This document shows positions 1 through 48,486 of a stretch of DNA of 48,486 nucleotides, in pieces. Source of the stretch: Laspinema sp. D2d. Its GTDB lineage: Bacteria > Cyanobacteriota > Cyanobacteriia > Cyanobacteriales > Laspinemataceae. How positions within the stretch are numbered: position 1 is the first letter of the stretch; each line of letters opens with the position of its first letter. Where the stretch lies: contig NZ_JAMXFC010000043.1 in assembly GCF_025370755.1 (NCBI RefSeq), positions 1 to 48,486 of the forward strand, written 5' to 3'. A program made the translations under genes and the position numbers. The notes under the pieces were generated by a model. The model was not told the DNA's origin. It saw only the letters and a program-made list of their open reading frames with translations, and ran no database searches.

Positions 1-132
1 CTTCATCCGACCTGCCATCAGCCACCTCTATCAAATACTGCTTCCATCTTATGCTATTTCATTTTAAATTGGTATTACAGATTTAGTCACTCAAAAACAT
101 TGAAGATTTGGGGTATTTATTAGATAAACTTA

Positions 133-486
133 TCACCACAAGTCCTGAAGATCCAGTTTTCCTTTTTTAGGGTCGCCTATTTCATCAATAATCACCCAAA
201 TTTTTCTACCTTTTAAATGCTTTAAAACCCCCTCAATCCTCAAGTCTTGAACTGGTGGATTTCCCCAGGAGAGCGAGTCAGAAAATGCTGTAATCCCTGA
301 GCATTTTTTTAATCCCAAAACTTTTGCGATTTCTGGTAAAGTTTTTCGTTTTATTTCTGATAATATTCCTACATGGGTATTTTAAAATGCCTCATAGGTT
401 CTAACCTCTGAAAACAGGTTTTTATAGTCTTCACAGTATTCATCAATTAGAGGGTGGGTGGGCTTGGCTGTTTTGGGAGCAATCAT
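133..486 (-). pseudogene. IS701-family transposase, N-terminal remnant with in-frame stop
   Basis: Reading the minus strand from the ATG at 486 gives an N-terminus beginning MIAPKTAKPTHPLIDEYC, then a stop (TAA) after about 35 codons, and the same frame continues with a segment containing ILSEIKRKTLPEIAKVLG and finally VIIDEIGDPKKGK before the stop at 133. This order (helical N-terminus, 'LPEIAKVLGL', then the first catalytic-Asp block D-x-x-G-D-x-K-K-G-K) is that of cyanobacterial IS701-type DDE transposases. The rest of the catalytic domain (normally several hundred residues) is missing, so this is a dead fragment. It lies just downstream of, and apparently inside, a Uma2-like gene remnant on the same strand. 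Family recognised from memory of sequence, not from a search. Confidence 0.7.
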
Positions 487-528
487 AGTCCGGCTCTGGC
501 TTTCAGCCGCTTTTTCTTTATTATACCC

Positions 529-636
529 TCACAAAAGTGACAAAAAAGGGTTATAGTCACTGGCAGGTTTGGTTTCGGGTAACTGCAAGAATTCTTCTAG
601 GGTAATCTCAGTCAGGGATTGAATTGCGGGTGTCAT
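529..636 (-). pseudogene. Uma2-family (DUF820) endonuclease-like gene, 5' remnant
   Basis: A 35-codon open frame starts at the ATG at 636 behind a good AGGAGA ribosome-binding site. The protein begins MTPAIQSLTEITLEEFLQLP and continues with ETKPASDY, the typical N-terminus of one class of Uma2 (PD-(D/E)XK fold, DUF820) proteins, which are very numerous in cyanobacteria. After ...KPASDY the family would continue with roughly 150 more residues including the nuclease core, but here the sequence changes character and stops at 529, running into the IS701 remnant. The gene was therefore probably cut by the insertion element. The intact ribosome-binding site suggests the loss is fairly recent. Confidence 0.6.
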
Positions 637-903
637 AACGGTTTTCTCCTGAGCGGTTTAGGAATGCCTCCGAGGGTCTTGCCAGGGGATTAGCGGTGGG
701 GTAATTTGGGGTTAAAGTACAGAGGCAGCCCCAAGGGATTTTCTTCCCCAGTATAGCTGATTTTCACCGTTACAATAACAGTCACCACGTCTTGCGGGTG
801 TTCTCTATGATGCACTGCTGCAAGAAAAGCAGTAAGATACCCCAAGGATATGAATCTCGGTTGTGCAAACTCTAACTCATTTTTTTTGTAGGGCGAGTAA
901 ACA
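637..903. other. Intergenic region, no gene seen
   Basis: About 270 bases between two broken genes. No convincing open frame, tRNA or terminator was found. It presumably holds the promoter of the former Uma2-like gene on the minus strand and of the frameshifted gene on the plus strand. Confidence 0.4.
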
Positions 904-1510
904 ATGGTTTATAGCGATTTTAAACTCAATCGAATTATTAAATAATTTAACTTAACTTTAAATGGAAATACTGATTTACTTGTTAATACCGCCGCAGTGA
1001 ATCCCAGCGAAATTCTTGAGATTTTTTTTAAAAGAAAATGCTGCATTGGCGGTGGATATTAATACCGAAAAAGCTTGTTTTGAACTGATTATTGCGCCAA
1101 TTTTATTGGAGGTCAGGCGGCAGGTTAAGTATCAAGTTGGTTTGTTTTCGGGTTCTGAGTTTAATGTTGCCCCAGAACGAGGATTGAATGGAACTTGTGA
1201 TTTTTTAATCAGTTTATCACCGGAACGACTGTTTATCAGCGCCCCAGTCATTACTCTAGTCGAAGCGAAAAAAGAAGACATTAAGGCGGGTTTCGGGCAA
1301 TGTGTGGCGGAGATGTTGGCGGCGCAGTTGTTTAATAAACAGGAGGGAACTCAGATTTCTACGATTTATGGGGCGGTGACTTCGGGGACGGTTTGGAGAT
1401 TTTTGAAGTTGGAGGGGCAGATGGTTTATATTGATAGGGTCGAGTATTATCTGTCGGAAGTTGCTAAGATTTTAGGCATTTTATTGAGTGCGATTCTTTC
1501 TCAGTCTTGA
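904..1510 (+). pseudogene. Nuclease-like (PD-(D/E)XK-type) cyanobacterial protein, broken by stop and frameshift
   Basis: The ATG at 904 opens MVYSDFKLNRIIK followed by TAA at codon 14. The same frame then reads FNLTLNGNTDLLVN...NPSEILEIF up to an eight-T run at 1022-1029, after which the coding frame shifts by one base and continues cleanly as [18 protein letters not shown]... to the stop at 1510. Removing one T would restore the frame. The intact C-terminal part (about 160 residues) carries GLNGTCDF and, about 25 residues later, [18 protein letters not shown], i.e. a D...E-x-K arrangement typical of restriction-nuclease-fold proteins. The family is widespread and uncharacterised in cyanobacteria, as far as I recall. 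A TTG at 1016 could in theory start the second half, but no ribosome-binding site supports it. Confidence 0.7.
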
Positions 1511-1592
1511 TGGTGGATTTGGGCATAAATTTTATTGTTTTAAGAGTTGATTGGGCGATTATTTTTAATTTTTTTGTGTTAGGTGGGGACTG

Positions 1593-1608
1593 GCGATTCG
1601 CGAATCGC
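1593..1608. repeat. 16-nt perfect palindrome in intergenic region
   Basis: The sequence GCGATTCGCGAATCGC is its own reverse complement and is followed by GGCTACAG. It sits between the broken gene ending at 1510 and the DUF1350 gene. It could be a short REP-type element or part of a terminator. There is no T-tract. Confidence 0.5.
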
Positions 1609-1783
1609 GGCTACAGATGAGGGTTTTGGTTGCTTGGTAGAATCCTTCGATTTCAATGCTAAACGGCTTAGAAATTATCTGTAAATTGGGGTTGAGATTG
1701 TTACGGCAGCAACTGTGGAGTGGGAAGTTACTCTGGCGATCGCCTAAAATTAGGGAACAACTGCACTTTTATAGAGTTTAGGC

Positions 1784-2596
1784 ATGAATTGGCAAGAAAT
1801 TTCCGGTAATTGGGTCCATATTCCTCCCCGGACAAGGGGCATTATTCATTTCCTGGGGGGCGCGTTCCTGGCGGCAGCGCCTCAAGTCACCTATCGATGG
1901 TTACTTGAACAACTCAGTCTCCAAGGATATGCGATAATCGCTACGCCGTTTGTTAGTAATTTCGACCACGGTGCGATCGCCGCTGATATTGTAGATCGGT
2001 TCGAGTGGTGTGTGGAACAATTGCGCCTATCCGGTAAATTGCCTAAAGGCTATCTTCCCATCTATGGAATCGGTCATAGCATGGGTTGTAAACTCCACTT
2101 GCTAATCGGCAGTTTATTTGAAGTCGAACGCGCTGGGAATATCCTGATTTCCTATAATAATTACCCCGCCCGTCGTTCCATTCCTTTCTTAGAATTAGTC
2201 GAACAAATCCCCACAACTTGGGGGGCAAAATTACCCCAAGCTTTCTCGGTGGAATTTACCCCTTCTCCAGAAGAAACCAACCAAATTATTGCTAGAAACT
2301 ATCAAATTAAGCGGAATTTGGTTGTCAAATTTAAAGATGATACCCTGGATCAAACCCTGCTGTTATTTCCGGTGATGCAAGAACGCTTTCCTAACTTGGT
2401 GTCTATGCTCACTATCCCGGGAAATCATCTCACTCCCTTAAGTCAAGACCCGGGTTGGAAGTCGGGGACGGAATTCTCTCCTTTGGATGCGATCGCCCAA
2501 TGGGTTCGCCTAGAAATGTATCGCGAACCCGTTCGCCTCAAAGATGAAATCATCCGTTGGCTCAATCCTATCCCATCCATGAGACCTCTAAACTGA
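1784..2596 (+). CDS. DUF1350 family protein (alpha/beta-hydrolase-like)
   Basis: The 270-residue product matches the cyanobacterial/plastid DUF1350 family over its full length. It starts MNWQEISGNWVHIPP, has the conserved GIIHFLGGAFLAAAPQ segment near residues 20-35, and a nucleophile-elbow motif GIGHSMGCKLHLL at about residues 97-108 (G-x-S-x-G, Ser as nucleophile), typical of alpha/beta hydrolases. Members are usually soluble or weakly membrane-associated. The substrate is not known. No clear operon partner: it stands alone on the plus strand, convergent with the HTH gene that ends at 2617. Start chosen at the ATG at 1784. Family assignment is solid, catalytic activity is inference. Confidence 0.85.
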   Translation: MNWQEISGNWVHIPPRTRGIIHFLGGAFLAAAPQVTYRWLLEQLSLQGYAIIATPFVSNFDHGAIAADIVDRFEWCVEQLRLSGKLPKGYLPIYGIGHSMGCKLHLLIGSLFEVERAGNILISYNNYPARRSIPFLELVEQIPTTWGAKLPQAFSVEFTPSPEETNQIIARNYQIKRNLVVKFKDDTLDQTLLLFPVMQERFPNLVSMLTIPGNHLTPLSQDPGWKSGTEFSPLDAIAQWVRLEMYREPVRLKDEIIRWLNPIPSMRPLN

Positions 2597-2616
2597 TGTT
2601 TCCCTCATCCCTGTTC

Positions 2617-3246
2617 CTATCTGGGACTGACCTCTGCTCGATAAAGCAGCTTCTCCCCTTGGCGATATCCGGTACTGCGGACTCTCACAAGTTCACCGGG
2701 TTGAGCCATTCCCTCCCGTAACTGATGCTGCTGGGGATTGTATGGAATCTCTGACCCTACGGAGGCGATCGCCTCCACTCCCCATTCTTGCAGCAACCGT
2801 TCCACCGGATGCAACAACGGCAGCAACCGCACCGCAGGCAACTCCGGATTTTGGGTAGCAGCATAAGCGGCAGTAGGCCAGTTCCGCAACCAAGACTCTA
2901 AAATATCTAAACTGGTGAGTTGAAATTCCTGCAACAGCGTCTCCCGTTGCTGCTGCATCTGCATTTGGAGGCGATCGTATTCCGCTTGCACCGTGGAACT
3001 TTGCTCACGGGGTTCTGCGGCTTCCACTCCAGCACATCTCACTAATAACTCGGATAGGGTGACTTGTAGCACATTAGCCAACATCAGCAAGGGTTCGACA
3101 CGCATCTGCAACGCCTTTCCTTCACGCAGTTGTCTCACCTGCCAGTGAGACACCCCCGCTTGACGAGCGAGCGATCGAAAGCTGGAGATTCCCACCTGTT
3201 GCATTAACCCTTGTAATTGTTGGCTGGCGTCTGGAGTATCACTCAT
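2617..3246 (-). CDS. Helix-turn-helix protein with GrpE-like C-terminal domain
   Basis: A 209-residue protein. Residues about 10-65 form an XRE-like helix-turn-helix (QVGISSFRSLARQAGVSHWQ then LREGKALQMRVEPLLMLANVL). Residues about 75-105 are a Gln-rich coiled coil (QAEYDRLQMQMQQQRETLLQ). The C-terminal 100 residues (DILESWLRNWPTAAYAA..., VEAIASVGSEIPYNPQQHQL, GELVRVRSTGYRQGEKLLYRAEV) look like the beta-rich head of GrpE, where the 'P-Y-D/N-P-x-x-H' and 'V-x-x-x-G-Y' pattern is characteristic. GrpE is the nucleotide exchange factor of DnaK. The combination suggests a regulator whose activity may be linked to chaperone state, but the function is not established. The overall fusion is found in other cyanobacteria as I recall it. 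Convergent with the DUF1350 gene. Confidence 0.75.
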   Translation of the reverse strand: MSDTPDASQQLQGLMQQVGISSFRSLARQAGVSHWQVRQLREGKALQMRVEPLLMLANVLQVTLSELLVRCAGVEAAEPREQSSTVQAEYDRLQMQMQQQRETLLQEFQLTSLDILESWLRNWPTAAYAATQNPELPAVRLLPLLHPVERLLQEWGVEAIASVGSEIPYNPQQHQLREGMAQPGELVRVRSTGYRQGEKLLYRAEVSPR

Positions 3247-3304
3247 GAGTTCGAGTTGATCAATGTAATGTAATCTTGGTCATCATATTATAAACCGCGA
3301 AGAA

Positions 3305-3366
3305 ACGACTGAAGTCGTTACTACGAACAGTAGATTTCCCCTGTTTGTAGTAACGACTTCAATCGT
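3305..3366. repeat. Long imperfect inverted repeat (REP/MITE-like hairpin)
   Basis: Arms at 3305-3330 and 3341-3366 pair in 24 of 26 positions, separated by a 10-base loop (TAGATTTCCC). The arm core is GAAGTCGTTACTACGAACAG. It lies between the divergent HTH gene start (3246) and the 3' end of dps (3439). Length and symmetry suggest a dispersed palindromic repeat rather than a simple terminator, although it could also terminate dps transcription on the minus strand. Confidence 0.75.
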
Positions 3367-3438
3367 GATCTCCTGTAGGTGTTCACTCACCTAAATACCC
3401 GATTTCTAGTTTCGGGTTGGCAAAGTTTAACCGATGTT

Positions 3439-3963
3439 TTATTCTTCTAGTAGACTTCTTAACATCCAAGCGGTTTTTTCATGAATGTGCATCCGCTGGG
3501 TTAATAAATCAGCGGTGGGTTCATCGTTTGCTGCATCAACGGTGGGGAACACAGAACGAGCAGTCCGTACTACGGCTTCTTGTCCTTCTACTAACAACTG
3601 AATCATCTCTTTGGCTTTCGGAACCCCGAGAGTTTCTTCAATGGAGCTTAATTGACTAAACTCGGTGTAAGTGGCGGGTGCAGGATATCCCAAGGCCCGA
3701 ATCCGTTCGGCGATCGCATCTACAGCTAAAGCCAATTCGGTGTATTGGGTCTCAAACATCACGTGCAAGGTCTGGAACATTGGGCCGGTAACGTTCCAAT
3801 GAAAATTATGGGTTTTTAAGTAGAGGGTATAAGTATCGGCGAGGAGTCGTGATAATCCTTCGGCGATTTCTTGCCGGTCTTGTGCATTAATCCCGGTATT
3901 GATTTTTGACCCTTTGTCTTTCTCTTTATCTTTATCTTTGTCTTTGTCTTTATCTTTTCCCAT
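3439..3963 (-). CDS. dps: Dps family DNA-binding ferritin-like protein
   Basis: A 174-residue four-helix ferritin-like protein that oxidises and stores iron with peroxide and protects DNA. Residues H55, H67, E71, D82 and E86 (in KTHNFHWNVTG, TLHVMFETQY and VDAIAERI) match the inter-subunit ferroxidase residues of Dps proteins. The C-terminus keeps the DLLTQRMHIHEKTAWMLRS helix. The N-terminus is a long lysine/aspartate tail (residues 2-17), encoded by a hexanucleotide tandem repeat. Lys-rich N-tails in Dps usually bind DNA, but this one alternates Lys and Asp and so carries little net charge. The gene lies just downstream of sulfiredoxin on the same strand, separated by about 180 bases, giving a peroxide-defence pair. 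Confidence 0.92.
   Translation of the reverse strand: MGKDKDKDKDKDKEKDKGSKINTGINAQDRQEIAEGLSRLLADTYTLYLKTHNFHWNVTGPMFQTLHVMFETQYTELALAVDAIAERIRALGYPAPATYTEFSQLSSIEETLGVPKAKEMIQLLVEGQEAVVRTARSVFPTVDAANDEPTADLLTQRMHIHEKTAWMLRSLLEE
3914..3957 (-). repeat. Hexanucleotide tandem repeat inside dps
   Basis: On the minus strand the unit AAAGAC/AAAGAT is repeated about seven times, encoding the alternating K-D tail of Dps. Such in-frame short tandem repeats can change copy number by slippage without breaking the frame. Confidence 0.85.
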
Positions 3964-4142
3964 GATTCGGTCTCCTTTAGAACGAGTCTGTTGTTAACAG
4001 GATTACTAGAGTGTCGGTACAGTCGGGTTAGAAATCGGGTTTCTTAATAACACTCGGCTGGCACGGGAACAAAGAAAGGTTGAGTAACCTGGTAATCGTC
4101 CCATTGATCCAATACTGTACCGCCTCTATTGGACACATCGAC

Positions 4143-4403
4143 TCAGGCTAGGTGCATTTTTAGCACCGATCGCGGAGCACGACGGACATTACAGCGAATG
4201 GTTTTATGGCCTAGGCGTTGACAAGCCTCATAGCGATGACAACCAGAAAAGCCGTAATATTCCCCTTCTACTTCTAACACGTCAATTGGTTCTAGTAGTC
4301 CGATTTCTTGGATGGACGCCATCAGCTTCTGTACTTTTTGTAAGTCATTCTGGCGCGGTAAGGGACGCCGAATCTTGGCGATCGGGATTTCTTCGACTCT
4401 CAT
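4143..4403 (-). CDS. srxA: Sulfiredoxin
   Basis: An 86-residue protein of the ParB/sulfiredoxin fold. The motif GFSGCHRYEA with Cys55 is the sulfiredoxin signature (F-[S/G]-G-C-H-R), distinguishing it from ordinary ParB-N proteins. Upstream the L-L-E-P-I-D-V-L segment (residues 36-43) matches the family. Sulfiredoxin uses ATP to reduce the cysteine sulfinic acid of over-oxidised 2-Cys peroxiredoxins in the cytoplasm. Length is normal for the bacterial enzyme. It lies upstream of dps on the same strand, fitting an oxidative-stress role. The start at 4403 is followed directly by the conserved beta-strand (VEEIPIAKI). Confidence 0.88.
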   Translation of the reverse strand: MRVEEIPIAKIRRPLPRQNDLQKVQKLMASIQEIGLLEPIDVLEVEGEYYGFSGCHRYEACQRLGHKTIRCNVRRAPRSVLKMHLA

Positions 4404-4474
4404 AGTTGTGATTTCTGAGTTTTTGGTGGCTTTCTTATATCATAGTCGGAATGAGTATGAGTTGCAACAATGAG

Positions 4475-4545
4475 ATGGGGGGATTGGGGAGGATTGGGGA
4501 GATGGGGAGGATGGGGGAGATGGGGAGGATGGGGGGGATTGGGTG
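4475..4545 (+). repeat. G-rich minisatellite
   Basis: About 70 bases made of degenerate 12-13-base units such as GGGGAGATGGGG and GGGGAGGATTGG. Runs of four to seven G's spaced by two to five bases could form G-quadruplexes on the plus strand. It lies in the divergent promoter region between srxA (start 4403, minus) and the SpoIID-like gene (start 4730, plus). A related element lies at 25563-25650. The remainder of the 4404-4729 gap holds no gene. Confidence 0.8.
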
Positions 4546-4729
4546 GAAAATGGGTTGAAAGTTGGGGGGGATTTTGACCAGAATAAGAGGGGATAAAATT
4601 AATGATTGCCTTCCGGGGCGATCGCCCAGTTCGAGATTGAGGGAGTGAAATTCTTGCTGGGTGAGGAAAATTAGGCCATTGTCGAGAGTTTAGAGCGGAT
4701 ATTAAAAGGAAACAGAAGGGGATCGAACG

Positions 4730-6487
4730 GTGAAATCAACAGCATATCAAGAACAGAATCTGGGGGTTCATGTCCCAATGGTCAGCGATCGCCTATTTTT
4801 GGCTCCCAGTCCAGGTACAGGGGGATCGAAACCGACTCCTGTCACCCCAGCAGCAAAACGGTTGGGGGGCCAATGGTTCGGGCGGATATCTGGGTTAATG
4901 TTTACGATTCTGTGCTTTTGGAGCGTTCCTGGGGAAGTCGTCCGCGCAAATCAAGTTGAGAATCGAGAACTACAGATTGGGGTAGTGCAGCGGTTTGGCA
5001 GCAAACCCACCGATAAGCTGATTCTGAAAGCCGTAGAAGGCGATCGCCTCTATGTCCGGTTTGAGGGGGGTGATGGGACGCCTCAAACCCAGGAAGTGAC
5101 CGAGATGCAGCTAGAAATCATCATGAAACCCCTTGCCGAACCCATCCTCGAAGAACGGCTGGTGTTGAGTACCCATCGCAGTTTCGAGAATGCGGAACAG
5201 AATGCCGATGAATGGCGCAAAAAGGGGATTGAGGTAGAAATTGCTCATCCGGGACGTTGGCAAGTTTGGGCCAAGCGGGAGGTTTATGGGACTCCGTTAC
5301 TGCGACGGTTGTTGCTGCAAAGTCTGCAAGCGCAAGGATATGAAACGGCGTTTTTAGATACGGCAATCCTTCAGCAGAAACCCCAACCCAGTTGGGTCTT
5401 TGAGGGGTTCCGCTATAATCGCGATCGCCTAGAGATTTGGGCCCGTAGCGATCGGATTCAGGTGAGTCGAGAAAAAGAGGATCGTAACCCCATACTGTAT
5501 CCTGGGACATTGCGAGTCCAGCCGAATGCCTACGGGAGCTTTACCCTGGTGAATAAAGTCCCCATCGAAGACTATTTACGGGGAGTTGTCCCCCATGAAA
5601 TTGGGGCAGAAGCGCCTTATCCGGCAGTAGAAGCTCAGGCGATTATTGCCCGAACCTACGTCCTACGGAACCTGCGACGATTTGCGATCGATAATTACGA
5701 GTTATGTGCCAATACCGAGTGTCAGGTTTATAAAGGAATTGGCGAGACTTGGGACCGTTCCGATCGCGCGATCGCCGCTACAGCGGGAAAAGTGCTCACT
5801 TATAACAATGAATTAATCGACGCCCTGTATTCCTCCACCACCGGGGGGATCACCGCGCCTTTCCAGGATATGTGGGATGGAGCCGATCGCCCGTATTTGA
5901 GAGCGGTCCTCGACTCCGTAGGCAACGTCTGGGATTTATCTCGCTACAGTTTAGCCAACGAACAAAACTTCCGCCGATTTATTACCTTGGACAAAGGATT
6001 TAATGAAGAAGAATGGGATGTATTTCGGTGGCGCGAAGTTAGCAGTCTGGCGCAAATGAACAAAAATCTTAAAGATTATTTGCAAGAGAAGCAGCATCCC
6101 CAGGCCAATTTCCAGACCATTCAGGCAGTGGAAGTGGTGGAAAGAAGCAATGCCGGTCGAGCGATCGCCGTCAATGTGACTACAGACCAGGGTTCGGTCA
6201 GACTGGTTAAAGATGAAATTCTCCGCGCATTCTGGGCCCCCTTAAGTACCTTTTTTTACCTAGAACGGATGTATGGAGAGGATAAAAGCTTTAAGGGATA
6301 TGTCTTTGTCGGAGGCGGATTTGGACATGGGGTGGGATTAAGCCAAAGCGGTTCCCATCGACTTGCGAAATTAGGATGGACCAGCGATCGCATTCTTCAG
6401 TTCTACTATCCCGGCACCGAAATTGAACCCGTTTCTGAGGAGATTATCTTTTGGCGCGATCCCTTAGCCACAACCGAGGAGGGTTAA
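4730..6487 (+). CDS. SpoIID/LytB domain-containing protein (amidase enhancer-like)
   Basis: A 585-residue protein, GTG start behind an AAGGGG ribosome-binding site; ATG at 4778 is an alternative. Residues about 53-72 (SGLMFTILCFWSVPGEVV) form a hydrophobic export segment. The middle part (about 80-240) contains a SPOR-like/solute region. The C-terminal half carries the SpoIID domain, with GTLRVQPNAYGSFTLVNKVP followed by IEDYLRGVVPHEIGAEAP (about residues 260-300), AQAIIARTYVL, the STTGGITA loop, and a closing GGGFGHGVGLSQSG block. SpoIID-type proteins are peptidoglycan lytic enzymes or enhancers of N-acetylmuramoyl-L-alanine amidase. In cyanobacteria the role in the wall is unproven. Convergent with ferredoxin. 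Confidence 0.85.
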   Translation: MKSTAYQEQNLGVHVPMVSDRLFLAPSPGTGGSKPTPVTPAAKRLGGQWFGRISGLMFTILCFWSVPGEVVRANQVENRELQIGVVQRFGSKPTDKLILKAVEGDRLYVRFEGGDGTPQTQEVTEMQLEIIMKPLAEPILEERLVLSTHRSFENAEQNADEWRKKGIEVEIAHPGRWQVWAKREVYGTPLLRRLLLQSLQAQGYETAFLDTAILQQKPQPSWVFEGFRYNRDRLEIWARSDRIQVSREKEDRNPILYPGTLRVQPNAYGSFTLVNKVPIEDYLRGVVPHEIGAEAPYPAVEAQAIIARTYVLRNLRRFAIDNYELCANTECQVYKGIGETWDRSDRAIAATAGKVLTYNNELIDALYSSTTGGITAPFQDMWDGADRPYLRAVLDSVGNVWDLSRYSLANEQNFRRFITLDKGFNEEEWDVFRWREVSSLAQMNKNLKDYLQEKQHPQANFQTIQAVEVVERSNAGRAIAVNVTTDQGSVRLVKDEILRAFWAPLSTFFYLERMYGEDKSFKGYVFVGGGFGHGVGLSQSGSHRLAKLGWTSDRILQFYYPGTEIEPVSEEIIFWRDPLATTEEG

Positions 6488-6542
6488 AACCGGCGCTTGT
6501 TGTTGGCACTCTCGGACTGAGCCCACCGCCTCAGAACAACAA

Positions 6543-6572
6543 TAGGGGCGCACCGTTTGTTGTGCGCCCCTA
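6543..6572. repeat. REP-like palindrome between convergent genes
   Basis: Arms TAGGGGCGCAC (6543-6553) and GTGCGCCCCTA (6562-6572) are perfect complements around an eight-base loop. The same GGGCGCACC/GGTGCGCCC core occurs again at 22190-22209. It may serve as bidirectional terminator for the SpoIID-like gene and the ferredoxin gene. Confidence 0.75.
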
Positions 6573-6611
6573 CTTCTTGAAAATGAGAAAATTTTAAGGG
6601 GGGGAGTTCTC

Positions 6612-6911
<300 letters not shown>

Positions 6912-7183
6912 TTAGTGATCTTCTCCAGATAATCGACAGGCTTATAAGTTTTGCTAATGCAGAGGTCACGCCTTGATTAACGCGCCAGTCTGCGGGTAGG
7001 ATCAGCCTTTCTCTGATAGTAGGGGAAAAATTCAAGGTTGCAACACCCTGGGGGACCTTTATACCAACAAAATTTATTATAAAAATTTCTAATTTAATCC
7101 TGATTACTTATACCTAAAGAAGGCCCCACCCCAAAATCAGGGTGGGTATCCAGCGGGCAAAAGTTAGAGTAGTATCGATTCTG

Positions 7184-8260
7184 ATGAATTGGCAAACTCA
7201 GACCGTGACGACATCCTCTAGTCCCAGTAAGAACCGATCGCCCTCCCGGGTCCTGCTCACCGAACTCCCAATCCGAGTGGGTCTGATCGGCACAGGTTTC
7301 GTCGCCAAACTCCGAGGGCAAACCCTACAAGAGGATGAGCGATCGCGCTTAGTGGCGGTGGCAGGACATACGCCTGAAAAAACCGAGGAATTTGCCCAAC
7401 TCCATCGGACTACGGCGATGAACTCCTGGCAAGACTTAATCGCCAGAGGGGACCTGGATCTGGTGATTATTTGCAATATCAATCGCGATCGCGGTGCCAT
7501 CATTCGCGCGGCCCTCTTAGCCGATTGCCATGTCGTCGTTGAATATCCCCTCTGTCTGGATCCGGCAGAAGCGGAGGACCTGCTCGCCTTAGCCGACGCA
7601 AGGCAACGGCTGCTTCATGTGGAACATATTGAACTATTAGGGGGAGTTCATCAGGCCCTGAAACAGTCCTGGTCTGAAGTGGGGGAGGTTGCCTATGCCC
7701 GCTACAGTACCTTAAATCCCCAAAGGTTTGTCGGGCGCAAGTGGAGCTATAACCGAGAATTGTTGGGCTTTCCCTTGACTGCGGCCCTCTCGCGGCTGCA
7801 TCGCCTGACGGATGTTTTGGGCCAAGTCGCGACGGTAAGCTGTCAAAGCCGGTTTTGGGACGTACCCACAGAACCGGAGTATTTTCGGGCTTGTTTATGT
7901 AGCGCTCAGTTACGCTTTACCAACGGGGCGATCGCCGAAGTCCTCTATGGTAAAGGAGAAATCTTTTCCGCCAGCGAGCGAAAATTAGAAGTGCATGGAA
8001 GTCAGGGAACCTTGATATTTGATGGAGATCAGGGTCAACTGGTGCGAGATGGTAACAGTACCCCCCTGGAAGTAGGGACCCGACGGGGATTATTTGCCAA
8101 AGATACCCAGATGGTCCTTGATCATTTAACCCAGGGAACCCCATTATATATTGACCCCAGGGCCAGTCTCTATAGCCTCAAAGTTGCGGATGCTGCTCGC
8201 CTAGCCTCTGAAACCGGAAAGACGATCGCCTTACAGGAAGAGTCTGAACCCAATCTTTAA
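7184..8260 (+). CDS. bvdR: Biliverdin reductase (Gfo/Idh/MocA fold)
   Basis: About 358 residues from the ATG at 7184. The open frame extends to a GTG at 7142, but the Rossmann domain only starts at IRVGLIGTGFVAK (residue 29 onward), so either start is possible and neither has a strong ribosome-binding site. Family features strongly recall Synechocystis BvdR: GxGxxA-type NADPH loop, HVVVEYPL, the long block LLHVEHIELLGGVHQA, YARYSTLNP, EYFRACL and AEVLYGKGE, then GTLIFDGD. The enzyme reduces biliverdin IX-alpha to bilirubin with NADPH and is linked to phycobilisome assembly in Synechocystis. The divergent ferredoxin gene fits a bilin context, though ferredoxin is not the electron donor of BvdR. 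Confidence 0.85.
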   Translation: MNWQTQTVTTSSSPSKNRSPSRVLLTELPIRVGLIGTGFVAKLRGQTLQEDERSRLVAVAGHTPEKTEEFAQLHRTTAMNSWQDLIARGDLDLVIICNINRDRGAIIRAALLADCHVVVEYPLCLDPAEAEDLLALADARQRLLHVEHIELLGGVHQALKQSWSEVGEVAYARYSTLNPQRFVGRKWSYNRELLGFPLTAALSRLHRLTDVLGQVATVSCQSRFWDVPTEPEYFRACLCSAQLRFTNGAIAEVLYGKGEIFSASERKLEVHGSQGTLIFDGDQGQLVRDGNSTPLEVGTRRGLFAKDTQMVLDHLTQGTPLYIDPRASLYSLKVADAARLASETGKTIALQEESEPNL

Positions 8261-8331
8261 AGGGGCAGTAACTGGAAGGGAGGGCAAGATAGCGATCGCC
8301 CACTCATGATCCCCCAGTTCCGGCTAGGATA

Positions 8332-8360
8332 AAAGAGACACTCTTAGGTTTGTCTTTTTT
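8332..8360 (+). terminator. Possible terminator after bvdR
   Basis: AAAAGAGACA and TGTCTTTTTT pair with one mismatch around a nine-base loop, and the second arm ends in a run of T. Placement 70-100 bases after bvdR suits a Rho-independent terminator, but the stem is weak. Confidence 0.35.
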
Positions 8361-8425
8361 GATGCTAATAGAATAGATAAATAGATAACCGTCACCATTC
8401 CAATCTGCAATCAAAGGGAGTTAAT

Positions 8426-8989
8426 ATGGGCGCGAGTCTCCAACAAATCGCCGATTATCTTGACAACCGAGCTTGGCAATATGAGGTCGATCCAGAACAT
8501 CATCGGATTATCACCGGCGTCCAAGCAGAAAACCTGGAAAGTTTTCCCATCGTGATTCAACTTGATGAAGATGGAGAATTTTTTAAGTTGTTTGCGCCGA
8601 AAGTTTTATCGGGAATTAGCAATCATCCTTACAAAGAGTCAATTCTTCAGACCATGCTCTGCATTTCCTGGGAAACCAAAATGCTGCAATGGGAATATGA
8701 CCCGACCGATGGAGAAATCCGAGCCATTATTGAATTTCCCTTAGAAGATTCCCAGTTGACCGAGAGACAATTTAATCGGTGTTTGAGTGGATTAATTCAA
8801 ATCGTAGATGATATTGCCATGCCTCGGCTGAAAACCGTCATGGAAACCGGAAAAGACCCGGGGGATGAAGATATTGGAGAACGGCTGCTGTTAACTTTAC
8901 AGGAAGAAGCCCCGGGACTATTAGACTTATTAGAAAAAGCGATGCAAGCGCGGAAAAAACGCGGAATTTTGCCGTCGGATTATTTTTGA
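8426..8989 (+). CDS. YbjN domain-containing protein
   Basis: A 187-residue soluble acidic protein starting with ATG behind AAAGGGAG. The pattern SLQQIADYLDNRAWQYEVD, then a strand with IVIQLDEDGEFFKLFAPKV, then LQTMLCISWETKMLQWEYDP and GEIRAIIEFPLEDSQLT, is that of the YbjN/type III secretion chaperone-like fold, common in cyanobacteria. The second half adds LSGLIQIVDDIAMPRLKTV, usual in the cyanobacterial branch. No catalytic residues are expected. The role may be chaperone-like or regulatory but is unproven. Convergent with the pentapeptide-repeat gene. Confidence 0.7.
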   Translation: MGASLQQIADYLDNRAWQYEVDPEHHRIITGVQAENLESFPIVIQLDEDGEFFKLFAPKVLSGISNHPYKESILQTMLCISWETKMLQWEYDPTDGEIRAIIEFPLEDSQLTERQFNRCLSGLIQIVDDIAMPRLKTVMETGKDPGDEDIGERLLLTLQEEAPGLLDLLEKAMQARKKRGILPSDYF

Positions 8990-9017
8990 ATGGGGAAGGC
9001 GATAGGACGTTGACAAC

Positions 9018-9052
9018 GGCGATCGCGCATTCATGAGATCAATGCGATCGCC
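9018..9052. terminator. HIP1-containing hairpin between convergent genes
   Basis: GGCGATCGCGCATT (9018-9031) pairs with AATGCGATCGCC (9041-9052) apart from a two-base bulge. Each arm contains a HIP1-type GCGATCGC/CGATCGC core. Position between the YbjN-like gene (ends 8989) and the minus-strand pentapeptide gene (ends 9085) suggests a shared terminator. Confidence 0.5.
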
Positions 9053-9084
9053 TGGGCTGATTCTAAAGATTAACGGGTGCTGCT

Positions 9085-10467
9085 TTATCGGCCTAGGAGA
9101 TTCGGAATACCTTCACACCCTCCCGGGACCGTTGCTCGGGTTTTGGACCCGCCCCAGGCACAAATATAATACCGTTGACTCTCAGACATCCGCTCAACTT
9201 TAGAGAAATTGGCATTTTCAATGACTGCGCCGGTATGTTCCCCGGTTTGATAATTGGGGCGTTTGGTCCGACTGCGCGGGGAAGCGGTTTCTACAGGTCC
9301 GTAGAAGAACCGGGTCGAGTTGATGTCCGAACCAGAAAGGTTGGCTTCGTACAAAATAGCCCGGGAGAGATTGGCTTTGACTAAATCGCACTTCTGGAGA
9401 TCCGCGCGCACGAGATTGGCTTCGCTTAATTCAGTCCAGCGCAGATCCGTGCCAGAGAGGTCAGAACCGGCTAACATAACGCCCAAGGCGATGACGCGGA
9501 CCCCATCTGTCCGGTCCTCTGCATACCCTCCATCCCCATCGAGAATGGGACGACCGAGATGGCGATCGCGCATCAGGGGGGTTAAGAGCCTAGATTGGGA
9601 GAGAAATCGGATAATTTTGGCTTTCCCTTCACTATCCACACTGGCGAGAATTGCAGCAGTCCGACCTTCGGCGATCGCCCGTTCTTGAGGCCAGTCTTCG
9701 AGTAATCCTTCTTCATTTAAAGCTAAGTCAGATACCCCTTGAAAGTAGGTATCAATCGTTTGCTGTTGGGTAATCCGGTTTTGCTGAATGGTCAGTTCTT
9801 TGGAAATGACATACTGTCGCCATGCCACATAGACGGCGATAATGGCAATCAAAATTTGACCCAACGCACCGACAATTTCACCAACCGCCCCGATCGCCTC
9901 CCAGTTAATCTGGATATTCCGGCTTCCCGGTTCCTGATTGGAGCCACTGAGCATCAGCAGGCCGATGATCCCCGTTAGTAGCCCCACAAACGCAATTACA
10001 ACGGCCCGCCAAGGGTTAGGAACTAACTGGATCCAAATCCGGCTCCAGTTCGGCCAAATGATTCGCAGAGAAATTGCAAAAGTAGCAACCGCACCGGCGA
10101 ACCCAAGTAAGATATTATCGATCGCCAAACCGAAGACCATCAGGGTGATCGCCATTAACACTAGAACTCCCCCAGGGCTAGATCTGGGGTTGTCCTCCAA
10201 AGGGGGTAAACTGAGCGCCGAAAGTTGTGTCCTCCCCAGGTTCTGTTGGTATTCATCCAACTCGGCTAATGCCTCCGATGGGCTTAAGGGTTCTACGATG
10301 ACACCATTGTTCCTTGGATTGCGATCGCGTTCTGGGGTGGCACTCCCTACGGTCCCTCTCAATTGTTCGGGAGTAAGGGAATTGTTTCCTCGCTCTGAAG
10401 GGTTAACTGAAGAGGAGTTGTCGCTAGGGTTGGGGTTGGACGAGTTAGGGCTTGGCTCAGGGTTCAT
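9085..10467 (-). CDS. Membrane protein with C-terminal pentapeptide repeats
   Basis: About 460 residues from the ATG at 10467 (MNPEPSPNSSNPNPS). The frame extends upstream to 10503, but the first segment looks non-native. Residues 1-105 are disordered and Pro/Ser/Asn-rich. Hydrophobic segments follow: GGVLVLMAITLMVFGLAI and LLGFAGAVATFAISL (about 95-135), AVVIAFVGLLTGIIGLLML (about 155-175) and LGQILIAIIAVYVAW (about 200-215). Then comes a soluble region, and A(D/N)LXX-type pentapeptide repeats (SDLSGTDLRWTELSEANLVR onward, about 335-390) forming a short right-handed beta helix. The C-terminal 50 residues have two cysteines (CAWGG, GGCEG). The function is unknown. The gene follows the kinase-GUN4 gene on the same strand, 220 bases downstream, and might be co-regulated. 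Confidence 0.75.
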   Translation of the reverse strand: MNPEPSPNSSNPNPSDNSSSVNPSERGNNSLTPEQLRGTVGSATPERDRNPRNNGVIVEPLSPSEALAELDEYQQNLGRTQLSALSLPPLEDNPRSSPGGVLVLMAITLMVFGLAIDNILLGFAGAVATFAISLRIIWPNWSRIWIQLVPNPWRAVVIAFVGLLTGIIGLLMLSGSNQEPGSRNIQINWEAIGAVGEIVGALGQILIAIIAVYVAWRQYVISKELTIQQNRITQQQTIDTYFQGVSDLALNEEGLLEDWPQERAIAEGRTAAILASVDSEGKAKIIRFLSQSRLLTPLMRDRHLGRPILDGDGGYAEDRTDGVRVIALGVMLAGSDLSGTDLRWTELSEANLVRADLQKCDLVKANLSRAILYEANLSGSDINSTRFFYGPVETASPRSRTKRPNYQTGEHTGAVIENANFSKVERMSESQRYYICAWGGSKTRATVPGGCEGIPNLLGR

Positions 10468-10689
10468 GGTTTTGAGAAGGTAGAGGAAGCTACTACCGTG
10501 CAAGAAGATTGGAATAGCCCTGAAGGGCTTTGTAGAAAATTGTACCTAACCTGGGCATGATCTGGGTTGACCTTTTGGAGTAGGGAGAGTGGAGAGGACT
10601 CAGGGGTGATCCCCAATCTGGGACTCGGCGATCGCCCGCTGGAAAACAGGGAGAGAGTTGAAAGATGCACCCGGTTGTGATCTGTGCCA

Positions 10690-12006
10690 TTAAAGGCTAC
10701 ATTTTTTCACTCGGGTGGCTAAAAATGACCATAATCGCCCGCGTCGTCCCCAACTCGGGAGATGTCCGGCGGGTGCGGTGATATCAAAGGTCAAATCACT
10801 ATAAGAGACCCATTCGTTATCTCGTCGCCATCCGAGGCGATCGCTCAATTGTTCGTAGTCCCCTGCGATTTTGCTCCAGATCTGTCTTTGAATGCTCCAG
10901 CCAAAATGTCCATTGCTGTATTCAGTCCAGAGGCGATCGAGGGTGCGCAGATCTCGGCAGGGAAAATGTTTGACATCTTCTATGTTGAGGCGGCCTTCTG
11001 CCTCTCGACCTGCAACTCTAAGCATTAGGGTATCGGTTTCGCGATCGGCTTCTTGCCATTGACCCGCAGCTAACAGATTCTCTAGGGTCGTATAGTCCAT
11101 TCCCACCGCTGATAGGGAACTGGCGATTTCTGGGATGGCCGCTGTCAAGTCAGGCGATTGGGGGGACAAATCCGCTGGCCCATCGGAGAGTAATTCTAAC
11201 CACGCCTCAATCGACTGGGGACGATTTTCCGGGACTAATGCCAACCCTTTGAGGATTGCCGTATTGACGCGATCGCTCACCGTTTGATTGAGGGTCTGGG
11301 GGGGAAGTAAGGGATCGGTTTGGGTTTTCACCCAACTGCGATCGCGAGAACTGGCCGATGGGGGGACTTTAGCCGTTAATAGCGCATATAAAGTAGCCGC
11401 TAACCCATATACATCGGTATAAGCGCCGCGTAATGCCCGGAGATCATACTGTTCCAGAGGGGCAAATCCCCGCGACCCTTGTTTAGGATGAATATCTACC
11501 CCATCCTGGGAAAACTCCTGAGCTAATCCAAAGTCAATCAACACCGCATCAGAGCGTTCTTTTCGCAAGACAATATTCATCGGCTTAACATCTCGATGTA
11601 AGAACCCTTGTTGATGGACCAGGGACAAAGCATCCGCGATTTGATATGTATAAAATAAAGCTTCCCGTTCAGATAATCGGCCTTTTTGCTTCACCAACCG
11701 AGCGAGGGGTGTGCCATCAATATATTCAAGCACCATGCAGCAGAGGGAGTCCGTATCAATCACCTCTTCCAGTCGCACAATACTGGGATGAATGCACCGT
11801 GACAAACAGTCCGCTTCCTTGAGAAATTCTTCCTTATATTTAGCGAGTTCTTGAGTAAAGCGAGCTTTTCGTCCCAAGGTTTTAATCGCAAAAGGGCGAT
11901 CGCGATCGTCCCGAGCTAAATAGGTAATCCCAAACCCGCCTTGGCCGAGTTGGGATTCGATGGTGTATTTACCGTTGAGTAATTGTTCTCCGGGTTGCCA
12001 AGCCAT
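10690..12006 (-). CDS. Serine/threonine protein kinase fused to a GUN4 domain
   Basis: About 438 residues from the ATG at 12006 (MAWQPGEQLLNGKYTIES); the open frame continues to 12069 but the kinase family begins here. The kinase domain has the Gly-rich loop GQGGFG (21-26), Lys42 (AIK), HRDVKPMN (137-144) with catalytic Asp139, DFGLAQ (158-163) and SRGFAPLEQY, and so looks active. The C-terminal 120 residues (LLAAGQWQEADRETDTLML, then LNIEDVKHFPCRDLRTLDRL, then FGWSIQRQIW and a W-R-x-x-D-E-W-V) form a GUN4 domain, which binds porphyrins (Mg-protoporphyrin) in the chlorophyll-branch regulator Gun4. No membrane helix is seen. Such fusions exist in cyanobacteria; a tetrapyrrole-responsive kinase is inference. 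Confidence 0.88.
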   Translation of the reverse strand: MAWQPGEQLLNGKYTIESQLGQGGFGITYLARDDRDRPFAIKTLGRKARFTQELAKYKEEFLKEADCLSRCIHPSIVRLEEVIDTDSLCCMVLEYIDGTPLARLVKQKGRLSEREALFYTYQIADALSLVHQQGFLHRDVKPMNIVLRKERSDAVLIDFGLAQEFSQDGVDIHPKQGSRGFAPLEQYDLRALRGAYTDVYGLAATLYALLTAKVPPSASSRDRSWVKTQTDPLLPPQTLNQTVSDRVNTAILKGLALVPENRPQSIEAWLELLSDGPADLSPQSPDLTAAIPEIASSLSAVGMDYTTLENLLAAGQWQEADRETDTLMLRVAGREAEGRLNIEDVKHFPCRDLRTLDRLWTEYSNGHFGWSIQRQIWSKIAGDYEQLSDRLGWRRDNEWVSYSDLTFDITAPAGHLPSWGRRGRLWSFLATRVKKCSL

Positions 12007-12145
12007 AAGTCGTTGCTCTTGATTAGTATCCGATATTGTAATTGCACCGCCATAAAAATAGCCACCCATCTAGCAATGTTGAGCGAGTGGGTGGCCTATA
12101 GTAGTCAACCGGGGCTTGAGTCGCTTAGATTAGCCCCAATTGTCC

Positions 12146-12172
12146 AGAGGGTGGCGATCGCCGCCGCCCTCT
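12146..12172 (-). terminator. Hairpin after the giant repeat-protein gene
   Basis: AGAGGGTGGC (12146-12155) and GCCGCCCTCT (12163-12172) pair with one wobble around a seven-base HIP1-like loop. It lies just past the stop of the minus-strand gene at 12185 and is a plausible terminator, although a T-tract is absent. Confidence 0.5.
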
Positions 12173-12184
12173 TTGTGAGTCACG

Positions 12185-15100
12185 TTATACCACGGCGGGT
12201 TCTTCAGGTTGTTGGAAACCGGAACCGTAGGCGTAGTTGAACGCTTGGACGTTTGTCACTTCCGTGATGGAGCTGGCGCTGTAGAACTGAATCAAGGCTT
12301 CAGCATTTTGAGTTTTCAGTGCATTCACATCCAGACCAGCAGAGGGCGCTAACCCCGCTTCTAATCCGGCACTGAACATATACTGTAGGATTTGTGAGTA
12401 GCTGACTTGTTCGAGGGAGGTCGCACCGGAGGTCGCACCGGCCCAGGCCAGCAGGGCTTGTGCTGAGGCCGAGCCTTCTGCCAGATAGGACTCAAAGTTA
12501 ACCAACTCCGATGGATTTTGACCCTTTTCTAACCCAGCACCAGTTATATAGTCAAAGGCTTCATCGTTCGAGATTTCGCCGTTGGCATCGACGTCAATTT
12601 GTGCCTTGTCTTGTTCCAGCACTGTGGCATATTCTGTCTTATACCACTCTAAGTCAATCACAGCAGAGGTGTTGAACCCTTGAGTGATACCTTCAGTCGT
12701 CATGAAGTCGTAAACTTGCTCACCACTGATGTTGAACACATTTTCGAGGCTGTAGTTCGCCAGGATTTTATCTGAGAACTTCTCAGTATAGTAATCCATT
12801 TCGACAAATGGGGTGATATCAATGCCCAGTTCAGAGGCTTCATTGAACATGAAGGAAACGATATCCGACTTGCTGAAGACGCCCGAGGTAGCGGCAGCAC
12901 CAGCGATTTCCAGGAGTTTAGTCCCATATTGCTCGACAAATCCTTCCACATCAACCGGGGTTAAGGAGAAGTCTTCTGTCGAAGCAAACTTGCCGTAAGC
13001 AAATTCTAGGATTTGCGCATCGGTGATTTGGTCAGCGGTGACTCCAAACTGGCCTGCGATTTCCGCTGCATACTGAGTCTCGATGAACTCGAAGTCAATC
13101 TCACTAGAGAGACCGCCATAGAGGTAGTCCAGAACCAGTTCTTGCTTGAGGTCAACCACGGTGCTCACTTCGATATTGTAGTGACGCGCCAGGTCAACGC
13201 TGAACTCTTGCTTGAGGTAATCAACATCGACATACTTAGTGAGGTCGATTCCTTGTTTCAAGCCTTCAGTGAGAGCAAACTTGATGATTTGCTTATCGCT
13301 CAGGGAGTTCACATCGAACTCACCCCCCTCGTCGAGGGCTCCACTGAGTTTCAGAGAACCACTCTTGAGCTTGATGGAACCGCTCTTGAACTTAGCAGAA
13401 CCGCTCATGGATTTCAATGAGCCAAATGAGCCGCTCTTACCGAGCTTGAAGGAACCGCTCTTGACTTTAACGGGCTTGCTTTCACCGCCGTAGAAGGCGG
13501 TTAATGCCTCAGTGTTATCGGTCACATAGGCGGTAATATCGATCGCACTCAGTTTGAGTTCTTCAACCGCTAAGACAGCCTTGAACTCTTCGCTGTAGGC
13601 AACCTGAAGCACTTGTTCCACGCTCAAGGACGCGCCTTCGGTGAGGGTGATTTCTAATCCGGTCAACAGTTCAGTTTGTTGAGCCTCAGTCAGTTGCTCG
13701 AACTGGTAGGCGAGGAAGTTGACATCAAGTTTGGAGAAGTCGCTGCTGACCCAGTTGAGAACCGCTGCGCTGTCGAGAGCGGCAACTTCCTCTACGGTGA
13801 TGCTCAGGGATTCGGCGATCGCCAGACCATAAGCCTCTTTAATGTATGTCGTTTCCACGAATCCATCTAAGGTCAGACCGAGTGCCACGCCTTCTTTGAG
13901 CATGAACTTCTCGATTTGCTTGCTATCAATTTCGCTGAGTTTGTCAACTTCGATACCCAAGGCATTGGCGATCGCCTCACCATTGGCTTCTACATATCCG
14001 GCCACATCAAAGGCGGACAGTTTGACCGTTTCTAAGCTTTCCTGTGCATACAGGTACTCAACAATTTGCAGCTTGGTCAATTGGCTCACATCGGTGATTG
14101 TAGCCCCTTGAGCGGTCACTGCTGCCAGGATCTCTTCACCCAAGGTAGCGCGGATGTACTCGATATCAGCAACCTCAGTGGCACAGCCAAACTGGAAGTC
14201 GAGGACCAGTTCACTGTTCAGGGTTTCCACTTCCGTGAGTTCAATGCCGTAGTATTCCGCCAGGAGGGCAGCATTTTGGTCACGATAGAGTTCGATATCT
14301 TCTGCGGCTACGAACGCAGACAGGTCGATGCCCATTTTCCAAGCGCCCTCTGTCATGTAGCTGACAATCTGGGCGGAAGTGACCTCTTCGATAGTGGCAA
14401 CACCGTAGAAGGTCAGGAGTTGGCTGGAAATCGTGGCGTCAGCGGTAATCGCTTCTAGGTTGAAAGCAGACAGACTGGTATATCCGGCTTCCCAACCTTC
14501 GCTGAAGATGTAGAACTGGAGTTCTTTACCGCTCAGGTCTTTGACTGCCTTGCCGTCAGCGGTGACTTGTTCGCCGTATTTCAGCTTAAAGTAGTCCGTA
14601 TCGACGAAGGGAGCAGCATCACCGAACAGGAAACTGACCACTTGTTCAGCGGTGATTTCAGTAATCGCGGTAAGTTCAAAGGTGGCAACGAGAGCCGCCT
14701 CGAAGGTGCTTTGATAGTAGGAGACATCAATATATTCGCTAACTTCCAGTCCTTGGGCGATCGCCTCGGTAACCATGAAGCTGTAAATTTCATGCTGGCT
14801 GAGGGTTTCAACCGACTCTACGCTGTAGAACGCCTTCAGTTCTACTTCATATTGTACGCTGAAGCCTTCAATATCGAATGGAGAAGTCTGTAAACCAGCA
14901 TCCTTCCCTTCGTTGCAGGCATAAGCTTTCACCTGATCGTCACTGAGGTCTTCCCCAGTAGCGGCCTCGTCACCCAACAATTCTTTGGCGTAGGCATCAA
15001 GTTCTACGGTGTAGGTCGTGCGATAGTATTTCAGATCGATCACAAACTCACCGCTACTGAAGACATTATCTAAAACTTCAGGGGTTTCCAGTTCCGTGAT

Positions 15101-17539
15101 ACTCGCGACACTGTAAAACTCGCGAATGCTTTCGATGTAGAGCTTCTTGATGTAGCCAACACTGAAGAAGGGAGACGGATTTAAACCAGCTTCGATACCT
15201 TCTTTGACAATCAGTTCAAACAGTTCTTGGTTAGACAAGGTGGAGATATCTACACCGAGTTTAGTCCCCAGTTCCGTCAGTTCGGTGCTGTTGACCGATT
15301 TGCAGTAGGACAAATCGATTAAGGGAGTCGGGCTAAATCCCAGTTCCAGGGCTTTTTCAAGCAACTCTTCTGAGGTGAGGCTGGAGATTTCTTCCTCGGT
15401 CATCCCTTGCTCTAAAAGCTTGGTCTCAACTTGGGTTTTGACCGCAGACTCGAAGTAGCTCAACTTGACGAAGGGGGAAGGATCCAATCCTTCTGCCGCT
15501 GCGTATTCTTTGATTTGCTCGGCTTGTTCTGCCGTCAAGTTGTTGAAATCAAAGCCTGTAAACTTTGCTTGGAGTGCCTCTAGGTTATTTTTGACAACGT
15601 ATTGGAGGTTGAATAACGCAGTCGGTGCAGGAGGCAGACTGGTGGGGTCTTCCGGAGTTTCGCCGGTGGGTTCTTCGGGAGTTTCGCCGGTGGGTTCTTC
15701 GGGAGTTTCGCCGGTGGGTTCTTCGGGAGTTTCGTCAGGGGGGTTATTCGAGTTATTACCCGAAGAGACAAAGTTGGGGTTATCAAAGACGATTTGGGGA
15801 TCGGATCCGTCTTCGGCGTCGTCGCCCTCCTCTTCTTCATCGAGGTCTTCACTACCCCCTTCGAGGCCACCGCTGCCCTCATCGAGGTCATCGCCACTAC
15901 CCTCATCTAGGTCATCGCCACTGCCGCTGAGGTTGTCGCCGCTACCCTCGCTCAGGTCATCGCCACCGGCACTGCCTAAGAGTTCTTGACCTTCAGCGCT
16001 ACCGAAGAAGGCGAACAGTTGCTCGATGCTGATTTCCGAGAAGCTGCTGACACTGAAAATGCTCGTCAACTGCGAACCAAAGATAGATTCCAGACTGCTG
16101 AAGCTGAAGGATTCAGAGGTTTGCAATCCTTGGACGAAGGCCACATTGATCGCATAAGAGATGAGCTCAAATCCACTCACGGCGGAGAGTTCGCTCACGT
16201 TGAAGAAGCTTTGAATGTTCTCACTATTGGCTTCGGCAAGAACTTTGAGGTCGATCAAGGGGTGGATCTTGCGCTTTTCTTTCAGGCCAAATTTAAACAG
16301 GTGTTCAGTGGCGGTAATTTGACCTGCGGCTACAGCTTCTGCAACATCGGTATTTTGCTGGAGATAATATTCAGCATTGAAGAAGGAGCTAAACTGGCGG
16401 TTTTCTTTCCAGCCAAACTGCAGGAAGTGACCCCAAGCGGTAATTTTACCCTCGGCGACCGCTTGCTGAACATCGGCGTTAAAGGCTTCGTATTCTTCAG
16501 CTTTGAATAAGGCATGGGCGACCCGTTTCTCGAACTGGCCGTGACGCACAAAGTGACCAAATGGGGTGATTTCACCCGCTTCGACGGCTTCTTTAATGTC
16601 TTCGTTATTTTCGACGTAGCCTTTGAAGTCGATAAAGGCGTTGCAACTGCGCTGTTCTTTGATCCCGAATTGGGCGAAGTGGCGAATCGCAGTGGTTTCT
16701 CCACGCATGACCGCTTCTAAGACACCTGGGTTGTCGGACAGATAGTGGGCTTCATCAAATAAGCCGGACTCTTCGACCTCTTGGATGGTTTCGGCGATTT
16801 CTTCTTCTTCGGTTACGGCAGTAGTTTGCACCATCTGTTCCCCTTCGGTGACGGGGCTCTCTTCTGCGATCGCGTCATCTTCTGTATCTTCTTTGGGAAT
16901 GGAGGTGGTGGCGATCGGGTCACCGTCGGTCAGGCTGTCAGCTTCGGCGGTAACTTCATCAGTGCCTTCTTCTGTGGGGGCATTGGTTTCGGTGCCATCG
17001 TCCACAACAGAGGTCATCGAGATGGGGTTATTTTCCATGATGGTGCCATCTTCTGCGATCGTCACCAGATCACCTTGTACAATGATGCCATCTTCTGGGG
17101 TGGCTTCACCTTCGGTCCCTGCTTCTGGAATGGAGGTGGTTGCGATCGGGTCATTTTCCATGATGGTGCCATCTTCTGGAGTTGTATCGGCTTCGGTGCC
17201 ATCGTCCACAACAGAAGTCATGGTCATCAGCTCTGGATTACTGACGATGCCATCTTCTGCAGTTGTCTCGGCTTGGGTACCGTCGTCCACAAGAAAACTC
17301 GTGGCTATTAGGTCCGCATCGCTCATAGTGTCATCTCCTGCGGTTGTTCCATCGGCTGTGGCTTCTTCCGTTACAGGTTCTCCCGGAGTCGCTTCCGTTG
17401 TCTCCACAGTGGCTTCCAGTGGTGCTGTTTCCTCGGGGGTTTCGCTTGTTACCACGACGGCACTATCATCAGTTGCTGTGGCTTCTGGGTCAGTGGTGGT
17501 GCTGTTTACTTGTTCGAGTAATTCTGCTTGGGTCAACAT
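12185..17539 (-). CDS. Giant acidic repeat protein (two related repeat blocks), unknown function
   Basis: About 1784 residues from the ATG at 17539 (MLTQAELLEQVNS), which has GGAG seven bases upstream; a TTG at 17566 is less likely. Residues 1-250 are Thr/Glu/Asp-rich degenerate repeats around VDDGTE...PEDGTIMEN. Residues about 258-430 hold four 45-residue units of the form LF-x4-YL-x2-N-x-D-x2-EAV-x2-G-x-IT-x3-HF-x2-FG-x2-E-x-R, known from large cyanobacterial secreted or surface proteins. Residues about 525-640 are Asp/Gly/Ser-rich (DDLDEGSG) and then PTGETPEE repeats. From about 645 to the end come roughly 20 units of about 50 residues with the pattern F-V-D-x2-YY-x3-Y-x3-L...Q-V-x2-F-x3-EG-x3-GL-x2-SPF. 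A basic Lys/Ser/Gly stretch interrupts at 13338-13475. No Sec signal, no C-terminal anchor and no enzyme motif seen. It is probably a surface, sheath or filament protein exported by a type I-like route, which is inference. Confidence 0.75.
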   Translation of the reverse strand: MLTQAELLEQVNSTTTDPEATATDDSAVVVTSETPEETAPLEATVETTEATPGEPVTEEATADGTTAGDDTMSDADLIATSFLVDDGTQAETTAEDGIVSNPELMTMTSVVDDGTEADTTPEDGTIMENDPIATTSIPEAGTEGEATPEDGIIVQGDLVTIAEDGTIMENNPISMTSVVDDGTETNAPTEEGTDEVTAEADSLTDGDPIATTSIPKEDTEDDAIAEESPVTEGEQMVQTTAVTEEEEIAETIQEVEESGLFDEAHYLSDNPGVLEAVMRGETTAIRHFAQFGIKEQRSCNAFIDFKGYVENNEDIKEAVEAGEITPFGHFVRHGQFEKRVAHALFKAEEYEAFNADVQQAVAEGKITAWGHFLQFGWKENRQFSSFFNAEYYLQQNTDVAEAVAAGQITATEHLFKFGLKEKRKIHPLIDLKVLAEANSENIQSFFNVSELSAVSGFELISYAINVAFVQGLQTSESFSFSSLESIFGSQLTSIFSVSSFSEISIEQLFAFFGSAEGQELLGSAGGDDLSEGSGDNLSGSGDDLDEGSGDDLDEGSGGLEGGSEDLDEEEEGDDAEDGSDPQIVFDNPNFVSSGNNSNNPPDETPEEPTGETPEEPTGETPEEPTGETPEDPTSLPPAPTALFNLQYVVKNNLEALQAKFTGFDFNNLTAEQAEQIKEYAAAEGLDPSPFVKLSYFESAVKTQVETKLLEQGMTEEEISSLTSEELLEKALELGFSPTPLIDLSYCKSVNSTELTELGTKLGVDISTLSNQELFELIVKEGIEAGLNPSPFFSVGYIKKLYIESIREFYSVASITELETPEVLDNVFSSGEFVIDLKYYRTTYTVELDAYAKELLGDEAATGEDLSDDQVKAYACNEGKDAGLQTSPFDIEGFSVQYEVELKAFYSVESVETLSQHEIYSFMVTEAIAQGLEVSEYIDVSYYQSTFEAALVATFELTAITEITAEQVVSFLFGDAAPFVDTDYFKLKYGEQVTADGKAVKDLSGKELQFYIFSEGWEAGYTSLSAFNLEAITADATISSQLLTFYGVATIEEVTSAQIVSYMTEGAWKMGIDLSAFVAAEDIELYRDQNAALLAEYYGIELTEVETLNSELVLDFQFGCATEVADIEYIRATLGEEILAAVTAQGATITDVSQLTKLQIVEYLYAQESLETVKLSAFDVAGYVEANGEAIANALGIEVDKLSEIDSKQIEKFMLKEGVALGLTLDGFVETTYIKEAYGLAIAESLSITVEEVAALDSAAVLNWVSSDFSKLDVNFLAYQFEQLTEAQQTELLTGLEITLTEGASLSVEQVLQVAYSEEFKAVLAVEELKLSAIDITAYVTDNTEALTAFYGGESKPVKVKSGSFKLGKSGSFGSLKSMSGSAKFKSGSIKLKSGSLKLSGALDEGGEFDVNSLSDKQIIKFALTEGLKQGIDLTKYVDVDYLKQEFSVDLARHYNIEVSTVVDLKQELVLDYLYGGLSSEIDFEFIETQYAAEIAGQFGVTADQITDAQILEFAYGKFASTEDFSLTPVDVEGFVEQYGTKLLEIAGAAATSGVFSKSDIVSFMFNEASELGIDITPFVEMDYYTEKFSDKILANYSLENVFNISGEQVYDFMTTEGITQGFNTSAVIDLEWYKTEYATVLEQDKAQIDVDANGEISNDEAFDYITGAGLEKGQNPSELVNFESYLAEGSASAQALLAWAGATSGATSLEQVSYSQILQYMFSAGLEAGLAPSAGLDVNALKTQNAEALIQFYSASSITEVTNVQAFNYAYGSGFQQPEEPAVV
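13338..13475 (-). repeat. Lys-Ser-Gly repeat insert within the giant protein
   Basis: About 45 residues of short units such as KSGSFKLG, KFKSGSIKLKSGSLKLSG. They are strongly basic within an otherwise very acidic protein and interrupt one of the 50-residue repeats between ALTAFYGGESKPVK and the next unit (VNSLSDKQIIKF). Confidence 0.8.
15655..15740 (-). repeat. 24-bp tandem repeat (PTGETPEE-encoding)
   Basis: About three and a half nearly identical 24-base units, reading TTCGGGAGTTTCGCCGGTGG on the plus strand, encode the PTGETPEE linker of the giant protein. Near-identity at DNA level points to recent slippage or unequal exchange. Confidence 0.85.
15840..15970 (-). repeat. DDLDEGSG-encoding degenerate repeat
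   Basis: Repeated 24-base-like units around CCTCATCTAGGTCATCGCCA (plus strand) encode SGDDLDEGSGDD, an Asp/Gly linker with possible calcium-binding character. It lies next to a DEEEEGDDAEDGSD acidic run. Confidence 0.75.
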
Positions 17540-19155
17540 AAATGAACTCCAGTGTTTGAGAGTCAATAAAAGGTCGGAGAACTGCGTCCTGGAAACCGAA
17601 GACGGGGTTTCCCATTTCCGGGACTGATTTCGCTATAGATGCTCCCTATAATAGGTAGGGAGTCCCTGATTTAGAATGTTTATTTTGCCTAGATAGTTTG
17701 AGGACATCTTGAGCATCATTCTTAATTTGAACGAGGGAATTTTCTAATTTAATAATGATGTCCACTTCTAAACACCCCGGATTGTATCCTGACTTACTGC
17801 TGATTACGCGGTACATCAAGGAAAGACAAGATTTTGATTTTCCTTGTTCCCTTGTTTGACATTTGCCAAATGCAGGATGTTCCCGTTAATGGCTTAGACT
17901 TGATTATTCCGGGAATGTTTCCGAGGGTTGAAATTTATTTCTTTTGAGCAACCGCCCTAAAAATTAAATTGAAACCCTGCCCGCCGTCGAAATTCATAAA
18001 CCATACGTTTTACCTTACCCAATAGAAGCACCTCTTGCCTTCCGTATTTTTGCGGATTTTACAACTTTTTATTTTTTGTTTAAATCATCAAAGAAAGTCA
18101 AAAAAATTGTTGAAACTTCCACTCTTATTTAGTGAATGCGATGGGAGAGTCCGCTCCCTGCCTGGTCTGAACCAAGACTCTGGCAGGGAGTTACCCTTCA
18201 TAATTTGGGAAATTTTTATTTACGAGAAAAGTTAATAATTCATGAAAATTTAGACCTTGGACATCCTTGAAAGGAAGTCCCGATCAATACGGCTAATTTA
18301 AGAGTTAGGGGAATTTTAGGGTTGTGGGAAGGTATAAAAATCCTAATCTTTTCAGTCAAATATTACTTTTAAAGAATTCAGTAATTTCCGTAAAAACTTG
18401 CAAATTAAAAAATATTGACTTAAGAAAATCTGCAAGTTAAAAAATAAATTAATTTGGGAACCTGAAATAAAGGGAGGGTTGTCTAGGGATGACTTTTAAA
18501 AAACTTTCCCCTAAAACTTATTAAAATACCCGAGAATTGAAAGAGTTAGTCAATTTTAATCTTTATTAAAATCTTTTTAAATTAAATCCCTGAACTGCCC
18601 CCTAAGTGAACTTCACTTAAGTCCCTAGAATAAAATACAAATGGGGTTAAAACTAATTTTTTCCCGATTAGGGTAGAAATCTATCATCTTAGAAGTCAGG
18701 GATTCAGCGTTAACTTGAACTAAGTACATTTAATAAGGGCTATAATTTAGAGAAAGGGTTGAGGTCGGATTTTTAGTCACTCCGAAATCGAGACGTCTCC
18801 CTTGGGGGATGGGTTCCCTATTTTCCGGATACCGGGAAAAATGTGGGAAAGTGCCGGTTTGAGTTTCAAAGGAGAAGGGGGTTCATTCATTCTCGACTGC
18901 CCTAAAATCCTCCAGTCTAACGGGTGAGAAAAATACGCGCCTTTTGTAGTAAGGGTTGTACGGTGATGTGTCGTCAGTCGCCGCTGACTCATATTTCGAT
19001 GTTGTTAACCTTAATCGCCACTTTTTCCCTTTTAAATACTGATCTGGAAACTCACTCAAATTGAGTGAGGTTTAAATCTTCCTCAGAGAAAATTCCCGGT
19101 AAAAAATACCGGCGTTTTCCAGATAGTTTAAATCATAATCAGAGAAAATTTTGTA
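17540..19155. other. AT-rich non-coding region of about 1.6 kb
   Basis: This gap lies between the start of the giant gene (minus) and the 3' end of gcvP (minus). No credible open frame was found; the short frames at 18035-18235 and 18777-18992 lack ribosome-binding sites and family resemblance. It holds several small symmetric elements: CTCCCTA/TAGGGAG (17642-17662), a stem at 18154-18190, a direct repeat TGCAA(A/G)TTAAAAAATA around 18399-18445, AAGTGAACTTCACTT near 18605, and CTCACTCAAATTGAGTGAG near 19053. It probably contains the promoter and a long 5' leader of the giant gene. Confidence 0.6.
18154..18190. terminator. Hairpin in the AT-rich gap
   Basis: CTCCCTGCC (18154-18162) and GGCAGGGAG (18182-18190) are perfect complements. 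The 19-base interior can form a smaller TGGT-CTGA-ACCA stem. On the plus strand it is followed by an AT-rich tract. Whether it terminates transcription or is part of an RNA leader cannot be decided here. Confidence 0.45.
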
Positions 19156-19187
19156 GAGAGGAGGGGTGCGATCGCACCCCTCCTCTC
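19156..19187 (-). terminator. Perfect 32-nt palindrome with HIP1 core after gcvP
   Basis: Bases 19156-19171 (GAGAGGAGGGGTGCGA) are exactly complementary to 19172-19187. The centre at 19169-19176 is GCGATCGC. On the minus strand it is followed by TACAAAATTTTC, so it could terminate gcvP transcription. Confidence 0.7.
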
Positions 19188-19210
19188 CCGCAATATCCGA
19201 TTCCCTTAAA

Positions 19211-22147
19211 TTACTCCGGGGAATAAGCTTCCATCGGTAAACAAGCACAGACTAAATTCCGATCGCCATAGGCATTATCAATCCGTCCCACCGAAGGCCA
19301 AAATTTGTGTTCTCGCGTCCAAGGGGCCGGAAATACTGCCTGTTCCCGACTATAAGGACGATTCCACTCCGAGGCGATCGCCACCATTGCGGTATGCGGC
19401 GCATTCTTCAAGGGATTATTCTCCCCATCCATCTTCCCCGCCTCGATCGCCCGAATCTCCTCGCGAATCGCAATCATGGCCTCACAGAAGCGGTCCAACT
19501 CCTCCTTAGACTCACTTTCCGTCGGTTCCACCATAATGGTTCCCGCTACGGGCCAAGAAACTGTAGGTGCATGGAATCCATAATCCATCAAGCGTTTTGC
19601 AATATCCTCCACCTCAATTCCTGCGGATTTTTTCAGCGATCGCAAATCCAAAATACACTCATGGGCCACTAACCCCGTTTTCCCCTTATACAACACCGGA
19701 TAAAACGGGTCTAACCGCTTGGCAATATAATTCGCATTCAAAATCGCCACTTGAGTTGCAGCGGTCAATCCTGCCGAACCCATCATTGCCATATACATCC
19801 AGGAAATGGGCAGAATACTCGCACTTCCCCACGGGGCCGCCGAAACCGCCCCGATCGCCTCGTCACTCCCCACCTTCACCACGGAATGTCCCGGCAGAAA
19901 CGGCACCAAATGGGGCATCACTCCAATCGGACCCATCCCCGGACCGCCACCCCCATGCGGAATACAGAAGGTTTTATGTAAATTCAAGTGACAGACATCG
20001 GCCCCAAAATCTCCGGGACGACATAATCCCACTTGGGCGTTCATATTCGCCCCATCCATATACACTTGACCGCCACAATCATGGATAACTTGGCACAGGT
20101 CCTTAATCCCCACCTCAAACACCCCGTGAGTCGAAGGATAAGTCACCATCAACGCCGCCAAGTTCTCAGAATGCTTCTGCGCCTTCGCCTTCAGGTCCTC
20201 AACATTAATATTTCCATTATCATCACAGGCAACTGGAACCACCTTCATTCCGCACATCACCGCACTTGCGGGATTCGTCCCGTGGGCGGAAGTCGGAATT
20301 AAACAGATATTACGATGAGATTCCCCGCGATGTTCGTGATACTGACGAATCACCAACAATCCCGCATATTCCCCCTGGGAACCGGCATTGGGTTGGAGAG
20401 AAATTCCGGCAAATCCGGTAATTTCTGCTAACCCCGCCTCCAATTGCTGGAATAATAGTTGATATCCCTGGGTTTGTGCGACTGGGGCAAAGGGATGAAT
20501 TTTCCCAAATTCCGGCCAAGTGATAGGAATCATCTCTGCTGTTGCATTCAGCTTCATGGTACAAGACCCCAAGGGAATCATCGAAGTCGTGAGAGATAAA
20601 TCCTTGGATTCCAAGCGATGCAGATAGCGCAACAGTTCCGTTTCGGAGTGATAGCGATTAAACACCGGATGCGTGAGATACTTACTCCGGCGGGCAAAGG
20701 TCGAGTCAAAGCTGCTATTCACCTCGGTTGCCAATTGTTCCACTGTAAACGGCAACGGTTCCCCACTAGCGAAAATCTGCCAGAGATTCTGTAAGTCTTC
20801 CAGGGTGGTGGTTTCATCTAAACTAATTCCCAGGGTCGTCTCATCCAGAACCCGGAGATTAATCTGATGATTCGCTGCTGCTGCGAGAACTTGTGACTGG
20901 GATTTTGTGCCCAAATCAACCCGCAAGGTATCGAAAAAGGGTTCAGAACCGAGATTGTATCCCAGACGGTTTAATCCGGCGGCTAAAATTACGGTAAGAT
21001 GATGGACGGTTTGAGCGATTCGTTTAATTCCACTCGGTCCGTGATACACAGCATACATGGAGGCAATCACCGCTAACAAGACTTGGGCGGTGCAAATATT
21101 GCTGGTTGCTTTTTCCCGACGGATATGCTGTTCGCGGGTTTGCAGGGCCAAGCGTAAGGCGCGATCGCCATTCACATCCTTAGACACGCCCACAATTCGT
21201 CCGGGTACCTGCCGTTTATACTCGTCCCGCGTCGCAAAATAGGCCGCGTGTGGTCCCCCATAGCCCAAAGGGACTCCAAACCGTTGGGTACTTCCTACGG
21301 CAATATCTGCCCCAAATTCGCCGGGAGGAGTGAGTAATGCCAGACTCAAAATATCCGCTGCAACCGAAACAACTGCGCCAGCAGTATGCGCTTGTTCCAC
21401 AAATTCCCGATAGTCATAAACCGCCCCATCGGTTGCCGGATATTGTAACAACACTCCAAATACCGGGCGATCAAACTTAAATTGTCTAGGATTGCCGACA
21501 ATTACCTCAATCCCTAGGGGTCTAGCGCGAGTTTGAACCACTTCAAGGGTTTGGGGATGACAATCCTCACTGACAAAATAAGCATTTGCCTTCGTTTTGG
21601 ACAACCCATAACTCAGAGTCATTGCTTCCGCTGCTGCCGTCGCCTCATCCAGCAGCGAAGCATTGGCAATTTCCAATCCCGTCAAATCCACAATCATCGT
21701 CTGGAAATTCAGCAGGGCCTCCAATCGTCCTTGGGCGATTTCTGCCTGATAGGGAGTGTATGCCGTGTACCACCCCGGATTTTCTAGGATATTCCGCTGA
21801 ATTACTGGCGGCGTGATGCAATCATGGTATCCCATGCCAATAAAGGACCGGAACAGTTGATTCTGGGAGGCGATTTGTTTGAGTTGGGTTAATGCTGCGG
21901 TTTCGCTGAGGGGTTGCGGCAGATTCAGGGGAGTATTGCGGCGAATCCGACTGGGAATCGTAGACTCAATCAGGAAATCCAGACTGGAAAACCCGACTTC
22001 CTGTAGCATTTGTTCAACTTCCTCTGAGGAGGGTCCATTGTGTCGGTGAACAAAGGCATCAGGGGTCATAATCGGTGGAGATTCGGGAGTAGGCGGAGAC
22101 TGTCTGACTAAATCTGTGTCGTTCACGGTTGTCTCGAAATTTAGCAT
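19211..22147 (-). CDS. gcvP: Glycine dehydrogenase (decarboxylating), P-protein
   Basis: A 978-residue PLP enzyme, full length for the single-chain P-protein. It decarboxylates glycine and passes the aminomethyl group to lipoyl-H-protein in the glycine cleavage complex, which handles photorespiratory glycine in cyanobacteria. The N-terminal half has [18 protein letters not shown] and [16 protein letters not shown]; the PLP-lysine region is [20 protein letters not shown] at about residue 720; the C-terminus keeps [12 protein letters not shown] and the [15 protein letters not shown] block. It lies downstream of gcvH on the same strand with a 160-base spacer containing a REP-like palindrome. gcvT is not in the window. 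The first 25 residues ([12 protein letters not shown]) are a disordered extension. Confidence 0.97.
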
Positions 22148-22189
22148 GAGTTAGGGAATTGGGGAGAGGTTTTTAACAGGGAGGAGGGA

Positions 22190-22209
22190 GGGCGCACCGT
22201 GGTGCGCCC
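22190..22209. repeat. REP-like palindrome between gcvH and gcvP
   Basis: GGGCGCACC-GT-GGTGCGCCC is a perfect inverted repeat followed by CTACAACG. It shares its core with the element at 6543-6572. Placed inside the likely gcvH-gcvP transcript, it could act as a processing or attenuation hairpin. Confidence 0.75.
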
Positions 22210-22310
22210 CTACAACGTCACCGGAAGCATGATTACTCTGAAAATTTCTTATATCGGTTCCGGATGGGGGCTGATATTAGCAATTCAGACGGCAGTCGGC
22301 AAACCCACAG

Positions 22311-22700
22311 CTATTCTCCTTCTACTTGGGCGCGATATTCATTCGCGGACATCGCATCTTCCAGTTCATCGGGGTCATTAACACGCACCTTCAGCAACCA
22401 ACCTTCACCGTAGGGGTCGTCTCCAATCAGTTCTGGGGCTTCAATCACTTCATTGTTCCGTTCTACAATCGTTCCGGATATAGGGGCGTACAGGTCTTCT
22501 ACTGCCTTAACTGACTCAATCGTACCAAAAGTCGAGCCTTTTTCCAGGGCTTCACTAATATCGGGCAGTTCCACAAATACGATGTCCCCCAGTTGATCCA
22601 GGGCAAAGGCACTGATCCCTATGGTAGCAATTTCCCCATCTAGGCGAACATACTCATGGCTATCAAGGTATTTGAGATCTTCAGGATATTCCAGGTTCAC
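22311..22700 (-). CDS. gcvH: Glycine cleavage system H-protein
   Basis: A 129-residue lipoyl carrier with a GTG start preceded by GAGGAAA. The lipoylation site is Lys65 in [14 protein letters not shown]; the [10 protein letters not shown] segment and the C-terminal [10 protein letters not shown] block are conserved. It shuttles the aminomethyl and dihydrolipoyl groups among P-, T- and L-proteins. gcvP follows on the same strand. No glycine riboswitch pattern could be made out in the 360 bases upstream. Confidence 0.95.
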
Positions 22701-23057
22701 GATTATTTCCTCACACTAACTGCACGGGATTTCCCTAATCATAGAAAGGACGCCTCTACAAGGCAATCATAATTGTCGAATTCTGCAAATCTCTCCCTTT
22801 TCCGGGGGAACTGGGCTGCGATTTTCTCTGTGTAGGGTAAATTGCTCATATCATAAATCATCTATTTTGTCAATAGCTATTTTTTAAAATTACAGGTTAT
22901 TAACTTCGTTAATTTGATGTGAGAAAGGAGACGAGTCTTCATCTGGCTGAAAATTTGGGGTTCACCCGCCCCAAGTGAGGTTAATTTTAATCAGCAACAG
23001 CCCGAGATTGTTCTGACCCCTTAACCGACCTTAATTGAGGAAAAAGAAAAGACTTGA
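22701..23057. other. Intergenic region upstream of gcvH
   Basis: About 357 bases with no supported gene. It must contain the minus-strand promoter of gcvH and the 3' end of the LRR-like gene. A TTTAAAATTACAGGTTATTAA tract around 22880-22905 is AT-rich. No clear riboswitch or terminator is seen. Confidence 0.4.
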
Positions 23058-23840
23058 CTAAGAACTGGGCAGAAGTTTTAGGAGGTCTAATTGGCTTCCT
23101 AATGGAGTTTTCTTTAAATTGGCGGTGTCTGTTTCATTTAAAAGGGAATATCTTAGGGTTAGAGATTCTAAATGGGGGAGGGCGTTGGAATTAAAGAGTT
23201 GTAAATAATGAGAAAGGGGGGTTTTGTGTTCTTCATGGTTTTGAATATAGGTTTCGGAATAGTCGGTAAAATCCAGGGTTTTGAGTTGACTAAAGCAAGT
23301 GGATTGGGCTAAATTTAAAATAAAATCTTGCGTATTGTAGCCGGTTTGGATGGTGAGATGTTTTAAGGGGTGAGAATTGCGTTTAAAAAAGGCGGGACTA
23401 GGGGCGGAGGGAATGGAGAGTTGTTCTAAATTGGGCATTTTATCCAGAAGTCGCGCGACGATGCCCTGTTCGGCAAATTTACCTATAATGGTGCGATTAT
23501 GGTGTTGGGGTTGAGTGCCTTGGATCTCTAAAAGTTTCAGGTTTTGATAGGTTCCTTCTCCTCGGGTTAAGGGTTCTAAATCCCACGATCGCGTTCCGTT
23601 GATGCCTTCATCCGGGGCAGATAGACGCAGGGTTCCTAGAAAGGGGGCAAAGTCGGCAAAAGCAAGGAGTTCTAGGATTTCTTCATAAAATTCATCATCG
23701 ACATCAACATAATAATCTAGCTCAAGCAATCCATTCTGGGTTGAACCAATGAGTAAAGAGTTGTTGATTTCGGACAATTCGCATTGATAACCGGCTAAAT
23801 ATCTGCATAATTGTTTGAGGGCTAAATTTGATACTTCCAT
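23058..23840 (-). CDS. Leucine-rich-repeat-like protein of unknown function
   Basis: About 260 residues (ATG at 23840; a second ATG lies two codons upstream at 23846). The protein has irregular LRR-type strands at about 25-residue intervals: FLGTLRLSAP, NLKLLEIQG, NLEQLSIPS, PLKHLTIQTG, QLKTLDFTD and HLESLTLRYS. The N-terminal 80 residues are acidic (DYYVDVDDEFYEEILELLAF). It has no signal peptide or membrane segment, so it is likely a cytoplasmic binding protein. It resembles the bacterial LRR proteins seen next to WGR or STM4015-type genes, but nothing of that sort is beside it. Function unknown. Confidence 0.6.
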   Translation of the reverse strand: MEVSNLALKQLCRYLAGYQCELSEINNSLLIGSTQNGLLELDYYVDVDDEFYEEILELLAFADFAPFLGTLRLSAPDEGINGTRSWDLEPLTRGEGTYQNLKLLEIQGTQPQHHNRTIIGKFAEQGIVARLLDKMPNLEQLSIPSAPSPAFFKRNSHPLKHLTIQTGYNTQDFILNLAQSTCFSQLKTLDFTDYSETYIQNHEEHKTPLSHYLQLFNSNALPHLESLTLRYSLLNETDTANLKKTPLGSQLDLLKLLPSS

Positions 23841-24002
23841 ATTCAATTTCAGGGGTAGGGTGACCTAGCGGATGAACAGAGAATTGGGGCGATCGCGCTT
23901 TAGCATTCTCTGGAGTTTCACCACCCCAAATTATATCCCATCGGGTTTACCCAAGGGTCGGGCAATTTTAGGCGGGCGATCGCAAGTCTTCCTAAAATAC
24001 AA

Positions 24003-24027
24003 AAGACGCGAATTATTATCGCGTCTT
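24003..24027 (-). terminator. Rho-independent terminator of the M16 peptidase gene
   Basis: AAGACGCGA (24003-24011) and TCGCGTCTT (24019-24027) form a nine-pair stem. Read on the minus strand it is followed by TTGTATTTT, a T-rich tail, 25 bases after the peptidase stop codon at 24050. Confidence 0.7.
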
Positions 24028-24049
24028 CCTAACCTTTGGACTCGGTATT

Positions 24050-25390
24050 TTATACAGCGGGTTTAATCGTTACAACGCCATAAGCATCCGCCGACAAATA
24101 GTCTAATGCCGCTTGCTGGATATCTTCCGGAGTGAGGGACTGTAAGTGAGTCGGATAATTGAACGCCGGTTCTAAATCTCCCATCAGGGAATGGTAATAT
24201 CCATAAAGGTTAGCCCGATCGCTCGGGGTCTCGTTACTAAAGATAAACCGATTCACCACTTGAGTGACAATGCGATCGATTTCTGATTGACGCACCATCT
24301 CGCGATGGAACCGGCGAAGATGTTCCTGGATTGCCGCTTCAACTTTCTCCAGATTTTCCGAGGGCAAGTGAGCAGAAATCGTGAAAATCCCCTGATGATG
24401 AAAAGAACTATTACTGACTGAAATGCCAGAAACTAACCCTTTTTCTTCGCGCAAATCCTGGACTAACCGTCCCATCCGTCCCCGTCCCAGAATCGAGGCG
24501 ACGGCATCCAAAGCGTAAGTCTTGTTTAACTCCGTTAATCCCGGAACTCGCCACATCATCACCAGTCTTGCCTGTTGCAGCTTTTCATCAATGAATTCCC
24601 GGCGGACAATGTTCTGAAATGCTGGTTCGGGGGTTGCGCCGATGACTTGACTCGGTTCAGGAATGAGTTGTTCGTCATCGGTAGCAAGTTGCCAGTTTGG
24701 ATTGAGAGAGAAGGCAGGACGTCCGTTTTTTTCAAACCCCTCTGCCACAATTTCGATTAATTGTTCTACGGGTAAATTACCCACCGCCACAGCAGTGAGC
24801 GATCGCGGTTGATACCAAGTTCCGTGGAAATCCCGCATCTGCTGTGCCTTTAAACTGGCGATCGTTTCCGTCGGACCCAAAACCGGGCGACGGTAAGGCA
24901 ATCGTTCAAAGGCGGTTTCCATTGCCCGAGAATAAATGCGGCGACGGGGATTATCCTCCGATCGCCGAATTTCTTCTAACACCACCAGTCTTTCCCGTTC
25001 AAACCCATCCTCGGGAATACTCGGATTGAGTACCACGTCAATTTGTAAAGGAGCGAGTTCGGCAAAATCTTGGGGGGCTGAGGTAATATAGTAGTGCGTA
25101 TAATCCTGACTTGTAGCAGCATTTGTTACAGCACCGCGTTCCTCGATTCGGCGCTCAAACTCCCCGCTTTCCAGGCGTTGAGTTCCTTTAAAAACCATGT
25201 GCTCCAAAAAGTGGGCCATCCCGTTGATTTCATCGGATTCCACCGCCGAACCAACATTTGCCCAAATGCTCAGGTTTACCGCCTCCACTGGCATCTGTTC
25301 TGCGATAATCGTCAATCCATTCGGCAGGCGATGAATCTTAGGGCAGTTCAGACGAGGGAGAGAGGAAAACTTAACAAGCGTTGAAGTCAT
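24050..25390 (-). CDS. M16 family zinc metallopeptidase (processing-peptidase-like)
   Basis: A 446-residue protein with the inverted zinc motif H-x-x-E-H in GMAHFLEHMVFKGTQ (about residues 58-72) and the downstream acidic ligand region about 75 residues later (VVLEEIRRSEDNPRRR). It has the usual two-lobed M16 architecture, with the C-terminal lobe containing RVPGLTELNKTYALDAV and GRMGRLVQDLREEKGL. Full-length for the one-chain bacterial M16B type. It is probably cytoplasmic or periplasmic and degrades small peptides, as no signal peptide is visible. Cyanobacteria often carry a tandem pair with one active and one inactive subunit; only the active-type member is here. Confidence 0.9.
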   Translation of the reverse strand: MTSTLVKFSSLPRLNCPKIHRLPNGLTIIAEQMPVEAVNLSIWANVGSAVESDEINGMAHFLEHMVFKGTQRLESGEFERRIEERGAVTNAATSQDYTHYYITSAPQDFAELAPLQIDVVLNPSIPEDGFERERLVVLEEIRRSEDNPRRRIYSRAMETAFERLPYRRPVLGPTETIASLKAQQMRDFHGTWYQPRSLTAVAVGNLPVEQLIEIVAEGFEKNGRPAFSLNPNWQLATDDEQLIPEPSQVIGATPEPAFQNIVRREFIDEKLQQARLVMMWRVPGLTELNKTYALDAVASILGRGRMGRLVQDLREEKGLVSGISVSNSSFHHQGIFTISAHLPSENLEKVEAAIQEHLRRFHREMVRQSEIDRIVTQVVNRFIFSNETPSDRANLYGYYHSLMGDLEPAFNYPTHLQSLTPEDIQQAALDYLSADAYGVVTIKPAV

Positions 25391-25783
25391 TAGATACTCG
25401 TTTATTTGAGATTTCTTTTTCTATCTTAATCATTCTTTACGCAATGGGGAGGGTACAATCACAGATTTCTCAGTTGCCCAGCAGTTTTACCCCAAGGCGA
25501 TCGCCCCAAATATCTAGCCCTACTATTACATCCCGAAATATATACCATTACTAACCCGTTACATCTCCCCCATCCCCCAATTCTCCCCCATCTCCCCCAT
25601 CCCCCAATTCTCCCCCATCTCCCCCATCTCCCAATTCCCCCCAATCCCCATATAATAGGAACGGATAGGATTTTTCCCTCATTCTGGAAAAACCAACACC
25701 AGTTGGCCGATTCTATTCAGGGGCATCAAATGAATTACTAATCAGGGTAACCATTCAATGGATCGTTTTGGAGGAGAACCAGC
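25391..25783. other. Intergenic region with C-rich minisatellite
   Basis: About 390 bases without a supported gene, between the M16 gene (minus) and the STAS gene (plus). It holds the minisatellite listed separately and the divergent promoters. The 61-codon minus-strand frame across the repeat (WGRWGRIGGWG type) is only a repeat translation. Confidence 0.5.
25563..25650 (-). repeat. G-rich minisatellite (minus strand), related to 4475-4545
   Basis: The plus strand shows repeated units such as CTCCCCCATCTCCCCCATCC and CCCCCAATTCTCCCCCATCT. On the minus strand this is GGGGGAGATGGGGG, the same unit type as the element near 4475. Runs of four to six G's make it G-quadruplex prone. Confidence 0.8.
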
Positions 25784-26110
25784 ATGAACGTCATTGTTAA
25801 ACCCCAGGGCAATTTAGATGTGAAAGTCTCCGCAATGCTTCAGCAAAAAATTGCAGCTTTAGTGGCGGAAAACTATAACCATTATTTCATTGATTTGGCC
25901 GGGGTCAAGTCTTTAGGTCATTGTGGGGTCAGCACCTTATTGGCGGTTGATCGCCTAGTTCGTAAAACTGGCAAACGCTTAAGTTTGTGCAACTTAAATA
26001 CTTCCGTTCAATACATTTTGGAAATTAGTGACCTTGCCTGTGAACTCGATATTGTAGAGTCCGGGTATGATGATGAAATGCTTCGAGTCGGCACAACTAT
26101 CCAAGTCTAA
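25784..26110 (+). CDS. STAS domain protein (anti-sigma-factor antagonist-like)
   Basis: A 108-residue single-domain STAS protein behind a strong GGAGGAGAA ribosome-binding site. It has the family order: PQGNLDVKVS, YFIDLAGVKSLGHCGVSTLL, VRKTGKRLSLCNLN and VQYILEISDL. The loop after the second strand (residues about 44-52) carries Ser46 and Ser52, either of which could be the phosphorylated serine of SpoIIAA-type antagonists. It probably acts in the cytoplasm in a partner-switching signal chain with an RsbW-type kinase that is not in this window. Confidence 0.85.
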   Translation: MNVIVKPQGNLDVKVSAMLQQKIAALVAENYNHYFIDLAGVKSLGHCGVSTLLAVDRLVRKTGKRLSLCNLNTSVQYILEISDLACELDIVESGYDDEMLRVGTTIQV

Positions 26111-26415
26111 TTCGCAAGGCGATCGCCTTCACAGGATCAGGCACTCATCTACTATGCCAACTTTATTTCTGACTTAGGATTGACAGCCATTCGCCCTAAT
26201 TACAGCTTATTAACCGTTGCCGTATTTTTGTTAAAATTACCGACTGCCCCTCATTAAATTCTGGGTAAAAGTCCCAAATCTCAGAGGGGGGAGACCTTTG
26301 GTATCAGCCCCTGCACTGGATCACTTTTCAATTTTTGCCCCTCGTCCACCGTTCCCAAATACTGAAAAATCCTTTACAATTAAAAAAATATTAAAAAATG
26401 TAAAGCTTATCTCGA
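26111..26415. other. Intergenic region upstream of crtD
   Basis: About 305 bases, no gene seen. Near the crtD start an AT-rich inverted repeat CTTTACA...TGTAAAG (about 26371-26405) with a 20-base A/T spacer may be part of the promoter or an operator. Confidence 0.4.
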
Positions 26416-27951
26416 ATGTCAAGCCATCATCAGGGTAAAAATAAACCGCGCGTTATTGTGATTGGGGCAGGAATTGGTGGATTAACTGCCGGGGCCTTAT
26501 TAGCCAAACGAGGCTATGCAGTGCGGATTTTCGATCTAGCGATCGTTCCCGGGGGATGCGCTTCGACCTTCCGGCGACAAGGATTTACCTTTGATGTGGG
26601 CGCAACCCAAGTGGCTGGATTAGAACCAGGAGGGATTCATCACCGGATTTTTTCAGAATTAGGAATTAATCTCCCAGATGCAAGCGATTGTGACCCTGCC
26701 TGCGCGGTGTTTCTGCCTGGAGAAACCACCCCAATTAATATTTGGCGGGACCCGCAACAATGGCAGAGGGAACGGCAGCGCCAGTTTCCCGGTAGCGAAC
26801 CCTTTTGGCAGTTAATGGCGACTTTATTTCGGGCTTCTTGGCAGTTTCAAGGCCGAGATCCGGTGTTACCTCCGAGGAATTTTTGGGATGTTTGGCAGTT
26901 AATTAAAGCCCTCCGTCTCGATACAATGGTTACGGTTCCCTTTACCTTAATGACCGTGGGGGATACCTTGGGATGGTTGGGATTAAAACAAGATAAGCGG
27001 CTGAAAACTTTTCTGGATTTGCAACTGAAATTATATTCCCAGGTGAATGCCCAGGAAACGGCGTTATTGTATGCAGCAACGGCGTTAGGGGTGTCCCAAT
27101 CTCCTCAAGGGTTATCCCATTTAAAAGGGAGTATGCAGGTGTTGAGCGATCGCCTCGTTGAAGGGTTAGAAAAACATGGGGGTGAACTGTTCATGCGCCA
27201 TACGGTCAAACAGATTCAGGTTACAGAAACCGGCTCATCCACGGTGACGATTCTCAATCAAAAAACCGGGGAGATTTGGACCGAACAACCGGATTTAATG
27301 GTTGCTAATGTGCCGGTGCAAAATCTTGTTAACCTGGTGGAGTTGCCCCAAGGTTCAGAAAATTTATTTCAGCAGTTGTATCGCCGTCGGGTGGAGAATT
27401 TACCTCCGGCATCCGGGGCATTTGTGGTTTATTTGGGGGTGAAACAGGAAGCGATTCCGGAGAATTGTCCGCCACATTTACAATTTTTGTATGATTATGA
27501 GGGAGAAATTGGGGAGAATAATTCTTTATTTGTGTCCGTGAGTCGCGTTGGAGATGGCCGATCGCCCGAAGGCATGGCAACGATTACGGCTTCCTCGTTT
27601 ACCGATACACAAATTTGGACCAATTGTGAGGATTATTCTCAGTTAAAGCAACAGTATGAAACCGAAGCGATCGCCCGGTTGGGAGCGTATTTTACCCTGA
27701 ATCCAGAGACGATTGTTTATCAGGAATCGGCGACTCCGCGCACCTTTGCCCGGTTTACCGGACGCGATCGCGGGATTGTGGGAGGTGTGGGTCAGCGTGT
27801 GGCAACATTTGGACCCTTTGGACTAGCGACTCGCACTCCCATTCCGCATCTTTGGTTAGTGGGAGATTCAACCCATCCCGGGGAAGGAACGGCTGGGGTG
27901 AGTTATTCCGCACTCACAGCGGTTCGGCAAATTGAAGCTGAGGGATATTGA
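26416..27951 (+). CDS. crtD: C-3',4' desaturase CrtD-like carotenoid oxidoreductase
   Basis: A 511-residue FAD-dependent phytoene-desaturase-family protein. The dinucleotide-binding motif is VIGAGIGGLTAGALLAKRGY (residues 15-34), followed by D-x-x-x-x-P-G-G-C-A-S-T. The C-terminal FAD signature is LWLVGDSTHPGEGTAGVSYSA near residue 480. The segment ALGVSQSPQGLSHLKGSMQ and the overall length fit the cyanobacterial CrtD that desaturates the C-3',4' bond in myxol (myxoxanthophyll) glycoside synthesis, rather than CrtP, CrtQ or the isomerase CrtH. It stands alone between the STAS gene and an unknown gene. CrtO-like or CrtH-like assignment is the main alternative. Confidence 0.8.
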   Translation: MSSHHQGKNKPRVIVIGAGIGGLTAGALLAKRGYAVRIFDLAIVPGGCASTFRRQGFTFDVGATQVAGLEPGGIHHRIFSELGINLPDASDCDPACAVFLPGETTPINIWRDPQQWQRERQRQFPGSEPFWQLMATLFRASWQFQGRDPVLPPRNFWDVWQLIKALRLDTMVTVPFTLMTVGDTLGWLGLKQDKRLKTFLDLQLKLYSQVNAQETALLYAATALGVSQSPQGLSHLKGSMQVLSDRLVEGLEKHGGELFMRHTVKQIQVTETGSSTVTILNQKTGEIWTEQPDLMVANVPVQNLVNLVELPQGSENLFQQLYRRRVENLPPASGAFVVYLGVKQEAIPENCPPHLQFLYDYEGEIGENNSLFVSVSRVGDGRSPEGMATITASSFTDTQIWTNCEDYSQLKQQYETEAIARLGAYFTLNPETIVYQESATPRTFARFTGRDRGIVGGVGQRVATFGPFGLATRTPIPHLWLVGDSTHPGEGTAGVSYSALTAVRQIEAEGY

Positions 27952-28503
27952 ACAATTGCAATGGGAGTTAAGAGGGTTTAAAAATAGCCGCCTGATGGCA
28001 AGGAGATGATAAAATTAATTCAGGTCGCGATCGCCATCGGGTCTGGTATGGGCCTGCAAAAATATTTCAGGATCCATTCACCTCTTTAACCCTTTACGGA
28101 TTGGAGATTTTTGGCTATTTTATAACATTTTATACAAAAGTTTACGGAGCGGTTTTCCACTCCCTCTGGCGAGGGCTAAAACCCTCTAACTTTAAGAGTC
28201 TAATATTGTATCACAATGATTAGGACAGTTCATGGCATAAATTAAAGTTCAGCAATCAGGCGATCGGGGGTTAGTTCAGGCGGAGTCAAGCGGGAGAAGC
28301 CCTCAAAAAAACAGGAGACTTTCCCCCTCTCGACGGATTGCCAGAAATAAACCCCTCGGCTAAGATACAAGGGTTTGAAACCACTCAAGAAAGGGACTGT
28401 ATAGGATGGAACTTAAACCCAATCCATCAGTCTCCAGGCTTGTAAATTTCTAAATTTTACCTTGTCATTGGCAACAGCATTAATCAAAAAATATACATAA
28501 TTA
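27952..28503. other. Intergenic region of about 550 bases
   Basis: No supported gene. A small hairpin CCTCTGGCGAGGG near 28163 followed by CTAAAACCCTCTAAC could end crtD transcription. The last 60 bases are AT-rich and precede the next ATG. No tRNA or repeat array seen. Confidence 0.4.
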
Positions 28504-29997
28504 ATGATGAATTCTCCAAAAGTAAACGCTCCAAATATTCATTTATTTGCTTTTCATTTACGCCATGAAAGCGGCATTCGTTCCGAACCCCGGATCGTAC
28601 CTAATGCCGAAAAATTATGGGAAAAACTTGGTAAAATTCTCCACCAATATGGGTATGATAATCCTCTGGATTTGTTGGGGTATTATGCACCGAAAGGAGA
28701 ACAGGCTTACGACCCCAAAGAAGAAGGACCGGGCAATATCATCAATCTCCACAAAAATGGCTTGATTGACTTTAAAGGCACTTTAGAACTCGATGAATAT
28801 CCCGTCAATTTCACCGGGATTGCTTGTCCCCGGCGGGTTTATGATAGTTATGCCTTAGCCTTGAATATTCGTCGGCCCGAAAAAGAAAATGAGCGTCGAA
28901 CCGATGCAATTCCTATTTCAATTTATGGGGAATTTAATACCCAGGCCAATCTGTTACTCCCCGACTTTATTCAAAGTTCTTTAGGCCAAACACTCCTCCT
29001 CACTGCGGATTTAACAGAAGAACAAAAACAGTTTTCTCCCGAAGGGTTAAAAAACTTGGCTTGCCAATGTGTAGATGAATTGATTGAGGACCCCAAAAAA
29101 CGGCCTGCTTACAGCAACAAAGGTCGGTTATTTGGGAGTCCCATTTTTGAATTTGGAGATATTGAAACCTTAGAAACTCAATCTGATTATCGTCATGTTT
29201 TAGTTTTGTTCTTTCGAGATGATACCCTCAAACGTAAGTTTGAATCCGCCTATTGGGATTTAATTGAATTGTTTTATTATCGGAATAAAATATTAACCAG
29301 TTTTGATTTTACGCGAAGTGGATATCAAGAAACTTATCGGAAATATGAGGAAATTGAAAGAATTATTTCAGAGGTAAATCACCAAATTTCTAACTTAGTT
29401 CCGAATAAAAGGCTAGGATATAAATATTTAGAAAGCCTGAAGCATAAACTCAAAATCATGCCAGGACTGGCGTTGGAATATTCCCGATTGCAGCAGGTTT
29501 TAGAACGGAATCGAAATACGATTGCCATTGATGCTAAAAAATATGATGCCGCCCTTGATGAAATTCAGCGCAAGCAAAATTTAGATGTGTTTTATTTAAA
29601 ACCGATTGATTTAAGTTTTGTAGAAAATTTTACCCGACAAGAAGTGCCTTATTTTCAAGAACGAATTAAAGCGGATTTAGATTATTTTGTGCATGGAAAG
29701 GGACTGGTTGATCGGGCGATCGCCACAATTCGGGGGATTGTCGAAATCGAACGCATTGATCACGAACGACATCTGGAAACTAAACTCGAAGCGATCGCCG
29801 TTGGAGTTGGAACGGCTGCTGTTGTCGCTGCCAGTTCCATTTACCTCAGTTTCGATCAACCCGTCACCGCCCTCAATTCCCCCGATCGGTTCCCCTCCGT
29901 CGCATTATTTATCCTGGTAATCCTCATTAGTATTGCCGTGGGTACTATTGTTTTTGCCTTATTTTCTTGGCTATTAAGCTGGATGCGTCGGGACTAA
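28504..29997 (+). CDS. Unknown protein with C-terminal two-helix membrane anchor
   Basis: A 497-residue protein not recognised. The N-terminal part (about 1-260) looks globular, with IHLFAFHLRHESG near the start, a strand-rich section (VNFTGIACPRRVYDSYALAL) and RHVLVLFFRDD near residue 240. Residues about 260-430 are mostly helical with charged heptads (YEEIERIISEVNHQISN, RIKADLDYF), suggesting a coiled coil. The end has IAVGVGTAAVVAASSIYLS and VALFILVILISIAVGTIVFALF, two membrane helices about 25 residues apart, then a short basic tail SWMRRD. The layout (sensor-like soluble part, coiled coil, two helices) is seen in channel-like or effector membrane proteins, but no family can be named. It stands alone on the plus strand, convergent with the DUF1574 gene. 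Confidence 0.65.
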   Translation: MMNSPKVNAPNIHLFAFHLRHESGIRSEPRIVPNAEKLWEKLGKILHQYGYDNPLDLLGYYAPKGEQAYDPKEEGPGNIINLHKNGLIDFKGTLELDEYPVNFTGIACPRRVYDSYALALNIRRPEKENERRTDAIPISIYGEFNTQANLLLPDFIQSSLGQTLLLTADLTEEQKQFSPEGLKNLACQCVDELIEDPKKRPAYSNKGRLFGSPIFEFGDIETLETQSDYRHVLVLFFRDDTLKRKFESAYWDLIELFYYRNKILTSFDFTRSGYQETYRKYEEIERIISEVNHQISNLVPNKRLGYKYLESLKHKLKIMPGLALEYSRLQQVLERNRNTIAIDAKKYDAALDEIQRKQNLDVFYLKPIDLSFVENFTRQEVPYFQERIKADLDYFVHGKGLVDRAIATIRGIVEIERIDHERHLETKLEAIAVGVGTAAVVAASSIYLSFDQPVTALNSPDRFPSVALFILVILISIAVGTIVFALFSWLLSWMRRD

Positions 29998-30084
29998 TCC
30001 ACACCGAAATACCCCATCCCCATGACGACTGAATATCATCAAAAACAGGGGAGAAGAGTTGAGGTTTGTATTGCCTATTCATCC

Positions 30085-33000
30085 TCACTGAGTTTGGGGC
30101 CAAGGAATCATGGGGTCTTGGGATAAACGGTTAGAAACCTCGTATGCACCATAGCGGTTGAGGTGACTGGGGTCGGAAAAGCGATCAATTTCGGTAGGCC
30201 AAAGTTGACTGAGATCGCGGAAACTGAGTCCTTCTTTTTCTAAGGATAAACTCAGCATATATTTTTGGAACTCCCGCTCATATTCTAGGCGTACTGGGTC
30301 CAAATACTCCTGAGTTAGAGGCATATTAATAAACACCAGGGGAATCTGATGCTGGCGGGTAAATTCTAGTAGGTTAGTAACCGCAGCGGTTTGAATTCCC
30401 GCTAATTGGAACGACTCGTAATCCGCATCATAGTCCCCTGAAACCCGAGCGTGTTTTTCATAATAGGTCATGGGATTAAACCGCACAGACAAGGGTAAGA
30501 ATCCATTAGAAAGGGTGCCAGCTTCGAGAGTTTCGGGACTGGATAACGCGGCGGATTCTTCACTCAAGGCGATGATGCTTTGTTCCACCGAATCCAAGGT
30601 GGGGTCGGTGGTGGTTTCTGCGATCGCTTCTTCCTCCGCCTCTTCCGAGGGACGACTGGGTTCGGGAATGAAATTGTTCGCGATGTCCGCTAGGGGTAAG
30701 AGGAGTTGACTCCTCAGAAACCCTTGGAGGCGATCGCGGTTTTCATAATTGGCGGACAAGGATGCCAGTTGCTCATTAATCCAAAGGTCAAGTTTTTCAT
30801 AACTTTCCTTGACATTTAACCCAGTTCGAGCGCGTTGGACCAGGGTTTCACTCAGGGATGAAAGGGACTGACTGTCCTCATCATCCTTCGCCATTTCCGG
30901 GATCTGAGGTCGATTGCCGAGGAGGAGATGGCGATATCCTGGGGACCGGGTAATCGCCTCAAAGGTGCGATCGCTCCGACCACTATTCAAGGCCCTGGCT
31001 CCATCAGCCCAGAGAATCAGTTTCGGTAATTGCTCTTGAGGAATCAGTTCACGAACCACAAAGTCAGCCACTTGAGCGGTGGCCCCATTAATCCCGAAAT
31101 TAAACACCTTCAGTCCCGGATAACGGGCGGCGAGAGACTCCTGAATCGTCATGGGAGCCACTCCCCGTAAGGCACGGGAACTGCCAATAATCAACACATC
31201 CGGGGGACCCGAAGTGGCTAAATATTGCAAATACAACCGCAGTTGTTCATCTAACTGCTGAGAGTTAAAGGTTGGATATTCAAAGGTGGGCACAGTCTCA
31301 GGATTAGCAGCGATCGCCGGGTCCTCCTGAAACTCCGTAAAGCTAGAACCATTAAAAATGGGGTCATCCTCGTCGTCCGCCGATGGATTCCGGGAGAGTT
31401 CACCGAAGCTCAATTCAGCCTGGGGACTGTCATCCGATAGGGGATTGGGGTCGGCCTGGGAGGGTTCGGTTACCGTGGCGGTTTCTAACGAGGGGGAGAC
31501 AGGGAACAAGGCAGCCCGACCCAGGAGCCAATCAGCATGGAATAGACCTAATAAACCGAGGAAGCCCCAAATAAAGGCGACTTTACTGCTGCTTGCCGGA
31601 CCCCGACGGAAGGTTTTAGCGGGAATAAACAAACCTGTGAGCAACAGCAGTCGGGTGACCCAACCCGGGGAGGGACGCTCCCGAGGCGCAGGGGGGATCA
31701 CCTGTTTGGTCAGACAGGATTGTAATTCCTCCGGTGGGTCCGAGGCAAACATGGACTCTACCGCTTCCGGAAGGTCCTCCGTGGCATCGGGTTCCCCGTG
31801 GGTAAAGGCGATGACAGGTTCGGGAGTTTCCTCGACTAACTCAGGTTCGGGGGCTTCGGGTAGTTCTGGAGTTGGGTCTTCGGAGGGGGCTAAAGTGGGT
31901 TCCGGCTCTAGGGGGACCAGGCTAGAGGGGGCAAAAATGGAGGTATGGTAGCGCCAAGAGGGATGCTTATCTCCCCCTCGACGACCATAGAGACGAAGCT
32001 CTTCAACCCCATTGAGGTTCAATTCCTGGAGGAATTCCAGGACGAGGGGAGCGAGGGTGTCTTGGTCGGGACAGGTGGAGCCTTCGACCATGAGATGCAG
32101 GAGGTCGGGGTCTTGACGCAGGAAGATGGAAAGACCACTGCCGTTGAGTTTGGCATCGAGATCGGGATTGACGAGGCGATCGAGCAAGAACTGGAGGGCG
32201 TCCAGGTTGCCTTGGGTGGCGAGTTCCCGGGGGGAGAGGGCTAGGAGGGGGTCCCGGGCGGCGGGTAAGTCGAGCCAATCGACCCAAAGCGGTGGGGCGT
32301 TAGAGGGGGTGTCCAGGTGGCGACCGTAACGACAGCCATAGAGGGTAACGGCGTGGAGTCCTTGGGGAGAGAGGGATTTGAGAATGGGGGCGATCGCATC
32401 AATGCAGAGGGACTTATCTGCAGCGGCTAGGTCTGAGTCCGGGGCGGAGTTGCCGCAGAATAGATGCAGCGTCGCATCTTTTTGGACTGCGCCGACTTCC
32501 AGACCCCGAGGCGCGAGGGCCTGATTTAACAGCCGCGTGATGGCCGGGAGATCCCCCCATTTGGCCCAGTTTTTAAGGCGTTCTCCGGTGGGAGTGAGGT
32601 CCACGCGTCGGAGTAATTCGGGTTTGCCCTCGGGGGTGGTGCGTCCGAGAAGCGCCGCATCGGTGCATCCGGTTAACTGGAGTTCTCGCAACCGTTCGGC
32701 GATCGGCAAGGTGAGGGCGTTGGCATCTGGGGAATCCGGGGACTGACAGAAGATCCAGAGACGACGCGGGGGATAGGGGCGATCGCCCCAGGTGCGATCG
32801 GCTCGTTTCAGGGGTCGGATCAGGACTTTGACGGAGATAGAATAAAGGCTGAGGGTTTCCGTGAGATACCGCCCTATCCCTTTTGCCAGCAGCGCTTCAG
32901 CTTCGGGATTTCCCAGGGAAGCCCGACTCTGCACCTTAAGCATCATCCGCGCATCGGTAATGGAGAAGGGGAGATTTTCTGTCGGGGGAGTGGGAGAAGG

Positions 33001-33405
33001 CGGTGGCGTGGGGAGAGTCTCAGTGGGTTTGAGTTCGGCACAGGAGGGTTCATTTTCGGATAACAGCGAGTCCTCCGATGTCGGGAAATGCGGCTGACTG
33101 GATTCAATTCTGACACTCCAATCTGGACGCTTCGTCCCCAGGGTGCGACCGTAGAGGAAGATTTCATCAATGGGGGGATGATCCGGGGGTAGCAGGCTGT
33201 CGATGCCCTGTTTTTTGAGCGCATCCGTCAGCGTTGCCACGGCGATCGCCATCGATGGACAGCTTTCGCTTTCCCAGAGAATGTGCAGCGTGTTCCCACG
33301 GAAACGCAGATGAATATTGTCCTCCGTTACCCCTAGGGCTTGGGCTGCCCATTGGGTTAGGGTTGTCCCTGTATTAGTTTGGACCAGCTCCTGTGTGTTT
33401 ACCAT
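30085..33405 (-). CDS. DUF1574 protein with SGNH-like domain and four N-terminal repeats
   Basis: An 1106-residue protein behind an AGAGGA ribosome-binding site. The N-terminal 500 residues contain four degenerate copies of an alpha/beta unit ending in motifs like EIFLYGRTLG-x2-RPDW, AALLGRTTPEGKPE, AVTLYGCRYGRHLD and ELRLYGRRGGDKHPSW, the last with the 'W-x-Y' ending. A Pro/Glu-rich linker and one membrane helix (KVAFIWGFLGLLGLFHADWLL, about 620-640) follow. The C-terminal part carries VLIIGSSRALRGVAP (about residue 745) and DPSHLNRYGAYEV near the end, matching the Ser block and the D-x-x-H block of SGNH/GDSL or AlgJ-type acyl transferases. It may modify extracellular polysaccharide, as inference. 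Confidence 0.8.
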   Translation of the reverse strand: MVNTQELVQTNTGTTLTQWAAQALGVTEDNIHLRFRGNTLHILWESESCPSMAIAVATLTDALKKQGIDSLLPPDHPPIDEIFLYGRTLGTKRPDWSVRIESSQPHFPTSEDSLLSENEPSCAELKPTETLPTPPPSPTPPTENLPFSITDARMMLKVQSRASLGNPEAEALLAKGIGRYLTETLSLYSISVKVLIRPLKRADRTWGDRPYPPRRLWIFCQSPDSPDANALTLPIAERLRELQLTGCTDAALLGRTTPEGKPELLRRVDLTPTGERLKNWAKWGDLPAITRLLNQALAPRGLEVGAVQKDATLHLFCGNSAPDSDLAAADKSLCIDAIAPILKSLSPQGLHAVTLYGCRYGRHLDTPSNAPPLWVDWLDLPAARDPLLALSPRELATQGNLDALQFLLDRLVNPDLDAKLNGSGLSIFLRQDPDLLHLMVEGSTCPDQDTLAPLVLEFLQELNLNGVEELRLYGRRGGDKHPSWRYHTSIFAPSSLVPLEPEPTLAPSEDPTPELPEAPEPELVEETPEPVIAFTHGEPDATEDLPEAVESMFASDPPEELQSCLTKQVIPPAPRERPSPGWVTRLLLLTGLFIPAKTFRRGPASSSKVAFIWGFLGLLGLFHADWLLGRAALFPVSPSLETATVTEPSQADPNPLSDDSPQAELSFGELSRNPSADDEDDPIFNGSSFTEFQEDPAIAANPETVPTFEYPTFNSQQLDEQLRLYLQYLATSGPPDVLIIGSSRALRGVAPMTIQESLAARYPGLKVFNFGINGATAQVADFVVRELIPQEQLPKLILWADGARALNSGRSDRTFEAITRSPGYRHLLLGNRPQIPEMAKDDEDSQSLSSLSETLVQRARTGLNVKESYEKLDLWINEQLASLSANYENRDRLQGFLRSQLLLPLADIANNFIPEPSRPSEEAEEEAIAETTTDPTLDSVEQSIIALSEESAALSSPETLEAGTLSNGFLPLSVRFNPMTYYEKHARVSGDYDADYESFQLAGIQTAAVTNLLEFTRQHQIPLVFINMPLTQEYLDPVRLEYEREFQKYMLSLSLEKEGLSFRDLSQLWPTEIDRFSDPSHLNRYGAYEVSNRLSQDPMIPWPQTQ

Positions 33406-33832
33406 CTTAATGATTCCTCTCCCCGCTCCTCATCTGTTCAAAACGGGTTTGAAACCCCGTCATTTACGGCGATTAAGTGGAAAGTTTTTTTCGGGAATAT
33501 CATCCCGGGAACTCTCCGAAACCCTCTGTGCTAATGGGTTAAACCCGAGCCAGATGTCCGCCTTATGGCGGCTCAAGACCAGTCTGGTAACTGCTTAAAC
33601 AGCAGATAATCTGACCTCGGGAGATCGTTGGACCCTTGACCCAGTAACCCTTGGGCAATCTCAGCATAGAAGTCCCGAGGGTTGCCCGAAGTCCCTTCCA
33701 CGGGGGAGGGGTGCGGACTGGGTTTGCTCCAAATAGCATAACTCGTAAATTTTGTCATAGTTGAGATGACCTAACCGGGTCATTCTCCGATTCTCATTTT
33801 AATAATGTTGTCAAGCTAGAAAAGAGGTCCCT
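33406..33832. other. Intergenic region with at most one weak small frame
   Basis: About 430 bases. It contains the DUF1574 promoter and a short imperfect stem ACGGGTTTGAAACCCCGT near 33440. A 61-codon minus-strand frame (33573-33758) is described separately. Confidence 0.4.
33573..33758 (-). CDS. Possible small protein, 61 aa, low support
   Basis: An ATG-started frame with a plausible-looking C-terminus (PRDFYAEIAQGLLGQGSNDL, then LLFKQLPDW). No clear ribosome-binding site and no recognised family. It overlaps no other gene and lies upstream of the DUF1574 gene on the same strand. It might be a chance frame. Confidence 0.25.
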   Translation of the reverse strand: MTKFTSYAIWSKPSPHPSPVEGTSGNPRDFYAEIAQGLLGQGSNDLPRSDYLLFKQLPDWS

Positions 33833-34072
33833 ATGAACTCATCCAACTCACCGAATGGCGAACCTACCTCCTTGAATCCTGATACCCAAGAACCCTTTGT
33901 CAAAATTTCCTCAGAATGGCTGATTACGTTACTCACCCCGCCTTTCTTAGGGGCTTTGCTGGGGGGAAAAGCCGTGAGTGAAATGCTGCAATCGATGGGT
34001 CAAGCGAGTGAAGAAGTGTTTCGAGGCGATCGCCTCCCGGTCCTCAATTTTCCCCATGCTGAGGAGGACTGA
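33833..34072 (+). CDS. Small hypothetical protein, 79 aa
   Basis: A 79-residue protein with ATG start. The N-terminus is polar (NSSNSPNGEPTSLNPD). Residues 27-50 (SEWLITLLTPPFLGALLGGK) are moderately hydrophobic and could be a membrane-attached helix. The C-terminus is acidic (HAEED). Not recognised with certainty. HIP1-containing codons (FRGDRLPV) are normal for this genome. No operon partner: 990 bases of non-coding sequence follow. Confidence 0.5.
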   Translation: MNSSNSPNGEPTSLNPDTQEPFVKISSEWLITLLTPPFLGALLGGKAVSEMLQSMGQASEEVFRGDRLPVLNFPHAEED

Positions 34073-35063
34073 ATCTCAATCCAGGGTTTGCTAGAGCCAG
34101 ATCCCCGGCGATCGCCAGGGGAGGAATTCCACCCTGGGAGTTCAGCTTTGGCAGTTCCCTGGATGTTCTTCAACCCCGAGACAGGACCCGGGTAAAATCC
34201 CCGGGTGTTGTCTCTATTTTAAGGGTTATGTAAATTCACGGTCAAACCGAGGGGGCCATCTGGAGGATTTTCCAGGGCCACCGACTGCAATTGTCAGGAA
34301 ATCTAGTTGATTCAAGGCGCTAATCCTCAGGAGTTTGACAAGAGTGGATCGAGAAGAAAGCGAGATTTAGGAGCAGTTAGGGGGTAAACTGAGTCCGTCC
34401 AGACTGCGATCGCCTCCTGGCACGAAGCCTGCTAAAAATCCCCGGATCGACCGTAAAATTAGCTAATATCTGACCTCAGCAGGCTGGGAAGGTCCAGTAT
34501 CCCATTCTGAACAACCCGGGGGTATCCCTCGATTCCGCAGAATAGCGCCGACTCACCTTTCGTTTTAACCGACTAAAGTTTGTTGAGTCACCCTACCCGT
34601 CTAAGCCTTGCAAGTCCCTCGCTCGGAGCGAGGGGGGTCAACGAGTTGGGAGCCTGTCCTGGCACAGGTGCTTAAGTCGGTCATAGGATTCGGGCCGCGC
34701 CTTAATCACGATTAAATTATAGGAACTCGGGATCAAGGCAGGACCGTAATCGTATTCTGACAACCAACGTATTAGTTTAACCCGTTCACATCGACCCGCG
34801 CTTTGATGAATTGGATTGAAGGGAAGTGAACCGAATCAAGGTAAAAATAGAATTGGGGACAGAAAAACTAGGTTATCCAGCTTTAGCGGCGGGATAACAG
34901 CCTTTCTTTGGTCTGAATAACTACAGGTTGGGTTTATTGAGGTTCACCAACTTCCCCCGGATCAGCGCACAAATACCATTTATTCCCTCACCGGGATCAC
35001 AGTCCCTTGAGTCGTTTTTACCCAGTGTAGACCGGGTGTTTTCCAATCGTTCAGGAGGTTCTG
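34073..35063. other. Non-coding region of about 1 kb upstream of ppc
   Basis: No open frame with support. It contains a nested secondary-structure candidate at 34568-34681 (listed separately) and the ppc promoter and leader. The GC content is similar to coding DNA, unlike the AT-rich gap at 17540-19155. Confidence 0.5.
34568..34681. ncRNA. Candidate structured RNA upstream of ppc
   Basis: An outer stem pairs 34568-34578 (ACCGACTAAAG) with 34671-34681 (CTTAAGTCGGT), ten of eleven positions. It encloses a second stem 34582-34586/34638-34642 (GTTGA/TCAAC) around a perfect eight-pair hairpin CCCTCGCT-CGG-AGCGAGGG (34616-34634), and a third hairpin CCTGT/ACAGG (34653-34668). Such nesting is unlikely in random DNA of this length. 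Strand, expression and family are unknown; no match to a named riboswitch or 6S RNA was recognised. Confidence 0.4.
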
Positions 35064-38000
35064 ATGACTTTACGACTCGAACCCTCAAATTCTGTTATGA
35101 CAGTTAGTTCGTCCGACTTATTTTTACGCCATCGTCTCAAAGTCGTCGAGGACTTATGGGAGTCCGTCCTACGGACTGAATGCGGTCAGGAATTAGTGGT
35201 TCTACTGGCGCAATTGCGATCGATGTATTCCGCCGAGGGACAAGCCTACAATTTTTCAGAATCCAGTGTTCTGAAATTAGTAGAACAGTTGGACCTTAAT
35301 GATGCAATTCGAGCCGCTCGTGCCTTTGCATTGTATTTTCAACTGATTAACATTGTTGAGCAACATTACGAGCAGCGCGATCGCCTGCGATTTGCGGGAA
35401 CAACTAACCCCGTTGTCCCCGAAACTGAGCAATTTGAGGTTCCCAAAGAAAGCCCTTATTTTGCGAGTCAAACTGTTACGCGCCGTCGAGAATTAGCCAA
35501 TTTCTCTGCTTTGTTTCCTAAATTAAAGCAGTTGAATGTCCCGCCCCAGCAAATCCAGAAAATTATGGAAAGTCTGGATATTCGCTTAGTCTTTACCGCT
35601 CACCCGACGGAAATTGTTCGTCATACCTTGCGGACCAAACAGCGGCGGTTGGCTCAAATTTTACAAGAACTCGACACCCTAGAAGAAGGTCGGCAACCGG
35701 ATAGCCAAACAACATCCTGCGAAACGAAAGACCTCCTAGAGGCACTCACTGAAGAAATTCGCCTGTGGTGGCGAACAGACGAATTACATCAGTTTAAACC
35801 ATCTGTCCTCGATGAAGTAGATTATACCCTCCACTATTTCAAAGAGGTTCTATTTGATGCCGTCCCTCAACTCCACCACCGCCTAAAACGCTCGTTGCAA
35901 GCGTCATTTCCCTATCTGCAACCCCCCCGTTACAATTTCTGCAAATTTGGCTCATGGGTCGGGTCCGATCGCGATGGCAATCCCTATTGTACTCCTTCGA
36001 TTACCTGGAAAACTGCCTGCTATCAGCGGCAGTTAATCCTAGATAAATACATGGGTTCTCTCGATCGCTTGACCCAACTTTTGTCCTTGTCTCTGCACTG
36101 GAGTGACGTCTTACCAGAACTCCTGGAATCCCTGGAACAAGACCGACTACAAATGCCAGACATTTATGAAAAACTGGCAATTCGCTATCGACAAGAACCC
36201 TATCGGTTAAAACTCGCCTATATCTGGCATCGCCTGGAAAATACCCGCGATCGCAATCAGCGTCTTTATACCGAATCCGACTGGAATCGCCATTTGAGTG
36301 ATATCAAAAATGCTCCGATGTATCACTCCGGTGCAGAATTTCTCGATGAATTACGCCTGATTCAACGCAATTTAGCCGCAACGGGCTTAAGCTGTCGAGA
36401 CTTAGAACAACTCATTTGCCAAGTAGAAATCTATGGCTTTATTTTAGCCCACTTAGATATTCGGCAAGAATCCTCCCGCCACAGTACAGCGATTACAGAA
36501 ATAGCAGAATATCTGCAAATCTTACCCCGCCCTTACGATGACCTATCGGAAGCCGAAAAAACCGAATGGTTGACCCTAGAACTGAAAACCAGGCGGCCTT
36601 TAATCCCCGCAGAACTGCCCTTTTCGGAGCAAACCAGCGAGATTATTTCTACCTTTAGAATGCTGCGGGCCCTTCAAGAAGAGTTTGGCTTGGAAATCTG
36701 TCAAACCTACATCATTAGCATGAGCCGTGATGTTAGTGATTTGTTAGAAGTCCTCCTGCTTGCCAAAGAAGCCGGTCTTTATGACCCCGCTACCGGCATG
36801 GGAACCATTCAAGTCGTTCCTTTATTTGAAACCGTAGAGGACTTAAAACGCGCACCGACGGTCATTCAGAATCTGTTTGAACTGCCACTTTATCATGCTT
36901 TACTCTCCGGCGGATACCAAAAAGCTCTCCCGGCCAGTGTCACTCAGACGGATGTCCCCAACATTTCTAACCTGAAATCTTCTCACATTCAGGTTCCTAA
37001 ATTACAAGAGGTGATGCTGGGATATTCCGATAGTAATAAAGATTCGGGATTTTTAAGCAGTAACTGGGAAATTCATAAAGCCCAAAAAGCGCTCCAACTC
37101 ATTGGCGATCGCTTCAGTGTGGTCCTCCGCATCTTTCACGGTCGCGGCGGGTCTGTTGGTCGCGGGGGCGGTCCAGCTTATGAGGCGATTTTAGCTCAAC
37201 CGGGCCGCAGTATTAACGGGCGGATTAAAATTACCGAACAAGGGGAAGTTTTAGCCAGTAAATACACCTTACCCGAGTTAGCCCTTTATAACTTAGAAAC
37301 TATCGCCAGTGCGGTAGTTCAAAGTAGCTTACTCGGGTCCGGCTTTGATGATATTGAAGCCTGGAATCAAATCATGGAAGAGTTGGCCGATCGCTCTCGC
37401 CAACATTACCGCGCCTTGATTTATGAACAACCTGATTTTATTGATTTCTTCCATGAAGTCACCCCCATTGATGAAATCAGCAAGTTACAAATCTCCTCGC
37501 GCCCTGCAAGACGCAGTAGCGGCAAACGGGATTTAGGTTCTCTGCGGGCCATTCCTTGGGTCTTTAGCTGGACTCAAACTCGGTTCCTCCTCCCTGCTTG
37601 GTACGGCGTCGGAACTGCCCTGAATAATTTCCTAGAACAGGAACCGGAAGAACATCTGAAACTCTTGCGCTATTTCTATCTAAAATGGCCGTTCTTTAAG
37701 ATGGTGATTTCTAAAGTAGAAATGACCCTCTCCAAGGTGGATTTAGAAATTGCCCATCACTATGTTCGGGAACTGACTCAACCGGAAAATCGCGATCGCT
37801 TTGAAGCCCTGTTCACTCAAATTGCGACGGAATTTAACCTCACCCGCGATTTAGTGCTCGCTATCACTGAACATCAACGGCTGTTAGATGGAGACCCAGA
37901 TTTACAGCGATCGGTTCAATTGCGAAATGCCACTATCGTTCCCCTGGGTTTATTACAAGTGTCCCTACTCAAACGCCTGCGCGAACATCAAAGTCAGTCC

Positions 38001-38102
38001 GTAACGGGAGTGATTCACTCCCGTTACAGCAAGGGCGAATTGCTACGGGGTGCCTTGTTAACCATTAACGGGATCGCTGCGGGGATGAGAAATACCGGCT
38101 GA
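35064..38102 (+). CDS. ppc: Phosphoenolpyruvate carboxylase
   Basis: A 1012-residue, full-length bacterial-type PEPC with a strong AGGAGG ribosome-binding site at 35053. It adds bicarbonate to PEP to form oxaloacetate in the cytoplasm, feeding amino-acid synthesis from the TCA intermediates. The catalytic His lies in [13 protein letters not shown] (about residue 177-183). [16 protein letters not shown] (about 653) and [19 protein letters not shown] (about 692) are the active-site loops, and the protein ends in AAGMRNTG. A 27-base palindrome lies in the last 30 codons (38001-38027). No phosphorylation motif of plant PEPC is present at the N-terminus. Confidence 0.97.
38001..38027. repeat. Perfect palindrome inside the ppc coding sequence
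   Basis: GTAACGGGAGTGA and TCACTCCCGTTAC are exact complements around one central T. It encodes the VTGVIHSRY stretch just before the conserved [11 protein letters not shown] motif. Confidence 0.85.
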
Positions 38103-38151
38103 TGCCTTCAGGGATTCGCTAAACTGATTCCAGTGGAAACAATCTCCGGTC

Positions 38152-38174
38152 CCCTCCCCTTGCCAAGGGGAGGG
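38152..38174 (+). terminator. Hairpin after ppc (REP-like)
   Basis: CCCTCCCCTT-GCC-AAGGGGAGGG is a perfect ten-pair stem 50 bases after the ppc stop. It is followed by TATAGGGTGGGG, as in a widespread bacterial intergenic repeat type, and a second CCCTCCC/GGGGAGGG pair recurs at 38196-38244. It may terminate ppc transcription. Confidence 0.6.
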
Positions 38175-38367
38175 TATAGGGTGGGGTCCTTCAATCCCCT
38201 CCCTTATCAGTTGATTCTGTGGGTGAATCACGCCCAGGGGAGGGCGATCGCAACCCACCCATCAACCAGAAACTGAATCCAGTTTCCCTCAGTTCTGAGT
38301 TAACACAGGGAATGTCCGGTTGAGCGTTCACCCTCCAGCCACCCTGATTCAGGATAAGGATAGGATT

Positions 38368-38973
38368 ATGAACAAATCAAAAAAACGGATGTTGATCTGC
38401 ACGGGAGTGGCTCTCTTATCCGGTGCCTTGGGTTCATTTTGGGGCGGACAAATGCGGTGGTTGGCCCATGCTCAACAGTGCAACACGAGCGATTATGTGT
38501 GGTTAAATACCTTGTGCCGAGTGCAGCATAGTCCCGCAATGTTCAAAGGTGGCACCGCTGGATTGTGGACGGGGACGATTTTGGGGGCATTTCTGGCGGG
38601 AATTGCTACCCGCCACCCCAAAGGGAAAAGCCTCTCGGGAAGCGGAAATCAAGAATTGTCGGCCAGTGAAGGGGACCGCCTGGAGTTAGAGGGGTTAACC
38701 CCGGAACAACTGGTACAGGTCCGGGAGTTGATCACCCTGTTAAAAACCCAACCCGCCGATTTGACCCCGGCTTCTGGAAGACCCCAGGCGATCGCCTCCA
38801 AACCCGTCAGTCTGATGGAGTTTCAACAATGGCTTACTGCCCTTGCCCAGTTCCAGGAAATCTCCCCCCTGACTCCACTACAAGCGCAGCATTTGTTGCA
38901 TCAACTGGGATTTTCTGACGAGGCGATCGCCGAGGCCCAAGCCTCCCGCTCCAAACCTGTAGAACGCTCCTAA
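38368..38973 (+). CDS. Hypothetical membrane protein, about 201 aa
   Basis: The preferred start is the ATG at 38368 (MNKSKKRMLIC), behind AGGATAAGGATAGG; a TTG 16 codons earlier is less likely. Residues 8-25 (MLICTGVALLSGALGSFW) and about 62-83 (GGTAGLWTGTILGAFLAGIA) are membrane helices, with a short loop containing two cysteines (QQCNTSD, NTLCRV) between them that would be periplasmic or lumenal and could form a disulphide. The C-terminal 115 residues are soluble and helical (LTPEQLVQVRELITLLKTQ, QAQHLLHQLGFSDEAIAEAQ). Not recognised. It stands between ppc and the HD gene on the same strand. Confidence 0.6.
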   Translation: MNKSKKRMLICTGVALLSGALGSFWGGQMRWLAHAQQCNTSDYVWLNTLCRVQHSPAMFKGGTAGLWTGTILGAFLAGIATRHPKGKSLSGSGNQELSASEGDRLELEGLTPEQLVQVRELITLLKTQPADLTPASGRPQAIASKPVSLMEFQQWLTALAQFQEISPLTPLQAQHLLHQLGFSDEAIAEAQASRSKPVERS

Positions 38974-39547
38974 TCCGGTCTCAGCATCCCGGTTTCCCCA
39001 TTTGATTTTTTCACCCTAAAACTTAAAAAGGCTGGCCTTCCTCTCCGGAACAAGGGAGCCTCAGTGCAAAATCACCGGGATAATCTCCCCTCGTCCTCTC
39101 CACAACCCCAACATCCACAGCGGTTTCCCACCCCGTTGCAAATCGGGAGGGGAGATTCCCATAAACCAACCCATCCCAGGGAGTGCCCAAGCGGTTTCAA
39201 AAAATTATTTCCCTGCTGCTGGTGGGGTTGGGGGGATCTCTGCTAGAAAATTTGATGTTTTAAAGTCCCCCTAATCCGGGGAAAGGCGAATTCCATCTCA
39301 AAAATTCAACTGGCCCAGGGGGACAGTTATGATTAATATTAGGGGTAAAGACAAGGGCAATTAACAGTCCAGTAGAGTCACGGGTTGGGTGGTCGTCCCA
39401 ACTGTCGCAGATCCTACAGAGTGGGGTCAACTCTAACAGCAACCTAGAAGGTCCATAGAACACCAAGGGAGATCGAACCAAGGGAACCAGGGCGAAACTT
39501 TTCCCATTCCTACCCTATAGCCTGCCTTGATAGCGAAACCACCCGAT
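38974..39547. other. Intergenic region of about 570 bases
   Basis: No gene supported. A 60-codon frame starting with GTG at 39064 lacks family resemblance. Small stems such as AGAGTGGGGTCAACTCT near 39418 are present. It should contain the promoter of the HD gene. Confidence 0.4.
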
Positions 39548-40387
39548 ATGTACAGCATCACACAGATATTAATTTCCGACTTTGTTGAAAAACTCCGCGA
39601 AGGCTATTACCGGATGTATGGCGGACTGAAGCCGGACTATGCCGATATTATTGCTTGGGCCGGAGGCATGGCCTTAGAGAATATTGCCAACAGTGACGCC
39701 CTTTACCATAATGTCGAGCATACCATTTTAGTTACCCTTGTTGGTCAGGAAATTCTCCGAGGGAAACACATCCGTGAAGGCGGGGTTTCTTGTGAAGATT
39801 GGCTGCATTTCACCATTTCTTTGTTATGCCATGATATTGGCTATGTCAAGGGGGTTTGTCGAGAAGATAGTGAAGGATTGTATGCCACCGGAATCAATGG
39901 TATAATGGTTTCTCTTGATCCGGGCTGCACGGATGCCAGTTTGACTCCCTATCATGTCGATCGCGGTAAACTGTTTATTGAAGAACGGTTTGGCGGCCAT
40001 AAGTTAATCAATTCTGAAGAAATTAAACTCAACATCGAACTCACTCGTTTTCCGGTTCCGGCAGAGGCAGATCATCAAGATACGGTTAATTATCCCGGTT
40101 TAGTTCGGGCTGCTGACCTCATCGGTCAATTGAGTGATCCCCGCTATCTTAAGAAGATTTCTGGGCTATTTTATGAGTTTGAGGAAACGGGGTTTAATCA
40201 AAAAGTTGGCTATCGAAATCCCGGAGATCTCAGAAAAAATTATCCTAAATTTTATTGGGGAGTGGTTCATCAATATATTAAAAATGGGTTGACTTGTCTG
40301 GAGTTGACTCAACAGGGAAAACAAATTATTGCTAATCTTTACGCCAATGTGTTTGTAGTTGAACATGAACCCCCCAAGCCAACATAA
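39548..40387 (+). CDS. HD-domain metal-dependent phosphohydrolase-like protein (Npun_R2479 type)
   Basis: About 279 residues from the ATG at 39548 (MYSITQILISDF); the frame extends upstream to a TTG at 39527. The metal-binding pattern is ALYHNVEHTILV, LLCHDIGYVKGVCRED (H-D pair at about residue 98-99) and a later Asp (VRAADLIGQLSDPRYL), as expected for HD phosphohydrolases. The whole sequence closely resembles the cyanobacterial family named after Npun_R2479. The substrate is not known; HD enzymes commonly dephosphorylate nucleotides. It is the first gene of a plus-strand run with the ThyA-like protein and ThyX, so a nucleotide substrate is reasonable but only inferred. Confidence 0.85.
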   Translation: MYSITQILISDFVEKLREGYYRMYGGLKPDYADIIAWAGGMALENIANSDALYHNVEHTILVTLVGQEILRGKHIREGGVSCEDWLHFTISLLCHDIGYVKGVCREDSEGLYATGINGIMVSLDPGCTDASLTPYHVDRGKLFIEERFGGHKLINSEEIKLNIELTRFPVPAEADHQDTVNYPGLVRAADLIGQLSDPRYLKKISGLFYEFEETGFNQKVGYRNPGDLRKNYPKFYWGVVHQYIKNGLTCLELTQQGKQIIANLYANVFVVEHEPPKPT

Positions 40388-40762
40388 GGGATGGCGGTGC
40401 GATCGCCTCTTGAAACCCTAACGGAAATTAGCTGTAAGTCATTGGGTCCCCTGGCATCCGGCGGGTTCCCCCTCAATCCCTCTTTCTATTGTGTCAATTT
40501 CATGATATATTGAACATCGCGATTGGTCCAAATAGTTTTGGCCCTGTTTTTCATTGGAAGGCAGGATAATAACCGGCCTTCACTCTCCGATTATCGGGTT
40601 AATTTTTAAGGGAAATACAAGGAATTATTCTAACCTAAAATTGCAAAATTTTATGGCTTTCTAAGTTAACTTTAAAGTTAGAGTCGGGAATTATCTCGAT
40701 TATTCTAATATCCGATTGAACCCTAATTATCGCAAGCCATCCAAGAAAAAAGGTTTATAAAA
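40388..40762. other. Intergenic region before the ThyA-like gene
   Basis: About 375 bases without a gene. A stem GAAGGC (40557-40562)/GCCTTC (40576-40581) may terminate the HD gene. The stretch TAAGTTAACTTTAAAGTTAGAG near 40661-40682 is AT-rich and symmetric, possibly the promoter region of the following gene. Confidence 0.4.
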
Positions 40763-42418
40763 ATGTTTAGAAATACCACTCAGGCATTCTACTCCGAACT
40801 GAAAGCACTGTTAGACTCTAATGAAACGGTTTTGTGGGGTGGGATTGAACTCAAAGCAGGGCGATCGCGCCTCATGAAAATTACCTCTCCCCGCGAACGA
40901 GTTGATATCATTCCTCATCTCAACTCTAACCTCTTTGCTCAAATTGCCGCCACCTTTTGGGAAATGGCCGGTCGTAAAGACTTAAGATTCTTATATCACT
41001 ATTTACCCCAAGCCCTCGACTTTTTTGAAGAAGACCCATCCCAGAACAGCCATGAAAATCCCAGTTTAAAATCCTGGCATCTCAGCAAAGAAATTCAAAA
41101 AATTGTCTGCATTTTGAACACCGATTCCAGTAGCCGAGATGCAGTGATTAATTTATCACAACCTCAACTAACAGACTTAGGAAAGCCCGGAAATATTGCC
41201 CAGAATTGGATGCAATTTTTAATCAGAAATGGTAAACTGCATTTGAATGTTTGTATTCAGTCCCATGATCTGTTGTCCGGGACTTCGGGAATTAATCCGT
41301 TTGGATTGAGCATTTTTCAGGAAGCTGTTGCCTATTGGACGGGAACCCAAGTGGGGGAATATTGCTGCTTCATCAGCGAATTGCATCTCGGCGATCGCCA
41401 CGCTACCCAGGCGCAAAAAGTCCTAGACTCCCACACTCCCAAAACCTTATATGAATTCGGATTTACACCCCCTCAATTTACCACCCCATTTCGCGAAATT
41501 GATAGTACCCTATCACGCTGGTTTGAGTTAGAACATCAAATGCGGCAAGGGTCATTGACAGTCTGGGATGAACTCCAGGATATCCCCGATGAGTTAGTTA
41601 AAAATAGCTTGGAATTACTGTACATTTACAATCGACACCTCCAGGGAGACAAACCGGAAAAAATCGCCCAATTCATCGCCAAATTACCTCAAAATGATTT
41701 CAAAATTGCCGTAATCGAATATTTTTCCCGACTCTGGAACGACTACGAAATCATCCGCCTAGACCCCCAGGAAAAAGACTACTTCGATTATCTCTGGCAA
41801 CGAAGAGAACCAACTCACGCCTATTCTTTTTTAAGTATATTCGAGTTATTAAGCACCCTCCATTACAAGAAAACTCTAGTTTATAAAAATAGCTGGAAAA
41901 AACATGGAGAAGCCCTCGGCGTATTTGCTGGAATTTCCCGCAAATACGACCGCCTCGAAACCATGTTCACTGAAAATGTCAAACCCACTGCGGACGAATC
42001 GGTACTGGATACCTTTGCCGATTTAGCCGTCTATTCCACCAAATATTTAACCTATCTGGCGGAACATTATCCTGAAATGTTTCAAGAATTTATTCAACCC
42101 TATTCCATAGCTGAAGACTTACAAACCTACTGGCATAACGAAGGATTCGACCCGACTTCTAAATTACTGATTCAAAGGTATGAATCATCCGAACAATGGC
42201 AGCAGATATCTAGCTATCAAGGCTGTTTTGAGGCGATTCGAGATGCTTATAAAAAACTAGAGGATATCTTTGTCAACAACGATTGGAGAGTCAGCGATTC
42301 GCGCAAATGTAGCTTATCCGCCGACTTGGCGATCGTCTCCTTGCACTATCTCGTCCTGGCATCCCAACAAGAACCGGAGAATTTCCAGAAATTTGCGGAG
42401 GCGATCGCCAATTTGTAA
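40763..42418 (+). CDS. Thymidylate-synthase-fold pseudoenzyme fused to two DUF1599-like domains
   Basis: A 551-residue protein. Residues about 1-235 follow the ThyA order: SPRERVD, NLFAQIAATFWEMAGRKDL, SSRDAVINL, MQFLIRNGKLHLNV, CIQSHDLLSG (ThyA: YQRSxD), NPFGLSIFQEAVAYWTGTQV and LHLGDRH (ThyA: GDAHxY). Where ThyA has PPCHxxxQF, this protein reads IAQNWMQF, so the catalytic Cys is replaced, and the GxYGxxWR loop is also lost. Residues about 365-450 (YKNSWKKHGEALGVFAGISR then YDRLETMF and DESVLDTFADLAVYS) resemble DUF1599, which is found with phage nucleotide-modification and thymidylate genes. Residues about 470-545 repeat the same pattern (QWQQISS...CFEAIRDAYKKLEDIF...SADLAIVSLHYL). It lies directly upstream of thyX, 132 bases apart. 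Probably a nucleotide-binding regulator rather than a synthase; that is inference. Confidence 0.6.
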   Translation: MFRNTTQAFYSELKALLDSNETVLWGGIELKAGRSRLMKITSPRERVDIIPHLNSNLFAQIAATFWEMAGRKDLRFLYHYLPQALDFFEEDPSQNSHENPSLKSWHLSKEIQKIVCILNTDSSSRDAVINLSQPQLTDLGKPGNIAQNWMQFLIRNGKLHLNVCIQSHDLLSGTSGINPFGLSIFQEAVAYWTGTQVGEYCCFISELHLGDRHATQAQKVLDSHTPKTLYEFGFTPPQFTTPFREIDSTLSRWFELEHQMRQGSLTVWDELQDIPDELVKNSLELLYIYNRHLQGDKPEKIAQFIAKLPQNDFKIAVIEYFSRLWNDYEIIRLDPQEKDYFDYLWQRREPTHAYSFLSIFELLSTLHYKKTLVYKNSWKKHGEALGVFAGISRKYDRLETMFTENVKPTADESVLDTFADLAVYSTKYLTYLAEHYPEMFQEFIQPYSIAEDLQTYWHNEGFDPTSKLLIQRYESSEQWQQISSYQGCFEAIRDAYKKLEDIFVNNDWRVSDSRKCSLSADLAIVSLHYLVLASQQEPENFQKFAEAIANL

Positions 42419-42550
42419 GTGTCCGATGACAGCAAGTCATGATAGGATGAAAAATTTGGCAAATCTAAGAACCCGGTAAGTGCAACCCAGAACCAATCCG
42501 CGATCGGGAGATTCCCCCAGGGGAAACCATTTAGAAGTTAGGAATAAATC

Positions 42551-44431
42551 ATGGATCGATTTCGAGTAGAAGTAATTACCAAAACCCCCAATCCTCAGCA
42601 AGTCATTTATGCAGCAATGCACCAAGATTATAGCGAGGATTTTGTCTATGATGACCAAGATACTTGGCCGTCAGAATCCAAATGTGGCGAACTCATTGTC
42701 AAGCGTCTGTTAGCCGGGGAACGGGGTCATTATGGACCGATTGAACACGTGGGAATTGTGTTCAATTGCGGCTTTTTTCCCCATAGTGTCATGCAGCAAA
42801 TTAGGACTCACAGAGTTGGAATTTCATTCGATGTGCAATGTCTGGCTGGAGACACCGAGGTTACTTTTTTACACGCTGGTGGAAGTTTACGCAAAATAAA
42901 AATTGCTGAACTTTACGATTTGTGGGCTAACGGAGAAAAAGCTATCCGCCAGCGATTAAAACGAGGTAGAAACGGAGAACCACCAGGAGAATACCGCCGG
43001 GATTGCAAAACGCGACTCAAAAAAATTCGGTTGAGGGTTTTAAATGAAACCACAGGATTTTTTGAAATTGGACACATTAATAACGTTATTATTAAGGGTG
43101 TCCAGCCTGTTTATCGAGTAACTCTAAAAGATGGAAAAACATTGGATTGTACGACCAAACACCGTCTATTTACATCGGAAGGTTGGCGAACAATGGGAGA
43201 AGCTGTTGGTTTAGTAACCGATAAAGATGGCAAAGTTCTCCGATTCACTAAAGACTGCAGTTTGATGTGTAATGGGACTGTAGTAGGCGAAGGTCTCTAC
43301 AGAGATAAAAGTTGGCTCCAACATCGATTAAGTGAAGGGCTGTATGTTAATGAAATAGCTCAAATGGCAGGCTGTTCAATAGAATCAGTTAAAAAATGGG
43401 TATATTTTCATGGGTTATCGGTAAATAAACGTCCTAAAGGAACTAAAAATCCTTGGAATAAAGGTAAGAAAGGATACCGTTTGAACCTTTCTGTAGAAAG
43501 TTTTGAAAAAAGACGAGAAAACGCAAAACTTTACACGAAGAGGGGAGAAGATTCTCATTTTTGGAAAGGGGGAACCTCCAATGAGCGCGAACTGATTGGA
43601 GCATGGACAAGGCAAATAGCGCCCCAAGTTCATAAAAAGTTCTGTTACATTTGTCAGTCTTGTGGACAAACAGGAGGGGTGTTGCACGCGCATCATTTAG
43701 TACCTGTATATGCGGATGAATCTCTCGCTTATGATTTTGATAATCTGGTGACTGTGTGTAAAGCTTGTCACGAGGAGATTCATAGTAAAAATCAAGAAGC
43801 TGAGTTTGCTAAAAACTATCAGCCGATTCTTGAACCAAAAAACTGGAAAGGTAAACCTAAACCCCCGGGCAATAAATTAAGAGCGCACCCAGTTAATGTG
43901 GTTAGTGTTGATTTTTTAGGTTACCAAACGACCTACGATCTCGAAGTAGAAGGTCCTTGGCATAATTTCGTAGCGAATGGCGTAGTTGTTCATAATTCTA
44001 ATCGTTACACGGGTAACCGTATTGTTGATGCGGCAAAAGGAATTCGCGACATTGAAGATGTGTTTTATTTACGTCCCGTTGGCTACTATACCGATCGCCA
44101 GGGAAAACGCTATGAATATACCCAACAACAACGCGATCGCGATTTAGCTTGGTGTTTAGATGCCGCCAAACGCTATCAGGTTTTGATTGAAGAAGGGACA
44201 TCAGAAGAACACGCCCGAGGCATTATTCCCTTTGATGTCCGTCAACACTGGGTGGTTTCCTTCAATGCGCGAAGTCTTATGCATTTACTCGATCTGCGCG
44301 CCAAACCCGACGCCCAACTCGAATGCCAAAAACTCTGCGATTTGATTTGGCCGCATTTTCAAGAATGGGTCCCCGCTATAGCAGAATGGTATGAGAAACA
44401 TCGTCTCAAAAAAGGTCGTTTATCTCCCTAA
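42551..44431 (+). CDS. thyX: FAD-dependent thymidylate synthase ThyX, intein-containing precursor
   Basis: A 626-residue precursor. ThyX methylates dUMP to dTMP using methylenetetrahydrofolate and NADPH via FAD. The N-extein (residues 1-96) has GHYGPIEHVG and the flavin-binding QIRTHRVGISFDVQ. The C-extein (residues 483-626) starts SNRYTG and includes GIIPFDVRQHWVVSFNARSL and the C-terminal active-site Arg region. Joined, they give a normal 240-residue ThyX. The intein sits within the ThyX signature RHR...S motif, just before the conserved Ser. The ATG at 42551 has a weak ribosome-binding site (TTAGGAATAAATC). Convergent with dut. Confidence 0.95.
   Translation: MDRFRVEVITKTPNPQQVIYAAMHQDYSEDFVYDDQDTWPSESKCGELIVKRLLAGERGHYGPIEHVGIVFNCGFFPHSVMQQIRTHRVGISFDVQCLAGDTEVTFLHAGGSLRKIKIAELYDLWANGEKAIRQRLKRGRNGEPPGEYRRDCKTRLKKIRLRVLNETTGFFEIGHINNVIIKGVQPVYRVTLKDGKTLDCTTKHRLFTSEGWRTMGEAVGLVTDKDGKVLRFTKDCSLMCNGTVVGEGLYRDKSWLQHRLSEGLYVNEIAQMAGCSIESVKKWVYFHGLSVNKRPKGTKNPWNKGKKGYRLNLSVESFEKRRENAKLYTKRGEDSHFWKGGTSNERELIGAWTRQIAPQVHKKFCYICQSCGQTGGVLHAHHLVPVYADESLAYDFDNLVTVCKACHEEIHSKNQEAEFAKNYQPILEPKNWKGKPKPPGNKLRAHPVNVVSVDFLGYQTTYDLEVEGPWHNFVANGVVVHNSNRYTGNRIVDAAKGIRDIEDVFYLRPVGYYTDRQGKRYEYTQQQRDRDLAWCLDAAKRYQVLIEEGTSEEHARGIIPFDVRQHWVVSFNARSLMHLLDLRAKPDAQLECQKLCDLIWPHFQEWVPAIAEWYEKHRLKKGRLSP
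42839..43996 (+). mobile_element. ThyX intein with HNH homing endonuclease (386 aa)
   Basis: The intein begins with Cys97 (CLAGDTEV, splicing block A) and ends VVVHN before Ser483 of the C-extein (block G; His-Asn then Ser as +1 nucleophile). Block B is TLDCTTKHRLF with the T-x-x-H pattern, and block F is YDLEVEGPWHNFVANG. The central insert contains a helix-turn-helix-like part (LSEGLYVNEIAQMAGCSIES), a NUMOD3-like region (GTKNPWNKGKKG) and an HNH nuclease core CQSCGQTGG...HAHHLVPV...NLVTVCKACHEEIH with two zinc Cys pairs. All motifs look intact, so splicing and homing may be active. Confidence 0.93.
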
Positions 44432-44439
44432 CTTCCGAA

Positions 44440-44472
44440 GGGTATAGAGAGACCAACCCTCTCTCTATACCC
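44440..44472. terminator. Bidirectional terminator between thyX and dut
   Basis: GGGTATAGAGAG (44440-44451) and CTCTCTATACCC (44461-44472) form a perfect twelve-pair stem with loop ACCAACCCT. It overlaps the last codons of dut on the minus strand and starts nine bases after the thyX stop. Confidence 0.8.
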
Positions 44473-44896
44473 CCGTCGATCCAAAACCATTTGCACCTCT
44501 TGTAGTTGCCATAATTTCCGTGGTTGCTACCTCAATTTCTGGCCTTAAAACTGGAGTAATTGCCATTTGAGCAATTCTCATCCCTTTGAGGACTTGAAAA
44601 ACTTCTTGTCCATGATTGATTAAAATCACCTTAATTTCCCCCCGATATCCTTCATCAATGGTTCCCGGCGTATTCAAAACTGTAATCCCCTGTTTATAAG
44701 CTAACCCACTTCTCGGCCTAATTTGTGCTTCCGTCAAAGGCGGTAACTCAATCGCAATTCCGGTTCCAACTAACTTCCGTTCCCCCGGATGTAGCGTCAC
44801 CTCTTCATTCGCCGATAAATCCATTGCGGAATCGTTGTCATGGGCATAAGTTGGAATAATGGCATCCGGATGCAAGGGATAAATTTTTAGTTTCAT
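44465..44896 (-). CDS. dut: dUTP diphosphatase
   Basis: A 143-residue trimeric dUTPase with all five motifs: DSAMDLSA (1), [11 protein letters not shown] (2), [19 protein letters not shown] (3), [10 protein letters not shown] (4) and the C-terminal [10 protein letters not shown] (5). It hydrolyses dUTP to dUMP and pyrophosphate, preventing uracil incorporation and feeding ThyX. Convergent with thyX and divergent from the DUF2442 gene with only 43 bases between start codons. Confidence 0.96.
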
Positions 44897-44939
44897 CTTG
44901 GGCGGTTTCAGTGACTTTTTAACTCAGTACAATTAAACT

Positions 44940-45233
44940 ATGATGCCTTATTTCATTCAAATTGTCACCCCAGAAGCCAATTATCACCTCCACATCCTCT
45001 ACAGTAATGGAACGGTTATTGGGATTGACTTTTCCCCATTTATTGAGCGTGGTGGAGTGGTTTACAGATTATCCGATACGGCCTTCTTTTCACAAATCAA
45101 ATGTTCAAAAGACGGTCGCTTTATTGAGTGGCCGGGAGAAATTAACTTTTGTGCTGATGCCTTATGGTTTCAAGCTCATCCTGATGATAAACCCTTTATT
45201 GCTTCATCTTCAGCAGCATCTAAAGCCTTATAA
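44940..45233 (+). CDS. DUF2442 domain-containing protein
   Basis: A 97-residue protein of the small DUF2442 family (beta-strand-rich), with FIQIVTPEANYHLHILYSNG, VIGIDFSPFIERGGV and CSKDGRFIEWPGEINFCADAL. An overlapping frame from 44962 is a shadow. It often occurs next to DUF4160 proteins in putative toxin-antitoxin pairs, but no DUF4160 gene lies here. A 43-base divergent spacer separates it from dut, so the two starts share promoter space. The start has two Met codons in a row. Confidence 0.8.
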   Translation: MMPYFIQIVTPEANYHLHILYSNGTVIGIDFSPFIERGGVVYRLSDTAFFSQIKCSKDGRFIEWPGEINFCADALWFQAHPDDKPFIASSSAASKAL

Positions 45234-45317
45234 ACCGATGATTTTAACCTGGATTTATTAGTATTTTCTGCCTCAAACTGTTACTATGAATAGAAACGAT
45301 TGGATAGCTCAAAATTA

Positions 45318-45860
45318 ATGGAACTGGAAGAACTGAGACCAACATGGGATGAATATTTTATCATGTTGGCAAAATTGGCGGCGATGCGATCAACTTGCCT
45401 TGCTTTTCCTGTGGGTGCAGTGATTGTTAAAAATAAGCAGGTTGTAGCAACGGGTTATAATGGTTCCCCGTCGGGTACGGCCCATTGTACGGCGCAGGGA
45501 TACTGTTATCCCGGATTGAGTAGCTGTGCAGAAAGTAAGTCTTTGCCTTCTCGGGCGGTTCATGCGGAAGCGAATGCGATCGCCCAAGCGGCTAAACATG
45601 GAATTTCCACTGAAGGATCCAGCATTTATGTCACTCTGGAACCTTGTTTATCTTGCTTAAAATTAATTATTTCTGCCGGAATTCATGAAGTGTTTTTCGA
45701 GACCGGATTTAACAGTGGAAACAGCCTGTTAGTGCGAGATTCGTTTATTCAGGATGGGTTAGTTACCCTCAAACAAATTCATATTTCTGAGGCGATCGCC
45801 CAAAAAGCTGCCACCTTTCTGATCAACCCAACCTCTGTAGCCAACCAATCCCTCATCTAA
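45318..45860 (+). CDS. Deoxycytidylate deaminase (dCMP deaminase)
   Basis: About 180 residues from the ATG at 45318 (MELEELRPTWDEYF); the frame extends to a TTG at 45300. Zinc and catalytic motifs are RAVHAEANAIAQAA (H-A-E) and TLEPCLSCLKLI (P-C-x-x-C). The N-terminus RPTWDEYF-x4-AKLAAMRSTC matches dCMP deaminase more than other CDA-superfamily members. It converts dCMP to dUMP, the substrate of ThyX. The gene is 67 bases after the DUF2442 gene on the same strand. An inserted cysteine-rich loop (CTAQGYCYPGLSSC) lies at the usual extra-zinc or substrate-loop position. Confidence 0.9.
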   Translation: MELEELRPTWDEYFIMLAKLAAMRSTCLAFPVGAVIVKNKQVVATGYNGSPSGTAHCTAQGYCYPGLSSCAESKSLPSRAVHAEANAIAQAAKHGISTEGSSIYVTLEPCLSCLKLIISAGIHEVFFETGFNSGNSLLVRDSFIQDGLVTLKQIHISEAIAQKAATFLINPTSVANQSLI

Positions 45861-45913
45861 AAGAATTAAGAATTAAGAGTTAGCCCCCCATTAATTCTTA
45901 ATTCTTGCCTGTC

Positions 45914-46450
45914 CTACGGACGATGACTGCGGCGAATTTCAGTGATTTGGTCCGCTAATTCTAAAATTGGTTGGGGCATATTCGGTCCCGTTAAAATAAT
46001 ATCAACGTGACTCGGGCGTTTTTCTAAAAATTTTAAAACTTCCGCTTCGGGGATCAAGCCAAAACTAATGGCTACACTCAACTCATCCAGAACGACGAGA
46101 GAATATTTTCCTTCAAAAACCACTTGTTGGGTATAGTCCCATAATTTTCGCAGAGAACCGGCCTCAATTTCATCTAACTCCGGCGTATCAATGCAGCGAG
46201 GTAAGTCACAACGAACCCAATCCAGGTTTTGGCCGAGTTGAACCGGGGCCTCTGGACCCTGACCGATTCCTCCCTTGAGAAACTGGACGACCAGGACCGG
46301 GGTCCCCTGACCCGAAATTCTTAGGGCCTGGGCCATAACACTGGTAAAAAAGTTGCGATGGCTGCTGGTAAAAACTTGTAGCAACCCCTCCACGGCGTAG
46401 GGTAGACGACAAGGCGTATCGAGAGTGGGACTTTCTAGCTGTGCAATCAT
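45914..46450 (-). CDS. CobO/BtuR-like P-loop-fold protein without a Walker A motif
   Basis: A 178-residue protein aligning along its whole length with ATP:corrinoid adenosyltransferase CobO/BtuR: LLQVFTSS, TPVLVVQFLKGGIGQGPEA, LDWVRCDL, LVVLDELSVAISFGLIP, DIILTGPNMPQPILELADQITEIRR. But the glycine/lysine P-loop (GDGKGKTTA in CobO) is replaced by SSHRNFFTS (residues 29-37). The Walker B DE is kept. This replacement is, as I recall it, shared by cyanobacterial homologues, so it may be a distinct paralogue with another activity. It is not clear whether it makes adenosylcobalamin. Confidence 0.8.
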   Translation of the reverse strand: MIAQLESPTLDTPCRLPYAVEGLLQVFTSSHRNFFTSVMAQALRISGQGTPVLVVQFLKGGIGQGPEAPVQLGQNLDWVRCDLPRCIDTPELDEIEAGSLRKLWDYTQQVVFEGKYSLVVLDELSVAISFGLIPEAEVLKFLEKRPSHVDIILTGPNMPQPILELADQITEIRRSHRP

Positions 46451-46712
46451 TGTGGCAATATTTCCGATGGGTGACGAAACCGAAAAGATAGACCGATAGA
46501 CTGCCAGGAAGTGAATTCGGGCAATCCCATCAAGTCAATATGTAGTGTTTGGTAACCCGATTATGCCACGAAAAAACACTAAATGTACAAAATCCCGCGA
46601 AATGCCCGAGGCGTGGGAACTTGGGACAAAGTTAGGGAGAAATTAAGATTTATTCCCTGAGAAGGGTAACAGTGGTAGAGTCTATTTTGGGCCAACATGA
46701 GGAGTTTTTGTC

Positions 46713-47300
46713 GTGAGATTGGTAATTCTGGGAGGGCCAGGAGCAGGAAAGGGGACCCAGGCGAGTCAGCTATGCAGTCGCCTGAATATTCCTTGCATTT
46801 CAACCGGGGAAATCCTGTTTAAGGCGATCGCCGCCCAAACTGAATTAGGCAGGCAGGCGCAACCTTATGCAGAACGTGGGGAACTGGTCCCGGACCCCAT
46901 CATGATTGAATTTATTCGCGAACAGTTAACCCAACCCTATACACAAAACGGGTGGTTACTCGATGGTTATCCCCGCACCTCATTCCAAGCGGAAGAACTG
47001 GATTTTTTACTGGAATCCTTGCAGCAGACCCTAGATTGGGCGATTTGGCTGAACGTATCCGATGCGGAGTTAATGCGCCGGTCCCTAGAGCGATCGCAGG
47101 CGAAACCGGAAAGAGGGCGTCCCGATGACGAACCGGAATTTCTGCGTCGTCGGATCCAGTTATTCCAAGAACGCACGACTCCCATCTTGGACTACTACAA
47201 CTATGGCGATCGCCTCCTCACCCTCGATGGCGATCGGCCCTCGACAGAAATCCATAAAGAAATCTGGAAAACGGTCAACCCTAACAAAACGCAATCCTAA
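46713..47300 (+). CDS. adk: Adenylate kinase
   Basis: A 195-residue protein with a GTG start and GAGG ribosome-binding site. The P-loop [10 protein letters not shown] is at residues 7-16, the NMP-binding region [18 protein letters not shown] follows, and the LID is short (no zinc). [18 protein letters not shown] contains the conserved DGYPR. It interconverts AMP, ADP and ATP. Only two bases separate its stop from the rph start, indicating translational coupling. Cyanobacteria usually have a second adk in the ribosomal protein operon; this one appears to be an additional copy, which is inference. Confidence 0.9.
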
Positions 47301-47302
47301 TC

Positions 47303-48034
47303 ATGATTTGGCAGCGTCCCGATGGCCGAGAACCGGCACAACTGCGTCCGATTCGGTTTGAAAAAGACTTTACCCGCTTTGCGAACAGTTCCGTCCTGAC
47401 CCGTTGTGGCGATACCCAGGTCCTCTGTACCGTCACCATCGAACCCGGAGTCCCTCGATTCCTTGCTAATCAAGGCAGTGGCTGGTTAACCGCAGAATAT
47501 CGAATGCTTCCCGGTGCCACCCCCCAACGGCAATCCCGAGAATTCATGAAACTGTCGGGACGCACCCAAGAGATTCAACGCCTCATCGGGCGCAGTTTAC
47601 GCGCGGCACTGGATTTAAAAGCACTGGGAGAACGGACAATTCTGATTGATGCCGATGTCCTCCAAGCCGATGCCGGAACCCGAACCACATCGATTACCGG
47701 GGGATTTGTGGCCCTAGCCTTGGCGATCGAGAAACTGGTGCAAACCGGAGAGTTAGAACAATCGCCCATTTGTCGCCAAGTCGCCGCTGTTTCCGTGGGG
47801 TTATTTGAGGGTGAACCCTATCTGGACCTCAACTACCCGGAAGATGTGGCAGCAGATATTGATTTTAATGTGGTGATGAGCGATGGGTTGGATATTCTGG
47901 AATTACAAGGAACTGCCGAAGCAGGCAGTTTTAATCGCACCGAACTCAACCGCATTTTAGATATGGCTGAATCCGGAATTCAGGAATTAGTCGCCGCACA
48001 AAAACAGGCCATTTATGGGGGGAACAACGGGTAA
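47303..48034 (+). CDS. rph: Ribonuclease PH
   Basis: A 243-residue protein of the RNase PH family. It has [20 protein letters not shown] near the N-terminus, [55 protein letters not shown] (phosphate-binding/active site) and [20 protein letters not shown]. It removes 3' extensions of tRNA precursors phosphorolytically and is a hexamer in the cytoplasm. It starts two bases after adk, forming an operon with it. Confidence 0.96.
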
Positions 48035-48074
48035 AATTATTTATTTTTGATTATCAACTGATTGATTGATCATA

Positions 48075-48275
48075 ATGCCTAACGATGAATTGTTGGATGA
48101 ATATGACTTTTCCCAATTAAGCGGAGGGGTCCGGGGAAAATATGTCGAGCGTTATCAACAAGGAACGAATTTGGTCCTGCTAGATCCAGATGTAGCCCGT
48201 GCGTTCCCAACCCAGGAATCGGTGAATGAAGCCTTGCGGTTATTGATTCAAATTTCTGAACGTCTACGAGAGTAA
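48075..48275 (+). CDS. Orphan antitoxin-like small protein, 66 aa
   Basis: The ATG at 48075 gives MPNDELLDEYDFSQL then GGVRGKYVERYQQGTNLVLL and a C-terminal DPDVARAFPTQESVNEALR-type segment. This compact layout (charged N-terminus, GGVRGKYV-x2-Y-x2-GTN, then a helix for dimerisation) is a common cyanobacterial small family often found near VapC- or RelE-like toxins. No toxin lies downstream before the window end. A TTG at 48066 would add three residues. It starts 40 bases after rph and may belong to the adk-rph transcript. The antitoxin function is inference. Confidence 0.6.
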   Translation: MPNDELLDEYDFSQLSGGVRGKYVERYQQGTNLVLLDPDVARAFPTQESVNEALRLLIQISERLRE

Positions 48276-48381
48276 AGGGTGTTTAATAGTCAGTCAGTTT
48301 AAATTGTAAATCTCATAGAGTTTTCCCATATTGCCGCAGTACCGGAGGAAGGGAAAACAGCGATTGTTGTTGTTGGATAAA

Positions 48382-48486
48382 AGAGGCGTTGCACATCTAT
48401 GGTATGATAAGGAGGTAGCCTCTACCTCTAGAAAATATGATTTGTCCTAAGTGTCAGTCCAGCAATATCAGTAAAAATGGCGTGAA
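48382..48486 (+). mobile_element. Left end of an IS1-type insertion sequence (cut by window edge)
   Basis: The stretch from about 48382 (AGAGGCGTTGCACATCTATG) contains a palindrome GAGGTAG-CCT-CTACCTC at 48412-48428, and the transposase start follows at 48437. The exact left inverted repeat and the target duplication cannot be fixed because the right end is outside the window. Confidence 0.4.
48437..48486 (+). CDS. IS1-family transposase, N-terminus (partial)
   Basis: The ATG at 48437 opens MICPKCQSSNISKNGV before the window ends. The C-P-x-C-x(n)-K-N-G pattern is the zinc-ribbon start of IS1-type InsA-like transposases found in cyanobacteria. The remainder, including any InsB frameshift, is out of view. 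Confidence 0.65.
   Translation, partial: MICPKCQSSNISKNGV

Follow-up and report, generated by a model that had tools for sequence, protein, structure and literature searches.

The phage cassette composed of an HMUDK_hel-like (5-hmdU-kinase-helical-like) gene, a pyrimidine hydroxymethylase and an NMAD module is thought to make bases derived from 5-hydroxymethyl-dUMP. To our knowledge, no biochemical function has been established for NMAD1. In Bacillus phage SPO1, gp29 and gp30 are two separate genes, annotated in the record as a dUMP hydroxymethylase and as 'DNA replication', respectively. In Glutamicibacter phage Montesquieu, Brevibacterium phage LuckyBarnes and the phage contig L149 the two parts form a single protein, and such fused phage proteins are annotated 'Thymidylate synthase/pyrimidine hydroxymethylase' or 'thymidylate synthase'. 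A solved member of the hydroxymethylase group is MilA, the CMP 5-hydroxymethylase of mildiomycin synthesis (PDB entries 5jnh and 5b6d), which acts on CMP and has no NMAD domain. For the defence systems of DefensePredictor, the legend to Fig. 3C lists TS, 5-hmdU kinase, dNMP kinase and NMAD (PMC13092281); by description, these domain kinds are those of the relatives discussed below. The open-access literature that was searched yielded no account of such a fusion in cyanobacteria, nor of an inactive thymidylate synthase next to thyX. The initial annotation knew of no described role; this holds for the architecture as a whole, for which none was found, but TS and 5-hmdU kinase domains do occur in recently validated anti-phage systems (PMC13092281), for which the same legend also names NMAD.

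In this study, we analysed a window of 48,486 nucleotides from Laspinema sp. D2d and a gene in it, labelled THYL here, together with its relatives; 'Laspinema' denotes our genus g1, with eight genomes. The features concerned are as follows.

39527–40387, + strand: HD-domain metalloprotein, Npun_R2479 family (NF045583; profile run on the window copy)
40763–42418, + strand: THYL, a 551-residue fusion of a dead hydroxymethylase/ThyA fold and a duplicated NMAD1-like domain
40763–41797, + strand: THYL residues 1–345, MilA/SPO1-gp29-like pyrimidine hydroxymethylase fold, extended by helices at its C-terminal end and without the catalytic residues
41198–41200, + strand: THYL codon 146, the catalytic Cys position; Ala in the window, Cys in G388, G391 and G389
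41258–41260, + strand: THYL codon 166, the phosphate-binding Arg position; Gln in all eight Laspinema
41813–42097, + strand: NMAD1/SPO1-gp30-like copy 1, residues about 351–445, with the invariant K-Y-SW-GE-RK-DR-DT-DL-Y-Y motif
42125–42415, + strand: NMAD1-like copy 2, residues about 455–551, with the helix order of copy 1 and an eroded motif
42419–42550, + strand: gap of 132 bases between THYL and thyX
42551–44431, + strand: thyX, flavin-dependent thymidylate synthase, split by an HNH-domain intein (about 42842–43996)
44465–44896, − strand: dUTPase (dut)
45300–45860, + strand: dCMP deaminase

The THYL frame is open throughout. A DUF2442 gene lies between dut and the dCMP deaminase gene, which is followed by cobO (opposite strand), adk and rph, the last two assigned by reading. 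The order HD protein, THYL, thyX, dut and dCMP deaminase is common to all eight Laspinema, as are cobO, adk and rph wherever the available stretch extends that far. The distance from THYL to thyX is 132–136 bases in all eight genomes, with a well conserved spacer, and relatives of the HD protein are the upstream neighbour of THYL in the same eight and in genome G393. Among proteins in named records, the closest comes from Laspinema olomoucense (87%). No RNA element reached the gathering score in an Rfam scan of 35000–48486, and promoter and terminator scans gave counts no different from those of shuffled sequences.

THYL almost certainly consists of a first half with the ThyA fold and no working site, followed by a duplicated helical second half, much as it was initially described: a pseudoenzyme fused to a duplicated DUF1599-like unit, 132 bases before thyX. 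Pfam Thymidylat_synt (PF00303) matches the protein above its cut-off (E 3.3e-6), and MilA is the best solved relative of the first half by sequence (E 1.6e-10). An AlphaFold2 model was built on a 28-sequence alignment (mean pLDDT 81); its pTM of 0.62 leaves the relative placement of the two halves unsure. The best PDB match of the modelled first half is again MilA (Foldseek E 1.1e-14, TM 0.80 normalised on MilA) and thymidylate synthases rank after it, from E 8e-10, so that structure prediction bears out the ThyA fold first read from the letters.

The active site was aligned on SPO1 gp29, which corresponds to the first half and, unlike THYL, keeps the active-site residues. In the window protein the nucleophile Cys is replaced by Ala146, R166 by Gln, E63 by Ala and Y210 by Gly, and the YG..R.R loop is gone, including the Tyr-Gly pair and both loop Arg residues; the reported loss of the active Cys was thereby confirmed. 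The initial placement of IAQNWMQF against the PCHxxxQF nucleophile motif was also right, since three of the eight Laspinema (G388, G391 and G389) have a Cys at column 146. Even these three have neither the Tyr-Gly pair nor the Glu, phosphate Arg or Tyr, and the site is therefore incomplete in all eight genomes. R166 (the phosphate Arg), Glu 63 and Gly 99 are lost throughout Laspinema; S167, N178 and H208 are retained in all eight and R125 and D169 in seven. Other deviations are a Tyr at column 98 in G390, an Arg at 101 in G391, Asn168 without R125 in G386 and the absence of D169 in G389. Compared with the ThyA family (PF00303), THYL shares the fold and lacks the Tyr-Gly loop, the phosphate Arg and both the Cys and the Glu of catalysis; compared with the pyrimidine hydroxymethylases (SPO1 gp29, MilA and T4 gp42), it is nearest to them by sequence and fold but lacks the catalytic residues.

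The model of the second half is all-helical (pLDDT 84). No solved structure matched it at E ≤ 0.001, and its best match among viral models is an uncharacterised protein (E 5e-4); BFVD proteins named NMAD1 or nucleotide modification associated were matched with Foldseek probabilities of 1.00 and 0.97, but with E values of 0.05 and 0.7. PHROG 22490, 'replication protein' of the SPO1 gp30 type, matches all 27 aligned C-domains (five from Laspinema and 22 from phage contigs; best E 3.6e-13), and SPO1 gp30 itself holds the second-half motif. The Pfam model PF07659 (DUF1599/NMAD1) matched none of the 27 at E ≤ 1, reached 15.6 and 14.5 bits in two relatives against a cut-off of 25, and exceeded its gathering cut-off in none of 11 genomes or records. 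The name 'DUF1599-like' is thus retained for a remote resemblance, suggested by the fold matches to viral NMAD1 proteins and by the sub-threshold scores, and not for a Pfam match; the cyanobacterial proteins stand below the Pfam cut-off and are duplicated. A MazG-like all-alpha NTP pyrophosphatase found no support in the fold search, no such class being present among the best 50 of 364 PDB matches. The duplication reported initially is real: the local alignment of copies 1 and 2 of the window protein scores 99, and none of 1000 shuffles scored above 47. The duplication is clear in all eight Laspinema and in G393, G451 and G462, weak in G398 and G409 (score reached in six and three of 1000 shuffles, respectively), and, unlike in the cyanobacterial proteins, undetectable in 21 of the 22 phage-contig proteins tested, with significance in just one.

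By the sequence comparisons, the nearest kin of THYL are fusions, carried by phages and plasmids, of an SPO1-gp29/MilA-type pyrimidine hydroxymethylase and an SPO1-gp30-type (NMAD1/DUF1599-like) domain. A plain divergent ThyA was accordingly rejected, and the initial picture of a ThyA joined to a further domain gives way to this kinship; the link to base modification that had been suggested is supported. Montesquieu, LuckyBarnes and L149 share the two-part architecture and its order with THYL; unlike in the window protein, the active site is intact in the two named phages and, by eye, in L149. The site is complete in 22 tabulated phage contigs, the two named phages, two rhizobial plasmids and the cyanobacteria G398 and G451. 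These 28 intact fused rows (27 distinct, LuckyBarnes and L090 having the same sequence) and SPO1 gp29 all keep the Glu, Trp, Tyr-Gly, three Arg, Cys, Arg-Ser-Asn-Asp, Gly, Asn, His and Tyr; in the intact rows, variation is confined to the Pro that precedes the Cys (Ala in four) and the Asn that follows it (Thr in one). G398 and G451 were placed in this set on account of their site, and the phage rows were picked on architecture alone. The residue table and the invariant columns draw on 22 of the 32 viral contigs found with the whole fusion; L075, L083, L089, L094 and L096–L101 were left out as single-domain, cut, duplicate or atypical.

An HMUDK_hel-like gene often stands near the fusion relatives, as it does near the phage fusions, LuckyBarnes having annotated glucosyltransferase genes nearby as well. 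With a helical profile of our own, which includes one protein (Montesquieu clade 2) missed by Pfam HMUDK_hel, such a gene was found in 25 of the 32 viral contigs within the available stretch. When the NMAD module alone was the query, 72 of the 80 viral contigs among the matches listed carried a hydroxymethylase-type gene by our own profile, fused in 30 and separate in 42; 41 of the 42 separate genes overlap the NMAD gene as called ORFs, and 61 of the 80 contigs have an HMUDK_hel-like gene (own profile). These 80 contigs were not de-replicated, contain near-copies and overlap those of the whole-fusion scan; in four of the eight without a hydroxymethylase gene, fewer than about 250 bases separate the NMAD gene from where the stretch ends. 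Downstream of the intact fusion on a Sinorhizobium plasmid come a TylF-type methyltransferase gene and a Pfam HMUDK_hel gene, and annotated TIR genes lie upstream; a Rhizobium plasmid has the same order from ORF reading, with TIR genes identified by eye. Intact relatives thus stand near HMUDK_hel and, in rhizobia, TIR genes, whereas the window gene has lost both the enzyme site and such neighbours. A strict rule that the site is intact only where HMUDK_hel is present was weakened, G000 and G390 carrying HMUDK_hel in another operon.

In a careful tree, which omits SPO1 gp29, L090, L091, L102 and the G462 fragment, 12 cyanobacterial rows form one clade (100/99) with the 288-kb contig L149 as its sister (99/97); a quick tree without L149 gave the cyanobacterial clade a support of 87. 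The tree does not fix the root or, with it, the direction of transfer. In L149 and G451 alike, dUTPase is the next gene downstream (on the opposite strand in G451). A single-sequence search of 386 genomes of the phylum recovered the query alone, an absence that means little because a profile search was needed to reach the relatives.

Among 243 genomes drawn from the order, the gene or a remnant of it was counted in 14. Matches were obtained in 98 of the 243; most of those not counted were taken for housekeeping ThyA on the basis of their frame length and the range of the match, close inspection being confined to the copies in G398, G409, G413 and G416. The site is intact in G398 and G451 and lost in the eight Laspinema, G393 and G409; the first half is gone in G462 and the gene is broken in G484. 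The gene directly adjoins a thymidylate synthase gene in 11 of the 14 genomes: ThyX in the eight Laspinema and in G462, where the second half alone remains, and folate-type ThyA in G398 and G409. In G393 the HD gene adjoins it and thyX is about 340 kb away; in G484 the contig stops 408 bases past the broken gene, and a different contig carries a thyX beginning at its base 193. In G451 (99% complete) no thyX match was found, and no PF00303 match besides the intact fusion, which occupies the position held by thyX in G462 and is closer to MilA (E 1.2e-31) than to thymidylate synthases (best E 5e-17). All 14 genomes of the family have thyX, and their PF00303 matches are the THYL proteins of the eight Laspinema only, ordinary ThyA being absent among them; in five of the 14 thyX is present and THYL absent, and ThyX therefore does not need THYL. 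A shared slot near the dCMP deaminase, cobO, adk and rph genes, with dut there too in all but G413, holds thyX in G229, ThyA in G413, the NMAD half with thyX in G462, and HMUDK_hel with the intact fusion and no thyX in G451. The linkage is thus to the thymidylate synthase locus rather than to ThyX itself. Because one chromosomal slot can carry thyX, ThyA or the intact fusion, the question of supply becomes testable, namely whether a phage-type hydroxymethylase–NMAD fusion can act as thymidylate supplier in a free-living cyanobacterium.

The two halves have fared differently. Of the columns invariant in the 28 intact rows, those kept by all eight Laspinema number 16 of 40 for residues 1–240, compared with 14 of 15 for the C-domain (Fisher p 0.0005); the corresponding figures are 11 of 40 and 14 of 15 for G393, and 26 of 40 and 14 of 15 for G409 (p 0.04). 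Across the eight Laspinema, dN/dS is 0.215 (0.160–0.279) for residues 1–240, 0.249 (0.154–0.346) for residues 241–350 and 0.076 (0.045–0.111) for residues 351–551, and none of 500 bootstraps reverses the order of the first and the last region. With neighbour values of 0.066 for dut (eight genomes) and 0.057 for the HD gene (seven of the eight), the second half of THYL is under housekeeping-level selection. A pseudogene was rejected for Laspinema, all eight copies being open at 551 residues with no stops and with dN/dS of at most 0.25 in every region; the first half is not simply debris, because its dN/dS of 0.2 indicates continued selection. The first half is the more conserved between the intact copies of G398 and G451 (75%, against 67% for the second half) and the less conserved between G000 and G393 (31% against 72%). 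G393 has lost nearly all site residues, including S167, N178 and H208. In G409 the Cys has become Gly, the phosphate Arg is now Cys and the Asn is now Thr, and further residues are lost; because it groups with the intact G398 (89/82) and lost other residues differently from Laspinema, we read at least two separate site losses. G409 also runs counter to simple decay: its site is lost, and its first half is overall no less conserved than its second (75% and 73% to G398; 63% and 64% to G451). The remnant in G462 is under looser selection, with a dN/dS of about 0.29 against G451.

Judged from these comparisons, THYL is a pseudoenzyme related to base-hypermodification enzymes in which the NMAD module is retained, and this module is very likely its working part. 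THYL ties essential dTMP synthesis to the phage machinery for thymine replacement, and offers a natural experiment on the NMAD/gp30 module, which stays when the enzyme fused to it dies. The protein probably helps or adjusts the supply of thymidine nucleotides. We tentatively propose that it is a domesticated base-modification enzyme, a relative of the phage cassette, in which the NMAD module continues to act at the dUMP/dTMP step; this reading is a plausible one, held with less than even confidence. THYL would no longer make hydroxymethyl-dUMP, its ThyA-fold half would persist as a scaffold (a dimer, perhaps with an incomplete nucleotide pocket), and the NMAD module would bind or convert the pool of 5-substituted dUMP or dTMP. 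In phages the module would serve the hydroxymethylase fused to it or encoded beside it; in Laspinema it may serve ThyX from the next gene, in trans, and pass along, protect or adjust the substrate or product of that enzyme. The initial annotation had likewise named ThyX as a possible partner. A role beside ThyX is plausible, but a partnership with ThyX as such is not supported: ThyA takes its place in G398 and G409, no other synthase was found in G451, and thyX is distant in G393. As to the specific partner, ThyX or the pool that it has in common with dUTPase and dCMP deaminase, we can only guess, at somewhat less than an even chance. Both of the latter genes stand at the locus, and either could be the partner; the distance in G393 and the five family genomes with thyX and no THYL also run counter to a ThyX role. 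The broken gene of G484, the lone and more loosely selected second half in G462 and the lack of a solved structure matching the C-domain model at E ≤ 0.001 likewise count against the domestication reading.

The slot would also fit another history, in which the intact fusion was once the thymidylate or hydroxymethyl-dUMP synthase of the cell, thyX or ThyA arrived beside it, catalysis was relaxed and NMAD was kept for a function unrelated to ThyX. The changing content of the slot and the lack of any thyX or other PF00303 match in G451 agree with it, but G398 carries ThyA and the intact fusion together, replacement of a synthase is unproven because the G451 copy resembles MilA more than thymidylate synthases, and the stay of the NMAD half beside a synthase gene is left unexplained; we consider this account somewhat unlikely. 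It is rather unlikely that the cassette is an anti-phage system acting on modified pyrimidine nucleotides, with the Laspinema protein as a retained component. The TIR-domain genes upstream of the rhizobial fusions (annotated in Sinorhizobium, by eye in Rhizobium) and the thymidylate synthase and 5-hmdU kinase domains of validated systems (PMC13092281) point that way. The passages concerned, however, do not make it clear that TS, 5-hmdU kinase and NMAD belong to a single system, and further on an NMAD domain is described as not yet validated (PMC13092281). No PADLOC model matched at E ≤ 0.01, an HMUDK_hel gene stands beside THYL in none of the eight Laspinema and elsewhere at E ≤ 0.001 only in G000 and G390 (two other genomes are 87% and 92% complete), and THYL lies at one place in all eight under housekeeping-level constraint, unlike a mobile defence island.

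Two readings assign the activity to the first half. The initial annotation had suggested a sensor, in which the dead ThyA fold binds dUMP or folate and signals to ThyX through the second half. The retention of S167, N178 and H208 in all eight Laspinema and of R125 and D169 in seven would suit binding, but R166, Glu 63 and Gly 99 are lost in all eight; a sensor is disfavoured because the ThyA half evolves faster in Laspinema and G393, the latter without S167, N178 and H208, and because G462 keeps only the second half, next to thyX. We regard it as improbable. Some other chemistry on a uracil nucleoside or nucleotide would fit the kept fold, the part of the base and ribose pocket that is left, the dN/dS of 0.215 and the common length in all eight genomes; the nucleophile position, however, varies between Ala and Cys among close species, which a conserved chemistry there would not tolerate, and this reading is highly improbable.

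The intact copies would be dUMP hydroxymethylases, to judge from the annotation of SPO1 gp29, the resemblance to MilA and the kept Asn N178. The Asn177 rule as stated in PMC8670742 takes an Asn to mark uracil specificity. The retained module raises the question of what NMAD does for a thymidylate synthase. It might be that NMAD modules are general partners of synthases that modify pyrimidines at C5 (the dUMP hydroxymethylase in phages, the phage-type hydroxymethylase on whose fusion G451 would run its whole thymidylate supply, and ThyX in Laspinema), an extension that we consider unlikely. The G451 fusion is the only thymidylate-synthase-like gene found in that genome, and in Laspinema the NMAD module sits on a dead hydroxymethylase scaffold.

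The flavin-dependent thymidylate synthase gene (thyX) that follows the window's fusion of a ThyA fold with an NMAD1-like domain is interrupted:

42551-44431, thyX with an intein bearing an HNH domain

Interrupted, long forms of thyX (463-690 aa) occur in five of the eight Laspinema genomes, and an uninterrupted form of 240 aa in the remaining three. The 132-base gap on its 5' side (42419-42550) is strongly conserved across all eight, with conserved stretches that include GATAGGAT-like sequences and AAAAATTTGGC, and may contain the thyX promoter. Second thyX copies were seen on other contigs in genomes G392, G391 and G387, as was a partial one adjoining a dUTPase-like gene in G389 (L038, L041, L052 and L070). 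A dCTP-deaminase-like gene on another stretch (L029:12879-13937), read by eye, likewise seems to carry an intein.

Among viral sequences, the one closest to the cyanobacterial clade of fusions lies on a 288-kb phage contig:

L149:1900-4319, intact fusion with an overlapping dUTPase gene

In the cyanobacterium G451 an intact fusion (L125) lies directly downstream of a 5-hmdU-kinase-helical-like gene (HMUDK_hel), and neither thyX nor another ThyA was found in this genome. The Sinorhizobium/Rhizobium plasmids L022 and L023 share a common order, in which TIR genes (annotated in L022, recognized by eye in L023) are followed by the fusion, a TylF-type methyltransferase and HMUDK_hel; this gene set is reminiscent of a defence island or of a nucleoside pathway.

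HMUDK_hel also occurs elsewhere in the window's genome, on contig C3, in an operon that is shared with genome G390:

L139:7201-11284, HTH - ImmA/IrrE-like protease - 277-aa protein - HMUDK_hel - MazG with MazG_C

The HTH and protease genes were identified by reading, and the protease has PADLOC matches to capP/RmrA. The operon resembles predicted defence systems. The 277-aa protein weakly matches PHROG 5131, thymidylate synthase (E = 0.0013).
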